From NCBI GenBank assembly GCA_937949545.1, contig CALEDR010000002.1, forward strand, positions 1 to 64,000: a stretch of DNA of 64,000 bases, read 5' to 3'. The position numbers and the translations under genes are program-made. The stretch is from an uncultured Phycisphaerae bacterium (GTDB lineage: Bacteria > Planctomycetota > Phycisphaerae > Sedimentisphaerales > Anaerohalosphaeraceae). Position 1 is the stretch's first letter, and every line of letters starts with the position of its first letter. Positions 1-64,000 of this stretch are shown in pieces. Under the pieces are notes generated by a model. It saw nothing but the letters and a program-made list of their open reading frames with translations, had not been told where the DNA came from and searched no databases.

Positions 1-978
1 TACGAGATCATCGTCATCGACGACGGATCGCGCGACGACACCTATCGCAAGGCGTTGGTGTTCGAGGGGAAGCACGGCAACGCGGAGGTCCGCGTCATCC
101 GCAAGCGCAATGCCGGCAAGGCGAAGGCCCTCAACACGGGCATCACCGCCGCCAAGGGCGAGTTCGTGCTGTGCATGGACGGGGACTCGGCGCTCCACCC
201 CAAGACCCTCCAGAAGGCCGTCCGCCACCTGGCCGACCCGGGGGTCGGTGCGGTGGCGGGGAGCGTCAAGGTGGTGAATCGCACCAACCTGCTCTCCACC
301 CTTCAGGCGCTCGAGTACGTCGAGGGCCTCAACATGGTTCGCGAGGCCCAGGGGTTCTTCCGGCTCGTCAACATCATCCCGGGTCCCATCGGCCTGTTTC
401 GCAAGAGCGCGCTCAAGCGCGTCGGCGGCTACGACCACGACACCTTCGCCGAGGACTGCGACCTCACGCTGAAGCTCCTCGGCGAGGGCTGGAAGATCTT
501 CTACGAGCCGGGTGCCATCGCCTACACGGAGGCGCCCGAGAAGCTCCTCGATCTGCTGAAGCAGCGCTATCGCTGGACGCGCGGAATCCTGCAGGCGATC
601 CGCAAGCACCGCGGCAGCCTCGTCAGTCTCAAGCACGGCCCCGGCGTGGCCTTCACGCTCTGGTACATGATCTTCGAGGGCATCCTCTGGCCCTCCATGA
701 ACGTCTTCGCGCACGTGCTCTTCGTGTTCGTCGCGGGACGCTACGGTGCCGCGCTGCCGCTGATCCTCTGGTTCGCGCAGCTCACCATCCTCGATCTGGC
801 GGCGGCCCTCTACTGCGTGGCGGTGGAAGAGGAGCGCCTGAGCCTCGTCCCCTACGCGATCTACTACCGGGCATTCTTCGCCCTCACCGTCGACATCTCG
901 AAGCTCTTCGCCACGGTCGAGGAGCTGTGCGGACTGCGCATGGACTGGGGGAAGCTCGAACGGATCGGGCGGATTTAG
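1..978 (+). CDS. Family 2 glycosyltransferase, PgaC/HasA-like, 5' partial
   Basis: Membrane processive-type glycosyltransferase that would polymerise or transfer a sugar from a nucleotide donor at the cytoplasmic face. The frame is open at base 1, so the N-terminus is outside the window. Visible GT-A motifs are IVIDDGSRDDT (about residues 5-14 of the partial), the MDGDS metal/nucleotide motif (about 59-63), FAEDCDL with the catalytic acid region (about 150) and QRYRWTRG (about 188-195), the Q-x-x-R-W signature of processive enzymes. The last 120 residues contain several hydrophobic segments that look transmembrane. The family assignment is secure. The product (poly-GlcNAc, hyaluronan-like or another polymer) cannot be told from sequence. 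It is followed by a long inverted repeat and then metK, so operon linkage is unlikely. Confidence 0.85.
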   Translation, partial: YEIIVIDDGSRDDTYRKALVFEGKHGNAEVRVIRKRNAGKAKALNTGITAAKGEFVLCMDGDSALHPKTLQKAVRHLADPGVGAVAGSVKVVNRTNLLSTLQALEYVEGLNMVREAQGFFRLVNIIPGPIGLFRKSALKRVGGYDHDTFAEDCDLTLKLLGEGWKIFYEPGAIAYTEAPEKLLDLLKQRYRWTRGILQAIRKHRGSLVSLKHGPGVAFTLWYMIFEGILWPSMNVFAHVLFVFVAGRYGAALPLILWFAQLTILDLAAALYCVAVEEERLSLVPYAIYYRAFFALTVDISKLFATVEELCGLRMDWGKLERIGRI

Positions 979-1135
979 TGTCCCGAATCAGAAATTCGCT
1001 TGCATTCGGCCACCGCTACGGGCCTCTGGCTGCGTTGCACTCGCTCGACGTAGCTCTGCTATGTCTCGCTCGCGCGCCTTGCCAGAGGCCCGTATCGGCG
1101 CCCTCGGTGCGACAGCGAATTCCTGACCCGGAACA
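979..1135. repeat. Long imperfect inverted repeat (cruciform/REP-like unit)
   Basis: The two ends are imperfect reverse complements over about 50 bases. The inner 14 bases at 1017-1030 and 1081-1094 are exact reverse complements. The loop (1031-1080) itself contains a smaller near-palindrome centred near 1057. It starts right after the glycosyltransferase stop codon and ends about 100 bases before metK. It could act as a terminator-like structure, or be a REP/MITE-type palindromic element. No ORF and no T-run are seen. Confidence 0.7.
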
Positions 1136-1237
1136 CCAGCGGATTGAAACCGACGGAGGCCTCGCCTAGAGTCTCTTCCCCCCAAAGCGCACCCGTTCCC
1201 GCCCAGCGCAACGTACCATCGGCCGAGGAGTCCAGCG

Positions 1238-2449
1238 GTGAGACGACAACTGTTCACGTCCGAGTCCGTCTCGATGGGGCATCCGGACAAGATGTGCGAC
1301 CAGATCTCGGACGCCGTGCTCGATGCGATGCTCGCCCAGGACCCGACGTCCCGGGTCGCCTGCGAGACGCTCACCACCACCGGCCTCGTCTTCCTGGCCG
1401 GCGAGGTGACGACGAAGGCCACGGTCGACTTTCCCGTACTCGTACGCGAGGTCGTGCGCGACATCGGCTACACCGACTCCCAGCTCGGCTTCGATGCGGC
1501 GACGTGCGCGGTCCAGGTGGCCATCGGTCGCCAGTCGCCGGACATCGCGCAGGGCGTCTCGGAGGGGGAGGGGCTCCACAAGGAGCAGGGCGCCGGCGAC
1601 CAGGGGATGATGTTCGGCTTCGCCTGCGACGAGACGCCGGAGCTGATGCCCGCGCCGATCCGCCTGGCTCACCGGATCATGGAGAGGCACCGCATGCTCT
1701 TCGAGTCCGGGGAGCTCGAGTACCTGCGTCCCGACGCGAAGTCGCAGGTGACCATCGAGTACCAGGGGGACGAGCCGCGCCGTCTCCCGGCGGTGGTGGT
1801 TTCGACGCAGCACGACCCGGAGGTCTCCTACGACCAGCTGCGCAAGGACGTGATCCAGGAGGTGATCAAGCCCGTGCTCCCGGAGGAGCTCCTCGACGAC
1901 GATACGATCTTCCACGTGAACCCCACCGGTCGCTTCGTGGTCGGGGGGCCCATGGGCGATGCCGGGCTGACCGGGCGGAAGATCATCGTGGACACCTACG
2001 GCGGCATGGGCCGGCACGGGGGCGGGGCGTTCTCGGGCAAGGACCCGACGAAGGTGGACCGCTCGGCGGCGTACATGGCGCGGTACATCGCCAAGAACGT
2101 GGTCGCGGCGGGTCTGGCGGACCGGTGCGAGATCCAGCTCTCGTACGCGATCGGCGTGGCCGAGCCGACCAGCGTGTACGTGGACTGCTTCGGCACCGAA
2201 AAGGCGGACCCGGCGAAGATCTCGGCGGCGATCCGGCAGGTGTTCCCGCTGACGCCGCGGGGCATCATCGAGACGCTGCAGTTGCGCAAGCCGATCTACT
2301 CGCCGACAGCGCGGCACGGGCACTTCGGGCGCAAGTGCTACAACGGGCAGTACTACGACCGCGTGAAGCGGGAGCACCGCGGGGCCAGACTGGACTTCTT
2401 CACGTGGGAGAAGACGGACAAGGCCGAGGCGCTCCGGCGCGGCGTGTGA
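1238..2449 (+). CDS. metK: S-adenosylmethionine synthetase (copy 1, high-GC side)
   Basis: Makes S-adenosylmethionine from methionine and ATP in the cytosol. The 403-residue protein carries GHPDK (about 14-18), [11 protein letters not shown] (about 118-128) and the loop containing [22 protein letters not shown] and the conserved C-terminal HGHFGR, all MetK signatures. The start is a GTG with a GAGGAG Shine-Dalgarno 7 bases upstream. The C-terminus continues past HGHFGR with a basic segment before FFTWEKTD. A different metK lies at 52555-53760, and the two proteins differ at many positions. The reading is certain; whether both belong to one genome is doubtful. Confidence 0.96.
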
Positions 2450-2474
2450 GCGGCGGCCCGCGAGCCGACATAAG

Positions 2475-3290
2475 TTATGTTGTGCGCGGCGCGGTCGGCG
2501 CGCGCATGTAGAGGTGCACGGCCGTCCCGCCGTAGGCGTGGGGCTCGGGCCCCAGCGCGCCGGCGACGGACAGGTCGGCCGGCGGGCGCGGCGGGCCGGG
2601 CGCCGCGGCGCCGCGCGGAGCGTGCCCGTGTTCGAGTTCGATCAACTCCTCCTCGTCGGCGGCGGTCCGGGCCCGGATCTCGTCGACGTCGATCTCGTCG
2701 AGCACCCACTCCTGCTCGCGGAGTCTGCGGCCCGGCCGCTCGCGGCGCCCGGCGTGCCCGCGGGGTTGGGGTTCGGCGGCGGGGTGCGCCGCGTCGGCGG
2801 GGTTGAGGGTGAACGGGTGCGGCGTGCGCACGCAGGCGTAGCCGGTGTCGGTCAGGAGCGAGACGACCCGCGAGACCTGCCCGCGGACGCGGTCCCAGCC
2901 GGCCGCGTCGCGGACCAGCGGGTAGGGCGGGTCGAAGAACGCGAGGTTGAGCGGGCGGGGGCAGCGGGCCAGCACGGCCGAGCCGAGCGCGTCGCCCTTG
3001 AGGACTTCGCAGCGGTCGGCGCAGCCGAGCGACTCGATGTTTCGTTCGAGGATCGCCGCGGCGTTCCGGTCCTTCTCGACGAACAGGACGAACGCGGCCC
3101 CGCGGCTGATGGCCTCGAGGCCGATCGACCCCGTGCCGGCGAAGCAGTCGAGGACCTGTGCCCCCTCGAAGTGGCCGCGGAGGATGGAGAAGAGCGACTC
3201 CTTGACGCGGTCGGGGATGGGGCGCGTGGTCTGGTCGTCGCGCGGGCTGAAGAGTTTTCGGTGGCGGAACTCGCCGGCGATGATGCGCAT
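2475..3290 (-). CDS. rsmD: 16S rRNA (guanine966-N2)-methyltransferase, RsmD family
   Basis: Methylates a guanine of 16S rRNA during small-subunit assembly. From the ATG at 3290 the protein begins MRIIAGEFRHRKL, as RsmD proteins do; the seven residues upstream in the frame are not needed. The SAM-binding motif DCFAGTGS is at about residues 48-55 and the catalytic DPPY at 120-123. After about residue 155 the protein becomes Arg/Ala/Pro-rich and runs to 271 residues, well beyond the roughly 190 usual for RsmD, so the tail is probably disordered or lineage-specific. It converges on metK with only about 25 bases between stops. Confidence 0.85.
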   Translation of the reverse strand: MRIIAGEFRHRKLFSPRDDQTTRPIPDRVKESLFSILRGHFEGAQVLDCFAGTGSIGLEAISRGAAFVLFVEKDRNAAAILERNIESLGCADRCEVLKGDALGSAVLARCPRPLNLAFFDPPYPLVRDAAGWDRVRGQVSRVVSLLTDTGYACVRTPHPFTLNPADAAHPAAEPQPRGHAGRRERPGRRLREQEWVLDEIDVDEIRARTAADEEELIELEHGHAPRGAAAPGPPRPPADLSVAGALGPEPHAYGGTAVHLYMRAPTAPRTT

Positions 3291-3406
3291 GGTCGGGCGA
3301 TCGGGGAGCAAGAGAGGGAAGGAACGCCGCGGGATCGTACCATGCGCACCTGCACGGGCCGCCGGCGTGGCGGCGCCGGGTCACGATCACACCGACGGAA
3401 CGCACC

Positions 3407-3757
3407 GTGCCGCTGACGCTCGAACAGGTCGCACTCTTTGCGGGCGCGGCGGTCTCGCTGGGCATCGGTGCGTACTTTGTTTGGTTCCTGCCGCGGACGG
3501 CCGGCGATGCGCGTGAGAGCGGGCCGCGGTACTGGGGGTGCGCGTTCCCGTTGCCGACGCGGCTGATGATCGGCGTGTCGATGCTGGTGCTGGGGTATCA
3601 CCTGGCGGTGTGGGCGTTGCCGTCGGGGTCGACGAACCTGCGGGTGCCGCGTGAGCGGTGGTGGGCGGTGGCGCTGGGCGTGGCCGGGGCGATCGGCGCG
3701 TCGTGCATGCTGGACCGCGCGGCGGGGAGCGGGCGCGGGGAGCAGGGGCCGGGATGA
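3407..3757 (+). CDS. Small membrane protein of unknown function
   Basis: A 116-residue protein with about three hydrophobic segments (residues about 8-25, 45-65 and 84-100) and no motif I recognise. The start is a GTG about 115 bases from the divergent rsmD start. The codon use is GC-rich like its neighbours, and the frame is free of stops, which in this composition is only modest evidence. It precedes the pilM cluster by 275 bases on the same strand, but nothing ties it to that cluster. Confidence 0.5.
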   Translation: MPLTLEQVALFAGAAVSLGIGAYFVWFLPRTAGDARESGPRYWGCAFPLPTRLMIGVSMLVLGYHLAVWALPSGSTNLRVPRERWWAVALGVAGAIGASCMLDRAAGSGRGEQGPG

Positions 3758-4031
3758 GCGGGTCGAGTGCTCGTGTCGGGTGCGGGGTGGTGTTGTTGCG
3801 GCGGCGCGAAGATGGTCGCGCGGGGCCGGTCGGCCGCTGCTCCGGGGCGACGTGGGCGCGAGCAGGACGCTAATCTACCGGCCCGTTGAGAAGGCCCGAC
3901 CGGAACACGGTTTGGCGGACGGTCGTATCGAGGAGACGGGGATCGTCCCGTTTTGAGGAAGGTTTGATGGCCTCGGCGAGCGCGCCGGGCTGGCATGGGG
4001 GCGGCGCGTCCGCCCGATCGGGAGAAGCCGC

Positions 4032-6032
4032 ATGGCGTCGTCCAACAGTTGCTGGGGGATCGAGATGGGCGCGGGGGCGGTGAAGGCGCTCAAACTCGAG
4101 CGGTCTGGGGACGAGTTGAACGTCGTGGAGTTCGCGGTCATCCCGCACAAGAAGGTGCTTTCGACGCCGGACCTCGACCAGGCGGACGCGACGCGCGTGG
4201 CGCTGGGCGAACTGGTGACGCGGTTTGACCTGACGAGCGCGCCGGTGGCGATCAGCGTGCCGGGTCACTCGGCCTTTGCGCGGTTCGCGAAGTTGCCGCC
4301 GGTGGAGCCCAAGAAGATCCCGGACATCGTGCAGTTCGAGGCCCAGCAGCAGATCCCGTTCCCGATCGACGAGGTGGAGTGGGACTACCAGACCTTCAAG
4401 AGCGACGACAACCCGGACTTCGAGGTGGGGATCTTCGCGGTGACGCGCGACCGGGTGATGGAGCGGTTGGCGCTGTGGGCCGACGTGGGGATCACGCCGG
4501 ACGTGATCACGCTGGGGCCGCTGGCGGTGTACAACGCGATCTCGTGGGACCTGCAGTTCGGCCCGCGCACGCCGGGGACGGTGATCCTGGACGTGGGCAC
4601 GACGAGCACGGACCTGATCGTGTGCGAGCCGGGGCGGGTGTGGATCCGCACGTTCCCGATCGGCGGGCACAACTTCACCGAGGCGCTGGTCTCGGCGTTC
4701 AAACTCAGTTACTCCAAGGCCGAGGCGCTCAAGGCGCAGGCGGAGCAGAGCAAGCACGCGCGGCACATCCTGCAGGCGATGCGGCCGGTGTTCTCCGACC
4801 TGGCGCAGGACGTGCAGCGGTCGATCGGCTACTACCAGTCGGGCCACCCGGACGCGAACCTCACGCGGCTGATCGGGCTGGGCTCGACGTTCAACCTGCC
4901 GGGGCTGCGGAAGTACCTCTCGCAGCAGTTGCAGATGGAGGTGGTGCGGCTGGAGCAGTTCAACCGCCTGAGCGTGGAGGGTCCGGCGCAGTCGGAGTTC
5001 CAGGCGGCGACGATGAACCTGGCGACGTCGTACGGCCTGTGCCTTCAGGGGCTGGGGTTCCAGCACGGGATCATGGCCAACCTCGTGCCGGTGGCGGTGG
5101 TGCGCGAGGCCCTGTGGAAGCGGAAGGTGAAGTGGTTCGGGATCGCGGCGGGCATCTCGATCGCGGCGGGGGGCGTGAGTTTCATCCGTCCGTTCCTGGA
5201 CGACGCGGCGGTGGCGAGTTCGCCGCGCCTGCCGGTGATCGACGAGACGATCCGCGAGGCGCGCAAGCAGAAGGCGGAGTGGAAGGCGGTGTCGGACACG
5301 TTCGCGTCGGACTATCGCGCGGCGAACGCGGCCGCGCTGCCCACGCACCGGGACGTGTACCCGCACCTGGCGCTGGACCTCGGGGAGATGCTCAAGGTCG
5401 CGTTCGACAAGGCCGCGGCCGAGCGGGGTTCGGGCGATGCGCCGCGCGTGCGGTTCGGGGAGTTCCAGAGTTGGTACGTGCCGCCGGCGGGGGCGGGGGG
5501 CGCGGACCCGTACGGCGACCCCGGCGCGGCGTCGGGGTCGGGCGGGAGCGAGCGGCGCGTGGCGGTGGACCTGGAGATCAGCACGACGCACGAGGACCAG
5601 GTGAAGGCGCGGCAGTTTGTCGTGGACACGCTGCAGCAGTGGCTGTACGACCACGCCGAGCGCGAGAACGCGCCGTACAAGATCGACACGGGCCGGTTCC
5701 ACCTGAGCGTGACCGAGAGCCGGAAGATCCCGCTGCCGGCCGAGACCAGCGCGGGCGGGGTGCCCGGTCCGGCCAAGGGCCTTGAGGACTGGGACCCGGA
5801 GGTCGACCGCGGGCGTCCCGCGCCGGGCACGGTGCTCATCGGCGGCACGCCGCCGCAGTCGGGCGGGCATTCGCCGTCGGGCCCGTCGTCGCGCGGGAGC
5901 GAGGACGTGGACCGGCTGGCGCCGATCGAGGACGCGCCGCCGCTGGCCAAGCCGGGCCAGACGCTCAACCGCCTGCGCCTGCACTGGGAAGTGATCATTC
6001 GCGAGAACAAGGCTCCGGAGAACCCCGCATGA
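4032..6032 (+). CDS. pilM: PilM-type pilus assembly ATPase-fold protein with long C-terminal extension
   Basis: Actin-like cytoplasmic component of type IV pilus or type II secretion inner-membrane platforms. Residues 1 to about 330 match PilM: an N-terminal GIEMGAGAVKALKL phosphate-binding strand, LPPVEPKKIPDIVQFEAQQQ, and VILDVGTTSTDLIV. A hydrophobic segment follows at about 364-386, then a long periplasmic-looking Pro/Gly-rich region, so this 666-residue protein appears to combine PilM with a membrane-spanning, PilN-like part. A GGAG Shine-Dalgarno precedes the ATG. The next gene overlaps it by four bases (ATGA), indicating translational coupling. Confidence 0.85.
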   Translation: MASSNSCWGIEMGAGAVKALKLERSGDELNVVEFAVIPHKKVLSTPDLDQADATRVALGELVTRFDLTSAPVAISVPGHSAFARFAKLPPVEPKKIPDIVQFEAQQQIPFPIDEVEWDYQTFKSDDNPDFEVGIFAVTRDRVMERLALWADVGITPDVITLGPLAVYNAISWDLQFGPRTPGTVILDVGTTSTDLIVCEPGRVWIRTFPIGGHNFTEALVSAFKLSYSKAEALKAQAEQSKHARHILQAMRPVFSDLAQDVQRSIGYYQSGHPDANLTRLIGLGSTFNLPGLRKYLSQQLQMEVVRLEQFNRLSVEGPAQSEFQAATMNLATSYGLCLQGLGFQHGIMANLVPVAVVREALWKRKVKWFGIAAGISIAAGGVSFIRPFLDDAAVASSPRLPVIDETIREARKQKAEWKAVSDTFASDYRAANAAALPTHRDVYPHLALDLGEMLKVAFDKAAAERGSGDAPRVRFGEFQSWYVPPAGAGGADPYGDPGAASGSGGSERRVAVDLEISTTHEDQVKARQFVVDTLQQWLYDHAERENAPYKIDTGRFHLSVTESRKIPLPAETSAGGVPGPAKGLEDWDPEVDRGRPAPGTVLIGGTPPQSGGHSPSGPSSRGSEDVDRLAPIEDAPPLAKPGQTLNRLRLHWEVIIRENKAPENPA

Positions 6033-7390
6033 AGTGGCTGAAAGCCAACTGGGTCATCGTGGTGCTGTCGGTGGTGGCGCTGGCCGCGCTGCCGACGGCG
6101 ATGTACTTCTCCGGCAACATGCGCGAGAAGATCCGGGCCGACTTGGCCAAGCGGATCGACGCGGACATGAAGGAACTGAACAACGTGAAGGTTCAGTACC
6201 ACCTGGTGTCCGTGGACGGGACGAAACTGCTGGAGAAGACGGTCGAGCCGAACGCGGCGTACACGCAGTGGTACAAGGACGAGTGGGAGCGGATCCGCTC
6301 GCGCACGGGCGAGGTCTCCGAGGCCGCGCTGGCGTTCAACCGATCGGACCACGGCGTGCTGGTGGCGGACCTGTTCCCCGCGCCGGCGCCGCGCGCGGCG
6401 CAGACCAAGCCGCTGGAGTTCGCCGCGGCGTACATCCGGGCGCACCCGGCGATGCTCGCGGCGATCCGCGCGGGCGAGCCGATGGACCCGGCACAGGTGG
6501 CGGCGATGCTGACGGACTATCAGCAGAGCCAGTACGAGCGCATCCGCAACCAGACGGGCAAGGACCCGACGGAGGAGGAGAAGGCGACGGTCGCGGCGGA
6601 GATGCGGGCGCTGCGCGTGCAGCAGTACCAGCGTCACGCGGGGACGATCGCGGTGTACGCGGGGCCGTACGTGTTCGAGGGCGTTCCGGCGAGCGTGCCG
6701 ACGCAGGAGCCGAGCCTGGCGCAATGCTGGGACTGGCAGGAGCGGTTCTGGATCCACAAGGACATCTGCCGCGCGATCGAACTGGCCAACCGCGACGCGA
6801 CGGGCGGCGTGCCGGACTCGGTGGTGAAGCGGATCGTGAAGATCGGCGTGCGTCCCGCGCCGTACTTGCTGGCGGAGGGCCGCGGGGCGACGACGGCGTC
6901 GTACGAGGCGGGGACGGACAAGGCCCCGCAGGACTTCACCAGGTCGATCACGGGGCGCGTGAGCGGTCCGGGGACGAACAACAAGTGGTACGACGTGCGC
7001 GTCGTGCGGGTCGAGGTGGTGCTGTCGTCGCGCCGGGTGCCGGTGTTCATCGACGCGCTGGCGGCGACGAACTTCATGACCGTTCTGGACATGGACCTGT
7101 ACCGCGTGGACCCGGTCGAGGACCTGCGGGCGGGGTACTACTACGGCGAGAACGACCCGGTGGTCCGGGCGGTGTTCGACGTGGAGACGGTCTGGCTGCG
7201 CGAGTGGCGCAAGGACCTGATGCCCAAGGAGGTCCAGGGCGGTCTGGGGATGCTCGAGGGCGTGACGGTGGACGACCCGTTCGCCTCGGCGCCTCCGCCC
7301 CCGCCGACGCGCCGGCCCCCGCCGGGCGCGGGCGGCGGCGACGAAGACAGCCGGCCGCGCGGGCGGCGGCGACCGAACGAAGACGGTTGA
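6029..7390 (+). CDS. Membrane-anchored protein of the pilM cluster (PilN/PilO-like position)
   Basis: A 453-residue protein with one N-terminal transmembrane helix (about residues 7-27) followed by a basic/acidic helical region and a large domain I cannot assign. Gene order after pilM, an ATGA overlap with pilM and the bitopic layout suggest a PilN- or PilO-like role in the inner-membrane alignment complex. The C-terminus is Pro/Arg-rich (about residues 420-453). No catalytic motif is seen. The function is inferred from position and topology only. Confidence 0.65.
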   Translation: MKWLKANWVIVVLSVVALAALPTAMYFSGNMREKIRADLAKRIDADMKELNNVKVQYHLVSVDGTKLLEKTVEPNAAYTQWYKDEWERIRSRTGEVSEAALAFNRSDHGVLVADLFPAPAPRAAQTKPLEFAAAYIRAHPAMLAAIRAGEPMDPAQVAAMLTDYQQSQYERIRNQTGKDPTEEEKATVAAEMRALRVQQYQRHAGTIAVYAGPYVFEGVPASVPTQEPSLAQCWDWQERFWIHKDICRAIELANRDATGGVPDSVVKRIVKIGVRPAPYLLAEGRGATTASYEAGTDKAPQDFTRSITGRVSGPGTNNKWYDVRVVRVEVVLSSRRVPVFIDALAATNFMTVLDMDLYRVDPVEDLRAGYYYGENDPVVRAVFDVETVWLREWRKDLMPKEVQGGLGMLEGVTVDDPFASAPPPPPTRRPPPGAGGGDEDSRPRGRRRPNEDG

Positions 7391-7453
7391 GCGCGGCGCG
7401 CAGACGGTGCGGCGGGTGACGGCGGTGGTTCGCACATCGGACGGGCAATCAAC

Positions 7454-9682
7454 ATGAAACTCAAAGGCATCAGTTGGATCGAGCAGCACCTGGAGAAGGT
7501 CTTCGCGGGCCTGTTCTTCGCGGCCCTCCTGGTCGTGCTCGCGCTGCAGTTTGTCGGCAAGGAGAGCACGGTCAAGGTCGACAAGGCCGACGTGCCGCTG
7601 AACACGGCGTGGGAATCGGTCGCGAGCAAGGCGCGCCAGACCGGCCAGCGGCTGGCGGCGAACACGCCTCCCGACGGCGACACGGGCGCGGCGACGCGGC
7701 CGATCGTCGAGTTCGCCGAGCGGTTCAAGGGGCCGGTCTCGCCGGCGCGGGAGTTGGCGGTGGCGATCGGCGAGTCGTCGTCGGTGGGCATGCCGACGGT
7801 GCGGATCGCGACGCCCGTCGCCCCGCTGCCCGAACTGCGCGTGCCGGCGACGAGCAACCCGGTCGCGACGGCGCACCTGACGCTGGTCGCGCCGTTCGAG
7901 GCGGAGAACCCGGAGGTCGCGGCGGTGCTGCCCTCGTCCATGCCGTTCGACAAGGCGGGCGTGACGGTCGAGGCGGAGTTCTCCGGCGAGCAGTTGCGGC
8001 AGGTCATGACGACCGACCCGGACGGGGCGGGGCCGATCCGCCCGATGCCGCGGCACTGGCTCGACGCGGTGCAGATCGTCGACGTCGAACTGCTGCGCGA
8101 GGAACTGCGCCCCGACGGCACGTGGGGCAACGCGACGGCGGTGCGGCCGATCCCCGGGCGATTCTCGCTGCGCGAGGAACTGAGCAAGCCGATCCCCGGC
8201 GCCAGCCAACTGAAGGACCTGGCGCGGCGGGCGACGGAGGCGGCCGAGCAGGTGCGCCGACCGGCGTACTACCACAGTTGGATCGGCGAGAAGTGGATGT
8301 CGCCTTCGGACCAGCGCGAGCACGACCGGCGCATGGCCGAGATGGCGGGCGCGGGCGACGACGTGCGCCGGCTGCGCGAACTGGCGGACCGTTCGCTGGC
8401 GAGCATCCGCAACATCGAGGAGCAACTCTCGCGGCTGGGGCCGTCGTCGGGCCCGAGCGGCGAACGTCCGCGTCCGTCGCCAGCGCCCAACCCGGGCGGC
8501 GGCGGCGGAAAGGCCCCGCCGGGCGGCGGCGGTGGCGGCGGCGGTGGCCGGCCCGATCCGGCCGCGCGGCCGGACTCGAACGAGACGCGTCGGCGTCAAC
8601 TCGAGCAGCAGTTGGACCGGGCGCGGCGCGACCTGGACAACATCGTCTCGCGGCTGCGCGCGATGAACCAGGATGTGTCGATGTACGGCGTCGCCGACGC
8701 GGAGCGCCCGGCGGACACGACCGCCGCGGCGGCGATCGAAGCGCCGCTGCTGGACAACCCGGCTGTGAAGGTGTGGGCGCACGACGTGACGGTGGAGCGC
8801 GGTCGGACGTACCGCTACCAGGTGCGCGTGGTGCTGAACAACCCGATGTTCGGACAGGGCAACGTGATGGTGCCCGAGCAGCAGGAATGGGCCAAGGCCC
8901 CGCTGGTGCGCTCGTCGCCGAGCGCGTGGTCGGAGCCGGTGAAGGTGGACGACGAGTCGTACTACTTCATCGTGGGCGCGAACCCGGCGGACCGGGGGAT
9001 GAACCGTCTGGCGAGCGCGCGCGCGGAGTTGTACGTCTTCAAGTGGGGCCGCTGGCGCAAGGGCGACACGGCGCTGGAACCCGGCGACCGCGTCGAGGCC
9101 GCGGTGAAGTACCCCGACCTGAGCGTGCTGCTGGCGGGCGCGACGCCCGGCGGCGAGCCGTGGCCGGTGGCCGGCCAGCCCGGCCGGCGCGACCCGACGC
9201 AGCCGCCGCCGCCCTCGCCCGCGCCGAACACCTCGCCGGTGGACACGCGCACGCCGCCGGGCAACGTGCCCCTCGCGCCCGAGCGCGACCGGCGCGAGAC
9301 GGCGCGACCGGGCGCCGGGGCGCCGACGGAGCCCGACCTCCGCGGCCAGAAGTTGCCGGTGCTGACGACCGAGGTGAAGGTTGACGCGATCTTCCTGAAC
9401 GTGGGCAGCGTGCCCGCGATCCCGGGCTCGTCGCGCGCGGGCGCGGTGGTGTTCCTGCGCGATGCGCTGGGTCGCGTGGTGACCCGGACGACGGAAGAGG
9501 ACCTGGGCAGCGCGACGCTGGCGCGGCTGCGCCGCTCGGCGGAACAGGGCGAGACCGACCTGCGGCCGGCCGAGCCGCCGCGACCGGAGGAGCCGCGGCA
9601 GCCGACCCGTCCGACACGTCCGGAGCCCGAGCCGGGCGGGAAGTCGCCGGGCGGCGGTGGTGGCGGCGGCGGCGGGGCGTGA
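7454..9682 (+). CDS. Large membrane-anchored protein of the pilM cluster, Pro/Gly-rich
   Basis: A 742-residue protein starting MKLKGISWIEQHLEKV, with one transmembrane helix at about residues 17-36. The rest is predicted extracytoplasmic. It contains a coiled-coil-like stretch (about 290-320 and again 375-410), a Gly-rich linker near 340-365, a folded-looking block at about 430-560 (KVWAHDVTVERGRTYRYQVR), a second domain at about 635-690, and a Gly-rich tail. It follows the previous gene by 63 bases and is followed by a strong hairpin, so it closes the operon. Likely a PilO/PilP-like part of a pilus or secretion platform, by position only. Confidence 0.65.
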   Translation: MKLKGISWIEQHLEKVFAGLFFAALLVVLALQFVGKESTVKVDKADVPLNTAWESVASKARQTGQRLAANTPPDGDTGAATRPIVEFAERFKGPVSPARELAVAIGESSSVGMPTVRIATPVAPLPELRVPATSNPVATAHLTLVAPFEAENPEVAAVLPSSMPFDKAGVTVEAEFSGEQLRQVMTTDPDGAGPIRPMPRHWLDAVQIVDVELLREELRPDGTWGNATAVRPIPGRFSLREELSKPIPGASQLKDLARRATEAAEQVRRPAYYHSWIGEKWMSPSDQREHDRRMAEMAGAGDDVRRLRELADRSLASIRNIEEQLSRLGPSSGPSGERPRPSPAPNPGGGGGKAPPGGGGGGGGGRPDPAARPDSNETRRRQLEQQLDRARRDLDNIVSRLRAMNQDVSMYGVADAERPADTTAAAAIEAPLLDNPAVKVWAHDVTVERGRTYRYQVRVVLNNPMFGQGNVMVPEQQEWAKAPLVRSSPSAWSEPVKVDDESYYFIVGANPADRGMNRLASARAELYVFKWGRWRKGDTALEPGDRVEAAVKYPDLSVLLAGATPGGEPWPVAGQPGRRDPTQPPPPSPAPNTSPVDTRTPPGNVPLAPERDRRETARPGAGAPTEPDLRGQKLPVLTTEVKVDAIFLNVGSVPAIPGSSRAGAVVFLRDALGRVVTRTTEEDLGSATLARLRRSAEQGETDLRPAEPPRPEEPRQPTRPTRPEPEPGGKSPGGGGGGGGGA

Positions 9683-9707
9683 AGCCTGGCGAGAATCCGA
9701 ACTTAGA

Positions 9708-9741
9708 CCAAACAGGACCGGCAAGTGCCGGTCCTGTTTGG
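9708..9741 (+). terminator. Hairpin terminator after the pilM cluster
   Basis: A perfect 16-base stem (9708-9723 with 9726-9741) lies 25 bases after the last stop codon. It has a two-base loop and no long T-run after it, so it may be a strong structural stop or RNA-end stabiliser. Confidence 0.75.
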
Positions 9742-10181
9742 CTTTGGGCGGAGCGCGTGGTGGAGAGGATCGTGAAAGCGTGTGGATGTTGTCAACGATG
9801 CTTGACTGCGAAAGAGGGGTGTCTACACTTCCCCTCGCCAATCCCGCAAAGGGGTTGGCGGCGTCGGGCGGCGAGCCCGGCGTGCCGCGGAGGCGGGTTG
9901 AACCTGTCCCGAGCGGGCGTTCCTTGACAATCGGATATGGAAGAGGTGAAAGAAGTCCTCTGGCGTGTTTCTTCCGCGCGGCCACCCCGGCCGTGTCGGA
10001 GGGTCTTTCGCGCCGGAGGCCTGCAAATCACTGAATCAAGAGCGTCAAGGCGAACGAAGATCGAGAACAAGCAATCGGCGGCCGCGCAAGCAGGCGGCCG
10101 CGCGATGTGCCGGAGGTGGAAGGTCAGTCCGAGTCGGTGCCGAGCGAGGAGCCGGAAGGCGAGGAGCGCGGCGTCGGGTTG
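9742..10181 (+). other. Leader region of the 23S rRNA gene, no gene seen
   Basis: About 440 bases with no convincing ORF, no 16S rRNA and no tRNA. It holds a sigma-70-like promoter (9802-9829, listed separately) and another TTGACA at 9924-9929 without a good -10 partner. GC-rich short repeats occur towards the rRNA start. The 23S gene therefore seems to be transcribed on its own rather than from a classical 16S-23S-5S operon. Confidence 0.6.
9802..9829 (+). promoter_or_regulatory. Candidate promoter for the 23S-5S unit
   Basis: TTGACT (9802-9807), a 16-base spacer and TACACT (9824-9829) resemble a housekeeping promoter. It lies about 350 bases upstream of the mature 23S start and downstream of the pilus-cluster terminator. 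Confidence 0.45.
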
Positions 10182-12931
<2,750 letters not shown>

Positions 12932-13055
12932 ATCAATCGGTCGGTTGTATGGGATTTCGCCATGGTTGGAAACGGCGCTGGATTGGACCAATCTGCTTTT
13001 TTGCAAGGTACGAGAATTTCGGCAGCTCCCGAAAGGGATATGCCGATTCACGAAC

Positions 13056-13164
13056 TCCTGGTGACCATGCGGACGGGGAAACGCCTGATCCCATTCCGAA
13101 CTCAGAAGCTAAGCCCGTCCGGCCGATGATAGTCCTTTGGGGCGAAAGTAGGTGATTGCCAGGT
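13056..13164 (+). rRNA. rrf: 5S ribosomal RNA
   Basis: The terminal helix is formed by CCTGG at 13057 and CCAGG ending at 13163. The internal sequences 'cccattccgaactcagaag' and 'gggcgaaagtaggt'-like loops are typical of 5S. It lies about 125 bases after the 23S and is followed by a hairpin terminator. Confidence 0.92.
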
Positions 13165-13170
13165 TTATGA

Positions 13171-13205
13171 GGCCCGTCGGAGATATCCGGCGGGCCTTTC
13201 CTTTT
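13171..13205 (+). terminator. Terminator of the 23S-5S unit
   Basis: A ten-base-pair stem (13171-13180 with 13187-13196, one G-U pair) is followed by a T-rich run ending near 13205. It also lies just beyond the end of the convergent GH43 gene. Confidence 0.8.
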
Positions 13206-13221
13206 GCGCGGAAGAATGAGT

Positions 13222-14283
13222 TTACGGTAGGGGGGCGACGACGGGCCAGCCGTCTTTCCATTCCATCGTGGAGATTTTCAAATAGGGTCTTCCGGTCTGT
13301 CCGTGGTAGGCGTGGAAGACCAGGTAATCTTGGCCGCCTTCCCGGAACACGGCGCAGTGGCCGGGTCCTTTCCAGCTGTCTGTGGCAGCTTTGATAACCT
13401 GGGTGCCGCCGCCTTCGAGCAGCGGTACACCTTCGCGGTCAAAATAGGGGCCGGTGACTTTTTGGGAACGGCCGACGACAATGTTGTAGGTGCTGTCGAC
13501 CCCGCGGCAGCACAAATCAAAGGAGACGAATAGATACCAGAAGCCGTTTCGTCGAATGATAAAGGGGGCTTCGACGGCTCCTTCGACAGGCGGGGTTTTT
13601 TGTTCTGCATTCCGGGGTCGGCTGGCGAGTGTGTAATGAGTGGTATGTTCAGCGGATAATTTTCCTGTATCCGGGTTGATTTTTCTCATCTGAATGCCGC
13701 TCCAGAAACTGCCCCAGCAAATCCAGATATTTTTTTCATCTTCGATGACGATGTTGGCGTCGATGGCGTTCCAGTCGTCCTTGCCTTCCGTGGAGCGAAG
13801 AATCATTCCCTGGTCATCCCATTTGTATTCCGGACTGTTTGGGTCGAGAGTTTTGTTTGTGGCTAGGCCGATGGCGGAATTGTTTTTGCCGAAGGTGGAA
13901 ATGGAGTAGTAGAGATGGTATTTGCCGCTAAAATAGGAAATATCGGGTGCCCAGACACCGCGGGTTCCGGGGATTTCGATGGGGGCCCATTCAGGAAGAG
14001 TTTCGAAGACATAACCGCGCAGCTGCCAATGTCGAAGGTCTTTGGAACAGCGGATAGGGACGTAGCCGGTTCGGCGGTTTCCGCCGGTGCAAAACAGGTA
14101 GTATGTGTCCTTTTCCTTGATTAGGACCGGGTCGTGAACATTCAAGTCTCCCTCCAGCTCGAGCAGAATGGGTTCTCGGTCCGGCGGGCCGGCGCAGGAA
14201 AAGCCGGTCCAGCAAAGCACCAGCAAAATAAAAGAGGCCGCTGAGGAGGTTTTGAAGCAAAGAGGAATGTTGGATTGTTTCAT
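13222..14283 (-). CDS. Glycoside hydrolase family 43 lipoprotein (arabinanase-like)
   Basis: Five-bladed beta-propeller enzyme acting on arabinan or xylan side chains outside the cytoplasm. The three GH43 acidic residues are recognisable: D51 in VHDPV (base), D175 in NAIDANIV (modulator) and E238 in GAVEAPFI (acid); GHCAVF near the C-terminus fits the conserved His. The N-terminus has a hydrophobic stretch ending FSCAG at about 28-32, so a lipoprotein signal is likely. The 353-residue length fits a single-domain GH43. It is the first gene of the lower-GC part and diverges from the GH16 gene. The exact substrate cannot be fixed. Confidence 0.88.
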   Translation of the reverse strand: MKQSNIPLCFKTSSAASFILLVLCWTGFSCAGPPDREPILLELEGDLNVHDPVLIKEKDTYYLFCTGGNRRTGYVPIRCSKDLRHWQLRGYVFETLPEWAPIEIPGTRGVWAPDISYFSGKYHLYYSISTFGKNNSAIGLATNKTLDPNSPEYKWDDQGMILRSTEGKDDWNAIDANIVIEDEKNIWICWGSFWSGIQMRKINPDTGKLSAEHTTHYTLASRPRNAEQKTPPVEGAVEAPFIIRRNGFWYLFVSFDLCCRGVDSTYNIVVGRSQKVTGPYFDREGVPLLEGGGTQVIKAATDSWKGPGHCAVFREGGQDYLVFHAYHGQTGRPYLKISTMEWKDGWPVVAPLP

Positions 14284-14303
14284 TTTTGCACTCCGAAAAG
14301 GTT

Positions 14304-14332
14304 TTGTCGGAATCTATTGTATTGGGTACACT
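14304..14332 (+). promoter_or_regulatory. Candidate promoter for the GH16 gene
   Basis: TTGTCG (14304-14309), a 17-base spacer and TACACT (14327-14332) lie in the GH43/GH16 divergent gap, 42 bases upstream of the GH16 start. Confidence 0.5.
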
Positions 14333-14374
14333 GCTTTTTTACAAAATCGTTTTCATAAATCTCGGAGAGAAAAG

Positions 14375-15220
14375 ATGGCGGATGTAATGAAACAGATGGT
14401 GATTTATCTGGCGGGATTGGTTTGTATGGCAGGGACTTCGGTTCAGGGGGAAGAAACGGATGGATATGTGCTGGTTTGGGCGGATGAGTTTGATAAAGAC
14501 GGTCGGCCGGATCCGAACCATTGGACGTATGAAGTTGGGTTTGTGCGGAATGAGGAGCTGCAATGGTATCAGCCGGAGAATGCGTTCTGTGAAGGCGGAA
14601 TGCTGATTATCGAGGGCCGTCGGGAACGTCTGAAGAATCCCAATTACAGGCCGGGGGATCGGTCGTGGCGGCGGAATCGGGAGTATGCGGAATACACCTC
14701 CGCCTGCGTGAAGACGGCGGGGAAGCATTCGTGGAAATTCGGGCGGTTTGTGATGCGGGGGCGGATTGACACGCGTGCGGGGCTGTGGCCGGCATTTTGG
14801 ACGCTCGGATTTGCCCGCGGCTGGCCGGGCTGCGGCGAAATTGACATTATGGAATATTACCGGGGGATGCTTTTGGCAAATGCCTGCTGGGACGGCGGGG
14901 GCAGGCGGCCGGCATGGGATGACCTAAAAAAACCGCTGGAAGAGTTCGGCGACCCGGACTGGTCGACAAAGTTTCACATCTGGCGGATGGACTGGGATGA
15001 ACAGTTTATCCGGCTGTATGTGGATGATGTTCTGCTGAACGAGATTGACCTGTCCAAGACCATCAATCAGGACGGGCAGGGGGCAAATCCGTTTCATGAG
15101 CCGCACTATATTTTGCTGAATCTGGCCATCGGCGGCACGCAGGGCGGCGATCCTTCAGAGACGGACTTTCCGGCCCGCTTTGAGATTGATTATGTGCGGG
15201 TGTATCAGAAAAAATCTTAG
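14375..15220 (+). CDS. Secreted glycoside hydrolase family 16 (laminarinase/beta-glucanase-like)
   Basis: Endo-acting beta-jelly-roll enzyme cleaving beta-1,3- or beta-1,3/1,4-glucans or related polysaccharides. The active site EIDIME is at residues 155-160, with E155 nucleophile, D157 and E160 acid/base; WPAFWTLG just before it and WHIW-like HIWRMDW after it fit the family. I chose the ATG at 14375 because a GGAGAG Shine-Dalgarno sits 5 bases upstream and a signal peptide (residues about 1-25, ending SVQGEE) then follows; the open frame extends 69 codons further upstream without support. It is paired with GH43 across a divergent promoter, so both may serve algal or plant glycan breakdown. 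Confidence 0.9.
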   Translation: MADVMKQMVIYLAGLVCMAGTSVQGEETDGYVLVWADEFDKDGRPDPNHWTYEVGFVRNEELQWYQPENAFCEGGMLIIEGRRERLKNPNYRPGDRSWRRNREYAEYTSACVKTAGKHSWKFGRFVMRGRIDTRAGLWPAFWTLGFARGWPGCGEIDIMEYYRGMLLANACWDGGGRRPAWDDLKKPLEEFGDPDWSTKFHIWRMDWDEQFIRLYVDDVLLNEIDLSKTINQDGQGANPFHEPHYILLNLAIGGTQGGDPSETDFPARFEIDYVRVYQKKS

Positions 15221-15375
15221 GGCATCGAACACGTTGATGCCGGAAGGGCCAGACTCAAGAGTTAAGAATTAAGAATGAAGAGTTAAAAAAGAACGGGTGA
15301 GAAGAGGAAGTCGACGAGTATCCGTGAACAGCAGTCAATAAACAGGGAAGAGATGGGGCGTGAGCGTTTCTTTTC

Positions 15376-15393
15376 CCCGGGTTTGCACCCGGG
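15376..15393. terminator. GC-rich hairpin between convergent GH16 and lactonase genes
   Basis: A perfect seven-base-pair stem (15376-15382 with 15387-15393) with a four-base loop is flanked by T-rich sequence on the plus-strand 3' side and A-rich on the other. It may end transcription in both directions. The rest of 15221-15468 holds no gene. Confidence 0.5.
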
Positions 15394-15468
15394 CTATTTT
15401 CTCGCAAGGCGGAGAAAAAAGCGGGTTGTCTGAGATACTTTCGATTCGGTTCCGAGGGTTCCGGAGGT

Positions 15469-16347
15469 TCAGTTGGTTCCGACGGCCTTTGTTATTAAGT
15501 CGATCGCGTATACAGAGGAAGGGGTGTTGATGTAAAGGGTTTGCCGCTCAGGGCCGCCGATGCAGACATTGGTGGGGCTTTCGGGCAGGTCAATCGTATC
15601 GAGGAGCTGTCCATCGGGGGCGTAAATTTTGACCTGCCGACGCCAGGTAAGATAGACATTTCCGCGGCTGTCGAGGGTCATCCCATCGGAGCCGTCTGAA
15701 CAGAAAAGCCGCTTATTCGTGAGTGTGCCGTCTTTTTGGATGTCGTAGAGCCAGGTTTTGCCGGCGGCGTGGTCAGCCACATAGAGAAGTGCGCCGTCGG
15801 GAGTACCGATGAGTCCATTGGGCCGTATCATGTCGTCAATGACGCGGATGACCATGCGGTCCGGGTTGATGTAATAGACATGCTCGCCGTCCTGCTGCAT
15901 ATCGTCGCGGCTGCCGTATCGAGGGTCGGTCATGTAAACACCGCCTTTGGGGTCAAGCCAGCAGTCGTTGGGGCTGTTGAATTTTTTGCCGTTATAGCCC
16001 TCAGCCAAGGTGATAATGTTTTTTTGGCGGTCAATTCGCAGGAGACGCCGGGGGCCGGCGGATTCACAGACAATCAGGGAGCCGTCCGGGGCGACCTGAA
16101 GGCCGTTGGAGTGGTTGGTTTCAATGTACTTGGAAACGGTGCCGTCAGGGGAGATTCGGTAAATCAAGCCGGCGGGGATGTCAGAGAAGTAGAGGGTTCC
16201 GTTGGGGTCGGCGGTGACGCCCTCGGTGAATTGAAAACCGCCGGCGATTTTTTGAGGGACGGCAGAGGGATGAATGGGGGAGGTTTCGGATTGGGAGTTG
16301 TCAACGGGGAGGATAGTCAGGAGAAAAAAGAAGATTGTTGTCAGCAT
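15469..16347 (-). CDS. SMP-30/gluconolactonase-like beta-propeller protein, exported
   Basis: Calcium- or zinc-dependent six-bladed propeller of the SMP-30/gluconolactonase/LRE family, which typically hydrolyses sugar lactones. Visible family features are FTEGVTADPNG (metal-binding Glu, about residues 40-50), FNSPNDCWLDPKGGVYMTDPRYG with the conserved Asn and Asp (about 120-145), and FCSDGSDGMTLDSRGNVY (about 215-232). The first 20 residues are hydrophobic and look like a signal peptide. The 292-residue length is normal. It lies next to glycan hydrolases, so a role in sugar-acid metabolism is plausible but unproven. Confidence 0.82.
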   Translation of the reverse strand: MLTTIFFFLLTILPVDNSQSETSPIHPSAVPQKIAGGFQFTEGVTADPNGTLYFSDIPAGLIYRISPDGTVSKYIETNHSNGLQVAPDGSLIVCESAGPRRLLRIDRQKNIITLAEGYNGKKFNSPNDCWLDPKGGVYMTDPRYGSRDDMQQDGEHVYYINPDRMVIRVIDDMIRPNGLIGTPDGALLYVADHAAGKTWLYDIQKDGTLTNKRLFCSDGSDGMTLDSRGNVYLTWRRQVKIYAPDGQLLDTIDLPESPTNVCIGGPERQTLYINTPSSVYAIDLITKAVGTN

Positions 16348-16484
16348 TTTGGGTCTCCTTTAACTTTTTCAGGATTGTATCAGGAGAACCGGAGAAGTGA
16401 AAGAGGTTTACAGAGACTGAAAAAGAAAAACTTTAGGCGGCCGTGGAGGAAGGAGAGAACACGGCCGCCTGGGTCGTTGTTTCT

Positions 16485-18098
16485 TTATGCTTTTGTCCTT
16501 TCTGGGGCACTGTATGCTGTCTGTTTGGCTTCCGAGGATTCGACGAGAAGGTTTTGTGCGGCGGAGCGGTCGAGCAGGGCCAACAAGTCGTACACAGCCT
16601 CCTGGAGATGTTGGGCCTGCTTTTCCAGTTCGATAGAGGAGCTGGCAGTTTCTTCAGCACTGGAAGCGTTTTGTTGGGTGATGTGGTCCATTTGCGTGAC
16701 GGCGGAGGAGATTTGTTCTATGCCTTTGGCCTGCTCGTCGCTGGCTTGAGCGATTTCGTGAATAATTTGGGCGGTCTTGATGACGCTGGTTTCGATTTGC
16801 GCTAGTGTCTGTTGGACTTGGCTGGCAATTCCGACGCCGTTTTTGGCCTGATTGACAGCGTCTTCGATGAGGGAGGCGGTGTTTTTGGCGGCCTCGGCGG
16901 AACGCATGGCCAGGTTTCGGACCTCTTCGGCGACGACGGCGAACCCCTTGCCGGCCTCCCCGGCGCGGGCGGCCTCGACGGCGGCGTTGAGGGCCAGGAG
17001 GTTGGTTTGGAAGGCGATTTCGTCGATGACCTTAATAATTTTTGCGGTCCCTTCAGAACTTTTCTGAATGTCTTCAATGGCCTTGTTCATGGTTTCGATT
17101 GCCTGACGGCCTTTTTCGGCGTTCTGACGGGCTGCAGCGGCCAGACGATTGGCTTCCTGGGCGTGCTGAGCATTGGTTTTGGTCATCGCTGTGATTTGCT
17201 CGAGACTGGAAGTTGTCTGAGCCAAACCTACGGCTTGTTCCGAAGCTCCATTGGCGATGTTTTTGGAGGAGGAGGTGAACTGGACGGCAGCAGAGGACAG
17301 ATACTCGGATATGGTTCGATTGGCTTCAACCGCTTTTCGAAGAGGTCGAATGATTGTTCCGGCTGTCAGCGGCACAAGGACTGCCGAAACCAGAAGCAAA
17401 AACGCACCGACTATAGCCGCACTGTACCAAAGATTCCTGGCGAGGATACGCTGATTGCTTTGTTCGGATTCGAGGACAGCTTTCTGGATGGTTTCTTTCT
17501 GGGCGGCGATGCTGCGGAGGATTCGGTCTTTTTTCATTTCGACAAACAGCATGCCGTAGAACTGGCCGATTTCCATTGTGGGATTCATTCGGGCCATATC
17601 GGCATCGAGGAATAACGGCATATAAAATCGAAGGGTCTGAGCATTTTGTTCCAGCCCCTGGATAACGACATCCCGTTTTTGGAGTGCCTGCTGAAGGACA
17701 TCAGCGGGGATGGTTTGTCTGTCTGTGTTTGGATTGGAGGAAAGTTCCAGCCGTCCGTTGGGACCATAGAAGGAAAATTCATTGACCTGTTCGAGCTGGG
17801 TTTGCTTTTTGGCCAGGTCGAGAAATTTAGCGGCTTCTCCCGGCTGGAGAGAGCTGCCGACGGCAATAAAGATTTCCTGAAGGAGGTCTTTGGCGGCCTC
17901 TTCGCTGAGGGAGGTCATCTCGCCGACGGATTGTTCACTGATTTTGTTCAGGGACTCTTCAAACTGGCTGACCAGAGCGGATAGGTTCTTCCGAGTCAGT
18001 CCGTAATTAATGCTTTGAAGAATCAGAGCCAGTAAGATAAACGGAAGAAGTGTAATCAGGAGCATTTTCCCGAAGAGGGTCAGATGAAATACTTTCAT
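16485..18098 (-). CDS. Methyl-accepting chemotaxis protein, hydrogenase-linked
   Basis: Transmembrane chemoreceptor signalling to CheA/CheW. It has a helix at about residues 10-30, a periplasmic region of roughly 190 residues (single-Cache-like in size, containing [14 protein letters not shown]), a second helix at about 223-247, and the conserved signalling hairpin around residues 365-400 ([20 protein letters not shown]). No Cys or haem motif is seen in the sensor domain. There is no C-terminal methylesterase-binding pentapeptide. Its ATG lies two bases after the hydrogenase small-subunit stop, and its Shine-Dalgarno (GGAG) is inside that gene's end, so the two are translationally coupled. 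A hydrogenase partner is the obvious, unproven, hypothesis for the signal. Confidence 0.93.
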
Positions 18099-18100
18099 GT

Positions 18101-19066
18101 TTAGACTCCTTTGCGGTCATTTTCTGTATATTTTACCGGATGCTGCTGTTCGCCGATTCGATAGAAGGGGAAGGATTTTTTCTTGGCAAAGAACGGCGAG
18201 CTGCAGCCGATGCAAGGGGCGGAGGCCCGGATGCACCAGTTGACCCCGCTGTTCCACTGCCGGTGCGGACATTCCGTACGCGTCAGAGGTCCCAGACAGC
18301 CGAGTTTGAACAGACATCCGTGTGGGTCTCCGAAATGTTTGGAAAAGATTTTTCGCTCGTAGTCGTGGTAGCGGGGACACTGGTCGTGTGTGGAGGTGCC
18401 GTAAAAAATTTTGGGGGTCAGCAGCACTTCATCCACTTCGGGATATCCCTTGGCGGCCAGGTAGGCCAGTGTGCCGACAATGGGTTTGGGATGAGTCGGG
18501 CAGCTGGGACAATTGACCAGTTTGCCTTTCCAGTTCAGCTGGTGCTTATTCATCAGGTCTTGAACACTGCCGGAGCCGGTCGGATTGCCTTCTGCGGCGG
18601 GAATGCCGCCGAAAGCCGAACAGGTTCCGATGGCGACAACGGCTTTGGCTTTCGGAATCAGCTGCACGAGGATGTCTTCTGCAGTTCTTCCGCCGATCAG
18701 ACAGGCCTTCGGCATTCCGAGGGGAACAGAGCCCTCGACGGCCAGCAGATAGCCGTCTACCGAAGCGGCTTGCTCGAGGGCTTTCATAAAGGTTTGTCCC
18801 TGGGCGGCCCCGAGAGTCTGATGGACCACCAGCGTGATGTATCGGGTCAGCAGTTCCGCCGGTTCCGGGTCCGTGCTGTTCAGCAGAGAGACGGAATCGC
18901 CTGTGCAGGATTGGGCCTGAATCCAGATAACAGGGGTATGAGAAGTCATTTTTTCCAGTCCGGCGGCGAAGAGTTCCGCCCACCTTCCGGGGATGGAAAC
19001 CGAAGCAGCCAGAAAGCCGCCGAGTTTGAGAAAATCACGTCGTGTGAAGGGATGTTCTGTTTTCAT
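18101..19066 (-). CDS. [NiFe] hydrogenase small subunit with Tat signal
   Basis: Electron-transfer subunit carrying three Fe-S clusters. A twin-arginine signal [14 protein letters not shown] (8-21) indicates export with its partner. Cluster ligands can be read: proximal C54, D57 in SCTGDSVS (a Cys in classical enzymes), C149 and C189; distal H227, C230, C251, C257; medial C266, C285, C288, with classical spacing. No C-terminal membrane anchor is present, so it would not tether to a cytochrome b. An Asp as fourth proximal ligand is known from actinobacterial-type (group 1h) hydrogenases. It lies 33 bases after the large subunit and directly before the chemoreceptor gene. No protease or hyp genes are nearby. 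Confidence 0.93.
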
Positions 19067-19099
19067 TGGTTTTTTCCTTGCCGGTCAAGAACAGGGAAT

Positions 19100-20638
19100 T
19101 TAGTGAACGGCGCACGCAATGCAGGGGTCAAAAGAGCGAACAATCCGGCCTGCTTCAATCGGCTCAGCCGGGTTTTGAATCACGGTCCCTTCAAGGGCCT
19201 TTTCAACCGCACCGGGCTGTCCCCGGTCATCCCGCGGGGAGCAGTTCCAGGTCGTCGGCACGATGCACTGATAGCGTTCGATTCTATAGTTTTGGATAGT
19301 CAGCCAGTGTCCGAGGGCGCCGCGCGGAGCTTCTGTCAGTCCGACTCCGCTGCCCTGTTCAGGAAGGTCGAAGTCCGCTGCGGCGGGTTTTCCGATTTCC
19401 AGTTCGTCCAGCCAGCGGTCGCACTGGTCGGCAATCCATTTGGCTTCCAGTCCGCGGGCAAGGTGGCGTCCGAGCACGGAGTTGATTTTTTCAAGGGACA
19501 CGCCGGCGGCCGCCAGTGCGTCCTGAACATCTTTTTTCATTTCGGGATTTCCCGGACCCAGGCACAGGACCATCACACGGGCGGCCGGACCGACTTCCAT
19601 GACCTGCCCGTCATACCGGGGAGCTTTAATCCAGCTGTATCCTTTGAGGGGGGCTGGCTGTGCCGCCCCCTGCCAGGGATGAAGGCCTGAGGCGGAGGAG
19701 TAGCGGGAATGCTCGACAAACTCACGAATTTTTGATGTATCCAGCGGCTGGTAGGTTCCGCCGATAACAGCTCCGGAAGGCAGGAAGTTTCTAACTGCTT
19801 CTCCGGTTTTCTCTTCCATCCGGAAAACACCGTAGCTGAGAAAATTTCCCTGGCTTTTCCCGATGTCCCAGTATTGCGGGAACGCGGAGGCGGCCGTAAA
19901 GAGGTCCGGCAGATAGACCATGTGAATGAAGGTTTTGATTTGCTCCAGCCGCGATTTGCATGAGAGGACCCGTTCAATGGTAACCTCACCTGTAACGCCG
20001 GTGGGGACCAGAGAAGTTGAATGGGGCAGTTTGGCCCCAAAGACGGCGGCCATTTCGTGGGCGAGGGTGCGGATTTTCAGGGCTTTGGCATAGCTTTCGA
20101 TCAGCCGCCAGTTGGCTTCATCGGCCTTGAGGTATTGGTCCGTTTCCGTGCGAGGCAGGAAGGGGGCGCCCGGAAAGGCCAGATTTTTGTCGAGGGCGTT
20201 CTTGACCCAGTTTCGCAGATTGACCAGGGTCGGATCGGTTCCGTTGTATTTCAGGATGGCGGTGATGTCCACAAAATCCAGAGCAGCCAGGTGATAAAAA
20301 TGCAGAATATGCGAATGAAGATATTCCGCCGCCAAAATCAGGTTTTGGGCGATTCTTCCGTTGCGGGTCGGGAGAATGCCGAAGGCCATTTCCTGGGCCA
20401 TAACGGAAGCGATGCCGTGCGCAATGGGGCACACCCCGCAGATGCGCTGGGTGATTTGCTGGGCGTCCAGCGGGTCACGGCCCTGCAGGATGGTCTCCAG
20501 CCCGCGGAACATCTCCCCTTCACACCGGGCTTTTTTGACGATGGTTCGGCCCGAAGATGAGTCTTCTTCGGTTTCGAGGTGGATGGCCAAGTGGCCCTCA
20601 ATGCGGGTCAAGGGGCTGAGCACAACCGTTTGTGTCAT
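19100..20638 (-). CDS. [NiFe] hydrogenase large subunit lacking a C-terminal extension
   Basis: Catalytic subunit that binds the Ni-Fe(CN)2CO centre and interconverts H2 with protons and electrons. The motif RICGVCPIAHG (C67, C70) supplies two nickel ligands and DPCIACAVH at 504-512 the other two (C506, C509). The stop codon follows this His directly, so there is no peptide for a HyaD-type protease to remove; this is known for H2-sensing HupV/HoxC and CooH-type subunits. Two adjacent ATGs occur (20641 and 20638); the second has the better seven-base spacing from AGGAG. It is the first gene of the hydrogenase-chemoreceptor operon. Confidence 0.93.
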   Translation of the reverse strand: MTQTVVLSPLTRIEGHLAIHLETEEDSSSGRTIVKKARCEGEMFRGLETILQGRDPLDAQQITQRICGVCPIAHGIASVMAQEMAFGILPTRNGRIAQNLILAAEYLHSHILHFYHLAALDFVDITAILKYNGTDPTLVNLRNWVKNALDKNLAFPGAPFLPRTETDQYLKADEANWRLIESYAKALKIRTLAHEMAAVFGAKLPHSTSLVPTGVTGEVTIERVLSCKSRLEQIKTFIHMVYLPDLFTAASAFPQYWDIGKSQGNFLSYGVFRMEEKTGEAVRNFLPSGAVIGGTYQPLDTSKIREFVEHSRYSSASGLHPWQGAAQPAPLKGYSWIKAPRYDGQVMEVGPAARVMVLCLGPGNPEMKKDVQDALAAAGVSLEKINSVLGRHLARGLEAKWIADQCDRWLDELEIGKPAAADFDLPEQGSGVGLTEAPRGALGHWLTIQNYRIERYQCIVPTTWNCSPRDDRGQPGAVEKALEGTVIQNPAEPIEAGRIVRSFDPCIACAVH

Positions 20639-21027
20639 CATGAAACTCCTTAATCCTGAACTTCCTTTTTGTGTTCGAGGAGACCTCAACAGGACATAGG
20701 AAGTAATCGGAGAAAGCCGGCATAAGATTAAAAGAAATTATTCCTAATTTTGCTATACATAAAATCCCTATATGTGCATAAAGTTTTATGAAAGAGATTA
20801 GGGAAAGTTTTCTTCTCGTTTGGATGTGTGTTTTTTCAATTTTCGGCTTGTTTTTATCGGGGATGATTTTTTTATGGGACTTTTTGGAGTAAGAGACCTG
20901 TTTGGTTGTTGACAAGGGGGATTGTTTTTAAAAAATAGGGATCCCCGCCTTCGCGGGAAGGACGAAAGGGCGGGAATGAAAAAAGCGTGGGGATGACGAT
21001 AAGAAAGAGCGGGAAGGGCGAGGGTTT
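20639..21027. other. Divergent promoter region with REP-like hairpin
   Basis: The gap between the hydrogenase operon and folD is AT-rich near the hydrogenase. At 20939-20966 a short GC-rich palindromic sequence (atccccgccttcgcggga) resembles dispersed REP elements, and part of it recurs near 20990. A TTGACA at 20909-20914 with an A-rich -10 could drive folD. No ORF is supported; the ORF reading through 20598-20915 is a shadow. Confidence 0.45.
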
Positions 21028-21951
21028 ATGGGAAGCATACTAAATTGGAAAGGACAATCAGACGTGGCGGCAAAGATACTTGACGGCAAACAGATAGCGG
21101 TTCAGATGCGGGAAGAACTGAAAGGGCGGATTGCGGGACTTGCTCAGCGTGGGATTCGCCCGGGACTGGCGGTTATTCTGGTGGGGGATGACCCGGCGTC
21201 TAAGTCGTATGTGACGGCTAAAGAAAAGGCGTGTGAAGAGGTCGGGATTTATTCGAGTGACAATCGGCTGGTGGCCGCAACGACGGAGTCGGAACTGTTA
21301 GGGCTGATTGAACGATTCAACCAGGACCCGAAGATACACGGGATTTTGGTACAGCTGCCTCTGCCGAAGCACATAAACGAAGAGCGGATTTTAAATGCAA
21401 TTTGTCCGGAAAAGGATGTGGATGGATTTCATCCGGTTAATGTGGGGCGGATGGTAATCGGGCAGCGGTGTTTCCTGCCGTGTACGCCGCACGGGGTTGT
21501 CCAGATGCTCGTGCGAAGCGGGGTTGTGCTGGAGGGGGCCGAGGTGGTGATTGTAGGACGAAGCAATATTGTGGGCAAGCCGCTGGCCAATCTGCTGATT
21601 CAAAAAAGCCGCTTTGGAAACGCCACCGTGACGGTTTGTCATACCAAGACGCGAAATCTGGCCGAGCATGTCCGTCGGGCGGATATTGTGATTGCGGCGG
21701 CGGGCTGTCCGAGGACGATTACGGCGGATATGGTCAAAGAGGGAGCGGTGGTAATTGATGTAGGGGTCAATCGGGTGGAGGATGCTTCGGCCAAAAACGG
21801 GTATCGGCTGGTAGGCGACGTGGATTTTGAAGCGGTCCGACAGAAGGCGTCGATGATTACACCGGTGCCGGGCGGGGTGGGGCCGATGACCATTACGATG
21901 CTCTTGTATAATACCGTGGAGTCCGCGGAACGGGCGGCGGAGTTCCGGTAA
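21028..21951 (+). CDS. folD: Methylenetetrahydrofolate dehydrogenase/cyclohydrolase
   Basis: Bifunctional enzyme of one-carbon metabolism, converting 5,10-methylene-THF to 10-formyl-THF via methenyl-THF with NADP+. Recognisable parts are the catalytic YVTAKEKACEEVGI (Lys, Tyr), ILVQLPLPKHI, PEKDVDGFHPVNVGR, the Rossmann VIVGRSNIVGKPLA and the C-terminal TPVPGGVGPMTI. The ATG at 21028 gives 307 residues; a GTG at 21064, after AAAGGA, would give the more typical start at AAKILDGKQ and is a real alternative. It converges on the T2SS operon with an eight-base gap. It may feed one-carbon units together with the gcv genes further down. Confidence 0.96.
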   Translation: MGSILNWKGQSDVAAKILDGKQIAVQMREELKGRIAGLAQRGIRPGLAVILVGDDPASKSYVTAKEKACEEVGIYSSDNRLVAATTESELLGLIERFNQDPKIHGILVQLPLPKHINEERILNAICPEKDVDGFHPVNVGRMVIGQRCFLPCTPHGVVQMLVRSGVVLEGAEVVIVGRSNIVGKPLANLLIQKSRFGNATVTVCHTKTRNLAEHVRRADIVIAAAGCPRTITADMVKEGAVVIDVGVNRVEDASAKNGYRLVGDVDFEAVRQKASMITPVPGGVGPMTITMLLYNTVESAERAAEFR

Positions 21952-21959
21952 AATGCCGA

Positions 21960-22607
21960 TTATTGGAGATGGCTTTCGTCGGGCCGATTGGGTGATGGAG
22001 AAGGGGGTGTGGGAGTTTGGTTCAGCGGGGCGGAGGGGGGCTGTGCCGACGGGGAAACAGGAAGGGGTTTGGGGTCTCCGAGTGAAATCAGGTACTCGAT
22101 GGTTTTTTGGGGTTTATCAGCCAGATACTGGAGGGACCATCCGGCCATCACGTGGCAGACTCTGGTCAGGGCGGCGGCGGAGAAGGTCTTTGTTCTTTCC
22201 AGAGAAATAAACCGTTCAAAGAGTTCGTGTCTGGAGAACGGCATCATACAGACAGCCAGGAAAATCTGCGCTGTGAGGATGTACCCGATCAGCAGCCCCA
22301 GCAGCGCACCGGCGCTTTTTTCGAAAACCTCCGGAAAAACGCAGTCCGCATCGCGGAGAAAAAGATAAAAACAAATTCCTTGAAGCAGGATAAAACAGGC
22401 GGCGGTCAGGAAAAGCACGGCAAACGCGGCATAATGGGGGGATTCCTGAAGGGCGGGGTTGTTTTTCAGCAAGGCCGGGGCCGAGAGGACGGCGAGATAA
22501 ACCGAAAGAAGAAAATTGAAGGCGGCGGCGGTCATGATGTAAACGCCTTTTTTGACGCCCAGCCAGGCAAGCAAGATTGCGAGAAGTCCGGCAGCCAGCC
22601 AAACCAT
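21960..22607 (-). CDS. CvpA-like membrane protein
   Basis: A 215-residue protein with about four transmembrane helices in its first 130 residues, followed by a hydrophilic part and a Pro/Ser-rich tail (about 180-215). The pattern resembles CvpA-family proteins, but I see no diagnostic motif. Its AGGAGG ribosome site lies over the stop codon of the preceding ATPase, making it the last gene of the secretion operon. A role in secretion is inferred from position only. Confidence 0.55.
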   Translation of the reverse strand: MVWLAAGLLAILLAWLGVKKGVYIMTAAAFNFLLSVYLAVLSAPALLKNNPALQESPHYAAFAVLFLTAACFILLQGICFYLFLRDADCVFPEVFEKSAGALLGLLIGYILTAQIFLAVCMMPFSRHELFERFISLERTKTFSAAALTRVCHVMAGWSLQYLADKPQKTIEYLISLGDPKPLPVSPSAQPPSAPLNQTPTPPSPSPNRPDESHLQ

Positions 22608-22608
22608 A

Positions 22609-24198
22609 TCAGCCTCCTAAATGGGATGTGACCCGCTTGATTTCTTCGAGCGTTGTAATCCCGGCTAAAACCTTGGCCATGCCGTCACGGCGGAGTGTGG
22701 CGAAAAAGTCCCGGTCGCCTTTCTGTTTCAGGTCGGCCGGGGAAAGGGTGCCGCTGACGAGGGTATGGCGGAGTTTGTCGTCCATGTAGGTAACGTCCAT
22801 GATGGCGATACGTCCGTAATAGCCGGTTCCGCCGCATCGACCGCAGCCGCGGGCCTGGAGAATTTTGGTCTGGTCAAGGTTGTTCTGGAGGCAGTAGTCA
22901 AGCTGGCTTTGGGTCAGTTCGGCGAGGCCTTTGCATGCGTCGCAGAGCCGGCGGACCAGCCGCTGAGAGATGATGACGCTCAGCGCTGAGGCCAGCAGGA
23001 GCGGACGCACGCCTAAATCCATCATCCGCACGAGGGCGGCCATGTTGCTGGAGGCGTGAAGCGTGGCCAGGACGAGATGACCGGTCTGGGCGGCCTGCAC
23101 GGCCATAGCGGCGGTTTCAGCGTCGCGGATTTCACCGATGCAGATGACATCCGGGTCCTGCCGAAGGATGCTTCGCAGGGAATTGGCGAAGGTGACACCG
23201 GCTTTCACATTGACTTCAATCTGGCTGGCGTGGGGCAGGACGTGTTCGATGGGGTCTTCAATGGTGACAATATTGCGCTCCTGAAAATTCATATTCGAGA
23301 GCATAGCATAGAGGGTTGTGGTTTTGCCGCTGCCGGTCGGGCCGCAGACCAGGACCATGCCGGAGGGTTGCCGGATGATATTCCGAATGGCCTTCTGGGT
23401 GCGGTCGTCCATTCCAATTTCCTCCAGAGACATCAGACTGCGGGTCTGGTCGAGGACGCGGATGGCCAGTTTCTCCCCGCCGAGGACGCCGGAGGAGGCC
23501 ACGCGGAAGTAGATTTCGCCGTCGGGGGTGCGGGCCATGAAGGCCCCATCCTGGGGGCGGCGTTTTTCGGCAATATCCATCCCGGAGATAGCTTTGATGC
23601 TGTTGATGACGGAGCTGCAGACCTTGGCGTCGATTTCTTCGTACACGCGGAGCATGCCGTCGATGCGGTAGCGGACGGTATAAACGGCATCCGATTTGGG
23701 GTCAATCAGGATGTCCGTAGCCCGGCCCTGAAGACCTTCGAGGATGAGCCGCTCGGTCAGGTCCAGAATCTCGCGGTTGGTGCGTCTTCCGGAGGACTGC
23801 TGGGCATAGACGTCGGCAAAATGCCGTCCGGCTGTGTCCATTAATTCAATCGAGGGACCGATGGAGGTGATAGGACGGGCCTTGCTGATGGGGTTGGTTC
23901 TGAAAATGGCGGCGAGGGTGTATTTAGGCAGGTCGGTCCAGAGGAGTTTGCCGGCCTGAATCTTCTGGACGACATCCACGACAAAGAGGACGAAAAGAAC
24001 GGCCGGCCCGACAAAGAGGGCGGCTGTATTGGCCAAAGCCCGATATTGGTTAAGAATCAGGGGGCTTTCGTCGGAGCGGCGGACGGAATACAGACACAAA
24101 AAAAACCAAGCCAGCAGGAAAAGAACTTTGTAGGGGCTGAAAGGAAGAGTCCCATCAATCCGTTCCCAATCCGCCTGAAGCCCGCTCAGATCGGTCAT
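22609..24198 (-). CDS. GspE/PilB-type ATPase with N-terminal membrane helices
   Basis: Hexameric secretion-type ATPase. The core from about residue 120 has GPTGSGKTTTLYAM (Walker A), the Asp box IVTIEDPIEH, Walker B region PDVICIGEIRDAETA and the His box TGHLVLATLHA. Cys pairs DACKG and RGCGRCGGTG form the zinc-like module. The first 80 residues contain two hydrophobic helices (about 25-40 and 55-78), which soluble GspE, PilB and PilT lack. It is downstream of gspD and is the second such ATPase of this operon. It may power pseudopilus dynamics or another step at the membrane. ATPase assignment is certain; substrate process is inferred. Confidence 0.88.
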   Translation of the reverse strand: MTDLSGLQADWERIDGTLPFSPYKVLFLLAWFFLCLYSVRRSDESPLILNQYRALANTAALFVGPAVLFVLFVVDVVQKIQAGKLLWTDLPKYTLAAIFRTNPISKARPITSIGPSIELMDTAGRHFADVYAQQSSGRRTNREILDLTERLILEGLQGRATDILIDPKSDAVYTVRYRIDGMLRVYEEIDAKVCSSVINSIKAISGMDIAEKRRPQDGAFMARTPDGEIYFRVASSGVLGGEKLAIRVLDQTRSLMSLEEIGMDDRTQKAIRNIIRQPSGMVLVCGPTGSGKTTTLYAMLSNMNFQERNIVTIEDPIEHVLPHASQIEVNVKAGVTFANSLRSILRQDPDVICIGEIRDAETAAMAVQAAQTGHLVLATLHASSNMAALVRMMDLGVRPLLLASALSVIISQRLVRRLCDACKGLAELTQSQLDYCLQNNLDQTKILQARGCGRCGGTGYYGRIAIMDVTYMDDKLRHTLVSGTLSPADLKQKGDRDFFATLRRDGMAKVLAGITTLEEIKRVTSHLGG

Positions 24199-24302
24199 GC
24201 CGCCTATACACTCCTCACGCTGCCTGTATTTCTGCTTGTATCTGCAGATATTCTATCAGGCCGAAGCGTTTCGGGCAACTTGTTTTTTGATTTGTTATGT
24301 CC

Positions 24303-27300
24303 TCAATCGGCTTTTGTTTCTCCGAGGTCTTCCTCCTGGAAAAATCGGCGTCGGACATTTTCCTCCATTTGCTCGATTTGGGTTTTGATTTTTGAATGCG
24401 GCTGGTAAACCTGCCGGTTTCGTTCTTCTTCCGTTTCTGTAGGCATTTGGGCCAGCCCGCGGTCATCTATTACGTAGGGTGTAACAAACACGAGCAGTTC
24501 ATCGTTCTGAAGAACCTTGTTATTATGCCGGAACAGACCGCCGACCAGCGGAAGGTCTCCGAGGAGAGGGACTTTCTGGACGATGCTGACATCGTTCTGG
24601 AAGAGAAGACCGCCGAGAATGACGGACTGGCCGTCGTTGACAATCATGTGGGTCATTGTATCCAGATTCTTCCGAGTCGGCTGGGTGTTGACGATTTCCT
24701 CCTGCAGCTGCGAGATATTCAGATGAATGGCCATATCGACGGCCTTTTCCGGAGTGATGTTGGGCCGGATGCGCAGGGTGACGCCGACGTCCTCGAAGTC
24801 AAAGGTGCGCTGGACGGAATTGGTGTTGGTGCGGTCGTAGGAGTCGCCGGTAATAAAGGCAACCTTCTGGGCCTTGACAAACCGGGCTTCTTCGTTGTCC
24901 TTCGTCCACAGCGTGGGCTGGTTGAGAATCTTGGCGTTGGCGTTTTTGACCAAGAAGTCGATCAGCAAGTCGGCGTTGCTTTCGGCGGACAGGGCGAAGG
25001 ATTTTCGTGTATAGGTGGCGGTCAGGTTGTTGAGAATATCAACCGCATTGACGCCGATGGTGCCGAAGGCGCTGGGATCGGACGACAGCCGCACGCCCAG
25101 GGAGGTGACGTCGCTGTGGTCAATTTCCATAATAACGACTTTGATCATCACCTGCATGCCGGGCTGATCGAGCTGCTCAATCATGTTCAGGATGTCATCC
25201 ATAAACTTCGGCGGGGCCAGGACCAGCAGGGCCTTGCTGCGGGCAACCGGGATAAACCGGACCCGTCCAATCAGATTGCTGGGCGGCATCTGGTCCTGCG
25301 TCTGCCGCTGCGTCGTCCACCAGGGCCGGATGGTGCCGGCGGATTCCTGCATCTGGGTCTCGGTGGTGGTTGTGGAGGTGGATTCGGTGCTGTAGGCGCT
25401 GAGCCCTTGTACGCTTCGCTGAATGGTGGCGGTGGTGCCGGATTCATTGAGGATGGCGTTCAGCTGGTCGCTGAGCTGCTCGGCATCCGCGTATTTAAGT
25501 ATGACGACGCGGGGAACTTCGGCGCCTTCCTGCCCGTCCAAATCCTGCACAAGCCGTTCGATGACATCGTAGGCTTCGGGGATTTTGCTGATGACGAGGA
25601 TTTTTTTGGTATCGGGGACGGCTTCAAAGGTGAGCATTCCGTAGAGAGAGCCGACGATTTTGCTCTTGGACTGTTCCTGTTCTCCGAACAGAATCCGCAG
25701 CAGCGACCGGGAGCCGGAAGATTCGGATTCCTTGCTGAACAGCCGCGTAAGCAGGTCGGCCATTTTGACGGCGTCAGAGTTCTGGAGAGTGATAATGCGG
25801 TACTGGTCTTTGCGCAAGTCGAGGGGGATATCCCATTCCTCTTCGATTTGCCGGGCGATGCGCTGCATATTCTTTTCAGAGGCGATGACGGTCACCTGCC
25901 GCAGGGTGGGATAGGAGATGACTTTGACGGTTTCCTCCGGATTGATGGTTCGGGAGCGGGATGTGTTTCGGCTGGAGCCCCAGCTGTAGGAACTAAGGGT
26001 TCCGGCCTCGGTTTCATAAAGTCCTTCGATGTTCTGCTTGATTTGGTCAGGGTCGGCGTGCTTGAGTTTGAATGTGCGTTCGATGTAGATGTCTTCTTTG
26101 GGCAGGTCAATCTGGGCGATGAGTTTTTCGACGATTTTCCGGTTTTCATCGCTGCCGAAGACGACAATCTGATTGGTGCCCTGCAGGGGCTGGACGACGA
26201 GGTTGGCGGTCAGGTCGGTGCCGGGCATCTCGCGCAGGGCCTGGGTGACCATGGTGGCGACTTCACGGACGTCGGCGTATCGAATCTGGAAGACCTGCTG
26301 TTTGGGTTCTGTGCTTTCGCCGATGTCAAGTTTTTGGATCCAGGCTTCGATGGTCTGCATGTCGGCTCGGGAGGCGCGGGCCAAAATCCAGTGCTGTTTG
26401 GGCATGGCGATGAGCCGAATTGGGATGTCTCCGGTTCCGATGACGACGGCCGGAGCGGCCGCGGCGGCTTGTGTGCCTTCCCGTCCTCGTCCGGGGCCTG
26501 CACGAAAACCGGTTTGAGCGGTCGAGCCTCGCTGGGCTTGGGCGGACTGGCCGAGGATGAGATTGAGGACCTGGACGACTTCAATGGGGTCGGCGGTTTT
26601 GAGTTCGAAGATGCGTTCGACGGCTTGGGCGGATTCGGGGACGTCCAGCTGCTGGATGACCTGTTCGATGCGGCGGAGATTTTCGACGGTGTCAATAACG
26701 GAGATGCGTCCGGTGGAGTCATCGGCGGTGACGTGGCCGTATTCGGCGGTCAGGGAACTGACCACTTGGGCCATTTGAGAGGCCTTGTAGTTGGACAATT
26801 GATACCATTTTTCGACGACCTGTGCGGGGTCGGAGATGCGGGCCAGCGGTTCATCAACCCCGAGAGTCGGGACGGCGCCGAGCCGGGCACTGGCCAGCGG
26901 TTTGAGGAAAATGGTATTGCCGGTCTGGTCCACGAGCACTCCGCGGGCGTGAAGGGCGGAGACGAGCAGGGCCAGGGCCTCCTGTCGGGTCACCCGTTTG
27001 GGGGAATACACCGTGATGCGGGTCTGCATGATTTCATCGTTGACAGGGATAACCGGTTTGTTGGTCCAGTCGGCCAAAATGCGGAGGATGTTTTTCATCT
27101 CCATATCACTGAGCTGAACGGATTCAAGGCCGTCGCCGGATTGGTTTGGGTCGGAGCGGCTCATATCACCGGGTCTGGGGCCGCGTTCGCCGAAACCGGG
27201 GAATCCGCCGAAGCCTTCGGTCCGCCTGCCGAATGTACGTGCACGGCGGGACTCCTCCGGCTGCGGCTGGTCTGGCTCGCCGTTTTGCTGAGAGGAAGCT

Positions 27301-27488
27301 TGCCCGGAAGCCGTCGGAGCGGCAGCCTGACTTTGCTGAAGGTTTATCTGGGGACTTGGCGATTCACGTTGAGCGGATTCTGTTTTGGCAGGTTCGGGGC
27401 CGGTCGATTTGGAGCGTGCCGACATCCAATAACCGAGCAGGAAAAGTCCGAGAATCAGAATAATTACAATCCATCCTGTTTTTTTCAT
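24303..27488 (-). CDS. gspD: Type II secretion secretin, long form
   Basis: Outer-membrane channel of the secretion system. Residues about 6-22 are a hydrophobic segment acting as a signal/anchor. N-domains (N0/N1-type repeats, for example VQLSDMEMKNILRILADWTNK) fill about residues 120-760, with at least five repeated modules, and the C-terminal secretin domain contains the conserved VPLLGDLPLVGGLFRH (about 980-995) and LLVFVTPYVI. At 1061 residues it is much longer than the usual 650-750, through extra N-domain modules and Gln/Ser-rich linkers. No pilotin-binding S-domain is obvious. It follows the C-like gene by 68 bases. Confidence 0.92.
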   Translation of the reverse strand: MKKTGWIVIILILGLFLLGYWMSARSKSTGPEPAKTESAQRESPSPQINLQQSQAAAPTASGQASSQQNGEPDQPQPEESRRARTFGRRTEGFGGFPGFGERGPRPGDMSRSDPNQSGDGLESVQLSDMEMKNILRILADWTNKPVIPVNDEIMQTRITVYSPKRVTRQEALALLVSALHARGVLVDQTGNTIFLKPLASARLGAVPTLGVDEPLARISDPAQVVEKWYQLSNYKASQMAQVVSSLTAEYGHVTADDSTGRISVIDTVENLRRIEQVIQQLDVPESAQAVERIFELKTADPIEVVQVLNLILGQSAQAQRGSTAQTGFRAGPGRGREGTQAAAAAPAVVIGTGDIPIRLIAMPKQHWILARASRADMQTIEAWIQKLDIGESTEPKQQVFQIRYADVREVATMVTQALREMPGTDLTANLVVQPLQGTNQIVVFGSDENRKIVEKLIAQIDLPKEDIYIERTFKLKHADPDQIKQNIEGLYETEAGTLSSYSWGSSRNTSRSRTINPEETVKVISYPTLRQVTVIASEKNMQRIARQIEEEWDIPLDLRKDQYRIITLQNSDAVKMADLLTRLFSKESESSGSRSLLRILFGEQEQSKSKIVGSLYGMLTFEAVPDTKKILVISKIPEAYDVIERLVQDLDGQEGAEVPRVVILKYADAEQLSDQLNAILNESGTTATIQRSVQGLSAYSTESTSTTTTETQMQESAGTIRPWWTTQRQTQDQMPPSNLIGRVRFIPVARSKALLVLAPPKFMDDILNMIEQLDQPGMQVMIKVVIMEIDHSDVTSLGVRLSSDPSAFGTIGVNAVDILNNLTATYTRKSFALSAESNADLLIDFLVKNANAKILNQPTLWTKDNEEARFVKAQKVAFITGDSYDRTNTNSVQRTFDFEDVGVTLRIRPNITPEKAVDMAIHLNISQLQEEIVNTQPTRKNLDTMTHMIVNDGQSVILGGLLFQNDVSIVQKVPLLGDLPLVGGLFRHNNKVLQNDELLVFVTPYVIDDRGLAQMPTETEEERNRQVYQPHSKIKTQIEQMEENVRRRFFQEEDLGETKAD

Positions 27489-27556
27489 ATCCGTAATCCT
27501 GTTTTTTATGATTTTTCTTCTTTTTAGAATCTTTCTCTGTGTGAATGTTGAACGGG

Positions 27557-28276
27557 TTATTGTCCGCCGGAGCCCGGGCCGCCGCCGCGTCGGCCTCTGC
27601 CGAAGCTGCCTTCCTCAAAACGGCGGCGCATTTCATTGCGGAGTGCCTCGCGTTCCTCCGGAGTCATCTGTTCAAACCGCTGACGCATCTGTTCTCGTTC
27701 CTCGGGGGACATCATCCAGGGGGCTCGTCCGGAGAAATTGCCGAAGCCCTCCGACGAGGGACGGCCGGAGGTTCGTGCACTGCCGGCGGATGCGGGACCT
27801 GCCTGACGAGACCCGCCGGGTCCGCGGGGGGGCTGCCCCTGTCCCTCGGGTCTGTATTCGAACGGATACTGCTTGATTTCCTTGCCTTCCCACAGAAGGG
27901 TCACAGAAGTGCTGTCGATGGCGATGAGTTTGGCCCCGTTGATTTCTTCCCCCAGCCGGACCCATCGGTCGCCGAAGAAGGCGGCATTGCCCAAAATCTG
28001 GGTGGCCTGCGGGGGCTGCGGGATGATTTTGGGGGCGAAGAGATTTCGCTCCTGCAGCGGCTTGAGACGATTGGTGACGGCGGGGGGGGCGGCAAGGGCT
28101 TCTTTCTGAAGCGATTCAAAGCGTTCGGCAGCAGTTTCCATTCGATAGGGATTCAGAAAGATTTCGCCGGCGGCTTTGACCCAGGTGCCGAGGAGAATCA
28201 GGCCGGCGCAAGCCCAGCCGGCTCGGCGGACCATTTTCATCGAGGCAGGCAGTTTGGGTTCTTTGGTCGGTTTCAT
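27557..28276 (-). CDS. GspC/PilP-like inner-membrane clamp protein
   Basis: A 239-residue bitopic protein with a helix at about residues 17-35. Its middle part has LQERNLFAPK and FFGDRWVRLGEEINGAKLIAI with the small beta-domain found in the GspC homology region and PilP. The C-terminal 80 residues are Arg/Gly/Glu-rich with a repeated element TPEEREALRNEMRRR and a near copy just before it. In the secretion operon, between gspM-like and gspD, this position is where a secretin-binding clamp belongs. It is a reasoned but not certain GspC. Confidence 0.6.
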   Translation of the reverse strand: MKPTKEPKLPASMKMVRRAGWACAGLILLGTWVKAAGEIFLNPYRMETAAERFESLQKEALAAPPAVTNRLKPLQERNLFAPKIIPQPPQATQILGNAAFFGDRWVRLGEEINGAKLIAIDSTSVTLLWEGKEIKQYPFEYRPEGQGQPPRGPGGSRQAGPASAGSARTSGRPSSEGFGNFSGRAPWMMSPEEREQMRQRFEQMTPEEREALRNEMRRRFEEGSFGRGRRGGGPGSGGQ

Positions 28277-28288
28277 AGGACTGTCTCC

Positions 28289-28840
28289 TTAACGGCTGGC
28301 ATAGGTAAAGACGGTGATTTCCCATTCGAGTTTCTGTCGGTCTTTGGGGTCGGGCTTGAGGGAGCATTTCTGAACGCCGAGGCAATATGGATTCTGGGGC
28401 AAATCGGCCAGCAGGCTGAGGATTTGGTCGTATCGGCCGGTGCCCTGGGCGGTCAGGTTGAGCACGATGTATCCGGACGGGTCGTTGCGGATGGTTCGGC
28501 CTCGAACCAGCTGCATCCGCCGAGAAACCAGCCCGACTTTGCGGAGCTGGCTGGTGAAGGCCTCCTGAAGGAGCGGGCCCTGCTGGTCAGAGGGTTTGGG
28601 CAGTTCGAGCACGGGGATCAGTTCCATCAGCCGCTTCTGCTGCTGGGTTTGCGGACTTTTGGGGTCGAGTCGGAGCAGGGCGGCCTTTTGTCGGGCCGAC
28701 TGAAGCTGGATTCGCACAGCCCCCCAGGATCGGGTGAGCGGCTCGACGGCCAGAAAATACACCAGAATCAGGCTGCAGGCTGTCAGACTGAACAGGACAA
28801 TTCGTTTTTCTCTTGGATGAAGTTTTTCGAGCATAGGCAT
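28289..28840 (-). CDS. gspM: GspM/PilO-like assembly platform protein
   Basis: A 183-residue bitopic protein: a short cytoplasmic N-terminus starting LHPREKRIVL, a helix at about residues 14-34 and a periplasmic ferredoxin-like domain with a preceding coiled-coil (about 40-80). Sequence conservation is weak, as is normal for GspM/PilO, so it is named from layout and from lying directly after the GspL-like gene, four bases apart. Confidence 0.7.
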   Translation of the reverse strand: MPMLEKLHPREKRIVLFSLTACSLILVYFLAVEPLTRSWGAVRIQLQSARQKAALLRLDPKSPQTQQQKRLMELIPVLELPKPSDQQGPLLQEAFTSQLRKVGLVSRRMQLVRGRTIRNDPSGYIVLNLTAQGTGRYDQILSLLADLPQNPYCLGVQKCSLKPDPKDRQKLEWEITVFTYASR

Positions 28841-28843
28841 CGG

Positions 28844-30250
28844 TTATCCGCTGAAGTTTCGATACAGGAAACGAATCCGGAAATTGACTTTTCTGGTTTT
28901 TTCATCGAGGGTGGGCTCAATAAGCTGAACTTGCCGAAACTCATTTCGATTCTGGAGGTTTTTCTGAAATTCGTAGGCCTGTTCATAACTGGCGGCTATG
29001 CCTCGCAGTTCAACAGGTTTTCCCCGTTCAAAGAGGAATTGGTCGAGCAGGAGTCCTTCGGGCTGGGTCTGGCGGAGCAAATCCAGCAGTTCGAGCAGGT
29101 CCGGTCGGGCGGCGGCGACCTGCTTTCGAAACTCCATCATTTGGAGCATCTGCTGGGCGGTTTGACCTTTTTCGGCGGTGCTGAGCTGCTGCTGAAGGAT
29201 GCGCAATTCGGTTTTGTCCTTCCAATAGAGGCCGAGGAGCACAACGAAGACGGCCAGCGCCAGAGAAAAAGCGGTTCGGCGGACGGGAGCCGAAACGAGC
29301 TGCTGACGAAGCGAAGGGGCCGGTTCGGTCTGTTCAATGGTAAAGTCGAAATCAATGGGCTGTCCGTCCAAAGCCAGAATCGCCAGTCCGAGAGCTTCGG
29401 GACAGTCGGCGGCGGTTTCCGGCGTCAGGCGTGCCAGACGTTTTATTTTTTCCGGAGCCGGTCGACAAAGTTGTATCTGAATGTTCTCCTGTCGAAGTTC
29501 TTCGATGAGCGACGGAAAAGGCTCAGCCTGCGTGTCGAGGACGAAAATCGGTCTGGTGCGGATTTGGGGGGTAAGGGATTCGAGCATCTGGATGAGGTCG
29601 GTTTTGAGCAGCTCAATGGGGGCCTGCGGGTCAATGTCGATGCGGGCAGCGCCGAGGAGCCGGCCCTCTTCGGTGAGGACGGCGGATGCCTGATGGGCGG
29701 TGAGTTTGAGCAGGACGGTTTCCTGCGGTCCGGCGGCGGGCTGGAAGAAGGCCTGCCAGGCAGTCAGCAGTCCGACCAGGTCGGGCACGATGGAAACGGA
29801 GATGTCCGAAGGGAGCGATTTGGCGGCCTGTTCGTACAGGTCATTTTTGACGGCCGCCAGGATGCAGCGGTTTTCGGAGAGGTGTTTGTCAATCCGCCAG
29901 GCCAGCCGCATAGCCGAAACCGGAAGGGGCAGATATCCTTCCGCCTGCGTGCGGACGACGGCGATCCGCTGCGGGGCTGGAAGAGACGGAACCTCCAGAC
30001 GATAGAATCCGATGGAAGAAGAATCGATTCCGACCGCCAGGGAGAGGGTACCATCGCCGGTGTACAGCGGAATCGCCTGACGGAGCGACTCAGAGACGGA
30101 AGAATGGAGGGGAAGAGTCCGAAAATCCAGAACCTCAATTCCCTGCGGGCTGCGTCGGAGCCGTACAACCTGAATCAGGTTATCAGCGGAAGACCATCGC
30201 AGGCCGATAGAGATGTTCGGTGCATCGATTTTTTCTTTTTCGGCTGTCAA
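28844..30250 (-). CDS. gspL: GspL/PilM-type platform protein
   Basis: Actin-like cytoplasmic part, a single transmembrane helix and a periplasmic PilN-like domain; it links the GspE ATPase to GspM and the pseudopilus. The start is best placed at the TTG at 30250: AGGAG lies 8 bases upstream and the preceding stop (gspK) is 22 bases away. The longer open frame up to 30406 would overlap gspK and has no ribosome site. The Ser/Thr-rich ISIGLRWSSADNL opening is the GspL-type nucleotide strand; a helix lies at about residues 320-340. The 468-residue length is normal. Confidence 0.8.
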   Translation of the reverse strand: MTAEKEKIDAPNISIGLRWSSADNLIQVVRLRRSPQGIEVLDFRTLPLHSSVSESLRQAIPLYTGDGTLSLAVGIDSSSIGFYRLEVPSLPAPQRIAVVRTQAEGYLPLPVSAMRLAWRIDKHLSENRCILAAVKNDLYEQAAKSLPSDISVSIVPDLVGLLTAWQAFFQPAAGPQETVLLKLTAHQASAVLTEEGRLLGAARIDIDPQAPIELLKTDLIQMLESLTPQIRTRPIFVLDTQAEPFPSLIEELRQENIQIQLCRPAPEKIKRLARLTPETAADCPEALGLAILALDGQPIDFDFTIEQTEPAPSLRQQLVSAPVRRTAFSLALAVFVVLLGLYWKDKTELRILQQQLSTAEKGQTAQQMLQMMEFRKQVAAARPDLLELLDLLRQTQPEGLLLDQFLFERGKPVELRGIAASYEQAYEFQKNLQNRNEFRQVQLIEPTLDEKTRKVNFRIRFLYRNFSG

Positions 30251-30272
30251 TCCTGAATCTCCTGTGATTTTC

Positions 30273-31850
30273 TTATTGTTCTCTCCAATAGAGGATGCGT
30301 CCGTTTTGTTCATCCCGATTGAGGATGACCTCGATGGTATATTTTTGTCCGGTGGCGTCGGAAACGGCGGTGCTTTGAATCGAAAAGACGCTGGAGCGGA
30401 CATCAACCCGATCGATGATTTGCCGGAGGACGGATTCGGTCATTCCCTCGACCTGTGCCAGGTCCTGAAGGGTTTCGAAACCGGCGGCCCGACCTTCGCG
30501 GAACGTGATGATATTTTCGGCCAGGTCCCGCTGCCCCTCAAGCAGGGCGGTCAGCACAATCAGTCCGGCGGTGTTAACGTTGACTTTGCCGGCCGTAACG
30601 GTCTGATTGCTGAAGCCGATGCGGTCGGCATTGGCCAAAACGCTCTGCCAGGAGGGGGTTGTACCGGACGTTTGCTGGCCGGAGGAGCGGGTTGAAGCGG
30701 CGGTTGTGCTGCTTTGACTGGTGCGGGAGGAGGTTCCGGATGTGCCGGAGCCGGACTGTCGGGAGGATTGCTGATTTTGGGAGCCGGCGGAGCCGGATGC
30801 AGAACCGCTCCCTGAGCCGCTTCTGCCGGATTCGGAAGAGGCGGAACCAGTGCGGCCGGAGGAACCCTGTGTTTGGCCGGAGCCGGCCGAGCTGTTTTGA
30901 CGGGAAGAACCGGATTGGCCTGACTGCCCGGACTGGCCGGATTGCCCGGATTGTCTGCCGGTTTGTCCCGAAGAGGAGCCGGAGGAGGAGCCGGACGAAC
31001 TGGAACCGGCTGAAGAGCTTCCTGTTCTGGAAGCCGTCGAAGCCGAAGAAGCAGCGGGGGACGAGGAAGTGCCTTCTGTGAGCGAAACAAGAGTCTGGAA
31101 AGGACGGTTGTTCAGAATCCACTGGGCCTCATTGCGGCTGAAGGATAAAGAGCCGGTCAGTTCATCACGCTGGGCTTCATTAATATTGATTTTTGGATTG
31201 CCCTGGCTGTCGATGTTGGGCTGGGCGGAATGGCAGGTCAGGTAGTTAACCCATCCCTCATTTTCACTCCAGGCCAGTTCGGGCGAGGAGGGACCGTAAA
31301 AGATATCTTGGGTGACCCCTTTGACGCGGAGGAGCTCCCGGATGGTCTGCAGAGAGCCGTTTCGGCAGTAATATCCGTTCGGGAGAGTCAGATAGTATCC
31401 GGACTCGGCGCCGTCCGTACGGATTTCTTCATCCGTATCCCTCCAGTCGAGGATGCTGCTGAGAATTTCCTGCGTCATATCGGGCAGATAAGCAAGAGCA
31501 GTTTCGGAGATGGAGTTGATGTTCAGCTTGGAGGATTCGTCGATGACTTTTGCGGTAAAGCGGCAGCCGTACAGCGGGACATCGACAAGGTCGGATTCGT
31601 TTTGAGCCCAGATGTCGAGTTTGGTATCGGAGGCCCGCTCGTCCGACAGGAGCAGAGCCCGGGCGGTTTCGATCCCGGCGCGGGCGGCCCAGCGGCAGCG
31701 GATGCGTTCAACCGCCAGCTGACTGATGCGGCTTTCAAGCATCGTCATTCGGGCGGTGACGACAGCGACGGTGGTCATCAGCATCACCAGCCACAGAACG
31801 ATGACCAGTGCAGAACCGTTTTTCCGGATTGTTTGGGCTTTACTGGGCAC
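30273..31850 (-). CDS. gspK: Type II secretion minor pseudopilin GspK with Ser/Gly/Gln-rich insert
   Basis: Large minor pseudopilin that caps the pseudopilus tip. The N-terminus has a hydrophobic helix at about residues 12-33 (ALVIVLWLVMLMTTVAV) as in GspK; a following helical domain contains two SAM-like segments such as KLNINSISETALAYLP and KVNVNTAGLIVLTALL. Between about 262 and 395 lies an unusual low-complexity tract of Ser, Gly, Gln and Arg with Ser-Gly-Gln triplet repeats (near 293-310 and beyond). GspK normally has a 300-340 residue body, so the 525-residue length is due mainly to this insert. No frameshift is seen across it. Confidence 0.85.
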   Translation of the reverse strand: MPSKAQTIRKNGSALVIVLWLVMLMTTVAVVTARMTMLESRISQLAVERIRCRWAARAGIETARALLLSDERASDTKLDIWAQNESDLVDVPLYGCRFTAKVIDESSKLNINSISETALAYLPDMTQEILSSILDWRDTDEEIRTDGAESGYYLTLPNGYYCRNGSLQTIRELLRVKGVTQDIFYGPSSPELAWSENEGWVNYLTCHSAQPNIDSQGNPKININEAQRDELTGSLSFSRNEAQWILNNRPFQTLVSLTEGTSSSPAASSASTASRTGSSSAGSSSSGSSSGSSSGQTGRQSGQSGQSGQSGQSGSSRQNSSAGSGQTQGSSGRTGSASSESGRSGSGSGSASGSAGSQNQQSSRQSGSGTSGTSSRTSQSSTTAASTRSSGQQTSGTTPSWQSVLANADRIGFSNQTVTAGKVNVNTAGLIVLTALLEGQRDLAENIITFREGRAAGFETLQDLAQVEGMTESVLRQIIDRVDVRSSVFSIQSTAVSDATGQKYTIEVILNRDEQNGRILYWREQ

Positions 31851-32571
31851 CGGTTTGTGTCTCTCCTGAAACGGCGGTTCCTGTTTGAGTTGTTGTTGTC
31901 GTCGTCGAGGTATTTTGTCCGAGATGGGGCTGTCCCGGGAAGAACATCCAAATGGTTTTTTGCAGGACCCGCGGCTGTTTAGCGGATGTTTGCGGTGTAT
32001 TGTTTTGCAGTTGGGAGGTGTCGGCGGCCAGCAGGTTGATTAAAACCAGCTGAGGCAGTTCGGTTTCGGTCAGCCAGTAATCCAGCCATTGGCCGCCGTC
32101 AAAGTACTGGGCCTGAAAGTCGATGATGGATTCGCTCAAAACGGTCAGAATGCCGCCGGAGGTTTCCTCCCGGTCAACTTCGACCCCGACCAGAGGGCAA
32201 ATCCGACGGACGAACAGGGTTTTGTCTTCGGACTGAAGCAGAGAGTATTCGACTTCATATAGGTCGGATTCCGGGGCATTCGGACGGGCGGGGTCGGTTT
32301 GATAGACCCGCATCCGCAGCGAAGGAGGCATTCCGATAGCGGAGTCCGCGGCAATAGCCTCAAAGATGACCTGGTCCCGAGCGACGGAAGCCAGGTCGCG
32401 TTCGAGGATTTCAGCAGCATATCGGAGGGCATCCGCGGCTTCGGATGCCTGGTCGATAGTGATCCGCGTCATACTGACAGAGCGAAGGCCCGCCACGGCG
32501 ACCAGCGCCACAAAGGCCGTCAGAACGGCGGCCAAAAGCACTTCCAATAATGTAAAGCCGCGTGTTTTCAT
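31840..32571 (-). CDS. gspJ: Type II secretion minor pseudopilin GspJ
   Basis: Prepilin-type pseudopilin. From the ATG at 32571 the protein begins MKTRGFTLLEVLLAA, the type IV prepilin cleavage site with Glu at +5, followed by a hydrophobic stem. The 24 upstream codons of the open frame have no such feature. The start overlaps gspI's stop (ATGA). The remainder is a globular domain with no recognised motif. The Gly/Thr-rich end overlaps the start of gspK by 11 bases. Confidence 0.82.
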   Translation of the reverse strand: MKTRGFTLLEVLLAAVLTAFVALVAVAGLRSVSMTRITIDQASEAADALRYAAEILERDLASVARDQVIFEAIAADSAIGMPPSLRMRVYQTDPARPNAPESDLYEVEYSLLQSEDKTLFVRRICPLVGVEVDREETSGGILTVLSESIIDFQAQYFDGGQWLDYWLTETELPQLVLINLLAADTSQLQNNTPQTSAKQPRVLQKTIWMFFPGQPHLGQNTSTTTTTTQTGTAVSGETQTGAQ

Positions 32572-33014
32572 AAGGGCGTTTGGCTCTGGGTTGTTTGCGA
32601 TTCGGTTGTTTCGGGAGTCTGCTGGGTATCGGGCGGTTCGCAAAAGCGGGTCTGACAGCGAATCGAATGAACTTTCGAACCGGACTTCCAGGAAACGACA
32701 ATTTCAACGGAATATAAATAAGGGATATCGAGTTCCTTGATTTCGGCCTGCCAGGAATAGGGTTCATCCTGAGAAAACTGCCCGGCGAATTGTCCGAGTT
32801 TCTGGAAGGCCGAAACGCCGTAGGCGTCGATGAGTTTGAGCTGCATATCAGCCAGCTCCCAGGCACGTTCGGTTTCCTGATCGAGTCGAACGGTTTGAAC
32901 ACTTCGGCTGCTCAGGGCTCCGAGGGTCATCACAGCGCCGGCCAGCAGCGAGGAGGCCAGAATCGTCTCCAGCAGGTTAAATCCCGAACGGAATGGAACG
33001 GTTTTGGCGCTCAT
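32568..33014 (-). CDS. gspI: Type II secretion minor pseudopilin GspI
   Basis: Pseudopilin with a prepilin-type motif GFNLLETILASS (about residues 11-22) and a hydrophobic stem. Glu at +5 is conserved. The C-terminal tail is Thr/Gln-rich. Overlaps gspH by four bases upstream and gspJ by four bases downstream, indicating tight coupling. Confidence 0.8.
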   Translation of the reverse strand: MSAKTVPFRSGFNLLETILASSLLAGAVMTLGALSSRSVQTVRLDQETERAWELADMQLKLIDAYGVSAFQKLGQFAGQFSQDEPYSWQAEIKELDIPYLYSVEIVVSWKSGSKVHSIRCQTRFCEPPDTQQTPETTESQTTQSQTPL

Positions 33015-33553
33015 TGGACAGCGGTTTGCTCCTCATCTAAATCCACACGGTCCAGCAGAAGGGTTGTCAGCTCGCCGGAGGTGACTTTGACGCGTCCGGT
33101 GATCTGATGGATGGTGACGGCGGCCCGATTTTTTCCGTCTGACAGCTGAATGACGGCGGTTTTCGCGGAACCATTCGACTGAAATTCGATTTTGAGGGAA
33201 TCGCTCGGCTCGTCGCTGAGAATCAGAATTTGTTCGAATGCGACGGCGCTGGGCAGCTGGACGGATTTTATCGGGGCTGATGCGGACGGATTCTCCTGCG
33301 ATGCGGAGGGCAGCACGGAGACTTTTTTGCTCTCGCGGTCGAGAATAAGCCGATAGGGCTGTCCGGACTGGACGGCCTGGATGCGGGCGGCCTTGGCGGT
33401 TAAGGCAATCTGCTGGGCCGCCTGAAGAAGTCTGGTTTTGGACTGATTGCGGAGCATCAGGGCGGTGCTTGCCATGGCCGCGGCGGCAATGACCGCTGCG
33501 ACGGCCAGCAGCTCAACCAGGGTAAAACCATTTTGCTGAACCGTTTTTTTCAT
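33011..33553 (-). CDS. gspH: Type II secretion minor pseudopilin GspH
   Basis: Pseudopilin of 180 residues. The prepilin cleavage site NGFTLVELLAVAAVIAAAA is at about 8-26. The rest is a beta-rich globular domain with Lys/Ser-rich loops (residues about 80-110). It starts three bases after gspG and overlaps gspI. Assigned by order (G-H-I-J-K) and the N-terminus. Confidence 0.78.
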   Translation of the reverse strand: MKKTVQQNGFTLVELLAVAAVIAAAAMASTALMLRNQSKTRLLQAAQQIALTAKAARIQAVQSGQPYRLILDRESKKVSVLPSASQENPSASAPIKSVQLPSAVAFEQILILSDEPSDSLKIEFQSNGSAKTAVIQLSDGKNRAAVTIHQITGRVKVTSGELTTLLLDRVDLDEEQTAVQ

Positions 33554-33556
33554 TGT

Positions 33557-33976
33557 TTAGTCATTCACAATATCTGCATTCTCGCCCTCTCCGCCTTCCA
33601 CGCCGTCGGCGCCGAGGGATACGAGGTCGTAGCTGCCGACATTAATGGTGCCCGGTTCGATGTAGAGATAAGGGCGTCCCCATGGGTCGAGGATTTCAGA
33701 TTGTTTGAGGTAAGGTCCGGCCCATTTGTCTTCCACATCCCGCGGCGCGGTCAGAAGGGCTTCTAATCCTTCGCTGCCGGTCGGCAGGCGTCCGCAGTCG
33801 TACTGAAACTGGGCGATGGCCTGTTCGACAATGGCCATTTTCCCGCGGGCAATGTCCTGTTTGGCTTTGCCCAGACCCCGAAAGGCCCGCGGGACGACGA
33901 AGACCGCCAGCAGAGCGATAATCATCGCCACGGCCAGCAGCTCAATAATAGTAAATGCTTTTCGTTTTCGATTCAT
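33557..33976 (-). CDS. gspG: Major pseudopilin GspG
   Basis: Main pseudopilus subunit. From the ATG at 33976 the protein starts MNRKRKAFTIIELLAV, with Glu at +5 of the mature N-terminus, and has the GspG signature PTGSEGLEALL and WAGPYLKQSEILDPWGRPYLY. A nearby ATG at 34003 is a possible start; AGGA upstream of 33976 at ten bases favours the shorter one. The C-terminus has SLGADGVEGGEGENADI, the calcium-binding loop of GspG. The 139-residue length is typical. It directly follows gspF. Confidence 0.93.
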   Translation of the reverse strand: MNRKRKAFTIIELLAVAMIIALLAVFVVPRAFRGLGKAKQDIARGKMAIVEQAIAQFQYDCGRLPTGSEGLEALLTAPRDVEDKWAGPYLKQSEILDPWGRPYLYIEPGTINVGSYDLVSLGADGVEGGEGENADIVND

Positions 33977-34005
33977 CTTTTTGGGTTCCTTTCCATGTTT
34001 CATCG

Positions 34006-35244
34006 CTAACGGCTGAAGACGCTTAAATCCATTCCGATGACGGGCAGCAGGGTGGCGGCGATGAGGAAAAAGATGACGGCGGCCAGCATCAGAATCAGCA
34101 GAGCCGGCACGAGAGACATATACCGCTGCAGGGTGGAATCGGCCTGTTCATCGAAGGTATCGGCAGCCTGCAGGAGCATTTCATCAAGTTTGCCGGTTTG
34201 TTCACCGATGGAGACGATTTGAACCAGCAGGGGATCGAAAAGCCCCGACTGGCCAAGGGGACGCGCCAGGTCGCTGCCGGCTTTGACCTCCTCGCAGACA
34301 TGGTCAATTTGCCTTGCGAGGACTTCGTTGCCGAGGGTATCGCGGACAACGTGAAGGGCTTCGAGAATTGGAATGCCGCATTTGGTCAAAGAGCCGAGGG
34401 TGCGGGCAAATCGGCCTACAGAGAGGGTTCGAAGGACCGGTCCCAGCAACGGAACCTGCAGTTTGAATGCATCCCATCGGAGCAGGCCGTCGTCTGTGCG
34501 TTTCCAGCGGAGGAACGCATAAAGAGACGCGGTCAGCCCGGCGGCCAGGAGCCAGCCGTAGTAAAGCAGAAAACGACTGGTGCCCATTAGCATTCGAGTC
34601 GGCAGCGGCAGCGCCGACGGTTCTGTGCCGAGGGCTTCAATCAGCTGCGGAAGAATCCAAACCAGGATTACGATGATGGAAATCAGTCCGACCGTTAGAA
34701 CGAAAATCGGATAGGCCGAGGCGTTTTTGAAGCTGGACTGGATTTTGTGTTCACGGGAGAGCAGACGGACCAGCTGCTGCATGGTTTCTTCGAGGATGCC
34801 GCCGGTTTCGCCGACCTGGACCATGGAACGGTAGAGGGCGGGGAAGACGGCGGGATATTCGGCCATGGCTTCAGACAGCGAGCGTCCGGAGCGGACGGCC
34901 TGGGCCAGCTGCTCAAGAATCCGCCGGATGGGCAGTTTGTTTTGCTGCTGGGCGACGATTTCGAGGGTCTGGAGAATCGGCAGTCCGGCCCGCAGAGCCG
35001 TGGTGATTTGTTCAGTGACCAGAAGGATGTCTCGGCTGCTGATTCGTCCGGAGATAAAAAGAGACGGGCTTTCCTGGATGGAAAGCGCCTGAGGGACTGC
35101 ACCCGGTACGGCTTCCTGGATTTCAAGGGCGAACTGTCCCCGCTGGGCCAGCAGCGAGACCGCACTTTTTCTGTCCACGGCTTCAATGATGCCGGCGGCT
35201 GGTTTTCCGTCTCTGGATACTGCTTTGTACGAAAACCGAATCAT
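34006..35244 (-). CDS. gspF: Type II secretion inner-membrane platform protein GspF
   Basis: Polytopic inner-membrane protein at the base of the pseudopilus, contacting GspE and GspL. Family features: two T2SSF domains with the repeats LARPLGQSGLFDPLLVQIVSIGEQTG and FPALYRSMVQVGETGGILEETM, and transmembrane helices at about residues 170-190, 222-240 and 380-402. The 412-residue length is standard. It lies 18 bases downstream of gspE. Confidence 0.92.
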   Translation of the reverse strand: MIRFSYKAVSRDGKPAAGIIEAVDRKSAVSLLAQRGQFALEIQEAVPGAVPQALSIQESPSLFISGRISSRDILLVTEQITTALRAGLPILQTLEIVAQQQNKLPIRRILEQLAQAVRSGRSLSEAMAEYPAVFPALYRSMVQVGETGGILEETMQQLVRLLSREHKIQSSFKNASAYPIFVLTVGLISIIVILVWILPQLIEALGTEPSALPLPTRMLMGTSRFLLYYGWLLAAGLTASLYAFLRWKRTDDGLLRWDAFKLQVPLLGPVLRTLSVGRFARTLGSLTKCGIPILEALHVVRDTLGNEVLARQIDHVCEEVKAGSDLARPLGQSGLFDPLLVQIVSIGEQTGKLDEMLLQAADTFDEQADSTLQRYMSLVPALLILMLAAVIFFLIAATLLPVIGMDLSVFSR

Positions 35245-35262
35245 CCGAAGGTTCCTGTTTTT

Positions 35263-37005
35263 TTATGAAGTCTCTGCCGGGGCGGCAGTGCCGGTTTCGG
35301 TGCGGTCTTCCTCCTCCATTCCCTGAGTGACGCGCAGGACTTCTTCCGGTGTCGTGATGCCCCTGAGAATTTTCTGGATTCCGTCGTGACGCATAGAGGT
35401 ATGGTCCTCGGGTGCGGCCTGGAGGATTTGGTCGGTTGTGGGCCGCTGAGCAATAAGTTTTCGCAGGGGTTCCGTGATGCGCAGCAGTTCAAAGATTCCG
35501 ATTCGGCCCTTCATTCCGGTCTGGCTGCACTCTTCACAGCCGCGTCCGTGGTAAAGAACGGCGTCAGGCCTGATGGAGATGGAGTTGGTGAGTGTTTCGA
35601 GCAGATGCGGGTCGGGGCTATAGCGTTCTTTGCAGAAGGGGCAAATCTTCCGCACGAGCCGCTGGGCCAGAACGCCTTCGAGAGAGCTGGCCAGCAGAAA
35701 GGGCTCCACTCCCATATCAATCAGACGGGTGACGGCTCCGGCGGCGTCGTTGGTGTGAAGCGTGGAGAAGACCAAATGGCCGGTGAGGGCGGCCCGAATG
35801 GCGATGTCGGCGGTTTCCCGGTCGCGGATTTCGCCGACCATGATGATGTTCGGGTCCTGACGGAGGATATGGCGAAGCCCCCGGCTGAAGGTCAGTCCGC
35901 GGCGGGGGTTGACCGGCATTTGGATGATGCCTTCCAGCTGATATTCCACGGGGTCTTCAATGGTAATAATTTTCAGACTCGGGTTGTAGATTTTATTGAG
36001 GGCGGCATAGAGCGTAGTAGTTTTGCCGCTGCCCGTTGGGCCGGTAACCAGCACAATGCCGTGGGCCTTGGAAAGACAATGGCTGAATCCCTTGAGGGTG
36101 TTTTTGTCCATCCCGAGGTCTTCGAGGGCAATCAGGGCGGTGCTTCGGTCCAGCAGACGCATGACGACGGATTCACCGAAGATGCTGGGGACGGTGGAAA
36201 CTCGGATGTCGATTTTGCCGCGTGCGGTCGGAAACTCGATATGTCCGTCTTGGGGGATAAAGCGTTCGGCGATGTTCATATTGGCCATGATTTTGATGCG
36301 GGAGAGAATGGCGGCCTGAAGCCGTTTGGGAGAGGCGGATTTTTCGATGAGCATTCCATCGATGCGGTATTTGATTTTGACGGAGTTTTCGAACGGCTCA
36401 ATGTGAATATCGCTGGCGCGTGCCTCAATGGCTTCGAGGATAATCAGATTAACCAGGTTTACCAGGGAAGGTTCGCGGGCCAGTTCGTGGAGTTTGGCGG
36501 GTGTCAGTTCCCCATTGGTTTCGATTTCGGCGGCAGAGCCCTTGTCTGCGGGGGCCAGGTCTTTGAGCATCCGTGCAACGTTGCTGCCGTAATATTTCAG
36601 AATGGCCTTTTCCAGCTCCATCGGGCTGCTGTAGCAGCGGCTGATGCTGCATCCGGTAACCAGCCGAAGATTTTGGAGGGCTTCAGCATTGAAGGGGTCG
36701 GCCATTGCTACGGTCAGTCGGCCGTTGGTTTGTTCAAGAGGAAGGACGTTGTACTGAGTGACTATTTCCGGAGGTATTTTCTGTAGAACATCCGATTTTA
36801 TCGTAATGTCTTCCAGATTCTTTTTCGGAATGCCAACTTGTTCGACAAGGCATTCGATGAGCTGCCGGCTCGTGATGGTTCCCGATTCAAGGAGAATCTG
36901 GCCGATTTTTTTTCGAGAGCGTTTTTGAGCCTCGAGGGCGGCAGCCAGTTGTGAATCGTTTATAAGTCCTTGCTGACAAAGAAGTTGTCCAATTTTTACT
37001 TTCAC
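35263..37005 (-). CDS. gspE: Type II secretion ATPase GspE
   Basis: Hexameric ATPase that drives pseudopilus assembly. A T2SSE_N domain (residues about 1-150, beginning IGQLLCQQGLINDSQL) precedes the core with Walker A GPTGSGKTTTLYAA at about 320, the Asp box, Walker B region NIIMVGEIRDRETADI and His box TGHLVFSTLH. The four-Cys zinc loop CPFCKERY...CEECSQTG is present. The start is a GTG preceded by a weak AGGGA. It is the first gene of the operon. Length 580 is normal. Confidence 0.95.
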   Translation of the reverse strand: MKVKIGQLLCQQGLINDSQLAAALEAQKRSRKKIGQILLESGTITSRQLIECLVEQVGIPKKNLEDITIKSDVLQKIPPEIVTQYNVLPLEQTNGRLTVAMADPFNAEALQNLRLVTGCSISRCYSSPMELEKAILKYYGSNVARMLKDLAPADKGSAAEIETNGELTPAKLHELAREPSLVNLVNLIILEAIEARASDIHIEPFENSVKIKYRIDGMLIEKSASPKRLQAAILSRIKIMANMNIAERFIPQDGHIEFPTARGKIDIRVSTVPSIFGESVVMRLLDRSTALIALEDLGMDKNTLKGFSHCLSKAHGIVLVTGPTGSGKTTTLYAALNKIYNPSLKIITIEDPVEYQLEGIIQMPVNPRRGLTFSRGLRHILRQDPNIIMVGEIRDRETADIAIRAALTGHLVFSTLHTNDAAGAVTRLIDMGVEPFLLASSLEGVLAQRLVRKICPFCKERYSPDPHLLETLTNSISIRPDAVLYHGRGCEECSQTGMKGRIGIFELLRITEPLRKLIAQRPTTDQILQAAPEDHTSMRHDGIQKILRGITTPEEVLRVTQGMEEEDRTETGTAAPAETS

Positions 37006-37007
37006 GT

Positions 37008-37187
37008 TTATTCCCTGCTTACCTGTCTAAAATTTGTTCGTTTTTTCAGTTTGTACAGGGTAGACAAGGTTTGGCAGAAGCCCTGTTCCGGAAAGATAGA
37101 CGTATGAAAGTTTGGGTTTGTTTCGAAAACTGAAATTTTTAAGCGGTTTTTGAAATGATTTTTTAAGTCTTTAAGAAAAATTGGGTT
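37008..37187. other. Leader and promoter region of the T2SS operon
   Basis: About 180 bases before gspE. It is AT-rich, with T/A tracts. A short inverted sequence cctgtac/gtacagg occurs near 37055. I cannot define a -35/-10 pair with confidence, and I see no gene; the ORF reading through the region is unsupported. Confidence 0.4.
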
Positions 37188-37227
37188 AAAAAAACGAATA
37201 TAGCCGAGTGTCCGGGGACACTCGGCC
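37188..37227 (-). terminator. Intrinsic terminator after the first PEP-CTERM gene
   Basis: On the minus strand an 11-base-pair stem (37203-37213 with 37216-37226) is followed by an A/T step and a run of seven T (plus-strand A at 37188-37194). It separates the PEP-CTERM gene from the secretion operon. Confidence 0.8.
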
Positions 37228-37330
37228 ATATTCACAACACCTCCTCCAGTGCCAACGAACGTGTGTCTTTTCCTAACGTTCCAGTGTAGAACGTATCATA
37301 AGTTCGTTGTTTGCTTCCTCGCCTGCAGGT

Positions 37331-37957
37331 CTATCCTGAAACGCGTTTGAATCGAAGCAGAACAGTCCCGGCAGCTAACAGGCACACTGTTGTTGGTTCT
37401 GGAATCGGATTATCGCCCGGTACCGGGAAATCATCGGATTCATCCGGCACGGGAAATGGGTCATTGTTTTCATCCGGCAGGTCGGGCCACGTGAAGGAGG
37501 CGTATTCCATGTCCGGATAATGGGCCATCATGGAGACGCCGTTTCCGATGGGCTGTGCGGAACCGATGGCCTCGCCCAGCGGAGCACCTTTCTGCAGGCC
37601 GCTCCGTTCGAGGGGAATTTCGAAGTCCTCTCGTTCATAGACGGCGATGACGATTTTCGGGGCATCCACCCGCATCTGCGTGACCATGCTGGCCGGGTCG
37701 TTTACGTCGCCGAGCCAGTAGAGGAAACGAAAGCCCGGTTTGGGCATGGCGGTCAGCGTGACCGTAGCGCCGACGGCCATTTTGTGAATGCCCAAACCGG
37801 GGTTAATCGTTCCTGCATGAACCGGAGTTTGTTCAATCAGCACGGCATAGCCGTTTTCATCCGTGGAGGCGAACCCGGCCGCTGTTGTCAGCAGCAGGGC
37901 CGCTGCAATCAGTCCCTTTATCCCTCGATTGAATGTTGTCTTGGACATTTCGGACAT
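37331..37957 (-). CDS. PEP-CTERM sorting-domain protein 1
   Basis: Exported protein anchored or processed by an exosortase system. From the ATG at 37957 a signal peptide follows (about residues 14-31, LIAAALLLTTAAGFAS); the ribosome site GGGGAG lies 6 bases upstream, better than for the first ATG in the frame (38002). The C-terminus has NPIPEPTTVCLLAAGTVL and a basic end, which is the PEP-CTERM signal. The body contains a TMPKPGFRFLYWLGDV stretch resembling InlB B-repeat/bacterial repeat (Flg_new-like) sequence. The biological role is unknown. No exosortase lies in this window. Confidence 0.85.
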   Translation of the reverse strand: MSEMSKTTFNRGIKGLIAAALLLTTAAGFASTDENGYAVLIEQTPVHAGTINPGLGIHKMAVGATVTLTAMPKPGFRFLYWLGDVNDPASMVTQMRVDAPKIVIAVYEREDFEIPLERSGLQKGAPLGEAIGSAQPIGNGVSMMAHYPDMEYASFTWPDLPDENNDPFPVPDESDDFPVPGDNPIPEPTTVCLLAAGTVLLRFKRVSG

Positions 37958-38011
37958 TTGGGTCTCCCCAGCCGATTGTGAGTTTGGAACATTCGTTGGC
38001 ATTTGTCGGGA

Positions 38012-38665
38012 TTAACGGGCTTTTCGGATTACGGAGCCGGCCAGTCCGATTCCGAGGAGCAGCAGCGTGGCCGGTTCGGGAATCGGATTGCCGTTGTCTT
38101 CCTCGCCAGGGACGGGAATATCCCCGTTGTTCGGCGGGAAGAGGTCATAGGTTCCGACCTTAATCGGGCTGTTGCTGCGAACCAGGAGGAATACGGAGTT
38201 TTGTCCGGCCAGAATGTTCGGCCCTTCGAACAGCCAGTTGCCTTCGGTCCGGCTGACATTGAAGAAGGCCGATGTGGCATTCACACCGGATACGGAACTG
38301 TCCGTGCCGATATAACTGTTAGGATTGTCGGCGGGAATAGCCCCGTCGCCAATCTGCTTAATCACAAACGCGGTCAGAGCGGCATTGGAACTTCCGGAGT
38401 TGTGGAAGATTTGGTACGCATAGATGTAGCGTCCGGTTCCGGGGGCGGTTCCTGTGAATTCGCCCGGATAAGCGGAGGTGTCGTACACGGCGAATTCAAT
38501 GCGTCCGCTGAGGACCTGACCGTTTCCGAGATTGACGTTGTAGTACGTTTTCCCGGAATAATAGGAACTTTCCGGCAGGTAGGTGAGAGCTGCCTGCGCC
38601 GCCGGGATGGCGGCAAGCGCCGTACAGATTAACAGCCACAGGTGAATCTTTCTGATTTGGGTCAT
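38012..38665 (-). CDS. PEP-CTERM sorting-domain protein 2
   Basis: A 217-residue exported protein. Signal peptide at about 6-26 (LWLLICTALAAIPAAQA), a beta-rich body and a C-terminal NPIPEPATLLLLGIGLAG followed by Arg/Lys: the PEP-CTERM anchor. GAGGAGG occurs upstream of the ATG. Same gene architecture as its neighbours on each side, but the bodies do not share obvious sequence. Confidence 0.88.
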   Translation of the reverse strand: MTQIRKIHLWLLICTALAAIPAAQAALTYLPESSYYSGKTYYNVNLGNGQVLSGRIEFAVYDTSAYPGEFTGTAPGTGRYIYAYQIFHNSGSSNAALTAFVIKQIGDGAIPADNPNSYIGTDSSVSGVNATSAFFNVSRTEGNWLFEGPNILAGQNSVFLLVRSNSPIKVGTYDLFPPNNGDIPVPGEEDNGNPIPEPATLLLLGIGLAGSVIRKAR

Positions 38666-38724
38666 ATCAATGACCTCCTCACGGTTAAAGTGGAAGTTGC
38701 TTCCTCAAAGCAGTCATTTCCCAT

Positions 38725-39327
38725 TCAGCTTTTTCTCTTCTGAGAAAAACGGCTCAGCAGGCCCCCGACAGTCAAGAGCAGCATAGTCGCCGGTTCCGGG
38801 ATGTTCGGTGTGAGCACCTTGCCGACCAGGAAATTGTATTGACCTGCTGTAATACCGGCTAAAGAGCCGTCTGCTTCGGTGGGGCCTTGGGGACTGATGA
38901 ACCACAGCGTTGCGGAGGTATCACCCGGTTTGAGGGGGTTCTTGAAGAACGCCTCAATGCTTTTAATTTTGCTTTCATCGGGGTCATTGACCGGTTCCCA
39001 GACCAACGGAGTTTTTCCATCTACATCCCACCCATAAGCGAGAATCTCCACGTCCGGTAAAATCTCAACGGAGAAAAAGCTGAGATTGACCTGTGCTTTG
39101 GAGATTAAGTAGGTGTAGATGTAATTGCCTCGGTAGTTGTGTTCTTCGCCGGCCAGATAAACCCGGCTGAGTACCTCGGCGGATCCTGTGCCTGTACCCG
39201 GCTCAAAGGTGTCGCTTAGAGAAGCATAGAGGGTGCTTCCGTCGGTGATCCCTGCGAAAGCGATGGGTGAAACCAGCAACGCCAGAAGGATGATCCAGCA
39301 TTGCCTTTGAATCGGTTTCATGTTCAT
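38725..39327 (-). CDS. PEP-CTERM sorting-domain protein 3
   Basis: A 200-residue exported protein with signal peptide MKPIQRQCWIILLALLVSPIAFAG and a C-terminal PNIPEPATMLLLTVGGLLS followed by a basic tail. Its middle is beta-rich with no known motif. The start could be the second ATG at 39321; either leaves the signal peptide intact. First of three consecutive PEP-CTERM genes. The loci may be secreted and attached through an exosortase/T2SS-related route. Confidence 0.85.
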   Translation of the reverse strand: MNMKPIQRQCWIILLALLVSPIAFAGITDGSTLYASLSDTFEPGTGTGSAEVLSRVYLAGEEHNYRGNYIYTYLISKAQVNLSFFSVEILPDVEILAYGWDVDGKTPLVWEPVNDPDESKIKSIEAFFKNPLKPGDTSATLWFISPQGPTEADGSLAGITAGQYNFLVGKVLTPNIPEPATMLLLTVGGLLSRFSQKRKS

Positions 39328-39992
39328 GGTCTCCCCTTAAAGAAAGAGTTTAACACGTTCGACTGCACAGACTGCAAACTGCAAACTGCACACACACTTC
39401 CTGAAACACACACAAAACGCACACTGCACCACACACACGCTATTCCCACTCAAACCCGCCGCACGCCGACGAATTCGAGCACCACACCGTTTTGTGCGGA
39501 AAGGTTTGCGCTGTTCAAAACAGGCACAGACCCTCTCCGGCTCGTGTTTCCTCTTCCTCTAAGAAAGCGTCCTATCCTCCCCAATTCGAACGGTAAGATG
39601 TGTCCTTACATCCGCAGACAAAACCTTGTCAAAAAAAGTGCAGGATCAAAACACATTCGCTCGGCACTCACAATGCTCCTGCTTCTCTTTCCTCGACCTC
39701 CCCAGATTGGATGATACTGGTATTTAACCAGATTGCCGTTTCAGAGTCAAGAAAAATTTCCAAAAATTTCCTGAAGTTTTTTGAAAGTTGAGCGTTAGGA
39801 AGATATGAAGCGTCCTGGAAAGCAGATTTTATCCGGCGCTGCGGGTTTTATCAGACTCTGTGCCGCAGGTTGCAGCGGATGGTTTTTCCTCAAATTTCCT
39901 GAAAAATGCGGGTGCATTTTTTTAAAAACAAACCGGTTAATAAAAGGGGAGATGGGGATGTTTTATTGGTGGAACAAAGAACCAGAGGAATT
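39328..39992. other. Gene-poor region with an AC-rich tract
   Basis: No supported gene. Near 39365-39440 the plus strand is C/A-rich with several short direct repeats (aactgca, cacaca). From about 39540 the sequence is AT-richer. An ORF at 39805-40041 has a possible start but no recognisable product and is not called. The region precedes the sigma-factor remnant. Confidence 0.4.
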
Positions 39993-40163
39993 ATGGAACA
40001 AGCATGTAGAGAAAAGAGGGGTGCTTCGGAAGCCTTTCTGAAGGTGTTTCTGCCGAATCAGAATCGGATTCTTTCTTTTATTCTTTGTTATGTCCCCAAC
40101 CGGATGGATGCGGAGGACGTCTTTCAGAATACGACGTTTGTCCTCTGGAAAAATTTGACCAGC
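39993..40163 (+). pseudogene. ECF sigma factor fragment (region 2 only)
   Basis: From the ATG at 39993 the reading gives about 57 residues ending in a stop: FLKVFLPNQNRILSFILCYV, then PNRMDAEDVFQNTTFVLW, which matches the start of planctomycete ECF-type sigma factors paired with FecR proteins. Regions 2.4 to 4 are missing; the reading frame changes at about 40150 into FecR-like sequence. It is therefore a remnant and cannot direct transcription. Confidence 0.75.
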
Positions 40164-41560
40164 TGACAGGGCTGTTTATCCTTTCGCTCGAAGGGACAAT
40201 CAGTCCGGAGCAGTTTGAGGTGCTCGCCAACCTGCTGAAGACGAATCAGGCGGCGCGGGAGTCTTATTACGATTTTATCACGTTCTATGTGGGGATGAGC
40301 CATCTGGGAATCCTTTCGGAGCGGACGTCGGCGGAGGACAGTTGGCCTGATCCGCAGCTGTGGAACGAACGGCTCACCTTTGAACGGTCTGCGCCGGCCC
40401 TGGAGATTCTTTCGTGCCCGCCGCCGGTTCAAGAGGCGGATAAGCCCGCGAGCGTTCCGCAGCCTTCGTGGGTGAATGAAGTTTCCCTTGTGGCGCTGCT
40501 GGTGTCTGCCGCAGCGCTGATTTTTGTTCTTGCATATGGCTTTTTGACCTCGCTGGGGTGCGGGGTGGAGGGGGCTGCGCTGTCGGACAGTCTGAACGCC
40601 AAGCGGCGGATAGGGGCGCTCCGATGGAAAAGGGGAAACGGCTGGCGACGGGGGATGAGCAGTGGCTGCTGCGGGAGGGATACGCGGAACTGCTGTTTGA
40701 CAATCAGGCGAAGGTGGTGCTGGAGGGGCCGGCGGAGTTCCAGATTCTGGCGGCGGACCGAATCGGGCTCCAGTGCGGCAGGGTGTATGTAAGGGGCCCC
40801 GGCGAGGCGGCAGGGTTTTCCATATACACTCCGGATGGGAAAATCATTGATTTGGGGACGGAGTTCGGCGTGCAGGCGGACATTGGGGGCAATGCGCAGG
40901 TGCATGTGCTCAAGGGCAAGACGATGCTGCTTGCCGGCCGGAGCGGCCGAGTGAATCTGGAAATCAGTCAGGGACAAGCTGAGAAGGTTGCCGGCAAAAC
41001 CGGGGAGGTTTCGGATATTGAATGTCTGTCCGATTATTTTGTTCGTGCCGTCAATTCCAAATCGAAATGGGTTTGGCGCGGACAAAATCTTTGTCTGGCG
41101 GATATCGTCGGCGGCGGCAGCGGTTTTGGGACGGGTCTTCGCGGCTTCTGCATTAATACCGCAACGGATCCGTGGAAAGCAGACAGATGTCTGCCGGCGA
41201 ACTCGACTGAGATTCGTCCCGGCACCCATATGGTCAGCGATCATCCGTATCATCCGCTCCGGGACAATCCGTTCATTGACGGCGTTTTCATTCCGGACAG
41301 TGAGTTCGGGCCGGTTCAAATCACCAGCCGCGGACATTTGTTCCGGGACTTTCCGGATACGTCCGGCCTGGGGTGGGGCGGGATTGTCTATCCCGATCGG
41401 ACCCTTTTGCCCCGTCCCATTCGTCTGAACAGGGTGCAGTACGGGATTCCCGGAAAAGGGGCTTTGTTTATGCACGGCAATGCCGGAATTACCTTTGATT
41501 TGGAGAAGCTTCGTGCAGCGTATCCGGGGGTGATTCGGGAATTTCGGGCGGCGGACGCGA
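40150..41560 (+). pseudogene. FecR-domain protein, frameshifted and truncated
   Basis: The N-terminal part (about 40166-40600) reads LFILSLEGTISPEQFEVLA in one frame, with a hydrophobic helix ending near 40550 (VALLVSAAALIFVLAYG). At about 40603-40608 a one-base loss moves the frame; the second frame continues MEKGKRLATGDEQWLLREGY, AELLFDNQAKVVLEGPAEFQ and IIDLGTEFGVQADIGG, which is the FecR/FecR-like core. A domain up to about 41548 (GKGALFMHGNAGITFDLEKL) looks like its C-terminal part before an abrupt change of sequence. Probably the regulator paired with the sigma fragment. Confidence 0.75.
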
Positions 41561-41561
41561 T

Positions 41562-41665
41562 GTGGGGGATGCTCCGCTTCCAACAGAGTACGGTTTTGAT
41601 GAGTCTTCGGTTGCCTTTGAAGGCCTCGGCGATCGGCTTTTGATACGCGGCGACGGCCTTTCCAA
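41562..41665 (+). pseudogene. Sulfatase fragment
   Basis: About 33 residues, reading GDAPLPTEYGFDESSVAFEG LGDRLLI, match the substrate-region signature of arylsulfatases. No catalytic Cys/Ser motif remains, and both sides change into other families. It is a short remnant. Confidence 0.6.
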
Positions 41666-41900
41666 TTTGTTCTGGAGCCGCAGGAGGACTGGGAAAAAGA
41701 ACGGCGCTGTGACGGAAGGCCCCTGGATGCTTCAGCACAACGGGGTTTATTATCTGCTCTGCAGCGGTTCTCACGCGGCCTATCCGCATTATGCGGTCGG
41801 TTATGCCGCGGCGGACAATCCGATGGGACCGTTCCGTCGGGCCGCCCACAATCCAATCATCCGGCGGTCGGAGGGTGTTTTCGGGCCCGGTCACGGCTGT
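41666..41900 (+). pseudogene. GH43 fragment 1
   Basis: About 78 residues, in the frame that reads NGAVTEGPWMLQHNGVYYLL, YAVGYAAADNPMGPF and SEGVFGPGHG, resemble the middle of a family 43 hydrolase, including the catalytic Glu region (EGPWML). No N- or C-terminal blade is present, so it is non-functional. Confidence 0.65.
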
Positions 41901-42082
41901 GGGACTTTGCCCTGCTGCCCAAAACCGCCCCGATGCCGAAGGACTTTTCTCAAAAGATTCTGGTGCCGTTCTGTGTGGAGTCTGCTTTGTCGGGGGTCGG
42001 ACAAACGGTAACGCCGAATGACCGAATCTGGTACCGCCGGACATTTGACGTGTCGCCGTACTGGGCGGGGCAGCGGACGATT
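41897..42082 (+). pseudogene. GH2 N-terminal fragment
   Basis: A reading of about 60 residues with LWDFALLPKTAP, ILVPFCVESALSGVG and WYRRTFDVSPYWAGQRT matches the N-terminal sugar-binding domain of family 2 glycoside hydrolases. The catalytic barrel is absent. Confidence 0.7.
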
Positions 42083-42565
42083 TATGCCCTCTCCAGAGAC
42101 TTGAAGACCTTTTCAAGTCCGCCGAGAAAACGTTTCGGATGGGACATGGCTACCATTGATGTGATTGTCCGCCGGGTGGGCGGGTTCTATTATGCCGTCA
42201 TTAAGGATGAGCGCTATCCGACGCTCGATTGGCCGACCGGAAAGACGATTCGAATCTGCCGAAGCCGCCGTCTGCTGGGGCCGTATTCGAAGCCGGGGCC
42301 GCCGGTCAGCCCCGGTTTTCGCGAGGCGCTGATGCCGATTCCTTCGCCGGATGGGACAATCTGGTACCTGTACTATGAGCAGTATCCGGGGATTTCCTAT
42401 GGACTTTCGATAGCGGAGAAACCAGAAGGGCCCTGGTATCAGGCCTACGGCAGTTCGCCGGTGAAGGACCGGAGCCGATATGAGGTGCCGGCCAAGGCCC
42501 GTCATGGCTGTATGCTCCCCATCAACCGAAGGGAGTATGGGATGCTGGTGTCCGCGTTGAAATAA
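42083..42565 (+). pseudogene. GH43-like fragment 2 (C-terminal part)
   Basis: About 160 residues continuing the GH2 frame: ALSRDLKTFSSPPRKRFGWD, ATIDVIVRRVGGFYYAVIKD, GKTIRICRSRRLLGPY and an end RHGCMLPINRREYGMLVSAL resemble the C-terminal half of GH43-like arabinosidase/xylosidase proteins. It lacks its own start and N-terminal blades. It is the last and longest hydrolase piece of this fragment row. Confidence 0.65.
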
Positions 42566-42901
42566 GCGTTTTTTTCTTTTCTCGCCGGCCGATACGGAAA
42601 TCCCCGCATGAAAAACAGCCTCGGACGCAAGCCCGGGGGAGAAAACGCCTGCCCCTTTTCCCCGCCCTTTCGAGCGGGGCTGTTCTATGGCGCCCGCTGG
42701 AGCGGGCGCAAGATCAAGTTGCCTATGCTTTCATGCGGCTGTTTGGTTTTCGGATTTCGAGTTTCGGATTTTGTGCTTAGAATTTTTTGGGTTGTTTTCC
42801 CTGACAAATATGGATAGGATGAAGCAACGGACGACGGCTGAGCCGGGCATCCAAAGCCGGAAAGCAGCCTGTTTGAACCGGAGCAAAGGGGATTGAAAAA
42901 A
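42566..42901. other. Intergenic region with GC-rich hairpins
   Basis: Between the fragment row and the GH39 gene. Two compact hairpins occur: one near 42659-42683 (cccgcccttt / gcgggg-type) and one at about 42690-42710 (gcccgctggagcgggc). They could act as a terminator for the remnants or be dispersed palindromes similar in style to the one at 15376. No gene is supported. Confidence 0.45.
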
Positions 42902-44602
42902 ATGAATCGTCGGACCTTTTTACACCGCTCTATGCTGACCGTTTCCGCCGCGCTCCTAACCTCCAGGAAAGGCTTTTCCTGGGAATCGCCGGAGGGCTTT
43001 CCGGTTGAAATCGTTGTCGATGCCTCCCGAAAAAGCGGCGAGTTTCGTCCTATCTGGCGGTTTTTCGGCGCCGATGAGCCGAATTACGCCTATATGAAGG
43101 ACGGCAGGAAACTTTTGGCCGAACTGGGAAAACTGGCTCCGCAGCAGGTCTATTTCCGCACTCACAATCTTCTCTGCTCCGGCGACGGAACGCCGGCCCT
43201 CAAATGGGGCTCCACCGGGGTCTATCGTGAGGATGAGCAGGGCAGTCCGGTCTATGATTGGACTCTTTTAGACCGCATTTTCGATACCTGCCTCGAGTGC
43301 GGTGTCAGGCCGTATGTTCAGATTGGTTTTATGCCCAAAGACCTGTCCGTCAAACCCGAACCCTATCAGCATCGCTGGACCCCCTCGGCCAGATATGAAG
43401 AGATTTACACCGGCTGGGCTCATCCGCCGAAGGATTATAACAAATGGGCCGAGCTGGTCTATCAATGGGCCAAACACTGCGTTCAGCGATACGGGCGGAG
43501 CGAAGTCGAAACCTGGTACTGGCAGGTCTGGAACGAGCCCAATATCGGCTATTGGCAAGGCACTTTTGAAGAGTTCTGCCGACTTCACGATACGGCGATT
43601 GACGCGGTCAGAAGAGTCCTGCCGACCGCCCGGGTCGGCGGCCCCGATGTCGCCGGCAGCGGCGGACAATTCCAAAAAGATTTCCTCCGACATTGTCTGG
43701 AAGGCACCAACCGGGCAACGGGGCAAACGGGCACGCCGCTGGAGTTTGTTTCGTTCCACGCCAAAGGGGCGCCGCTCTTTGTGGACGGCCATGTTCGAAT
43801 GGGCATCGCTGAGCATCTTCGAACCATCGAAGACGGATTTCGCATCATTGCGTCCTTCCCGCCGCTGCAGGGCCGGCCCGTCATCATCGGCGAATCAGAC
43901 CCGGAGGGCTGCGCCGCCTGTCAGGGAGAACATCTGGGCTATCGCAACGGCACGATGTATTCCAGTTATACGGCCGCCGTTTTTGCCCGCAAATATGAAC
44001 TGTCCGAGCGGTACGGGATTAATCTGGAAGGGGCCCTCACCTGGGCCTTTCAGTTTGAAGGCCAGCCGTTTTTTGCGGGCTTTCGCTCTCTGGCCACGCG
44101 CGGCATTGACAAGCCCGTCCTGAATGTGTTCCGGATGTTCAGCCGGATGGGCGGTCAGCGGGTTGCCGTGCAAAGCAGCGGGGCTGTTTCCCTGGAGACC
44201 ATGCTCCGGGAGGGCGTCCGGCGTCAGCCTGATGTTTCCGCGCTAGCTTCCCTTGACGCGCACAGACTGGCTGTTTTGGTCTGGCATTATCATGATGACG
44301 ACCTGCCCGGACCGGAGGCAAAGATTGAGTTGAAGGTGGAGAATCTGCCGGCGGATTTCCGGATAGGTTCCGTCCGGCACTTTCGAATCGATCAATCGCA
44401 CAGCAACGCCTACACCCTCTGGAAAGAAATGGGCCGGCCGCAGGACCCCGCCCCTGAGCAGTATGCGCTGCTTGAACAGGCGGGCCGTCTGGCGGAGATC
44501 CCTGCACCGGAGCTCAGCGGCTTCGAAACGGGTGGTCGTATCCTTCGCTTTTCTCTGCCCCGGCAGGGAGTTTCACTTTTTGAGCTGCACCGCACGGGGT
44601 GA
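42902..44602 (+). CDS. GH39-like glycoside hydrolase with Tat signal
   Basis: A barrel enzyme of the clan GH-A type, similar to beta-xylosidase family 39. The acid/base Glu is E212 in VWNEPN and the nucleophile is E331 in IIGESD; YYWQVW-like WYWQVWNEP fits the family. The N-terminus from the ATG at 42902 reads MNRRTFLHRSM, a twin-arginine Tat signal. AAAGGGG lies 9 bases upstream. The 566-residue length fits GH39 with a C-terminal beta domain. It is the only intact hydrolase after the fragment row and may be the surviving member of that cluster. Substrate (xylan, glycosaminoglycan or other) unknown. Confidence 0.82.
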   Translation: MNRRTFLHRSMLTVSAALLTSRKGFSWESPEGFPVEIVVDASRKSGEFRPIWRFFGADEPNYAYMKDGRKLLAELGKLAPQQVYFRTHNLLCSGDGTPALKWGSTGVYREDEQGSPVYDWTLLDRIFDTCLECGVRPYVQIGFMPKDLSVKPEPYQHRWTPSARYEEIYTGWAHPPKDYNKWAELVYQWAKHCVQRYGRSEVETWYWQVWNEPNIGYWQGTFEEFCRLHDTAIDAVRRVLPTARVGGPDVAGSGGQFQKDFLRHCLEGTNRATGQTGTPLEFVSFHAKGAPLFVDGHVRMGIAEHLRTIEDGFRIIASFPPLQGRPVIIGESDPEGCAACQGEHLGYRNGTMYSSYTAAVFARKYELSERYGINLEGALTWAFQFEGQPFFAGFRSLATRGIDKPVLNVFRMFSRMGGQRVAVQSSGAVSLETMLREGVRRQPDVSALASLDAHRLAVLVWHYHDDDLPGPEAKIELKVENLPADFRIGSVRHFRIDQSHSNAYTLWKEMGRPQDPAPEQYALLEQAGRLAEIPAPELSGFETGGRILRFSLPRQGVSLFELHRTG

Positions 44603-44657
44603 GCGGCAGTTTTAGACACCAGCTTGAAAAGAGGAAAATTCAATCTCGAAATCAGAT

Positions 44658-44742
44658 CGGAGGAGGAGGGATTCGAACCCCCGGTGCCTTTCGGCACAGC
44701 GGTTTTCAAGACCGCCACCTTAAGCCGCTCGGTCACTCCTCC
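44658..44742 (-). tRNA. tRNA-Ser (anticodon UGA)
   Basis: On the minus strand the acceptor stem GGAGGAG pairs with CTCCTCC, the anticodon loop reads CTTGAAA (TGA), the T arm contains TTCGAAT, and a long variable arm is present, as in serine tRNAs. CCA is not encoded. Length 85 bases. Confidence 0.95.
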
Positions 44743-44819
44743 AGACAGATGGAAGACCAGACAGACGATATTGTAGAAGGCGGGTATGCAGAAGTCAACC
44801 TAAGCCTGGCGGCTGTCGG

Positions 44820-45281
44820 TCAGTCATTCCGTCCGTAAAGATATTGTTCGTCAGCAAAGGAATAGTCAAAAATCTCTTCGGGTTTGAAGTAAAGACCGAT
44901 TTCATACTCTGCCGAGGCGGGGCTGTCGGAGCCGTGAATCAGGTTCAATCCGCGGCTGCATCCAAAATCCCCGCGAATCGTGCCCGGTTCAGCCTCGAAG
45001 CCGAAGGTGGCTCCCATCAGTTTTCGAGCCATCTGGATGACCCCTTCGGCCTGCCAGACCATAATCAGTACGGGTGACAAGGACAAATACTTCACAACGC
45101 CTTCGAAAAAGGGCTTGCCTTCGTGAACCGCATAGTGTTTACGGGCCAGCGATTCGGGAATCTTCATAAACTTGGCTGCTACCAGCTTCAGGCCCTTGTC
45201 TTCAAATCGCTGGATAATTTGTCCCATCTTGTGCCGATGTACGGCATCAGGTTTGAGGATAATCAATGTTCTTTCCGGCAT
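44820..45281 (-). CDS. ndk: Nucleoside diphosphate kinase
   Basis: Transfers the terminal phosphate of ATP to NDPs through a phospho-His. From the ATG at 45281 the protein begins MPERTLIILKPDAV, and the active site NLIHGSDS has H116. FGFEAEPGTIRGDFG is conserved. The 153-residue length is typical. The open frame extends six codons further upstream without need. It lies just upstream of the tRNA gene and 27 bases after the OmpA-type gene. Confidence 0.96.
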   Translation of the reverse strand: MPERTLIILKPDAVHRHKMGQIIQRFEDKGLKLVAAKFMKIPESLARKHYAVHEGKPFFEGVVKYLSLSPVLIMVWQAEGVIQMARKLMGATFGFEAEPGTIRGDFGCSRGLNLIHGSDSPASAEYEIGLYFKPEEIFDYSFADEQYLYGRND

Positions 45282-45308
45282 ACAGGGTTTTATCCGCAAA
45301 GCCGGCGG

Positions 45309-46088
45309 CTACCGTGTGCTGGGGACAATAAAAATCTCCACCCGGCGATTGGCTGCATTGCCGCCTTTGTTGGGCTTGTTCGGTTCAACAGGACGATATT
45401 CGCCGTAGCCCTTGACGGCCATTCGTTCCGGCGCAATGCCCGTTGCCGTCAGAGCGTTCAGAACGGATATGGAACGATGGACCGACAGGTGCCAGTTGGT
45501 CGGATGGGCCTGCAGGGTGCTGGGCTTTTTAATCGGCACATCGTCTGTATGGCCGACAATGACCATGTCAAATCCGGCGGCCTCCGGTGTTTTCATAATG
45601 GCGGCCAGTTGCCGGAGGGCATCCTGAGCGGAGGCAGCAACCTTATCGCTGCCTAAATCGAACAGCAGGTCGCTCTTGAATTTGAGCATCCCGGTGCTTT
45701 CATCAAAGGTAATCATATCGCTGGTCTTGGCGAATTCCTGAAGCCGCAGATTCAGTTCCGGCGGCAGGGGAGCGCCGCTCTGAAGCAGCTGGGCCTGCAT
45801 CTGGGCAATCAGGGCCTTTTTCTTTTCCAGGTCGGCTTCCAGGGCTGCAATCAGGGCGTTTTTGGCCTGGAGGTCTGCACTGCCTTGCCCGGCGAGCATC
45901 TCTTTATCTTTCTGGCATTGCTGCAGGTTGACGCTGCACTGGGTTAATTCATTTTCCAAACTGGAAATCCGTTCCTGCTGGAGTCGGTTCTGAGTCCGGA
46001 GCTCATCAATTGTCGGCTGTTGACAGCCGGTTATAACCATCAGTGCGACAAGAGAGAAAATTCCAACCAAAGTCTTTGCCATCTTCAT
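45309..46088 (-). CDS. OmpA-family lipoprotein
   Basis: A periplasmic peptidoglycan-binding protein of OmpA/Pal/MotB type. Starting at ATG 46088 (AAAGGG seven bases upstream) it has a signal peptide ending in the lipobox VITGC at about residues 18-22, a long coiled-coil (about 28-95) and an OmpA domain (about 125-255) with VIVGHTDDVPI, a late RRVEIFIV and NRRVEI-type ending. It probably links outer membrane or a coiled-coil assembly to peptidoglycan. Its coiled-coil, which is rich in Gln/Glu, is longer than in simple Pal. Confidence 0.85.
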   Translation of the reverse strand: MKMAKTLVGIFSLVALMVITGCQQPTIDELRTQNRLQQERISSLENELTQCSVNLQQCQKDKEMLAGQGSADLQAKNALIAALEADLEKKKALIAQMQAQLLQSGAPLPPELNLRLQEFAKTSDMITFDESTGMLKFKSDLLFDLGSDKVAASAQDALRQLAAIMKTPEAAGFDMVIVGHTDDVPIKKPSTLQAHPTNWHLSVHRSISVLNALTATGIAPERMAVKGYGEYRPVEPNKPNKGGNAANRRVEIFIVPSTR

Positions 46089-46201
46089 ATTCAATCCCTT
46101 TCTTGCTCCAGAAACTCCGTATTTGCCGGTTGAATCAGGAAAAAAACCTACATTGATGCAATTACACCTTCTTTTTATCGGTTTACAAGAACGAATCTAA
46201 T

Positions 46202-47260
46202 TTATTTTTTCTTTTTTTTCTCGGGTTTGGGGGCCTTTTCTTTTTTGGGCTTTTGAGATACGCCTGCCGGCTTGGGCGGTTTTTCTGACAGCATCGAATT
46301 GAAAACGGCCAGCAGGAGCAACGTTAGGATGAAAAGCCCGCCTGCAATCCACCAGGCCATAGAGACCCCCATCAGCTGAGAACCGGCCAGGAGGTTCAAA
46401 AGTCCGGGCCGGATATGCCGCAACCCGGCTCCCAAAGCAATTGCTGCAATAACCAGCGAAGCAAAGGGGACCAGCATTGCCAGACCGTAGGCGGTGGTCG
46501 CCGGGTCCACCGGGGCGGCGGTAACGAGTTGTACCGCGGCGCCGGCTGGAGCCGAAACGGTTTCCAGAGGAGCTGCTTCAGCGGCGGAGACCGCCTGGGG
46601 GATTTTGGCCTCTTCCGAGACTTCCTCGAGCGGGGCCTCTTCGGCCAGTTTGAGCGGTTCTTCTGCCAACGGCGCTTCGGCGACCCCTTCCGCTGCGGCC
46701 GGGAGGATATCATCCAGCACCGCCCCTAACGAGGTGTCATCCGCCTGCAGGGACAGGTCCAGAAGGCCGGAGCCGCTGCCGACGCTTTCGAGGTTGGCAT
46801 CGGCATCCAGACTTTCGATTTCTTCCAGTTCGCCGGCACGGGTTTCCCCTTTGGTGTCGGCGGCCAGTTTGTAGCCCTCATCGCTTTCGTCCAGAACATT
46901 GATGCCCATCGAGGTTGCCCGCGTGTCTTCGGAGCTGAGGTTTTCTTCGCCGGCCATACTCAAGCCGAACCCGCCTTCGCTTTCCTTTTTGGGGGCTTCG
47001 GGGGTTTCCTCTTCGTCGGGCAGGAGCTTGATTTCGGCGGTTTCCTCCAGCTTCAGGTCAAAGTCCGTTCCGGCGGCGGTCAGGTCCAGCAGACCCTGCT
47101 GGTCGGCGGTCAGCGCATCCACCTGCGTTTGGTCAAAGAGGGGCTGGCCTTTATCGAGGTATTGGCGGAGTGTGCCTTCTTTGACGAGGGCCTTCACCTG
47201 CTCTTCGCTCTTGCCGAGCTTTTCCATTACTTCCTGAAGGGTGTAATATTTGCCTGCCAT
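46202..47260 (-). CDS. Helix-turn-helix-like membrane protein of unknown function
   Basis: A 352-residue protein. Residues 1-55 (YYTLQEVMEKLGKSEEQVKA, then ALVKEGTLRQYLDKGQPLFD) resemble an excisionase/MerR-type helix-turn-helix. Residues about 60-235 are acidic and low-complexity (Glu/Ala/Ser/Leu). Two hydrophobic helices lie at about 263-280 and 300-325, and the tail is Lys/Pro-rich. A DNA-binding-like head on a membrane-attached stalk is unusual, and the HTH could equally be a protein-interaction module. It precedes, on the same strand, nothing that clarifies its role. Confidence 0.6.
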   Translation of the reverse strand: MAGKYYTLQEVMEKLGKSEEQVKALVKEGTLRQYLDKGQPLFDQTQVDALTADQQGLLDLTAAGTDFDLKLEETAEIKLLPDEEETPEAPKKESEGGFGLSMAGEENLSSEDTRATSMGINVLDESDEGYKLAADTKGETRAGELEEIESLDADANLESVGSGSGLLDLSLQADDTSLGAVLDDILPAAAEGVAEAPLAEEPLKLAEEAPLEEVSEEAKIPQAVSAAEAAPLETVSAPAGAAVQLVTAAPVDPATTAYGLAMLVPFASLVIAAIALGAGLRHIRPGLLNLLAGSQLMGVSMAWWIAGGLFILTLLLLAVFNSMLSEKPPKPAGVSQKPKKEKAPKPEKKKKK

Positions 47261-47275
47261 AATTGATTTCCTGTC

Positions 47276-47713
47276 TTATTGAATAAGTTCCGTTTGAGAT
47301 TGAGTTTTCTTTTCAGTTTCGGGCGGGGTGGGCTGAATCGCTTCAAGCATCTGCTTTTGGTGGATATTTTCGAGGACGCTTCGAATCTGCTGCGGAGTCG
47401 GGTCGGCGCTGTTCCATTCGGTCAGAAGCCGGTCGTATTCCCAGGAACGGGCGGCCATCAGCCGAATCTGCTTGAATCCGGTTTGCCGGTCAAAAAACTC
47501 ATACACCCAGATGGTGCGGTTTCGGGTATCAATCAAAGCGATGCCCTGGTTTTCACGGCTGATTTGAACCGGAACAGCCAAGATAGTCGAAGTGGAAGGG
47601 GAGTCTGCCGCTCGGGCGGGAAACGGTTCGAAGGGGTTGCGGAACAGGAGTGTCGCCGCGGCTATCCCCACAGCGATGCCGGCTATAAAACGAAATCGAT
47701 TCAGCGCACCCAT
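47276..47713 (-). CDS. Small membrane-anchored protein of unknown function
   Basis: A 145-residue protein with a helix at about residues 7-24 and an extracytoplasmic domain with RTIWVYEFFDRQTGFKQIRL and a Gln/Thr-rich tail. No motif I recognise. It ends 15 bases before the HTH-like protein start, so the two may be co-transcribed (this gene first). Confidence 0.6.
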   Translation of the reverse strand: MGALNRFRFIAGIAVGIAAATLLFRNPFEPFPARAADSPSTSTILAVPVQISRENQGIALIDTRNRTIWVYEFFDRQTGFKQIRLMAARSWEYDRLLTEWNSADPTPQQIRSVLENIHQKQMLEAIQPTPPETEKKTQSQTELIQ

Positions 47714-48139
47714 TTCCAGTTTTACCTAACCTCCGCAAAAACACTGCTTTATCCATCGATTATACCGGACTTTTGTCGGGGTTCAACTGTTTTTAACTCA
47801 TTTGACGCTGAAATTAAGAAAACAAAGCTGCAATTTTGAACAAATTCGAAACACAGTTCGAAATCCGAAGAAAACTGTCGAAATCAGAAGGGAAAATCAA
47901 AAAGCATTTCGGAGTGCTTGCTGAACACAGGAGGGGAAGAAATTTTGAGATTTTTCACAATTTCCCATTTTCCCTATCAATCCCAGAGGGGACAGAAACG
48001 CTTTAAAATTAAGGAAGGTTCTATGGAAGGGCCGGAACAAGACCTGTCTTCTCCGGAATGGTTTTAGGTTGCCTAAGCCGGAGGGGTTCGAGTAAAGTAG
48101 ATTTGAAAGAGCGTTTTTTGAAGAAGGAGGCCAAATAAG
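47714..48139. other. AT-rich gene-free region
   Basis: Contains A/T tracts and two or three near-repeats of tcgaaat/cgaaa (about 47835-47890). It precedes the cohesin/caspase-like gene and ends with AAGGAGG at about 48126. No gene is supported. Confidence 0.4.
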
Positions 48140-51100
48140 ATGCAACGGTCTTACGGGGATAAGGGGGTTGTCGAGTGGGTGCTGTTTCCCTTCGTGTGTG
48201 CAGAGGCGGCCGTTTGCACGGCATCAGTGGGAGTGATTTCTCTGATTGCCGAATCCTATCCGCCGGAGCCGAACGAAGAGATCACGGTTTGGATTCATAC
48301 CGACGAGCCGTTATTCTGCATGGGGCTGGGGATTGCGGTAACCGGCGATGCCGTTATCACAACGGCTATGAGCGAGGCCGACTGCGCCGATTTCGGCTGG
48401 GATAACGGCTGGCGGTCCGACCCGTACATTGATCCGAACGGCTTTGTTTATTTGAACGGTGTCCGGTGGGCCGGTGATGCCAATGGGATAATCGGGTATT
48501 TCAAATTCCGCTACCACAGCGGTCAGGTGGCTGTATGGATTGACTCGACCTCCAGCACGGCCTACGGCTGGGACGGCAATTCCGTTACCTATTCATCTTT
48601 TTCAACAGACGCACTTCTGTTTGGTGAAATGGTACTGCCACCGTTGCGGAAGCCCCAAGGTCCAACCCCTGTCTTGATACAATGTCCCTTGGGCTCAGGC
48701 GGTCCGGCGCGGTATGAGCCCAACAAGTTCTCCGAGTGCTCCCAACCATTTGAAATGTTCAGTATGCCTGATTCGGAACCGACTGTTATAGAAATCAATT
48801 CGGACATTACATCCAATCAGATATGGGATGCAAACAACGTATATTATATCACTGAGCCAAACGGGATCAATATTCAGGCGCTGCTTGTGATTGAACCCGG
48901 CACCACCGTTATCTTCGGATATGCGTGCGGATTATTTGTCAACAATGGCGGCGTGCTGATTTCCCGCGGCACACCGGATAAGCCGATTCTCTATACCAGC
49001 GACTTTATGTATTTCTATTATCCCGAATATATTGGTTATTATTGGCAGGTCTTTCCGTATTACGGGCCGCATTATTTCTGCCCGATTTATATAGAACGTA
49101 CAGCGTCCCCGGCCGCAACGATTACATACAATATGATTGAAGGGGCCTGTCGGGGGTATTGTAACAGAAAACATTCGCTTGATTAACCCGATCGAAAATA
49201 ACTATCTATTGGGTAACGTTTGGGGTATTTATGAGTTTGGCCCCATGTTGACCGACATTCGCAACAACCTGTGTTTTTTCAACGACGAAGCCGGAATAGA
49301 AGCTTATTTGAGTGATCCCAATGGGATGGTTGATGCGGAGAATATTTTTACGATTGAACAGAATACCTGTGATGCGTACCAGTACTGCGGAATTACGGTT
49401 CATGGGGCAGCGGAGCCAAACGAGGTGCCTACGGTTCAACTGCTCAATAATATTGTGTCTGGTTCCTATTGGTACGGTCTGAACCTGGTTGATGGCGCTA
49501 GGCAAGTGCTTGCAGCCAATACCGGATACTACGGCAACTATTACAATAAGAATTGGGAGTTTGATGAATACAACCCGGTTTATGCAGAAACGAATCCCTA
49601 TTATCCTTATATTGGTGCAAAGTCATATCAGCATCACTACCTTGCTGACGATTCGGCTTTCGTTGATGCCGGGACACAGTACATCGAGCAAACAACACTG
49701 ATCGGTATGACAACAAACATTGACAGTCAGCCGGACAAAGGTCTTGTGGACCTTGGGTTTCATTTTATGGATTGGAATTATACAGGAGGAGAAGGCATTC
49801 CGGGTACAGACCTTGACGATTTGATTACGATTGCGAATTACTGGCTGACGTACACACCGTATGACCCGAACAGCCCGAACTATCAAGATCCCAATATTGT
49901 TGACCCGAACACAATCAGTTACGGCGGCGATTGGAACGACGACGGTTTTGTTGACCTGGCCGATTTTGCGATACTGTCTGGAATGTGGCAAAAAACACAG
50001 GGAACTTCGCAGATTACGGCATCTATCAACGTTTCCAGTGAAGATGGGTCTGTCGAAGTACAGGTACAAGATGAAGGAGCGTCGATTTATCAATGCTTTT
50101 TATTAATCGATGGCACATTTATTAAAGAATTAATTTTTTCAGAGGATATCTTCCATCAAACTGTCTATATGCCATGGCTTTCGCCGGGAACGCATGAAGC
50201 ACGGATTATTGGCTCCGGCCGACAAGGAATTATCTGCTCTGCCGTCATTCCGTTTGAGTTCGATAACGCAATCGGACCGTGCATTGTGCCGCAGATATTT
50301 GAGATGGGGGAGCCGCTGCCGTTCTTTGCCGATTCCGGCGTTGACGTCAGAGTTTCAGCATGGATCGGCGGCCGCGAGGTCTGGAGTCAAAACTATCCAT
50401 CGGGGATGGTGAAAGGAGCTGTTCCGGCAGCCGTCACAGACGCAAATGATATCGGATTTCTTCTGATTGCGCCGGCTGAGCAACCCGCAGGACCCTTGGC
50501 GACGGGGGCTTCACCGGTAGCCGTGCCTGTGGTTTCAAAAGATAAGGACGGCCAAGTCTATACAGCATTGATGGTACGCCCTTACATAAAAATCAATTTT
50601 GTCAGCGGGCTTGCTGATTATGTGTATGAAAAGCTTGTTGAAATGGGTTATAAGGTCAAGAAGCTTCGATTCTATAATTCCAGTTTTAAGAATGTCAAAA
50701 AATATATCGATAAGGGCACAATCAAGGTTCTTTACTATAACGGCCATGGAAACTATAAATATCCTCACACAGAGATATACAGGAGCGTTTTGGGTTTGGA
50801 TGGCGGTAACATAGTGAGCGATAAGGTTTCCAATTATCCTCCGGGACAGGCGCCTTCGTGGCTGGAGCCGCTTCCTCCCGCTATAGAAGCGAGCGTGAAG
50901 ACATGGAGAGAACTTAACCTGAAAGACCTGAAATTTGCGGCGTTCGATGCATGCAAAGCCATGGGACTCAAAATAAACGGCTAAGGGAAACTGGAAGAGA
51001 GTACCTCCCAAGCATATACCTATAGAAGCGACCTCAGTATGGCATTACTCCAGCGAGGTGCGTTTGTCGATCAGTGGGTCTTTGGATGGGCTGGTGATTT

Positions 51101-51275
51101 TGAATCGGGCTACGGAACCCCCTGGCAGGGTTTCTCGATTACAATGTGGGAAGAACTCGGCAAGAAAAAAGACCTTGCCGACGCTGTCAGCGAGGCCTGC
51201 AGTAAAGCCCCCTCTGAGGTTCGTAATGTGTATCGATTACAGGGTCACGACGATCCTTTCGATTTTAAACTATAG
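48140..51275 (+). pseudogene. Cohesin-/dockerin-like caspase-fold protein, frameshifted and with internal stop
   Basis: One broken gene of about 1045 codons. Segment 1 (48140-49150) starts at ATG with AAGGAGG, has a weak signal region and a cohesin-like beta-sandwich (GVISLIAESYPPEPNEEITV; WVYL-type FVYLNGVRW; FKFRYHSGQVAVWID), then a beta-helix-like part. An extra base (about 49148) changes the frame; segment 2 (to 50984) continues the beta-helix, then two dockerin-like calcium loops (GTDLDDLITIANYWL; DWNDDGFVDLADFAIL, about 49800-50000) and a caspase-like fold with NGHG and DACKA (candidate His/Cys dyad). A TAA at 50982 interrupts the frame; the same frame then continues to 51275 (LSMALLQRGAFVDQWVFGWA). 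Either decayed or assembled with errors. Confidence 0.75.
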
Positions 51276-51289
51276 CAAGGAGAATAATT

Positions 51290-51835
51290 ATGAAAAAGAA
51301 AACAAAAATAATATTATGGATATGTGTGCTCGTTTCGGTGGGTTTGATCTCTTTGGTATCCATATCCTTGTTTTCTACAAACCAACAGGTCAAGCGTATG
51401 AATGAAAAAATTCTGCGGTTTCTTATGTCGCTTAAAGACACCAGTTGGACCAACCCGGAAGGCAGGTTTCTGGCTGCAAGAATTGTATATATTGACCCAT
51501 ACAGCAAAGACAGGGGCATTTTCTTCACGGTTCCCACCGATAAAATGGAGCAATTTGAAAAGGGATTCAGAGAATCCATGCAAAATGCAGAGCAACCCTA
51601 CATGGGAAGAATAAATATGTGGAAAATGTATCGCCTTGAAATCATAACGGAGAAAAAAACATACAAGGTTTACATCGAATGGACAGGCGAAAAAGTTTAT
51701 TTTGAAAACGGCAGGGAATCAAAAGATTTACGGAAGGTGTTTTTTGATGTAGGTCTTAAAGAACCATCTGCTGAGCGTGATAAAAAATCAACGAAGGTCT
51801 GCAGCAGGAATTCACCTAGGATTTTTGTGTCATGA
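51290..51835 (+). CDS. Small membrane-anchored protein of unknown function
   Basis: A 181-residue protein with one helix at about residues 7-29 and a soluble domain without recognised motif. AAGGAG lies seven bases upstream of the ATG, and it starts 14 bases after the caspase-like gene, so the two form an operon. Its Lys/Ser-rich end overlaps the open frame of the next gene. Confidence 0.6.
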   Translation: MKKKTKIILWICVLVSVGLISLVSISLFSTNQQVKRMNEKILRFLMSLKDTSWTNPEGRFLAARIVYIDPYSKDRGIFFTVPTDKMEQFEKGFRESMQNAEQPYMGRINMWKMYRLEIITEKKTYKVYIEWTGEKVYFENGRESKDLRKVFFDVGLKEPSAERDKKSTKVCSRNSPRIFVS

Positions 51836-51873
51836 AACTGAACAAGAAAAGATGCAGACAGGAGGATCAAATC

Positions 51874-52489
51874 ATGAAGCAATTGTATCTATTTCTAATT
51901 TTGTTTTTTGTCTGTACAGCAACTTCCTTTGGTGCTTGGGATTATGTAATTTCGGGCGGTTATCATGGAACTTATACCCTGACAGGGAGTCAGTCGCTCT
52001 TAATGATAGGGGGGAGCCGTTAGGATAGAAGGATATAATTTAAGTTATGTCGAAATTCAAAACACTGCTCCTTTGCAGGAATTTGTTGGGGGTATATGTT
52101 CTTTAATTCTTAGTAATAACGCTACAATGAATTATTATGGAGGTGACACAGCACTTTTTGACATTCGAGATGATGCTTTAGCAGTTTTTAAGGGCGGCAG
52201 AATAAATGGCATCCGCAGTTTTCAATGTGTCGGCTGGGTGGGGCGGGATTGGGTAGGTCCGCATATTGAGATTGTTTGCCGGGATTATATTGCCACTTCG
52301 ACGCTGGTGACGGGCACGTGGAATGCGGACAACAATCACGACGGCCTGTGGGATACCTTCTGCATTCAGCTGCTCAATCAAAGCGGCTATTCCCCCGTGC
52401 TCAGCCATATCAAGTTCACGGTTATTCCTGAACCGTCCGCTATCTGCCTGCTGGCTCTGGGCGGGTTGTTTGTAAACCGAAGGGGTTGA
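51874..52489 (+). pseudogene. PEP-CTERM protein 4, frameshifted in a G-tract
   Basis: From the ATG at 51874 (GGAGG eight bases upstream) a signal peptide MKQLYLFLILFFVCTATSFG is followed by DYVISGGYHGTYTLTGSQSL. At a run of six G (52009-52014) the frame leads to a stop; with five G the sequence continues GAVRIEGYNLSYVEIQNTAP and on to the C-terminal VIPEPSAICLLALGGLFV plus a basic tail, the PEP-CTERM anchor. So the full gene is about 205 codons with a one-base insertion. It may be real inactivation, slipped-strand phase variation or a homopolymer error. Confidence 0.75.
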
Positions 52490-52500
52490 GTTGCAATGTA

Positions 52501-52532
52501 AAAAAAGCCCGGGGGAATGACCGGGCTTTTTT
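52501..52532. terminator. Bidirectional terminator
   Basis: A 12-base-pair stem (52501-52512 with 52521-52532), A-rich on one side and T-rich on the other, lies between the convergent PEP-CTERM gene and metK, so it can end both. Confidence 0.85.
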
Positions 52533-52554
52533 GTGTTTTTAATTTTTTCGGCCG

Positions 52555-53760
52555 TTAGAGTCCTGCAGCTTTGCGAAGTTTGGCGGCCATATCGGTTTTT
52601 TCCCAGGTGAAATTGGGGTGATTTCGCCCAAAATGGCCGTTTCTCGCCGTTTCCGTATAAATAGGACGCCGCAGTTTTAAGTGCTGAATCATTCCTTTCG
52701 GGGTCAGCGGGAAGAAATCCCGGACGAGTGCTTCCAGACGGTTTTCGTCGATTTTTGCCGTGCCTTCGGTATTGACCAGGATGCTGATGGGTTCGGCAAC
52801 GCCGATGGCATAAGACAGCTGGATTTCGCAGGTGTCGGCCAGGCCGGCGGCGACGATGTTTTTGGCGATATAGCGCGCCATATAACTGGCGGAACGGTCC
52901 ACCTTCGAAGGGTCTTTGCCGCTGAAGGCACCGCCGCCGTGGCTGCCTCGTCCGCCGTACGTGTCCACAATGATTTTCCGCCCGGTCAGACCGCAGTCGC
53001 CCTTTGGACCGCCAACTTCAAATCGTCCCGTTGGGTTGATATGAAAGATAGTGTTTTTGTCCACGAGTTTTTTGGGCAGAACGGGCAGGATGACTTTTTC
53101 AATCAGTTCCCTGCGGGCCCGTTCGGACATTCGTTCGGTCTTTCGGTCCACGACGGAGGCATCATGCTGGGTGCTGCAGACCACAGCATGAATGCGGCGG
53201 GGTTTTCCGTTTTCGCCGTATTCGACGGTGACCTGGCTTTTGCCGTCGGGACGCAGCCATTTGATTTTGCCGGTTTGACGCATCCGGGTCAGTCGATTGG
53301 TGATTTCATGTGCCAGAAAAATGGGCAGGGGCATGTAAGCCGGGGTTTCTGTGCAGGCATAGCCGAACATCAGTCCCTGGTCGCCGGCACCGCCGGTATC
53401 CACACCGATTGCAATATCGGGGCTTTGCTGCTTCAGAGAGACAAGAACCGCGCAGTTTTCGGCGTCAAAGCCGATATTCGGGTCGGTGTAGCCGATGCTG
53501 CGGATGGTGTCGCGCGCTACCTGGGGGATATCGACGACGGCTTTGGAGGTGATTTCGCCGGCGATGACCACCATACCGGTGGAGACGAGCGTTTCACAGG
53601 CAACGCGGCTGTGGGGGTCCTGAGCGAGCATTGCATCCAGAATGGCATCGGAAATCTGGTCGGCCACCTTGTCCGGATGCCCCATTGTAACGGATTCGCT
53701 GGTGAAAAAATGCCGGCGCACACCTATACAGTTGCCGGCGAACTGATTTGTTCTGGTCAT
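52555..53760 (-). CDS. metK: S-adenosylmethionine synthetase (copy 2)
   Basis: Makes S-adenosylmethionine from methionine and ATP. All signatures occur: GHPDK (about 27-31), [12 protein letters not shown] (about 130-141), [23 protein letters not shown]-like NGHFGRN and WEKTD near the end. The ATG at 53760 has GGAG eight bases upstream. It differs from the first copy at many positions. A promoter-like TTGACG-17-TAAAGT is present upstream; no SAM riboswitch is seen. Confidence 0.97.
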
Positions 53761-53809
53761 CCATAATCTCCTGCCTTGAACGATTCTTTAAAAGTTTGTT
53801 AAAAAGGGA

Positions 53810-53838
53810 ACTTTAGCGGCTTGGGGCCGTTTCGTCAA
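53810..53838 (-). promoter_or_regulatory. Candidate promoter of metK copy 2
   Basis: On the minus strand TTGACG (53833-53838), a 17-base spacer and TAAAGT (53810-53815) lie 50 bases before the metK start. Confidence 0.5.
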
Positions 53839-53867
53839 CGAAAAACAGAACGGCTGGTCTTGCCGGT

Positions 53868-54188
53868 TTACTGTTTTCGGAAGACGGCGACGATGTTTTC
53901 GACATCGACGACGAAGAGCCGGTTGTCGCCTTCGAAGTCTACCGGAATGGCCCCTTTGGGATTAAAGAGGACTTTGTCGTACTGTTTGAGGGGGATTTCG
54001 GAGGACATCTCCACTTCGGCGGAGACGGAAACAATCCGGCCGGTGATGGTGGGGATTTCGATATTGTCGGGCAGCTGGATGCCGCCTTTGGTCTGCTTTT
54101 TGTCCTCGTCTTTTCGAATCAGGACCCGTTTGCCGATGGGCTCAATCGTCTCAAAAGAATCAATTTTGATGGGATCAATTTCGCTCAT
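53868..54188 (-). CDS. groES: Co-chaperonin GroES (Hsp10)
   Basis: Lid of the GroEL folding chamber. Conserved parts: PIGKRVLIRKDEDKKQTKGG (loop of the mobile region), IQLPDNIEIPTITGRIVSVS and VLFNPKGAIPVDFEGDNRLF with the roof-like end. It is 106 residues, slightly longer than usual because of an N-terminal 14-residue extension. No groEL is adjacent, so this may be a second, isolated co-chaperonin. It lies 54 bases after topA on the same strand. Confidence 0.88.
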   Translation of the reverse strand: MSEIDPIKIDSFETIEPIGKRVLIRKDEDKKQTKGGIQLPDNIEIPTITGRIVSVSAEVEMSSEIPLKQYDKVLFNPKGAIPVDFEGDNRLFVVDVENIVAVFRKQ

Positions 54189-54242
54189 ACTTCTATCCTG
54201 TCTGATGCTTTCGGACAGTGTATTATACGGAAAAACGTTCGT

Positions 54243-56609
54243 TTATGACTTCTTTTTTTTGGCAGTAGCGGATTTTCGCTCCAGGATTTCGTCGACCTGA
54301 GCCGAATCAGCCGGAGGCCATTGGCCTTTTTCCTGCAGGTCCTTGAGTTTTTCGAGCAGTTTGATGCTGACAATGGTCCGACACCGCGGAAAGCGGCTGC
54401 ACCCCATAAAGGGGCCCCGTTTGCTTTGGCGAACGACGAACAGACCGTCTTTGCATTTGTGACAGTGGATTCCTGTGGGGGTCGGCGGGGGAGCGGGCGG
54501 CAGAGGGTTGCCTTCCTTGTCGGCCTTGAGAATGGTTTTGCATTCCGGATAGCCGGAACAACCGAAAAAGGGGCCAAAACGTCCGGTTTTTTTCACCAGC
54601 GGCTTGCCGCATGCGGGGCATTTGTGCTCGGTGGGCTGGTCCTGAAGCATCCGGCCGTCTTTGTCGCAGGGGGTGCCGAATTTGCACTCGGGGTAGCGCG
54701 AGCAGCTGAGAAACCGGCCGTTTTTGCCGAAGCGGTACTCCAGCGGGGCCTTGCATTCCGGGCAGGTATATTCGCTGGGCTGGGTTTCGGCCTTGGCGTG
54801 CTTCATCTTTTGGACGGCCTCTTCGAGTGATTTTTTGAAGGGCTCATAAAACTCCTGCAACACCTGGACCCAGTTGAGGTGCTGTTCCTCGATTTTATCC
54901 AGCTGTTCCTCCATATGGCGGGTAAAGGCGATGTCCATAATCTGTGGGAAATACTCGAGGAGTTTGTCGGTGACAATTTCGCCGATATGGGTAGCGTAGA
55001 AGACGCGGTTGACCTTTTCGACGTATTTTCGCTCCTGAATGGTGGAAATAATCGTCGCATAGGTGCTGGGGCGTCCGATGCCTTCCTTTTCGAGGGTTTT
55101 AATCAGGGAGGCCTCCGTGTATCGGGCGGGCGGCTTGGTAAAGTGCTGGACGGGTTTGAGGTCCACGACCTTAAGAATCTGGCCTTCGTGCAGACTCGGC
55201 AGGGTCGGTTCCTCTGCGGAAGTCGGCCAGATTTTCGTAAAGCCGTCGAATGCAAGGGTACGACCGGACGCCGTGAAGATACAGGGGCCGTCGGGGGTTT
55301 GGGCCTCGATTTCAATGCGGGTGGTATCCCACTGGGCTTCTTTCATCTGGCAGGCGACAAAGCGGCGCCAAATCAGGTCGTAGAGTTTGTATTGTTCATC
55401 TGTCAGGAAGGAGGCCAGCTCATCAGGGGTCAAATCAGGGTCGGTCGGGCGGATGGCTTCGTGGGCCTGCTGGGCTTCTTTGCGGGCGGTAAAGATGTTT
55501 GGGGTTTCCGGCAGGTACTCCGGGCCGATTTGGGACTGAATATAATGGCGAACTTCCTGAACGGCCTCTTCAGACAGATGGGTGCTGTCGGTTCGCATAT
55601 AGGTAATCAAGCCCAGAGCGCCCATCGAACCCAGGTCGATTCCCTCATAAAGCTGCTGGGCGATGGTCATCGTCCGCTGGGCTCCGAAGCCGAGCCGATT
55701 GGCGGCGGCCTGCTGGAGCGTTGAGGTAATAAACGGAGCGCCCGGGCGGGACTGGACGCGTTTGGTTTCGATACGGCGGACGATAAACTGTGCCCCTTTC
55801 AGTTTCTCAAAGACGGCCTGGGCCTGGGCCTGATGGGAGGCCTCAAACTTTTGGCCGTTGACAGAGGTCAGGTCGGCCCGGAAGGCACCGTGTTTGGCCA
55901 GCCACTGGTCCTGTTCGGTCAGCGTCCGTCCTTTTTCCGGGTCTTTGGCGCTGTTGAGAAAGGTTTGCCATTCTTCGGCGGTGATGTTGGCTTTCTCGGA
56001 GGCAAAAACAGCCGGAATGAGCCAGTACTCCTGCGGGATAAATGCGCGAATCTGACGTTCCCGCTCGACAACCAGCCGGACGGCGACAGACTGAACGCGC
56101 CCGGCACTCAGTCCGCGGGCGACTTTTTTCCACAGCAGAGGGCTGATTTGATAGCCGACAATGCGGTCGAGGACCCGGCGGGCCTGCTGAGCGAGAACAC
56201 GGTCCATATCGATCTTGCCTGGATTGGCGAAGGCTCGTTCAATGTCTTTTTTGGTGATGGCGTTGAAGACGACGCGGTATGTGTCCTTATCATTCAGGTT
56301 GAGGACCTCTTTGAGGTGCCAGGCGATTGCCTCGCCTTCGCGGTCCATATCAGTTGCCAGGTAGAACTTCTCGCATTTTTTGGCTTTAGCACGGAGGGCG
56401 GCGACGACTTTTCGTTTGCCCGGGTTGATTTCGTAGGTCGGTTCGAAGTTATGTTCGAGGTCAATGTTGAGTCCTTTGGAGGGCAGGTCGCGGACATGGC
56501 CCATGGAGGCCTCCACTTCAAAATCCGGGCCGAGATATTTGTTGATGGTTCTGGCCTTGGCGGGCGACTCGACGATGACCAATGCTTTGGTTTTGGCTTT
56601 TTTTGTCAT
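54243..56609 (-). CDS. topA: DNA topoisomerase I
   Basis: Type IA topoisomerase that relaxes negative supercoils. TOPRIM domain at the start (ALVIVESPAKARTINKYLG; DMDREGEAIAWH at 88-99), the catalytic Tyr in LITYMRTDST (Y337) and three four-Cys zinc ribbons at the C-terminus (CPECKAPLEY; CPACGKPLVK; CHKCKDGLFV). The 788-residue length is standard. It continues to a Lys-rich end. Confidence 0.97.
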   Translation of the reverse strand: MTKKAKTKALVIVESPAKARTINKYLGPDFEVEASMGHVRDLPSKGLNIDLEHNFEPTYEINPGKRKVVAALRAKAKKCEKFYLATDMDREGEAIAWHLKEVLNLNDKDTYRVVFNAITKKDIERAFANPGKIDMDRVLAQQARRVLDRIVGYQISPLLWKKVARGLSAGRVQSVAVRLVVERERQIRAFIPQEYWLIPAVFASEKANITAEEWQTFLNSAKDPEKGRTLTEQDQWLAKHGAFRADLTSVNGQKFEASHQAQAQAVFEKLKGAQFIVRRIETKRVQSRPGAPFITSTLQQAAANRLGFGAQRTMTIAQQLYEGIDLGSMGALGLITYMRTDSTHLSEEAVQEVRHYIQSQIGPEYLPETPNIFTARKEAQQAHEAIRPTDPDLTPDELASFLTDEQYKLYDLIWRRFVACQMKEAQWDTTRIEIEAQTPDGPCIFTASGRTLAFDGFTKIWPTSAEEPTLPSLHEGQILKVVDLKPVQHFTKPPARYTEASLIKTLEKEGIGRPSTYATIISTIQERKYVEKVNRVFYATHIGEIVTDKLLEYFPQIMDIAFTRHMEEQLDKIEEQHLNWVQVLQEFYEPFKKSLEEAVQKMKHAKAETQPSEYTCPECKAPLEYRFGKNGRFLSCSRYPECKFGTPCDKDGRMLQDQPTEHKCPACGKPLVKKTGRFGPFFGCSGYPECKTILKADKEGNPLPPAPPPTPTGIHCHKCKDGLFVVRQSKRGPFMGCSRFPRCRTIVSIKLLEKLKDLQEKGQWPPADSAQVDEILERKSATAKKKKS

Positions 56610-56814
56610 TGTATTCTCTGCCGCTCGAAAGCGTTCTTCTTTTTTCTGTCTGGATTATCGGTTTTCTCTGTCGGTTTTCTGAAGGCAAGGCGATAAATAA
56701 ACGGGGCTGGAAGGGATGTCAAGAGAAATTGAAACAGAACAACAGGAGATAGATGACCTTTATTGTCTTGATTGTGCCGCCACAAGACAGGATATTTCCC
56801 GTCCTTTTTCCGGG

Positions 56815-58050
56815 CTACTCAGAAATCGGAATCGGTTTTCTGCGTTTTCCCGGAACCGGTTTGCCTTGAAGATAACGTGCAATGTTTCGGATGGCCTGAC
56901 GGAGACGATGTTCGTTTTCTACTAGGGCGATGCGCATATGGTATTCACCGTTTTCCCCGAAGGCGCGGCCCGGGGCCATGGCGACATATGCATTTTCGAG
57001 CAGTTCCATGGCAAAATCGATGCTGCCTTTTCCTTTGGAGTGTTCGACGGGAAATTTCGTCCAGACAAACATCGAAGCGCGAGGGACGTCCACTTCCCAC
57101 CTGATTCGTTTGAGGCCTTCGCAAATGATATCGCGACGGGCCTGGTATTTTTCGTTCTGAATTCGGATATGGTCTTCACAATGCCGCATCGCGATAATGC
57201 TGGCAATTTGGATGGGCTGGAAGATGCCGTAGTCGTAATAGCCCTTAATCGTAGCCAGGGCCTCAATCATTTTTCGGTTGCCGGCGGCAAACCCGATTCG
57301 AAAGCCTGCCATCCCATAGGGCTTGCTGAGCGTGGTGAACTCGACGCCGACGTCTTTGGCGCCCTTGGCGGACAGGAAGCTGGGGGCTTTGTAGCCGTCA
57401 AAACAGGTTTCTCCGTAGGCGAAATCGTGGATGACGGCGATTTGAAAACGTTTGGCTAAATCCACAACGGTTTCAAAGAACCCTTCCTCGACAGTCATTC
57501 CGGTCGGGTTGTGCGGATAATTGAGAATCAGCAGTTTGGGCCGCGGGAACAGATGTTCGCAGACCATCGCAATGGTGTCCAGAAACTTCTGGTCATTACC
57601 CAGCGGGACGGTGATGACATTCGCGCCGGCCAGAGCCACGCCGTAAATGTGGATGGGGAAGGCCGGGTCGGCTACAACAGCCGTATCGCCGGGACCGAGC
57701 ATTGCCAGACACATATGGCTGAAGCCCTCTTTGGAACCGATGCAGGCGAGGACCTCGGTCTCGGGGTCAAGGGAGACATTCCATTTTCGCTCGTATTTGA
57801 GGGCCATCTCGCGGCGGAGGTTGAAGATGCCTTTGGAGGCGCTGTAGCGGTGGTTGCGCGGGTCACGGGCGGCTTCGCAGAGTTTGTCTATGACCATTTC
57901 CGGCGCCCCGTCCATCGGGTTGCCCATTCCAAGGTCAATAATGTCGATGTCCTGCCGGCGTTTTTCAAGTTTGAGGGCGTTTAAACGTCCGAATAAATAC
58001 GGCGGCAGCCGTTTGATTCTCGAAGAAGGTTCAATTACAAACTCGTCCAT
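56815..58050 (-). CDS. Class I/II aminotransferase (alanine transaminase AlaC-like)
   Basis: PLP enzyme of the AlaC/LL-DAP-aminotransferase group. PLP Lys K243 in LSKPYGMAGFRIGF, with NYPHNPTG, DFAYGE and RIALVENEHRLRQA; the length of 411 is normal. The similarity fits alanine:pyruvate transaminases, but LL-diaminopimelate transaminase cannot be excluded. Transcribed away from gcvT. Confidence 0.85.
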   Translation of the reverse strand: MDEFVIEPSSRIKRLPPYLFGRLNALKLEKRRQDIDIIDLGMGNPMDGAPEMVIDKLCEAARDPRNHRYSASKGIFNLRREMALKYERKWNVSLDPETEVLACIGSKEGFSHMCLAMLGPGDTAVVADPAFPIHIYGVALAGANVITVPLGNDQKFLDTIAMVCEHLFPRPKLLILNYPHNPTGMTVEEGFFETVVDLAKRFQIAVIHDFAYGETCFDGYKAPSFLSAKGAKDVGVEFTTLSKPYGMAGFRIGFAAGNRKMIEALATIKGYYDYGIFQPIQIASIIAMRHCEDHIRIQNEKYQARRDIICEGLKRIRWEVDVPRASMFVWTKFPVEHSKGKGSIDFAMELLENAYVAMAPGRAFGENGEYHMRIALVENEHRLRQAIRNIARYLQGKPVPGKRRKPIPISE

Positions 58051-58160
58051 ATTTTTGTGGTCCGTTTTCTAGGTTTTGGTTTCTGATTTTCCAGTTTAAC
58101 TGACAGGGCGGCTTTTGTAAACCATCGGCATACGAAAAAAGAAAGGTTTGATTTTTCGGT

Positions 58161-58188
58161 TTGCCGATGCGGAAAATCTGTATAGAAT
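58161..58188 (+). promoter_or_regulatory. Candidate promoter of the gcv operon
   Basis: TTGCCG (58161-58166), a 16-base spacer and TAGAAT (58183-58188) lie 60 bases upstream of the gcvT start. No glycine riboswitch is seen. Confidence 0.4.
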
Positions 58189-58248
58189 GTCCAAAACTTA
58201 CAGGTCTTGTCCGGGTGGAATTGAAGTCAGGAAAGGCAGGGCTGTGCT

Positions 58249-59457
58249 GTGAGGCGGACGGTTTTGTATGATTGCCATCTGGAATGCGGGGGACGTCTGG
58301 TGGATTTTGCCGGCTGGCATATGCCGGTACAGTACCAGAAGGGGATCCTGCAGGAACATTTGGAGACGCGGCGCTCGGCCGGCTTGTTTGATGTATCACA
58401 TATGGGGCGTTTTGAAATCGCGGGCCGGCGGGCGCTGGAGTTTTTGCGATGGGTTCTGACCAACGATGCGGCGGCTTTGCCGGTCGGGCGGGCTCATTAT
58501 ACCCTGCTGGCGGATGAGACAGGGGGGGCGATTGATGATGCCTATCTGTATCGCTTTTCGCCGGAACAGTGGCTTTTGGTTGTCAATGCGGCCAACACCT
58601 ATAAGGACTGGGAATATTTGCGGCGGAAGGCGGAAGAGCTGGGCAGGGGGGTTCAGCTGAAGAATGTCAGTGAGGAGCTGGCCATGATTGCCCTTCAAGG
58701 CCCCCGATCCGAAAGTCTTCTTCTGGGGATGATAGAAGGAGGGCAACTGCCTGAACCGAAGCGAAACTCCCTCGGGGCGGTTCGAATTGCCGGCTGTGAA
58801 GTGCTGATTGGGAGGACAGGCTATACGGGGGAACCGGTCTGTTTTGAATTGTTTGTTCCTGCAAAAGCGGCTGAATCCGTGTGGCGGCGGCTGACGGCTG
58901 CTGGGGCCTGTCCGGTTGGATTAGGGGCTCGCGATACGCTTCGGCTGGAGGCGTCTTTGCCGCTGTATGGTCATGAATACGGCCGGGATGTGACGGGGCG
59001 GGAGATTCCGATTCTGGCTTGTCCGGCGGCGAAGGTCGGGGTGAACTTAAAAGACCCGGAACGTCGTTTTATCGGCCGAGAGGCCCTCGAGGAGCAAAGT
59101 TGCACTTTAAAAAAAGGAATCTGTGCCTTTCGCGTATTCGGCAAGGGGGTCGTACGGGCCGGAGCGGCGGTTTTCCAGGGTCTGCGAGAAATCGGACGCG
59201 TCACCAGCGGCACGGTGGTGCCCTACTGGGTGCCGCGTGCGGTGTCTTGCCCGCATCACTGCGGTCATGGGGCGGGATGGGAAGCCCATTTTTCCGGTCA
59301 AACGGCACAGCGCGCCATCGGTCTGGCGATGCTGGAAGGGCCCTTAGGGGCGGGGGCTTTGATTGAGATTGACCTGCGGGGGCGGCGAGTGGAAGCGGAG
59401 GTTGTAAAAAGAAATCTTGACAATTCCTGCGGGCCGATTACGTTTGCGGTGGTGTAA
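58249..59457 (+). CDS. gcvT: Glycine cleavage system T protein (aminomethyltransferase)
   Basis: Transfers the aminomethyl carbon from lipoyl-H protein to tetrahydrofolate, releasing ammonia. Conserved parts: YDCHLECGGRLVDFAGWHMP, SAGLFDVSHMGRFEI, GLGARDTLRLEASLPLYGHE, the GYTGEP loop and the C-terminal RGRRVEAEVV. The start is a GTG at 58249. It begins the gcvT-gcvH-gcvPA-gcvPB cluster. Length 402 residues, slightly longer than usual. Confidence 0.94.
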   Translation: MRRTVLYDCHLECGGRLVDFAGWHMPVQYQKGILQEHLETRRSAGLFDVSHMGRFEIAGRRALEFLRWVLTNDAAALPVGRAHYTLLADETGGAIDDAYLYRFSPEQWLLVVNAANTYKDWEYLRRKAEELGRGVQLKNVSEELAMIALQGPRSESLLLGMIEGGQLPEPKRNSLGAVRIAGCEVLIGRTGYTGEPVCFELFVPAKAAESVWRRLTAAGACPVGLGARDTLRLEASLPLYGHEYGRDVTGREIPILACPAAKVGVNLKDPERRFIGREALEEQSCTLKKGICAFRVFGKGVVRAGAAVFQGLREIGRVTSGTVVPYWVPRAVSCPHHCGHGAGWEAHFSGQTAQRAIGLAMLEGPLGAGALIEIDLRGRRVEAEVVKRNLDNSCGPITFAVV

Positions 59458-59496
59458 AAAAGCATAGATATTTTTTCGATATCGGAGGTTCACAGG

Positions 59497-59886
59497 ATGA
59501 TTGACCCGGAAGCCAGGTATTTAAGAACCCATGAATGGGCCAAAGAGGAAGGCAAAGGGATTTTTGCCGTCGGACTGAGCAGCTATGCCCTCGAGCAGCT
59601 GGGGGATATTGTTTATTTGGAACTGTCGGAGAAGGGCGATACGGTCGAGCAGGGCGGGACGTTTGGGGTAGTGGAGTCTGTGAAGGCTGCGTCGGATTTG
59701 TATGCGCCGCTGGGGGGAGAGATCGTGGAAGTCAATCATGCTGTTTCGGATAATCCGGACATGCTCAAGGAGGATCCTTACGAAGAGGGCTGGCTGGTGA
59801 AAATCAAGGCCTCGAATCCGTCGGAGTTTGAGGACTTGATGGATGCCAAAGAATACAAACAGTTTTTGGAGACGGAAGCAGAGTAG
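59497..59886 (+). CDS. gcvH: Glycine cleavage system H protein
   Basis: Lipoyl carrier shuttling the aminomethyl group between P, T and L proteins. K63 in VVESVKAASDLYAP is the lipoylation site. The 129-residue length is standard. GGAGG lies upstream of the ATG. Lies 39 bases after gcvT. Confidence 0.96.
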   Translation: MIDPEARYLRTHEWAKEEGKGIFAVGLSSYALEQLGDIVYLELSEKGDTVEQGGTFGVVESVKAASDLYAPLGGEIVEVNHAVSDNPDMLKEDPYEEGWLVKIKASNPSEFEDLMDAKEYKQFLETEAE

Positions 59887-59933
59887 CCGCCGGTTTTGAC
59901 AGATTCTTTTTGCCCCCTTTTTTTGAGGATAGG

Positions 59934-61265
59934 ATGCCTTATATTTCCCATACGGACCAGCAGCGGGCTCAAATGCTCGCGGAGATTGGGCTCAAACCGG
60001 AGGATTTGTTTTCCGATATTCCGCCGTCGCTTCGGTGCAGGCCGCTGAATCTGCCGGAGGGCTTAAGCGAGCAGGAGGTACGCAGCCGTCTGGCGGCGAT
60101 TGCTTCGAAGAATTATATCCATCTGACCTGTTTTCTGGGCGGCGGGTTTTATGACCATTTTATTCCGGCGGCGGTGTATGCGTTGACAAGCCGAAGCGAA
60201 TTTTATACCGCCTATACGCCGTATCAGCCGGAGGTGTCGCAGGGGACGCTCCAGGCGATTTATGAGTTTCAGTCCGTCATCTGCCGGCTGACGGAGATGG
60301 AGGCGTCGAATGCGTCGCTGTATGACGGGGGAACGGCGCTGTATGAGGCGATGATGATGGCGCTTCGGCTGACGCGCCGCAACAAGGTGCTTGTGGATGA
60401 TTCAGTCAATCCGATTTATCGGGTGATGCTGCATTCCTATACACGGAATCTGAAGATTGAGCTGACGGAAACGGAAAATGCCGGCGGGCTGGCCAATCGG
60501 GAGGCGATACGCAGGGCCCTCGATGAGCAGACCGCCGCGGTGATTGTGCAGAATCCGAACTTTTTCGGGTGCATCGATGATTTTACGGATTTGGCCGAGG
60601 CGGCACATTCGAAAGGGGCGCTGCTGATTGTTTCGTGCTATCCGATTTCGCTGGGGATTTTGAAGGCCCCGGGGGCGATGGGGGCGGATATTGTGACGGG
60701 AGAGGGGCAGAGTCTGGGGCTGCCGATGTCCTTCGGGGGGCCGTATCTGGGCTTTATGGCGACGCGGAAGGAGTATGTGCGTCAGATGCCCGGACGGATT
60801 GTCGGGCAGACGACCGATGCGCAGGGTCGGCGCGGATTTGTGCTGACGCTTCAGGCGCGGGAGCAGCACATTCGCAGGGACAAGGCGACGTCGAATATTT
60901 GTTCCAATGAGGCGCTCTGTGCCCTGACGGCGCTGGTGTATTTGTGTCTGCTGGGCAAAGAGGGACTGCGGGAGACGGCGCAGCTGTGTGCGGACAAGGC
61001 CAGTTATGCCTATCAGCGGCTGACGGCGATTCCGGGGGTGCGTCCGCATTTTCCGGCGCAGTGGTTTTTTAATGAGATGGTGCTGGATTTGCCCTGTGAG
61101 GCGGCGGAGGCGGCGGCCAAGCTGATTGAGCGGGGGTATGCGGCGGGATTCCCGCTGAGCCGCTATTACAAGGGGATGAACAATTCGCTGCTGATTGCGG
61201 TGACAGAAAAACGCACCAAACAGGAAATCGGAATGCTGGCCGAGGAGCTGGAAGCGATTTTATAA
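59934..61265 (+). CDS. gcvPA: Glycine dehydrogenase (decarboxylating) subunit 1
   Basis: N-terminal half of the two-subunit P protein. Begins [20 protein letters not shown] at the ATG at 59934, where GAGG lies just upstream; eight upstream codons of the frame have no support. Conserved: [71 protein letters not shown]. Length 443 residues. The division into two genes is the normal arrangement for many bacteria, not a frameshift. Confidence 0.96.
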
Positions 61266-61297
61266 ACCGCTGCGGCGGAAAAAGGAAAGAAGAAGCG

Positions 61298-62746
61298 ATG
61301 AAGCTGGTGTTTGAAAAAAGTGCGGCGGGGCGGCGGGGCCTGCGGATTCCGAAATCGGATGTGCCGACGAGCATTCATTTGAAGAAGGAGTACCTGCGGG
61401 CGCAGCCGGCGGCGCTGCCGGAGCTGTCGGAACTGGATGTGGTGCGGCATTTTACGGAGCTGTCGCGGCGGAATTACGGGGTGGATACGAATTTTTATCC
61501 GCTGGGCTCGTGCACGATGAAATACAATCCGAAGGTCTGCGAACGGATTGCGTCGTATCCGGGCTTTGCGCATCTGCATCCGCTGCTGCCGCAGCTGCGG
61601 GGCGGAGGAATGCTCACGCAGGGAGCGCTGGAGGTGCTGTACGAGACAGACCTGATGCTGCGGGAAATCTGCGGGATGGCGGCGTTTACGATGCAGCCGA
61701 TGGCCGGCGCCCACGGGGAGCTGACGGGGATTATGATGATGGCGGCCTATCACCGCGACCGGGGCAATCACAAGACGACGGTGCTGGTGCCGGACAGTGC
61801 CCACGGGACGAATCCGGCCAGTGCGGCGATTGCGGGCTATACGGTTAAGACGGTGCCCAGCGATGAGCACGGCTGTATGTCGCTGTCAGCCCTGAAAGCG
61901 ATGCTGAACGAAGAAACAGCGGGCATTATGCTCACCTGCCCGAATACGCTGGGGCTGTTTAACCCGCATGTGAAGGAGATTTGCGAGCTGGTGCATTCGG
62001 TGGACGGGCTGGCCTATTATGACGGGGCGAATCTGAATGCGATTGTCGGCAAGGTGCGGCCGGGGGATTTGGGCTTCGATATTGTGCATGTCAATCTGCA
62101 CAAGACCTTTGCAACGCCGCACGGCGGGGGCGGGCCCGGCGCCGGTCCGGTTGGGGTCGTGGAAAAACTGGTTGATTATCTGCCGGTGTCGGTGGTGGTC
62201 AAACGGGAGGACGGGACGTATGCGCTGGAGTACAATCGCCCCAAGTCGATCGGCTATATCGCGCCGTTTTACGGCAATTTCGGGGTCATTCTGCGGGCGT
62301 ATGTGTACCTGCTGATGCTGGGCCGGGAGGGGCTGGAGCGGGTGGCGGAAAATGCCGTGCTGAATGCCAATTACATTAAGGAAAAACTGAAACCGTATTA
62401 CGACCTGCCGCATCCGGGCATCTGCAAACACGAGTGTGTCTTAAGTGCAGCTCGGCAGGTCAAGGAGAGCGGCACTTACGCCCTCGACATCGCCAAGGCG
62501 CTGATTGATGCGGGGTTTCATCCGCCGACGATGTATTTTCCGACGATTGTGAAAGAATCGCTGATGATCGAGCCGACGGAGTGCGAAAGCAGAGAAACGC
62601 TGGATGCGTTTATCGAGGCGATGATAGCGATTGCCCAAAAGGCCCGAACGGAACCGGAAACCCTCAAAGCCGCCCCGGTTACAACGCCGGTCGGTCGGCT
62701 GGATGAGACCAAAGCGGCCCGGGAGCTGAATATTGCCTGCCTGTAG
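61298..62746 (+). CDS. gcvPB: Glycine dehydrogenase (decarboxylating) subunit 2
   Basis: C-terminal, PLP-carrying half of the P protein. PLP Lys in [18 protein letters not shown] (about residue 269), with [44 protein letters not shown] and [15 protein letters not shown]. Length 482 residues. It follows gcvPA by 32 bases. No L protein (lpd) or lipoate gene is in the window. Confidence 0.97.
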
Positions 62747-62780
62747 AAACGACCAAAGAAACAAAGGGCAGAGCGACGGC

Positions 62781-63932
62781 CTATTTCCTGCCGGACGGCA
62801 GGGGCGGTTTTTCAGAACCGAGCAGGGTAGCCAGCCATTGGGTATCCGGGCGGCTCTGAAGGATGATTTTGACCAGCATTGTCAGCGGGACCGCCAGCAG
62901 CATCCCGAAAGGCCCCAGAATCCAGCCCCAGAAAACCAAAGACAGGAAAACCACCAGTACGGATAAGCCCAGGTGCCTGCCGAGTATTCGCGGTTCAAGA
63001 AAATTGCCGATGACCACATTGATCACCAGATAACCGAGCGCTGTCAGCAGGGCGGTACCAGGGCCGAGCTGCAGGAGGGCCATCAGGACAGCGGGCACGG
63101 CGGCTACCAGCGAGCCGATGGTCGGAACAAAATTCAGCAGGAAGGCAATCAGTCCCCACAGGACGGCATAATTGACCTTCAAAACGATCAGCCAGACGGT
63201 AATCAGCAGGCCGGTCAGAAGACTGATGGCGGTTTTGATGGCCAGATAGCGTTTGACGTCATTGGCCATTCGGGCCAGATTATCGAAGGTCTGAGGAGAC
63301 TGCTGCATGGCGGCTCGGATTTTGGCCGGCAGAATGGAGGCCTCCAGCAGGATAAAGACCGTTGTCAGAAAGATGAGAAAGCCGTTGGTCAGAATGCCGC
63401 CCAGCTGAGAGAGCAGGTCTTTGAGGACGTTTACGATTTCGTCCGGATGGATATACCGCTGGATGGAATTTTGAATCAGTCGAAGGATTTCATTGACTTT
63501 TTCTTCGGCCCGGCGGTCGATGGATTCTTCACCGGTCGGGCTGATGTCGGAGACGGGCGAAGGCGAAAACCATTCCGTCCATTCCACGATGGTTTTTTGG
63601 AGATTTTTTTCAAATTCCGGCAGGGCGCGGGTGAAATCGGCAATAGTGGCGGCCAGCAGGGCTCCCAGGAGCAGGCCGGCAATCAGAATGACGGCGGAGA
63701 GGATAAAGACGGCAAGGCCGGTGGGAATCCGCTTCTTCTGGAGCCAGAAAAGGGCCGGTGTGGCGATAATGGCCAGAAAAACAGCCATCAGGAACGGTAC
63801 AATGATGGAAACAGCCGCCCGCAACCCGGCAATGATGATTACAAGGGCCGCCAGGGGGACGAGAATTTGTGAGATAGGGGAATGCCCGGACGGACCGGCA
63901 TGGGTCGGATGCGAAGACGGCTGTGCTGTCAT
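62781..63932 (-). CDS. AI-2E family transporter (PerM-like permease)
   Basis: Polytopic membrane protein of the AI-2E/PerM family, which is named for autoinducer-2 export but mostly of unknown substrate. About eight helices; conserved stretch FLLNFVPTIGSLVAAVPAVL (about 265-285) and GNFLEPRILGRHLGLSVLVV (about 310-330). A long hydrophilic insert lies between helices 3 and 4 (about residues 85-180). Length 383. Converges on gcvPB. Confidence 0.9.
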   Translation of the reverse strand: MTAQPSSHPTHAGPSGHSPISQILVPLAALVIIIAGLRAAVSIIVPFLMAVFLAIIATPALFWLQKKRIPTGLAVFILSAVILIAGLLLGALLAATIADFTRALPEFEKNLQKTIVEWTEWFSPSPVSDISPTGEESIDRRAEEKVNEILRLIQNSIQRYIHPDEIVNVLKDLLSQLGGILTNGFLIFLTTVFILLEASILPAKIRAAMQQSPQTFDNLARMANDVKRYLAIKTAISLLTGLLITVWLIVLKVNYAVLWGLIAFLLNFVPTIGSLVAAVPAVLMALLQLGPGTALLTALGYLVINVVIGNFLEPRILGRHLGLSVLVVFLSLVFWGWILGPFGMLLAVPLTMLVKIILQSRPDTQWLATLLGSEKPPLPSGRK

Positions 63933-64000
63933 ACCCGGGTTTCCTCGGTTGGTCCTGAATGATTGTTTTGAAAAGACAATAGCTGCCGGCAGCGTGTCTG

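Follow-up and report, generated by a model that had tools for sequence, protein, structure and literature searches.

A [NiFe] hydrogenase encoded together with a transmembrane chemoreceptor: a candidate periplasmic H2-sensing module in Phycisphaerae and in several phyla

Described hydrogenase sensors and layout of the locus

To our knowledge, there is little molecular explanation for the movement of bacteria directed by H2, and the known [NiFe] H2 sensors act on gene expression via kinases. In HoxBC/HupUV (group 2b), a two-subunit hydrogenase is combined with a signalling partner, the kinase HoxJ, and HoxC, the large subunit of this regulatory H2 sensor, is known to lack a cleavable C-terminal extension (PMC10073562). 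The locus analysed here shares the two-subunit hydrogenase, the uncleaved large subunit and the presence of a signalling partner. It differs in that a cytoplasmic location is expected for HoxBC (PMC10073562), which belongs to group 2b and works with a histidine kinase, whereas the present hydrogenase belongs to group 1, has a twin-arginine (RR) Tat signal on its small subunit, which HupUV/HoxBC lack, and is encoded with a transmembrane methyl-accepting chemotaxis protein (MCP) rather than a HoxJ-type kinase. A hydrogenase associated with an MCP and proposed to sense H2 is found in [FeFe] group C2, labelled "chemotactic (putative)" in the available excerpts of the HydDB description (PMC5037454). 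Those are [FeFe] enzymes, as opposed to the periplasmic [NiFe] system described here; both subunits are assigned to [NiFe] families by Pfam and group C2 was rejected for this locus.

The closest sequences, and the solved structures nearest to the large subunit, are periplasmic [NiFeSe] and [NiFe] hydrogenases of group 1a (1cc1, 5jsu, 4u9h), which are likewise Tat-exported and have a soluble small subunit without membrane helix. The present system differs from these in having no Sec, no C-terminal peptide, a large-subunit gene that precedes that of the small subunit, and a receptor as partner. On the receptor side, the sensors GSU0582/GSU0935, DcrA and sCache_heme (DUF3365/Tll0287) resemble the receptors of the heme-bearing relatives described below in fold, position of the CxxCH helix and architecture, but no hydrogenase link was reported for them in the literature searched (hydrogenases are not mentioned in the sCache_heme preprint, PMC12889525) and the receptor studied here lacks CxxCH. 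Finally, Asp-ligand [NiFe] hydrogenases show the same Cys-to-Asp change at proximal position 2 (PMC4070099), although these are other hydrogenases for which no receptor is reported there.

A periplasmic, MCP-linked [NiFe] class was not found in HydDB, as far as the available part of its description goes (PMC5037454), nor in the open-licence literature searched, in which no paper on a [NiFe] hydrogenase-MCP sensor was found. In the accessible text of a neighbourhood survey, an MCP-domain cluster occurs among those near [NiFe] large-subunit genes and is not discussed (PMC12727194).

The window, i.e. the whole stretch of 64,000 nucleotides that was analysed, contains the following genes at this locus:

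19100..20641, minus strand: [NiFe] hydrogenase large subunit (LSU), group 1, 513 aa (PF00374, NiFeSe_Hases, 486 bits)
18101..19066, minus strand: hydrogenase small subunit (SSU), Tat-exported, 321 aa (PF01058, Oxidored_q6, and PF14720, NiFe_hyd_SSU_C)
16485..18098, minus strand: transmembrane chemoreceptor (MCP), 537 aa (PF00015, MCPsignal, 157 bits)
21028-21951: folD, upstream of the hydrogenase genes and divergent
15469-16347: SMP-30/gluconolactonase-type gene, downstream of the MCP gene

The first three form an operon with gaps of 33 bp (LSU-SSU) and 2 bp (SSU-MCP), as had been described in a previous reading of the sequence alone. The coordinates, gene order and gaps given there are right, except for the end of the span at 20638, which corresponds to the second Met of the LSU, the ATG being at 20641. 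Promoter and terminator scans at the locus gave no signal above shuffles.

A multi-phylum clade of group 1 hydrogenases without C-terminal peptide

Standard hydrogenase large subunits end in a C-terminal peptide. In the window, the reading frame closes at the last ligand motif:

19103..19129, minus strand: LSU C-terminus DPCIACAVH with the stop directly after it and no cleavable peptide (translation)

Because the LSU stops exactly at this motif, no maturation protease is needed, and the argument previously drawn from the missing protease gene has to be replaced by this one. Likewise, all clade LSUs whose end is intact have zero residues beyond DPCxxCxxH, a situation that differs from that of relatives bearing a C-terminal tail. 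The N- and C-terminal CxxC Ni ligands of the LSU are present, together with three Fe-S clusters and a Tat signal in the SSU, as in group 1 [NiFe] enzymes. A [NiFeSe] hydrogenase (HysAB) was ruled out, DPCIAC being read without any stop codon and with no Sec in the C-terminal DPUxxC position; the LSU scores 467.6 bits against NCBIfam HysA, under the cut-off of 780. Its active-site stretches resemble those of standard group-1 enzymes, and normal turnover is therefore likely.

Among 298 genomes searched in the class Phycisphaerae, the clade hydrogenase was detected in several families, the regions around the matches displaying the order LSU-SSU-MCP. Eight other hydrogenases occurring in the same genomes have tails, are mostly arranged SSU-LSU and show no MCP match in their flanks. 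When the SSU alignment was scanned against the genomes of 84,980 species, 80 loci were retrieved from Planctomycetota, Lentisphaerae, Verrucomicrobia, Omnitrophota, Krumholzibacteriota, Hydrogenedentes, sulfate reducers, Desulfuromonadales and others. With two loci found earlier, these constitute the counted set, in which the sequence continues for at least 700 bp beyond the SSU gene at 75 loci; a sensor MCP is directly adjacent to the SSU gene in 63 of these 75 and is found anywhere in the locus in 69. The proposal, made in the sequence-only reading, to look for the three-gene order in other planctomycetes thus gave a strongly positive answer that extends to other phyla. In the LSU tree, the 72 members form a single group with a support of 0.948, separate from the eight outgroups, which bear a tail, and the LSU of the window is a member of this monophyletic, multi-phylum group-1 clade without cleavable C-terminal peptide.

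Variants of the layout include an MCP gene located upstream (locus L078) and an inverted LSU gene (locus L091). Hydrogenases without a chemoreceptor, which had been put forward as a sign of chance adjacency, are rare when set against the 63 loci with an adjacent MCP: one genome (G236) has a tail-type hydrogenase and no sensor that could be recognised, and an adjacent sensor is missing at three Omnitrophota loci. In one of these Omnitrophota genomes, CIRCH sensors are encoded away from the hydrogenase, on an MCP in one case and on a hybrid histidine kinase in the other. In a census of neighbours, neither a cytochrome b family nor one of quinone subunits recurs near clade loci; hyp genes recur among the neighbours at some of them. 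A plasmid search returned distant ordinary hydrogenases only.

The SSU displays four features of interest:

19025..19045, minus strand: twin-arginine motif TRRDFLK, RR being SSU residues 9-10 (sequence)
18896..18898, minus strand: Asp57 (CTGDS for CTGCS) in place of the second Cys ligand of the proximal [4Fe-4S] cluster (alignments)
18509..18511, minus strand: additional Cys186, which precedes proximal ligand Cys189 by three residues (SSU alignment)
18104..18157, minus strand: C-terminal tail (YR)xGExxHxVxYxExDRxG, kept in the branch with heme-less receptors

The Tat signal attributed to the hydrogenase from the start is located here, in the context FTRRDFLK, with RR invariant across the SSU alignment (A1). 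The C-terminus is hydrophilic and hence contains no membrane helix. Position 57 is occupied by Asp or Glu only in the genus of the window and in a sister genus, and by Cys in all other aligned clade members; the remaining Fe-S ligands of the window SSU are all present, proximal ligand 2 alone being Asp. This Cys-to-Asp replacement has been recorded in database hydrogenases and is active in an engineered enzyme (PMC4070099). Position 186 is Cys in the 21 SSUs that bear the tail (21/21) and Val, Ile or Leu in the others (60/60). In O2-tolerant membrane hydrogenases, the extra Cys of the six-Cys proximal cluster occupy the CTCCS and TC positions; this type was rejected for the window, in which Cys186 lies in another place, three residues before ligand 4.

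The receptor, its sensor domain and the partnership with the hydrogenase

The MCP displays the arrangement of its class, a periplasmic domain between two transmembrane segments followed by a conserved signalling hairpin that aligns to E. coli Tsr (1qu7) with no net gap. The periplasmic domain between two helices, already recognised from the sequence, is modelled as a helix, a mixed alpha/beta domain and a helix, with the following features:

17529..17846, minus strand: single-Cache sensor domain on the periplasmic side, spanning about residues 85-190 (AF2 model, mean pLDDT 88.9)
17583..17597, minus strand: MARMN (residues 168-172), a degenerate heme-c site where relatives have C[ILV]RCH in the alignment

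Foldseek matches of the modelled sensor include the WalK Cache and the heme-c sensors GSU0935/GSU0582, structures 3b42/3b47 being among the matches. In the AF2 model, a short helix (H166-171) is inserted between strands E155-163 and E180-189, as in the sCache_heme fold, a Cache with a short helix between beta3 and beta4. The sCache_heme proteins carry their CxxCH on this short helix between the last strands (PMC12889525), while the window MCP has no CXXCH of the sCache_heme (DUF3365/Tll0287) type and shows MARMN instead, aligned with the C[ILV]RCH of its relatives with an invariant Arg (alignment, hhalign). Sensors with and without heme are homologous (hhalign probability 100, E 1.3e-40). PF11845 gave no match in the window MCP and sub-threshold scores for two heme relatives (12-13 bits vs a cut-off of 24.1), and the sensor alone retrieved nothing over threshold from Pfam or PDB sequences; its identity came from the fold search and from comparison with heme-bearing relatives. 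In one relative (L163), the receptor has an apparent C-terminal hemerythrin-like domain, as judged by eye.

The 69 sensor-bearing loci comprise 50 with a heme site and no SSU tail, 17 with the tail and no heme site, two with neither (L071 and L072, from one MAG, in which the extra Cys is also absent) and none with both, the tail being missing from the heme-receptor branch. In the LSU tree, the tail branch is a single clade (support 0.995) of 22 LSUs from several phyla; the correlation between heme, tail and Cys186 therefore represents essentially one evolutionary event. These alignments indicate that the branch of the window has lost the heme site and has gained a conserved SSU tail and an extra Cys beside the proximal FeS cluster.

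Within the class, a sensor profile, scored on the best first-look candidates per genome, detected the sensor in 10 of the 298 genomes, in one copy each and each time at the clade hydrogenase locus. The hydrogenase itself occurs in 12 of the 298 (two from partial genes) and the sensor never occurs without it (Fisher p 5e-17 for co-occurrence, with no correction for relatedness). The distances between sensors correlate with those between LSUs (r 0.79; Mantel, 0 of 2000 permutations), and the link between sensor and hydrogenase is kept where the signalling half changes type.

Putative mechanism, alternative explanations and output

Recurrence of the hydrogenase-receptor pairing in several phyla makes it probable that H2 is detected and that cells move in response, and the locus is best explained, with good confidence, as a periplasmic H2-sensing chemoreceptor module. 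The LSU-SSU hydrogenase, exported by the Tat route, would bind the Cache domain of the co-encoded MCP and serve as its H2-detecting subunit. H2 turnover would then alter the receptor, and the E. coli-type hairpin would pass this change to CheA activity and flagellar rotation, the output being either attraction or repulsion.

The occurrence of C[ILV]RCH in most relatives suggests a path from H2 through the hydrogenase and the receptor heme to CheA. In this ancestral and common form, the Fe-S clusters of the SSU would probably conduct electrons from H2 to a heme c bound covalently in the receptor, which would make H2 taxis a case of hydrogenase-driven redox sensing. Heme-c sensors of the GSU0582/GSU0935 type are redox-active and switch with midpoints of -156 and -251 mV (PMC8396549), potentials within the reach of H2 as reductant.

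In the branch of the window, loss of the heme site together with the SSU tail and the extra Cys points to a coupling that is probably direct, with the conserved tail as the contact; the surroundings of the proximal cluster (three Cys, Asp57 and the extra Cys186) may form a redox switch. For the heme-less branch as a whole, a possible but less certain reading is that of a hydrogenase that would act as a gas-sensing subunit and signal by shape and not by electron delivery: a redox or ligand rearrangement at the proximal cluster (three Cys plus Cys/Asp/Glu57, with Cys186 beside it) would move the SSU tail against the heme-less Cache chemoreceptor. If true, H2 sensing inside one family would have changed in the course of evolution from the relay of electrons to direct contact. 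The heme-to-tail transition also provides a natural experiment for studying the communication of a redox enzyme with a receptor.

Alternatively, the link could be metabolic, an uptake hydrogenase feeding periplasmic cytochromes and the MCP being a general redox or energy-taxis receptor on the same electron pool with no dedicated H2 sensor. The resemblance of the LSU active-site stretches to standard group-1 enzymes would fit this view, as would the known role of heme-c Cache receptors in redox sensing (PMC8396549). It is nonetheless rather unlikely given the absent LSU peptide, the lack of a recurring cytochrome partner near clade loci and the tight co-evolution of sensor and hydrogenase, and heme-less receptors, that of the window included, cannot read electrons via heme c. 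That the MCP heme senses NO or O2 while the hydrogenase merely holds it reduced finds some basis in the binding of NO by sCache_heme domains fused to signalling modules (PMC12889525) and in the hemerythrin-like domain of L163, but is improbable considering that the branch of the window kept its hydrogenase partnership despite losing the heme motif.

The same loss, along with the change of Cys57 to Asp or Glu, could reflect a module decaying in this branch, its function dwindling. All three genes are intact, however, the SSU tail and Cys186 were gained and then conserved, Asp at the proximal position is natural and functional in an engineered enzyme (PMC4070099), and the branch extends over several phyla with its 22 LSUs, so that decay appears very improbable. 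An ordinary hydrogenase next to an ordinary chemoreceptor by chance, as G236 and the three Omnitrophota loci might suggest, is hardly credible and was rejected in view of adjacency across several phyla (63/75) and co-occurrence inside the class.

As for the output of the putative H2-sensing chemoreceptor, the genome to which the window belongs has one cluster with CheA, CheW, CheR, CheB, CheD, CheX and an MCP, four MCPs detected in all, and FliM/FliN, flagellin and HypD. The absence of hyp genes mentioned in the sequence-only reading is thus true of the locus and not of the genome, where HypD is encoded elsewhere. The suggestion that H2 might steer motility or a Che pathway is supported by the recurring gene order and by the presence of cheA within the cluster at several loci, the H2 response and the motility output themselves being presumed. 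The module represents a concrete and widespread candidate H2 chemoreceptor in anaerobes, and its presence in cultured sulfate reducers such as Desulfobacter makes H2 taxis testable. At six clade loci from two phyla, five in Desulfobacula/Desulfotignum and one verrucomicrobial, the hydrogenase-MCP cluster continues into cheA/cheW with cheB or cheR/cheD, and the CheA domains were confirmed for two of them.

Heme-binding motifs and hydrogenase linkage

The heme-c chemoreceptors (MCPs) that are linked to a hydrogenase almost always carry the motif C[ILV]RCH, whereas CGRCH, CAQCH or CQQCH was found in the related heme-c MCPs of three other loci (L160, L161 and L162), none of which adjoins a hydrogenase. 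One Omnitrophota genome encodes a hybrid histidine kinase that contains the same heme-c sensor domain as a fusion (L159:6329-9373), and a further heme-sensor MCP (L163:1-1971) displays at its C-terminal end a putative hemerythrin-like domain, as judged by eye.

Variant gene orders

In five related loci (L119, L136, L139, L141 and L143), an additional MCP devoid of CxxCH is located between the small-subunit gene and the heme MCP, and the MCPs are followed by cheA-cheW-cheB. In Planctomycetes bacterium CA13 (L091:7788-12350), the large-subunit gene is inverted relative to the small-subunit and MCP genes, yet still adjoins this pair.

Second hydrogenase and other genes

The large-subunit gene of the other periplasmic [NiFe] hydrogenase of this genome (L058) contains an in-frame TGA (contig C29, 9159-9161) that falls on a conserved Trp position (ITPTS*NASPRDD), and that corresponds either to a broken gene or to an assembly error. 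In G042, a genome of the same genus, the copy of this gene is free of internal stops.

Other features of the window are:
10186-13164, 23S and 5S rRNA genes
22609-27488, T2SSE-family ATPase gene and adjoining large putative secretin-type gene, beside folD

The ORFs called within 10186-13164 are spurious.
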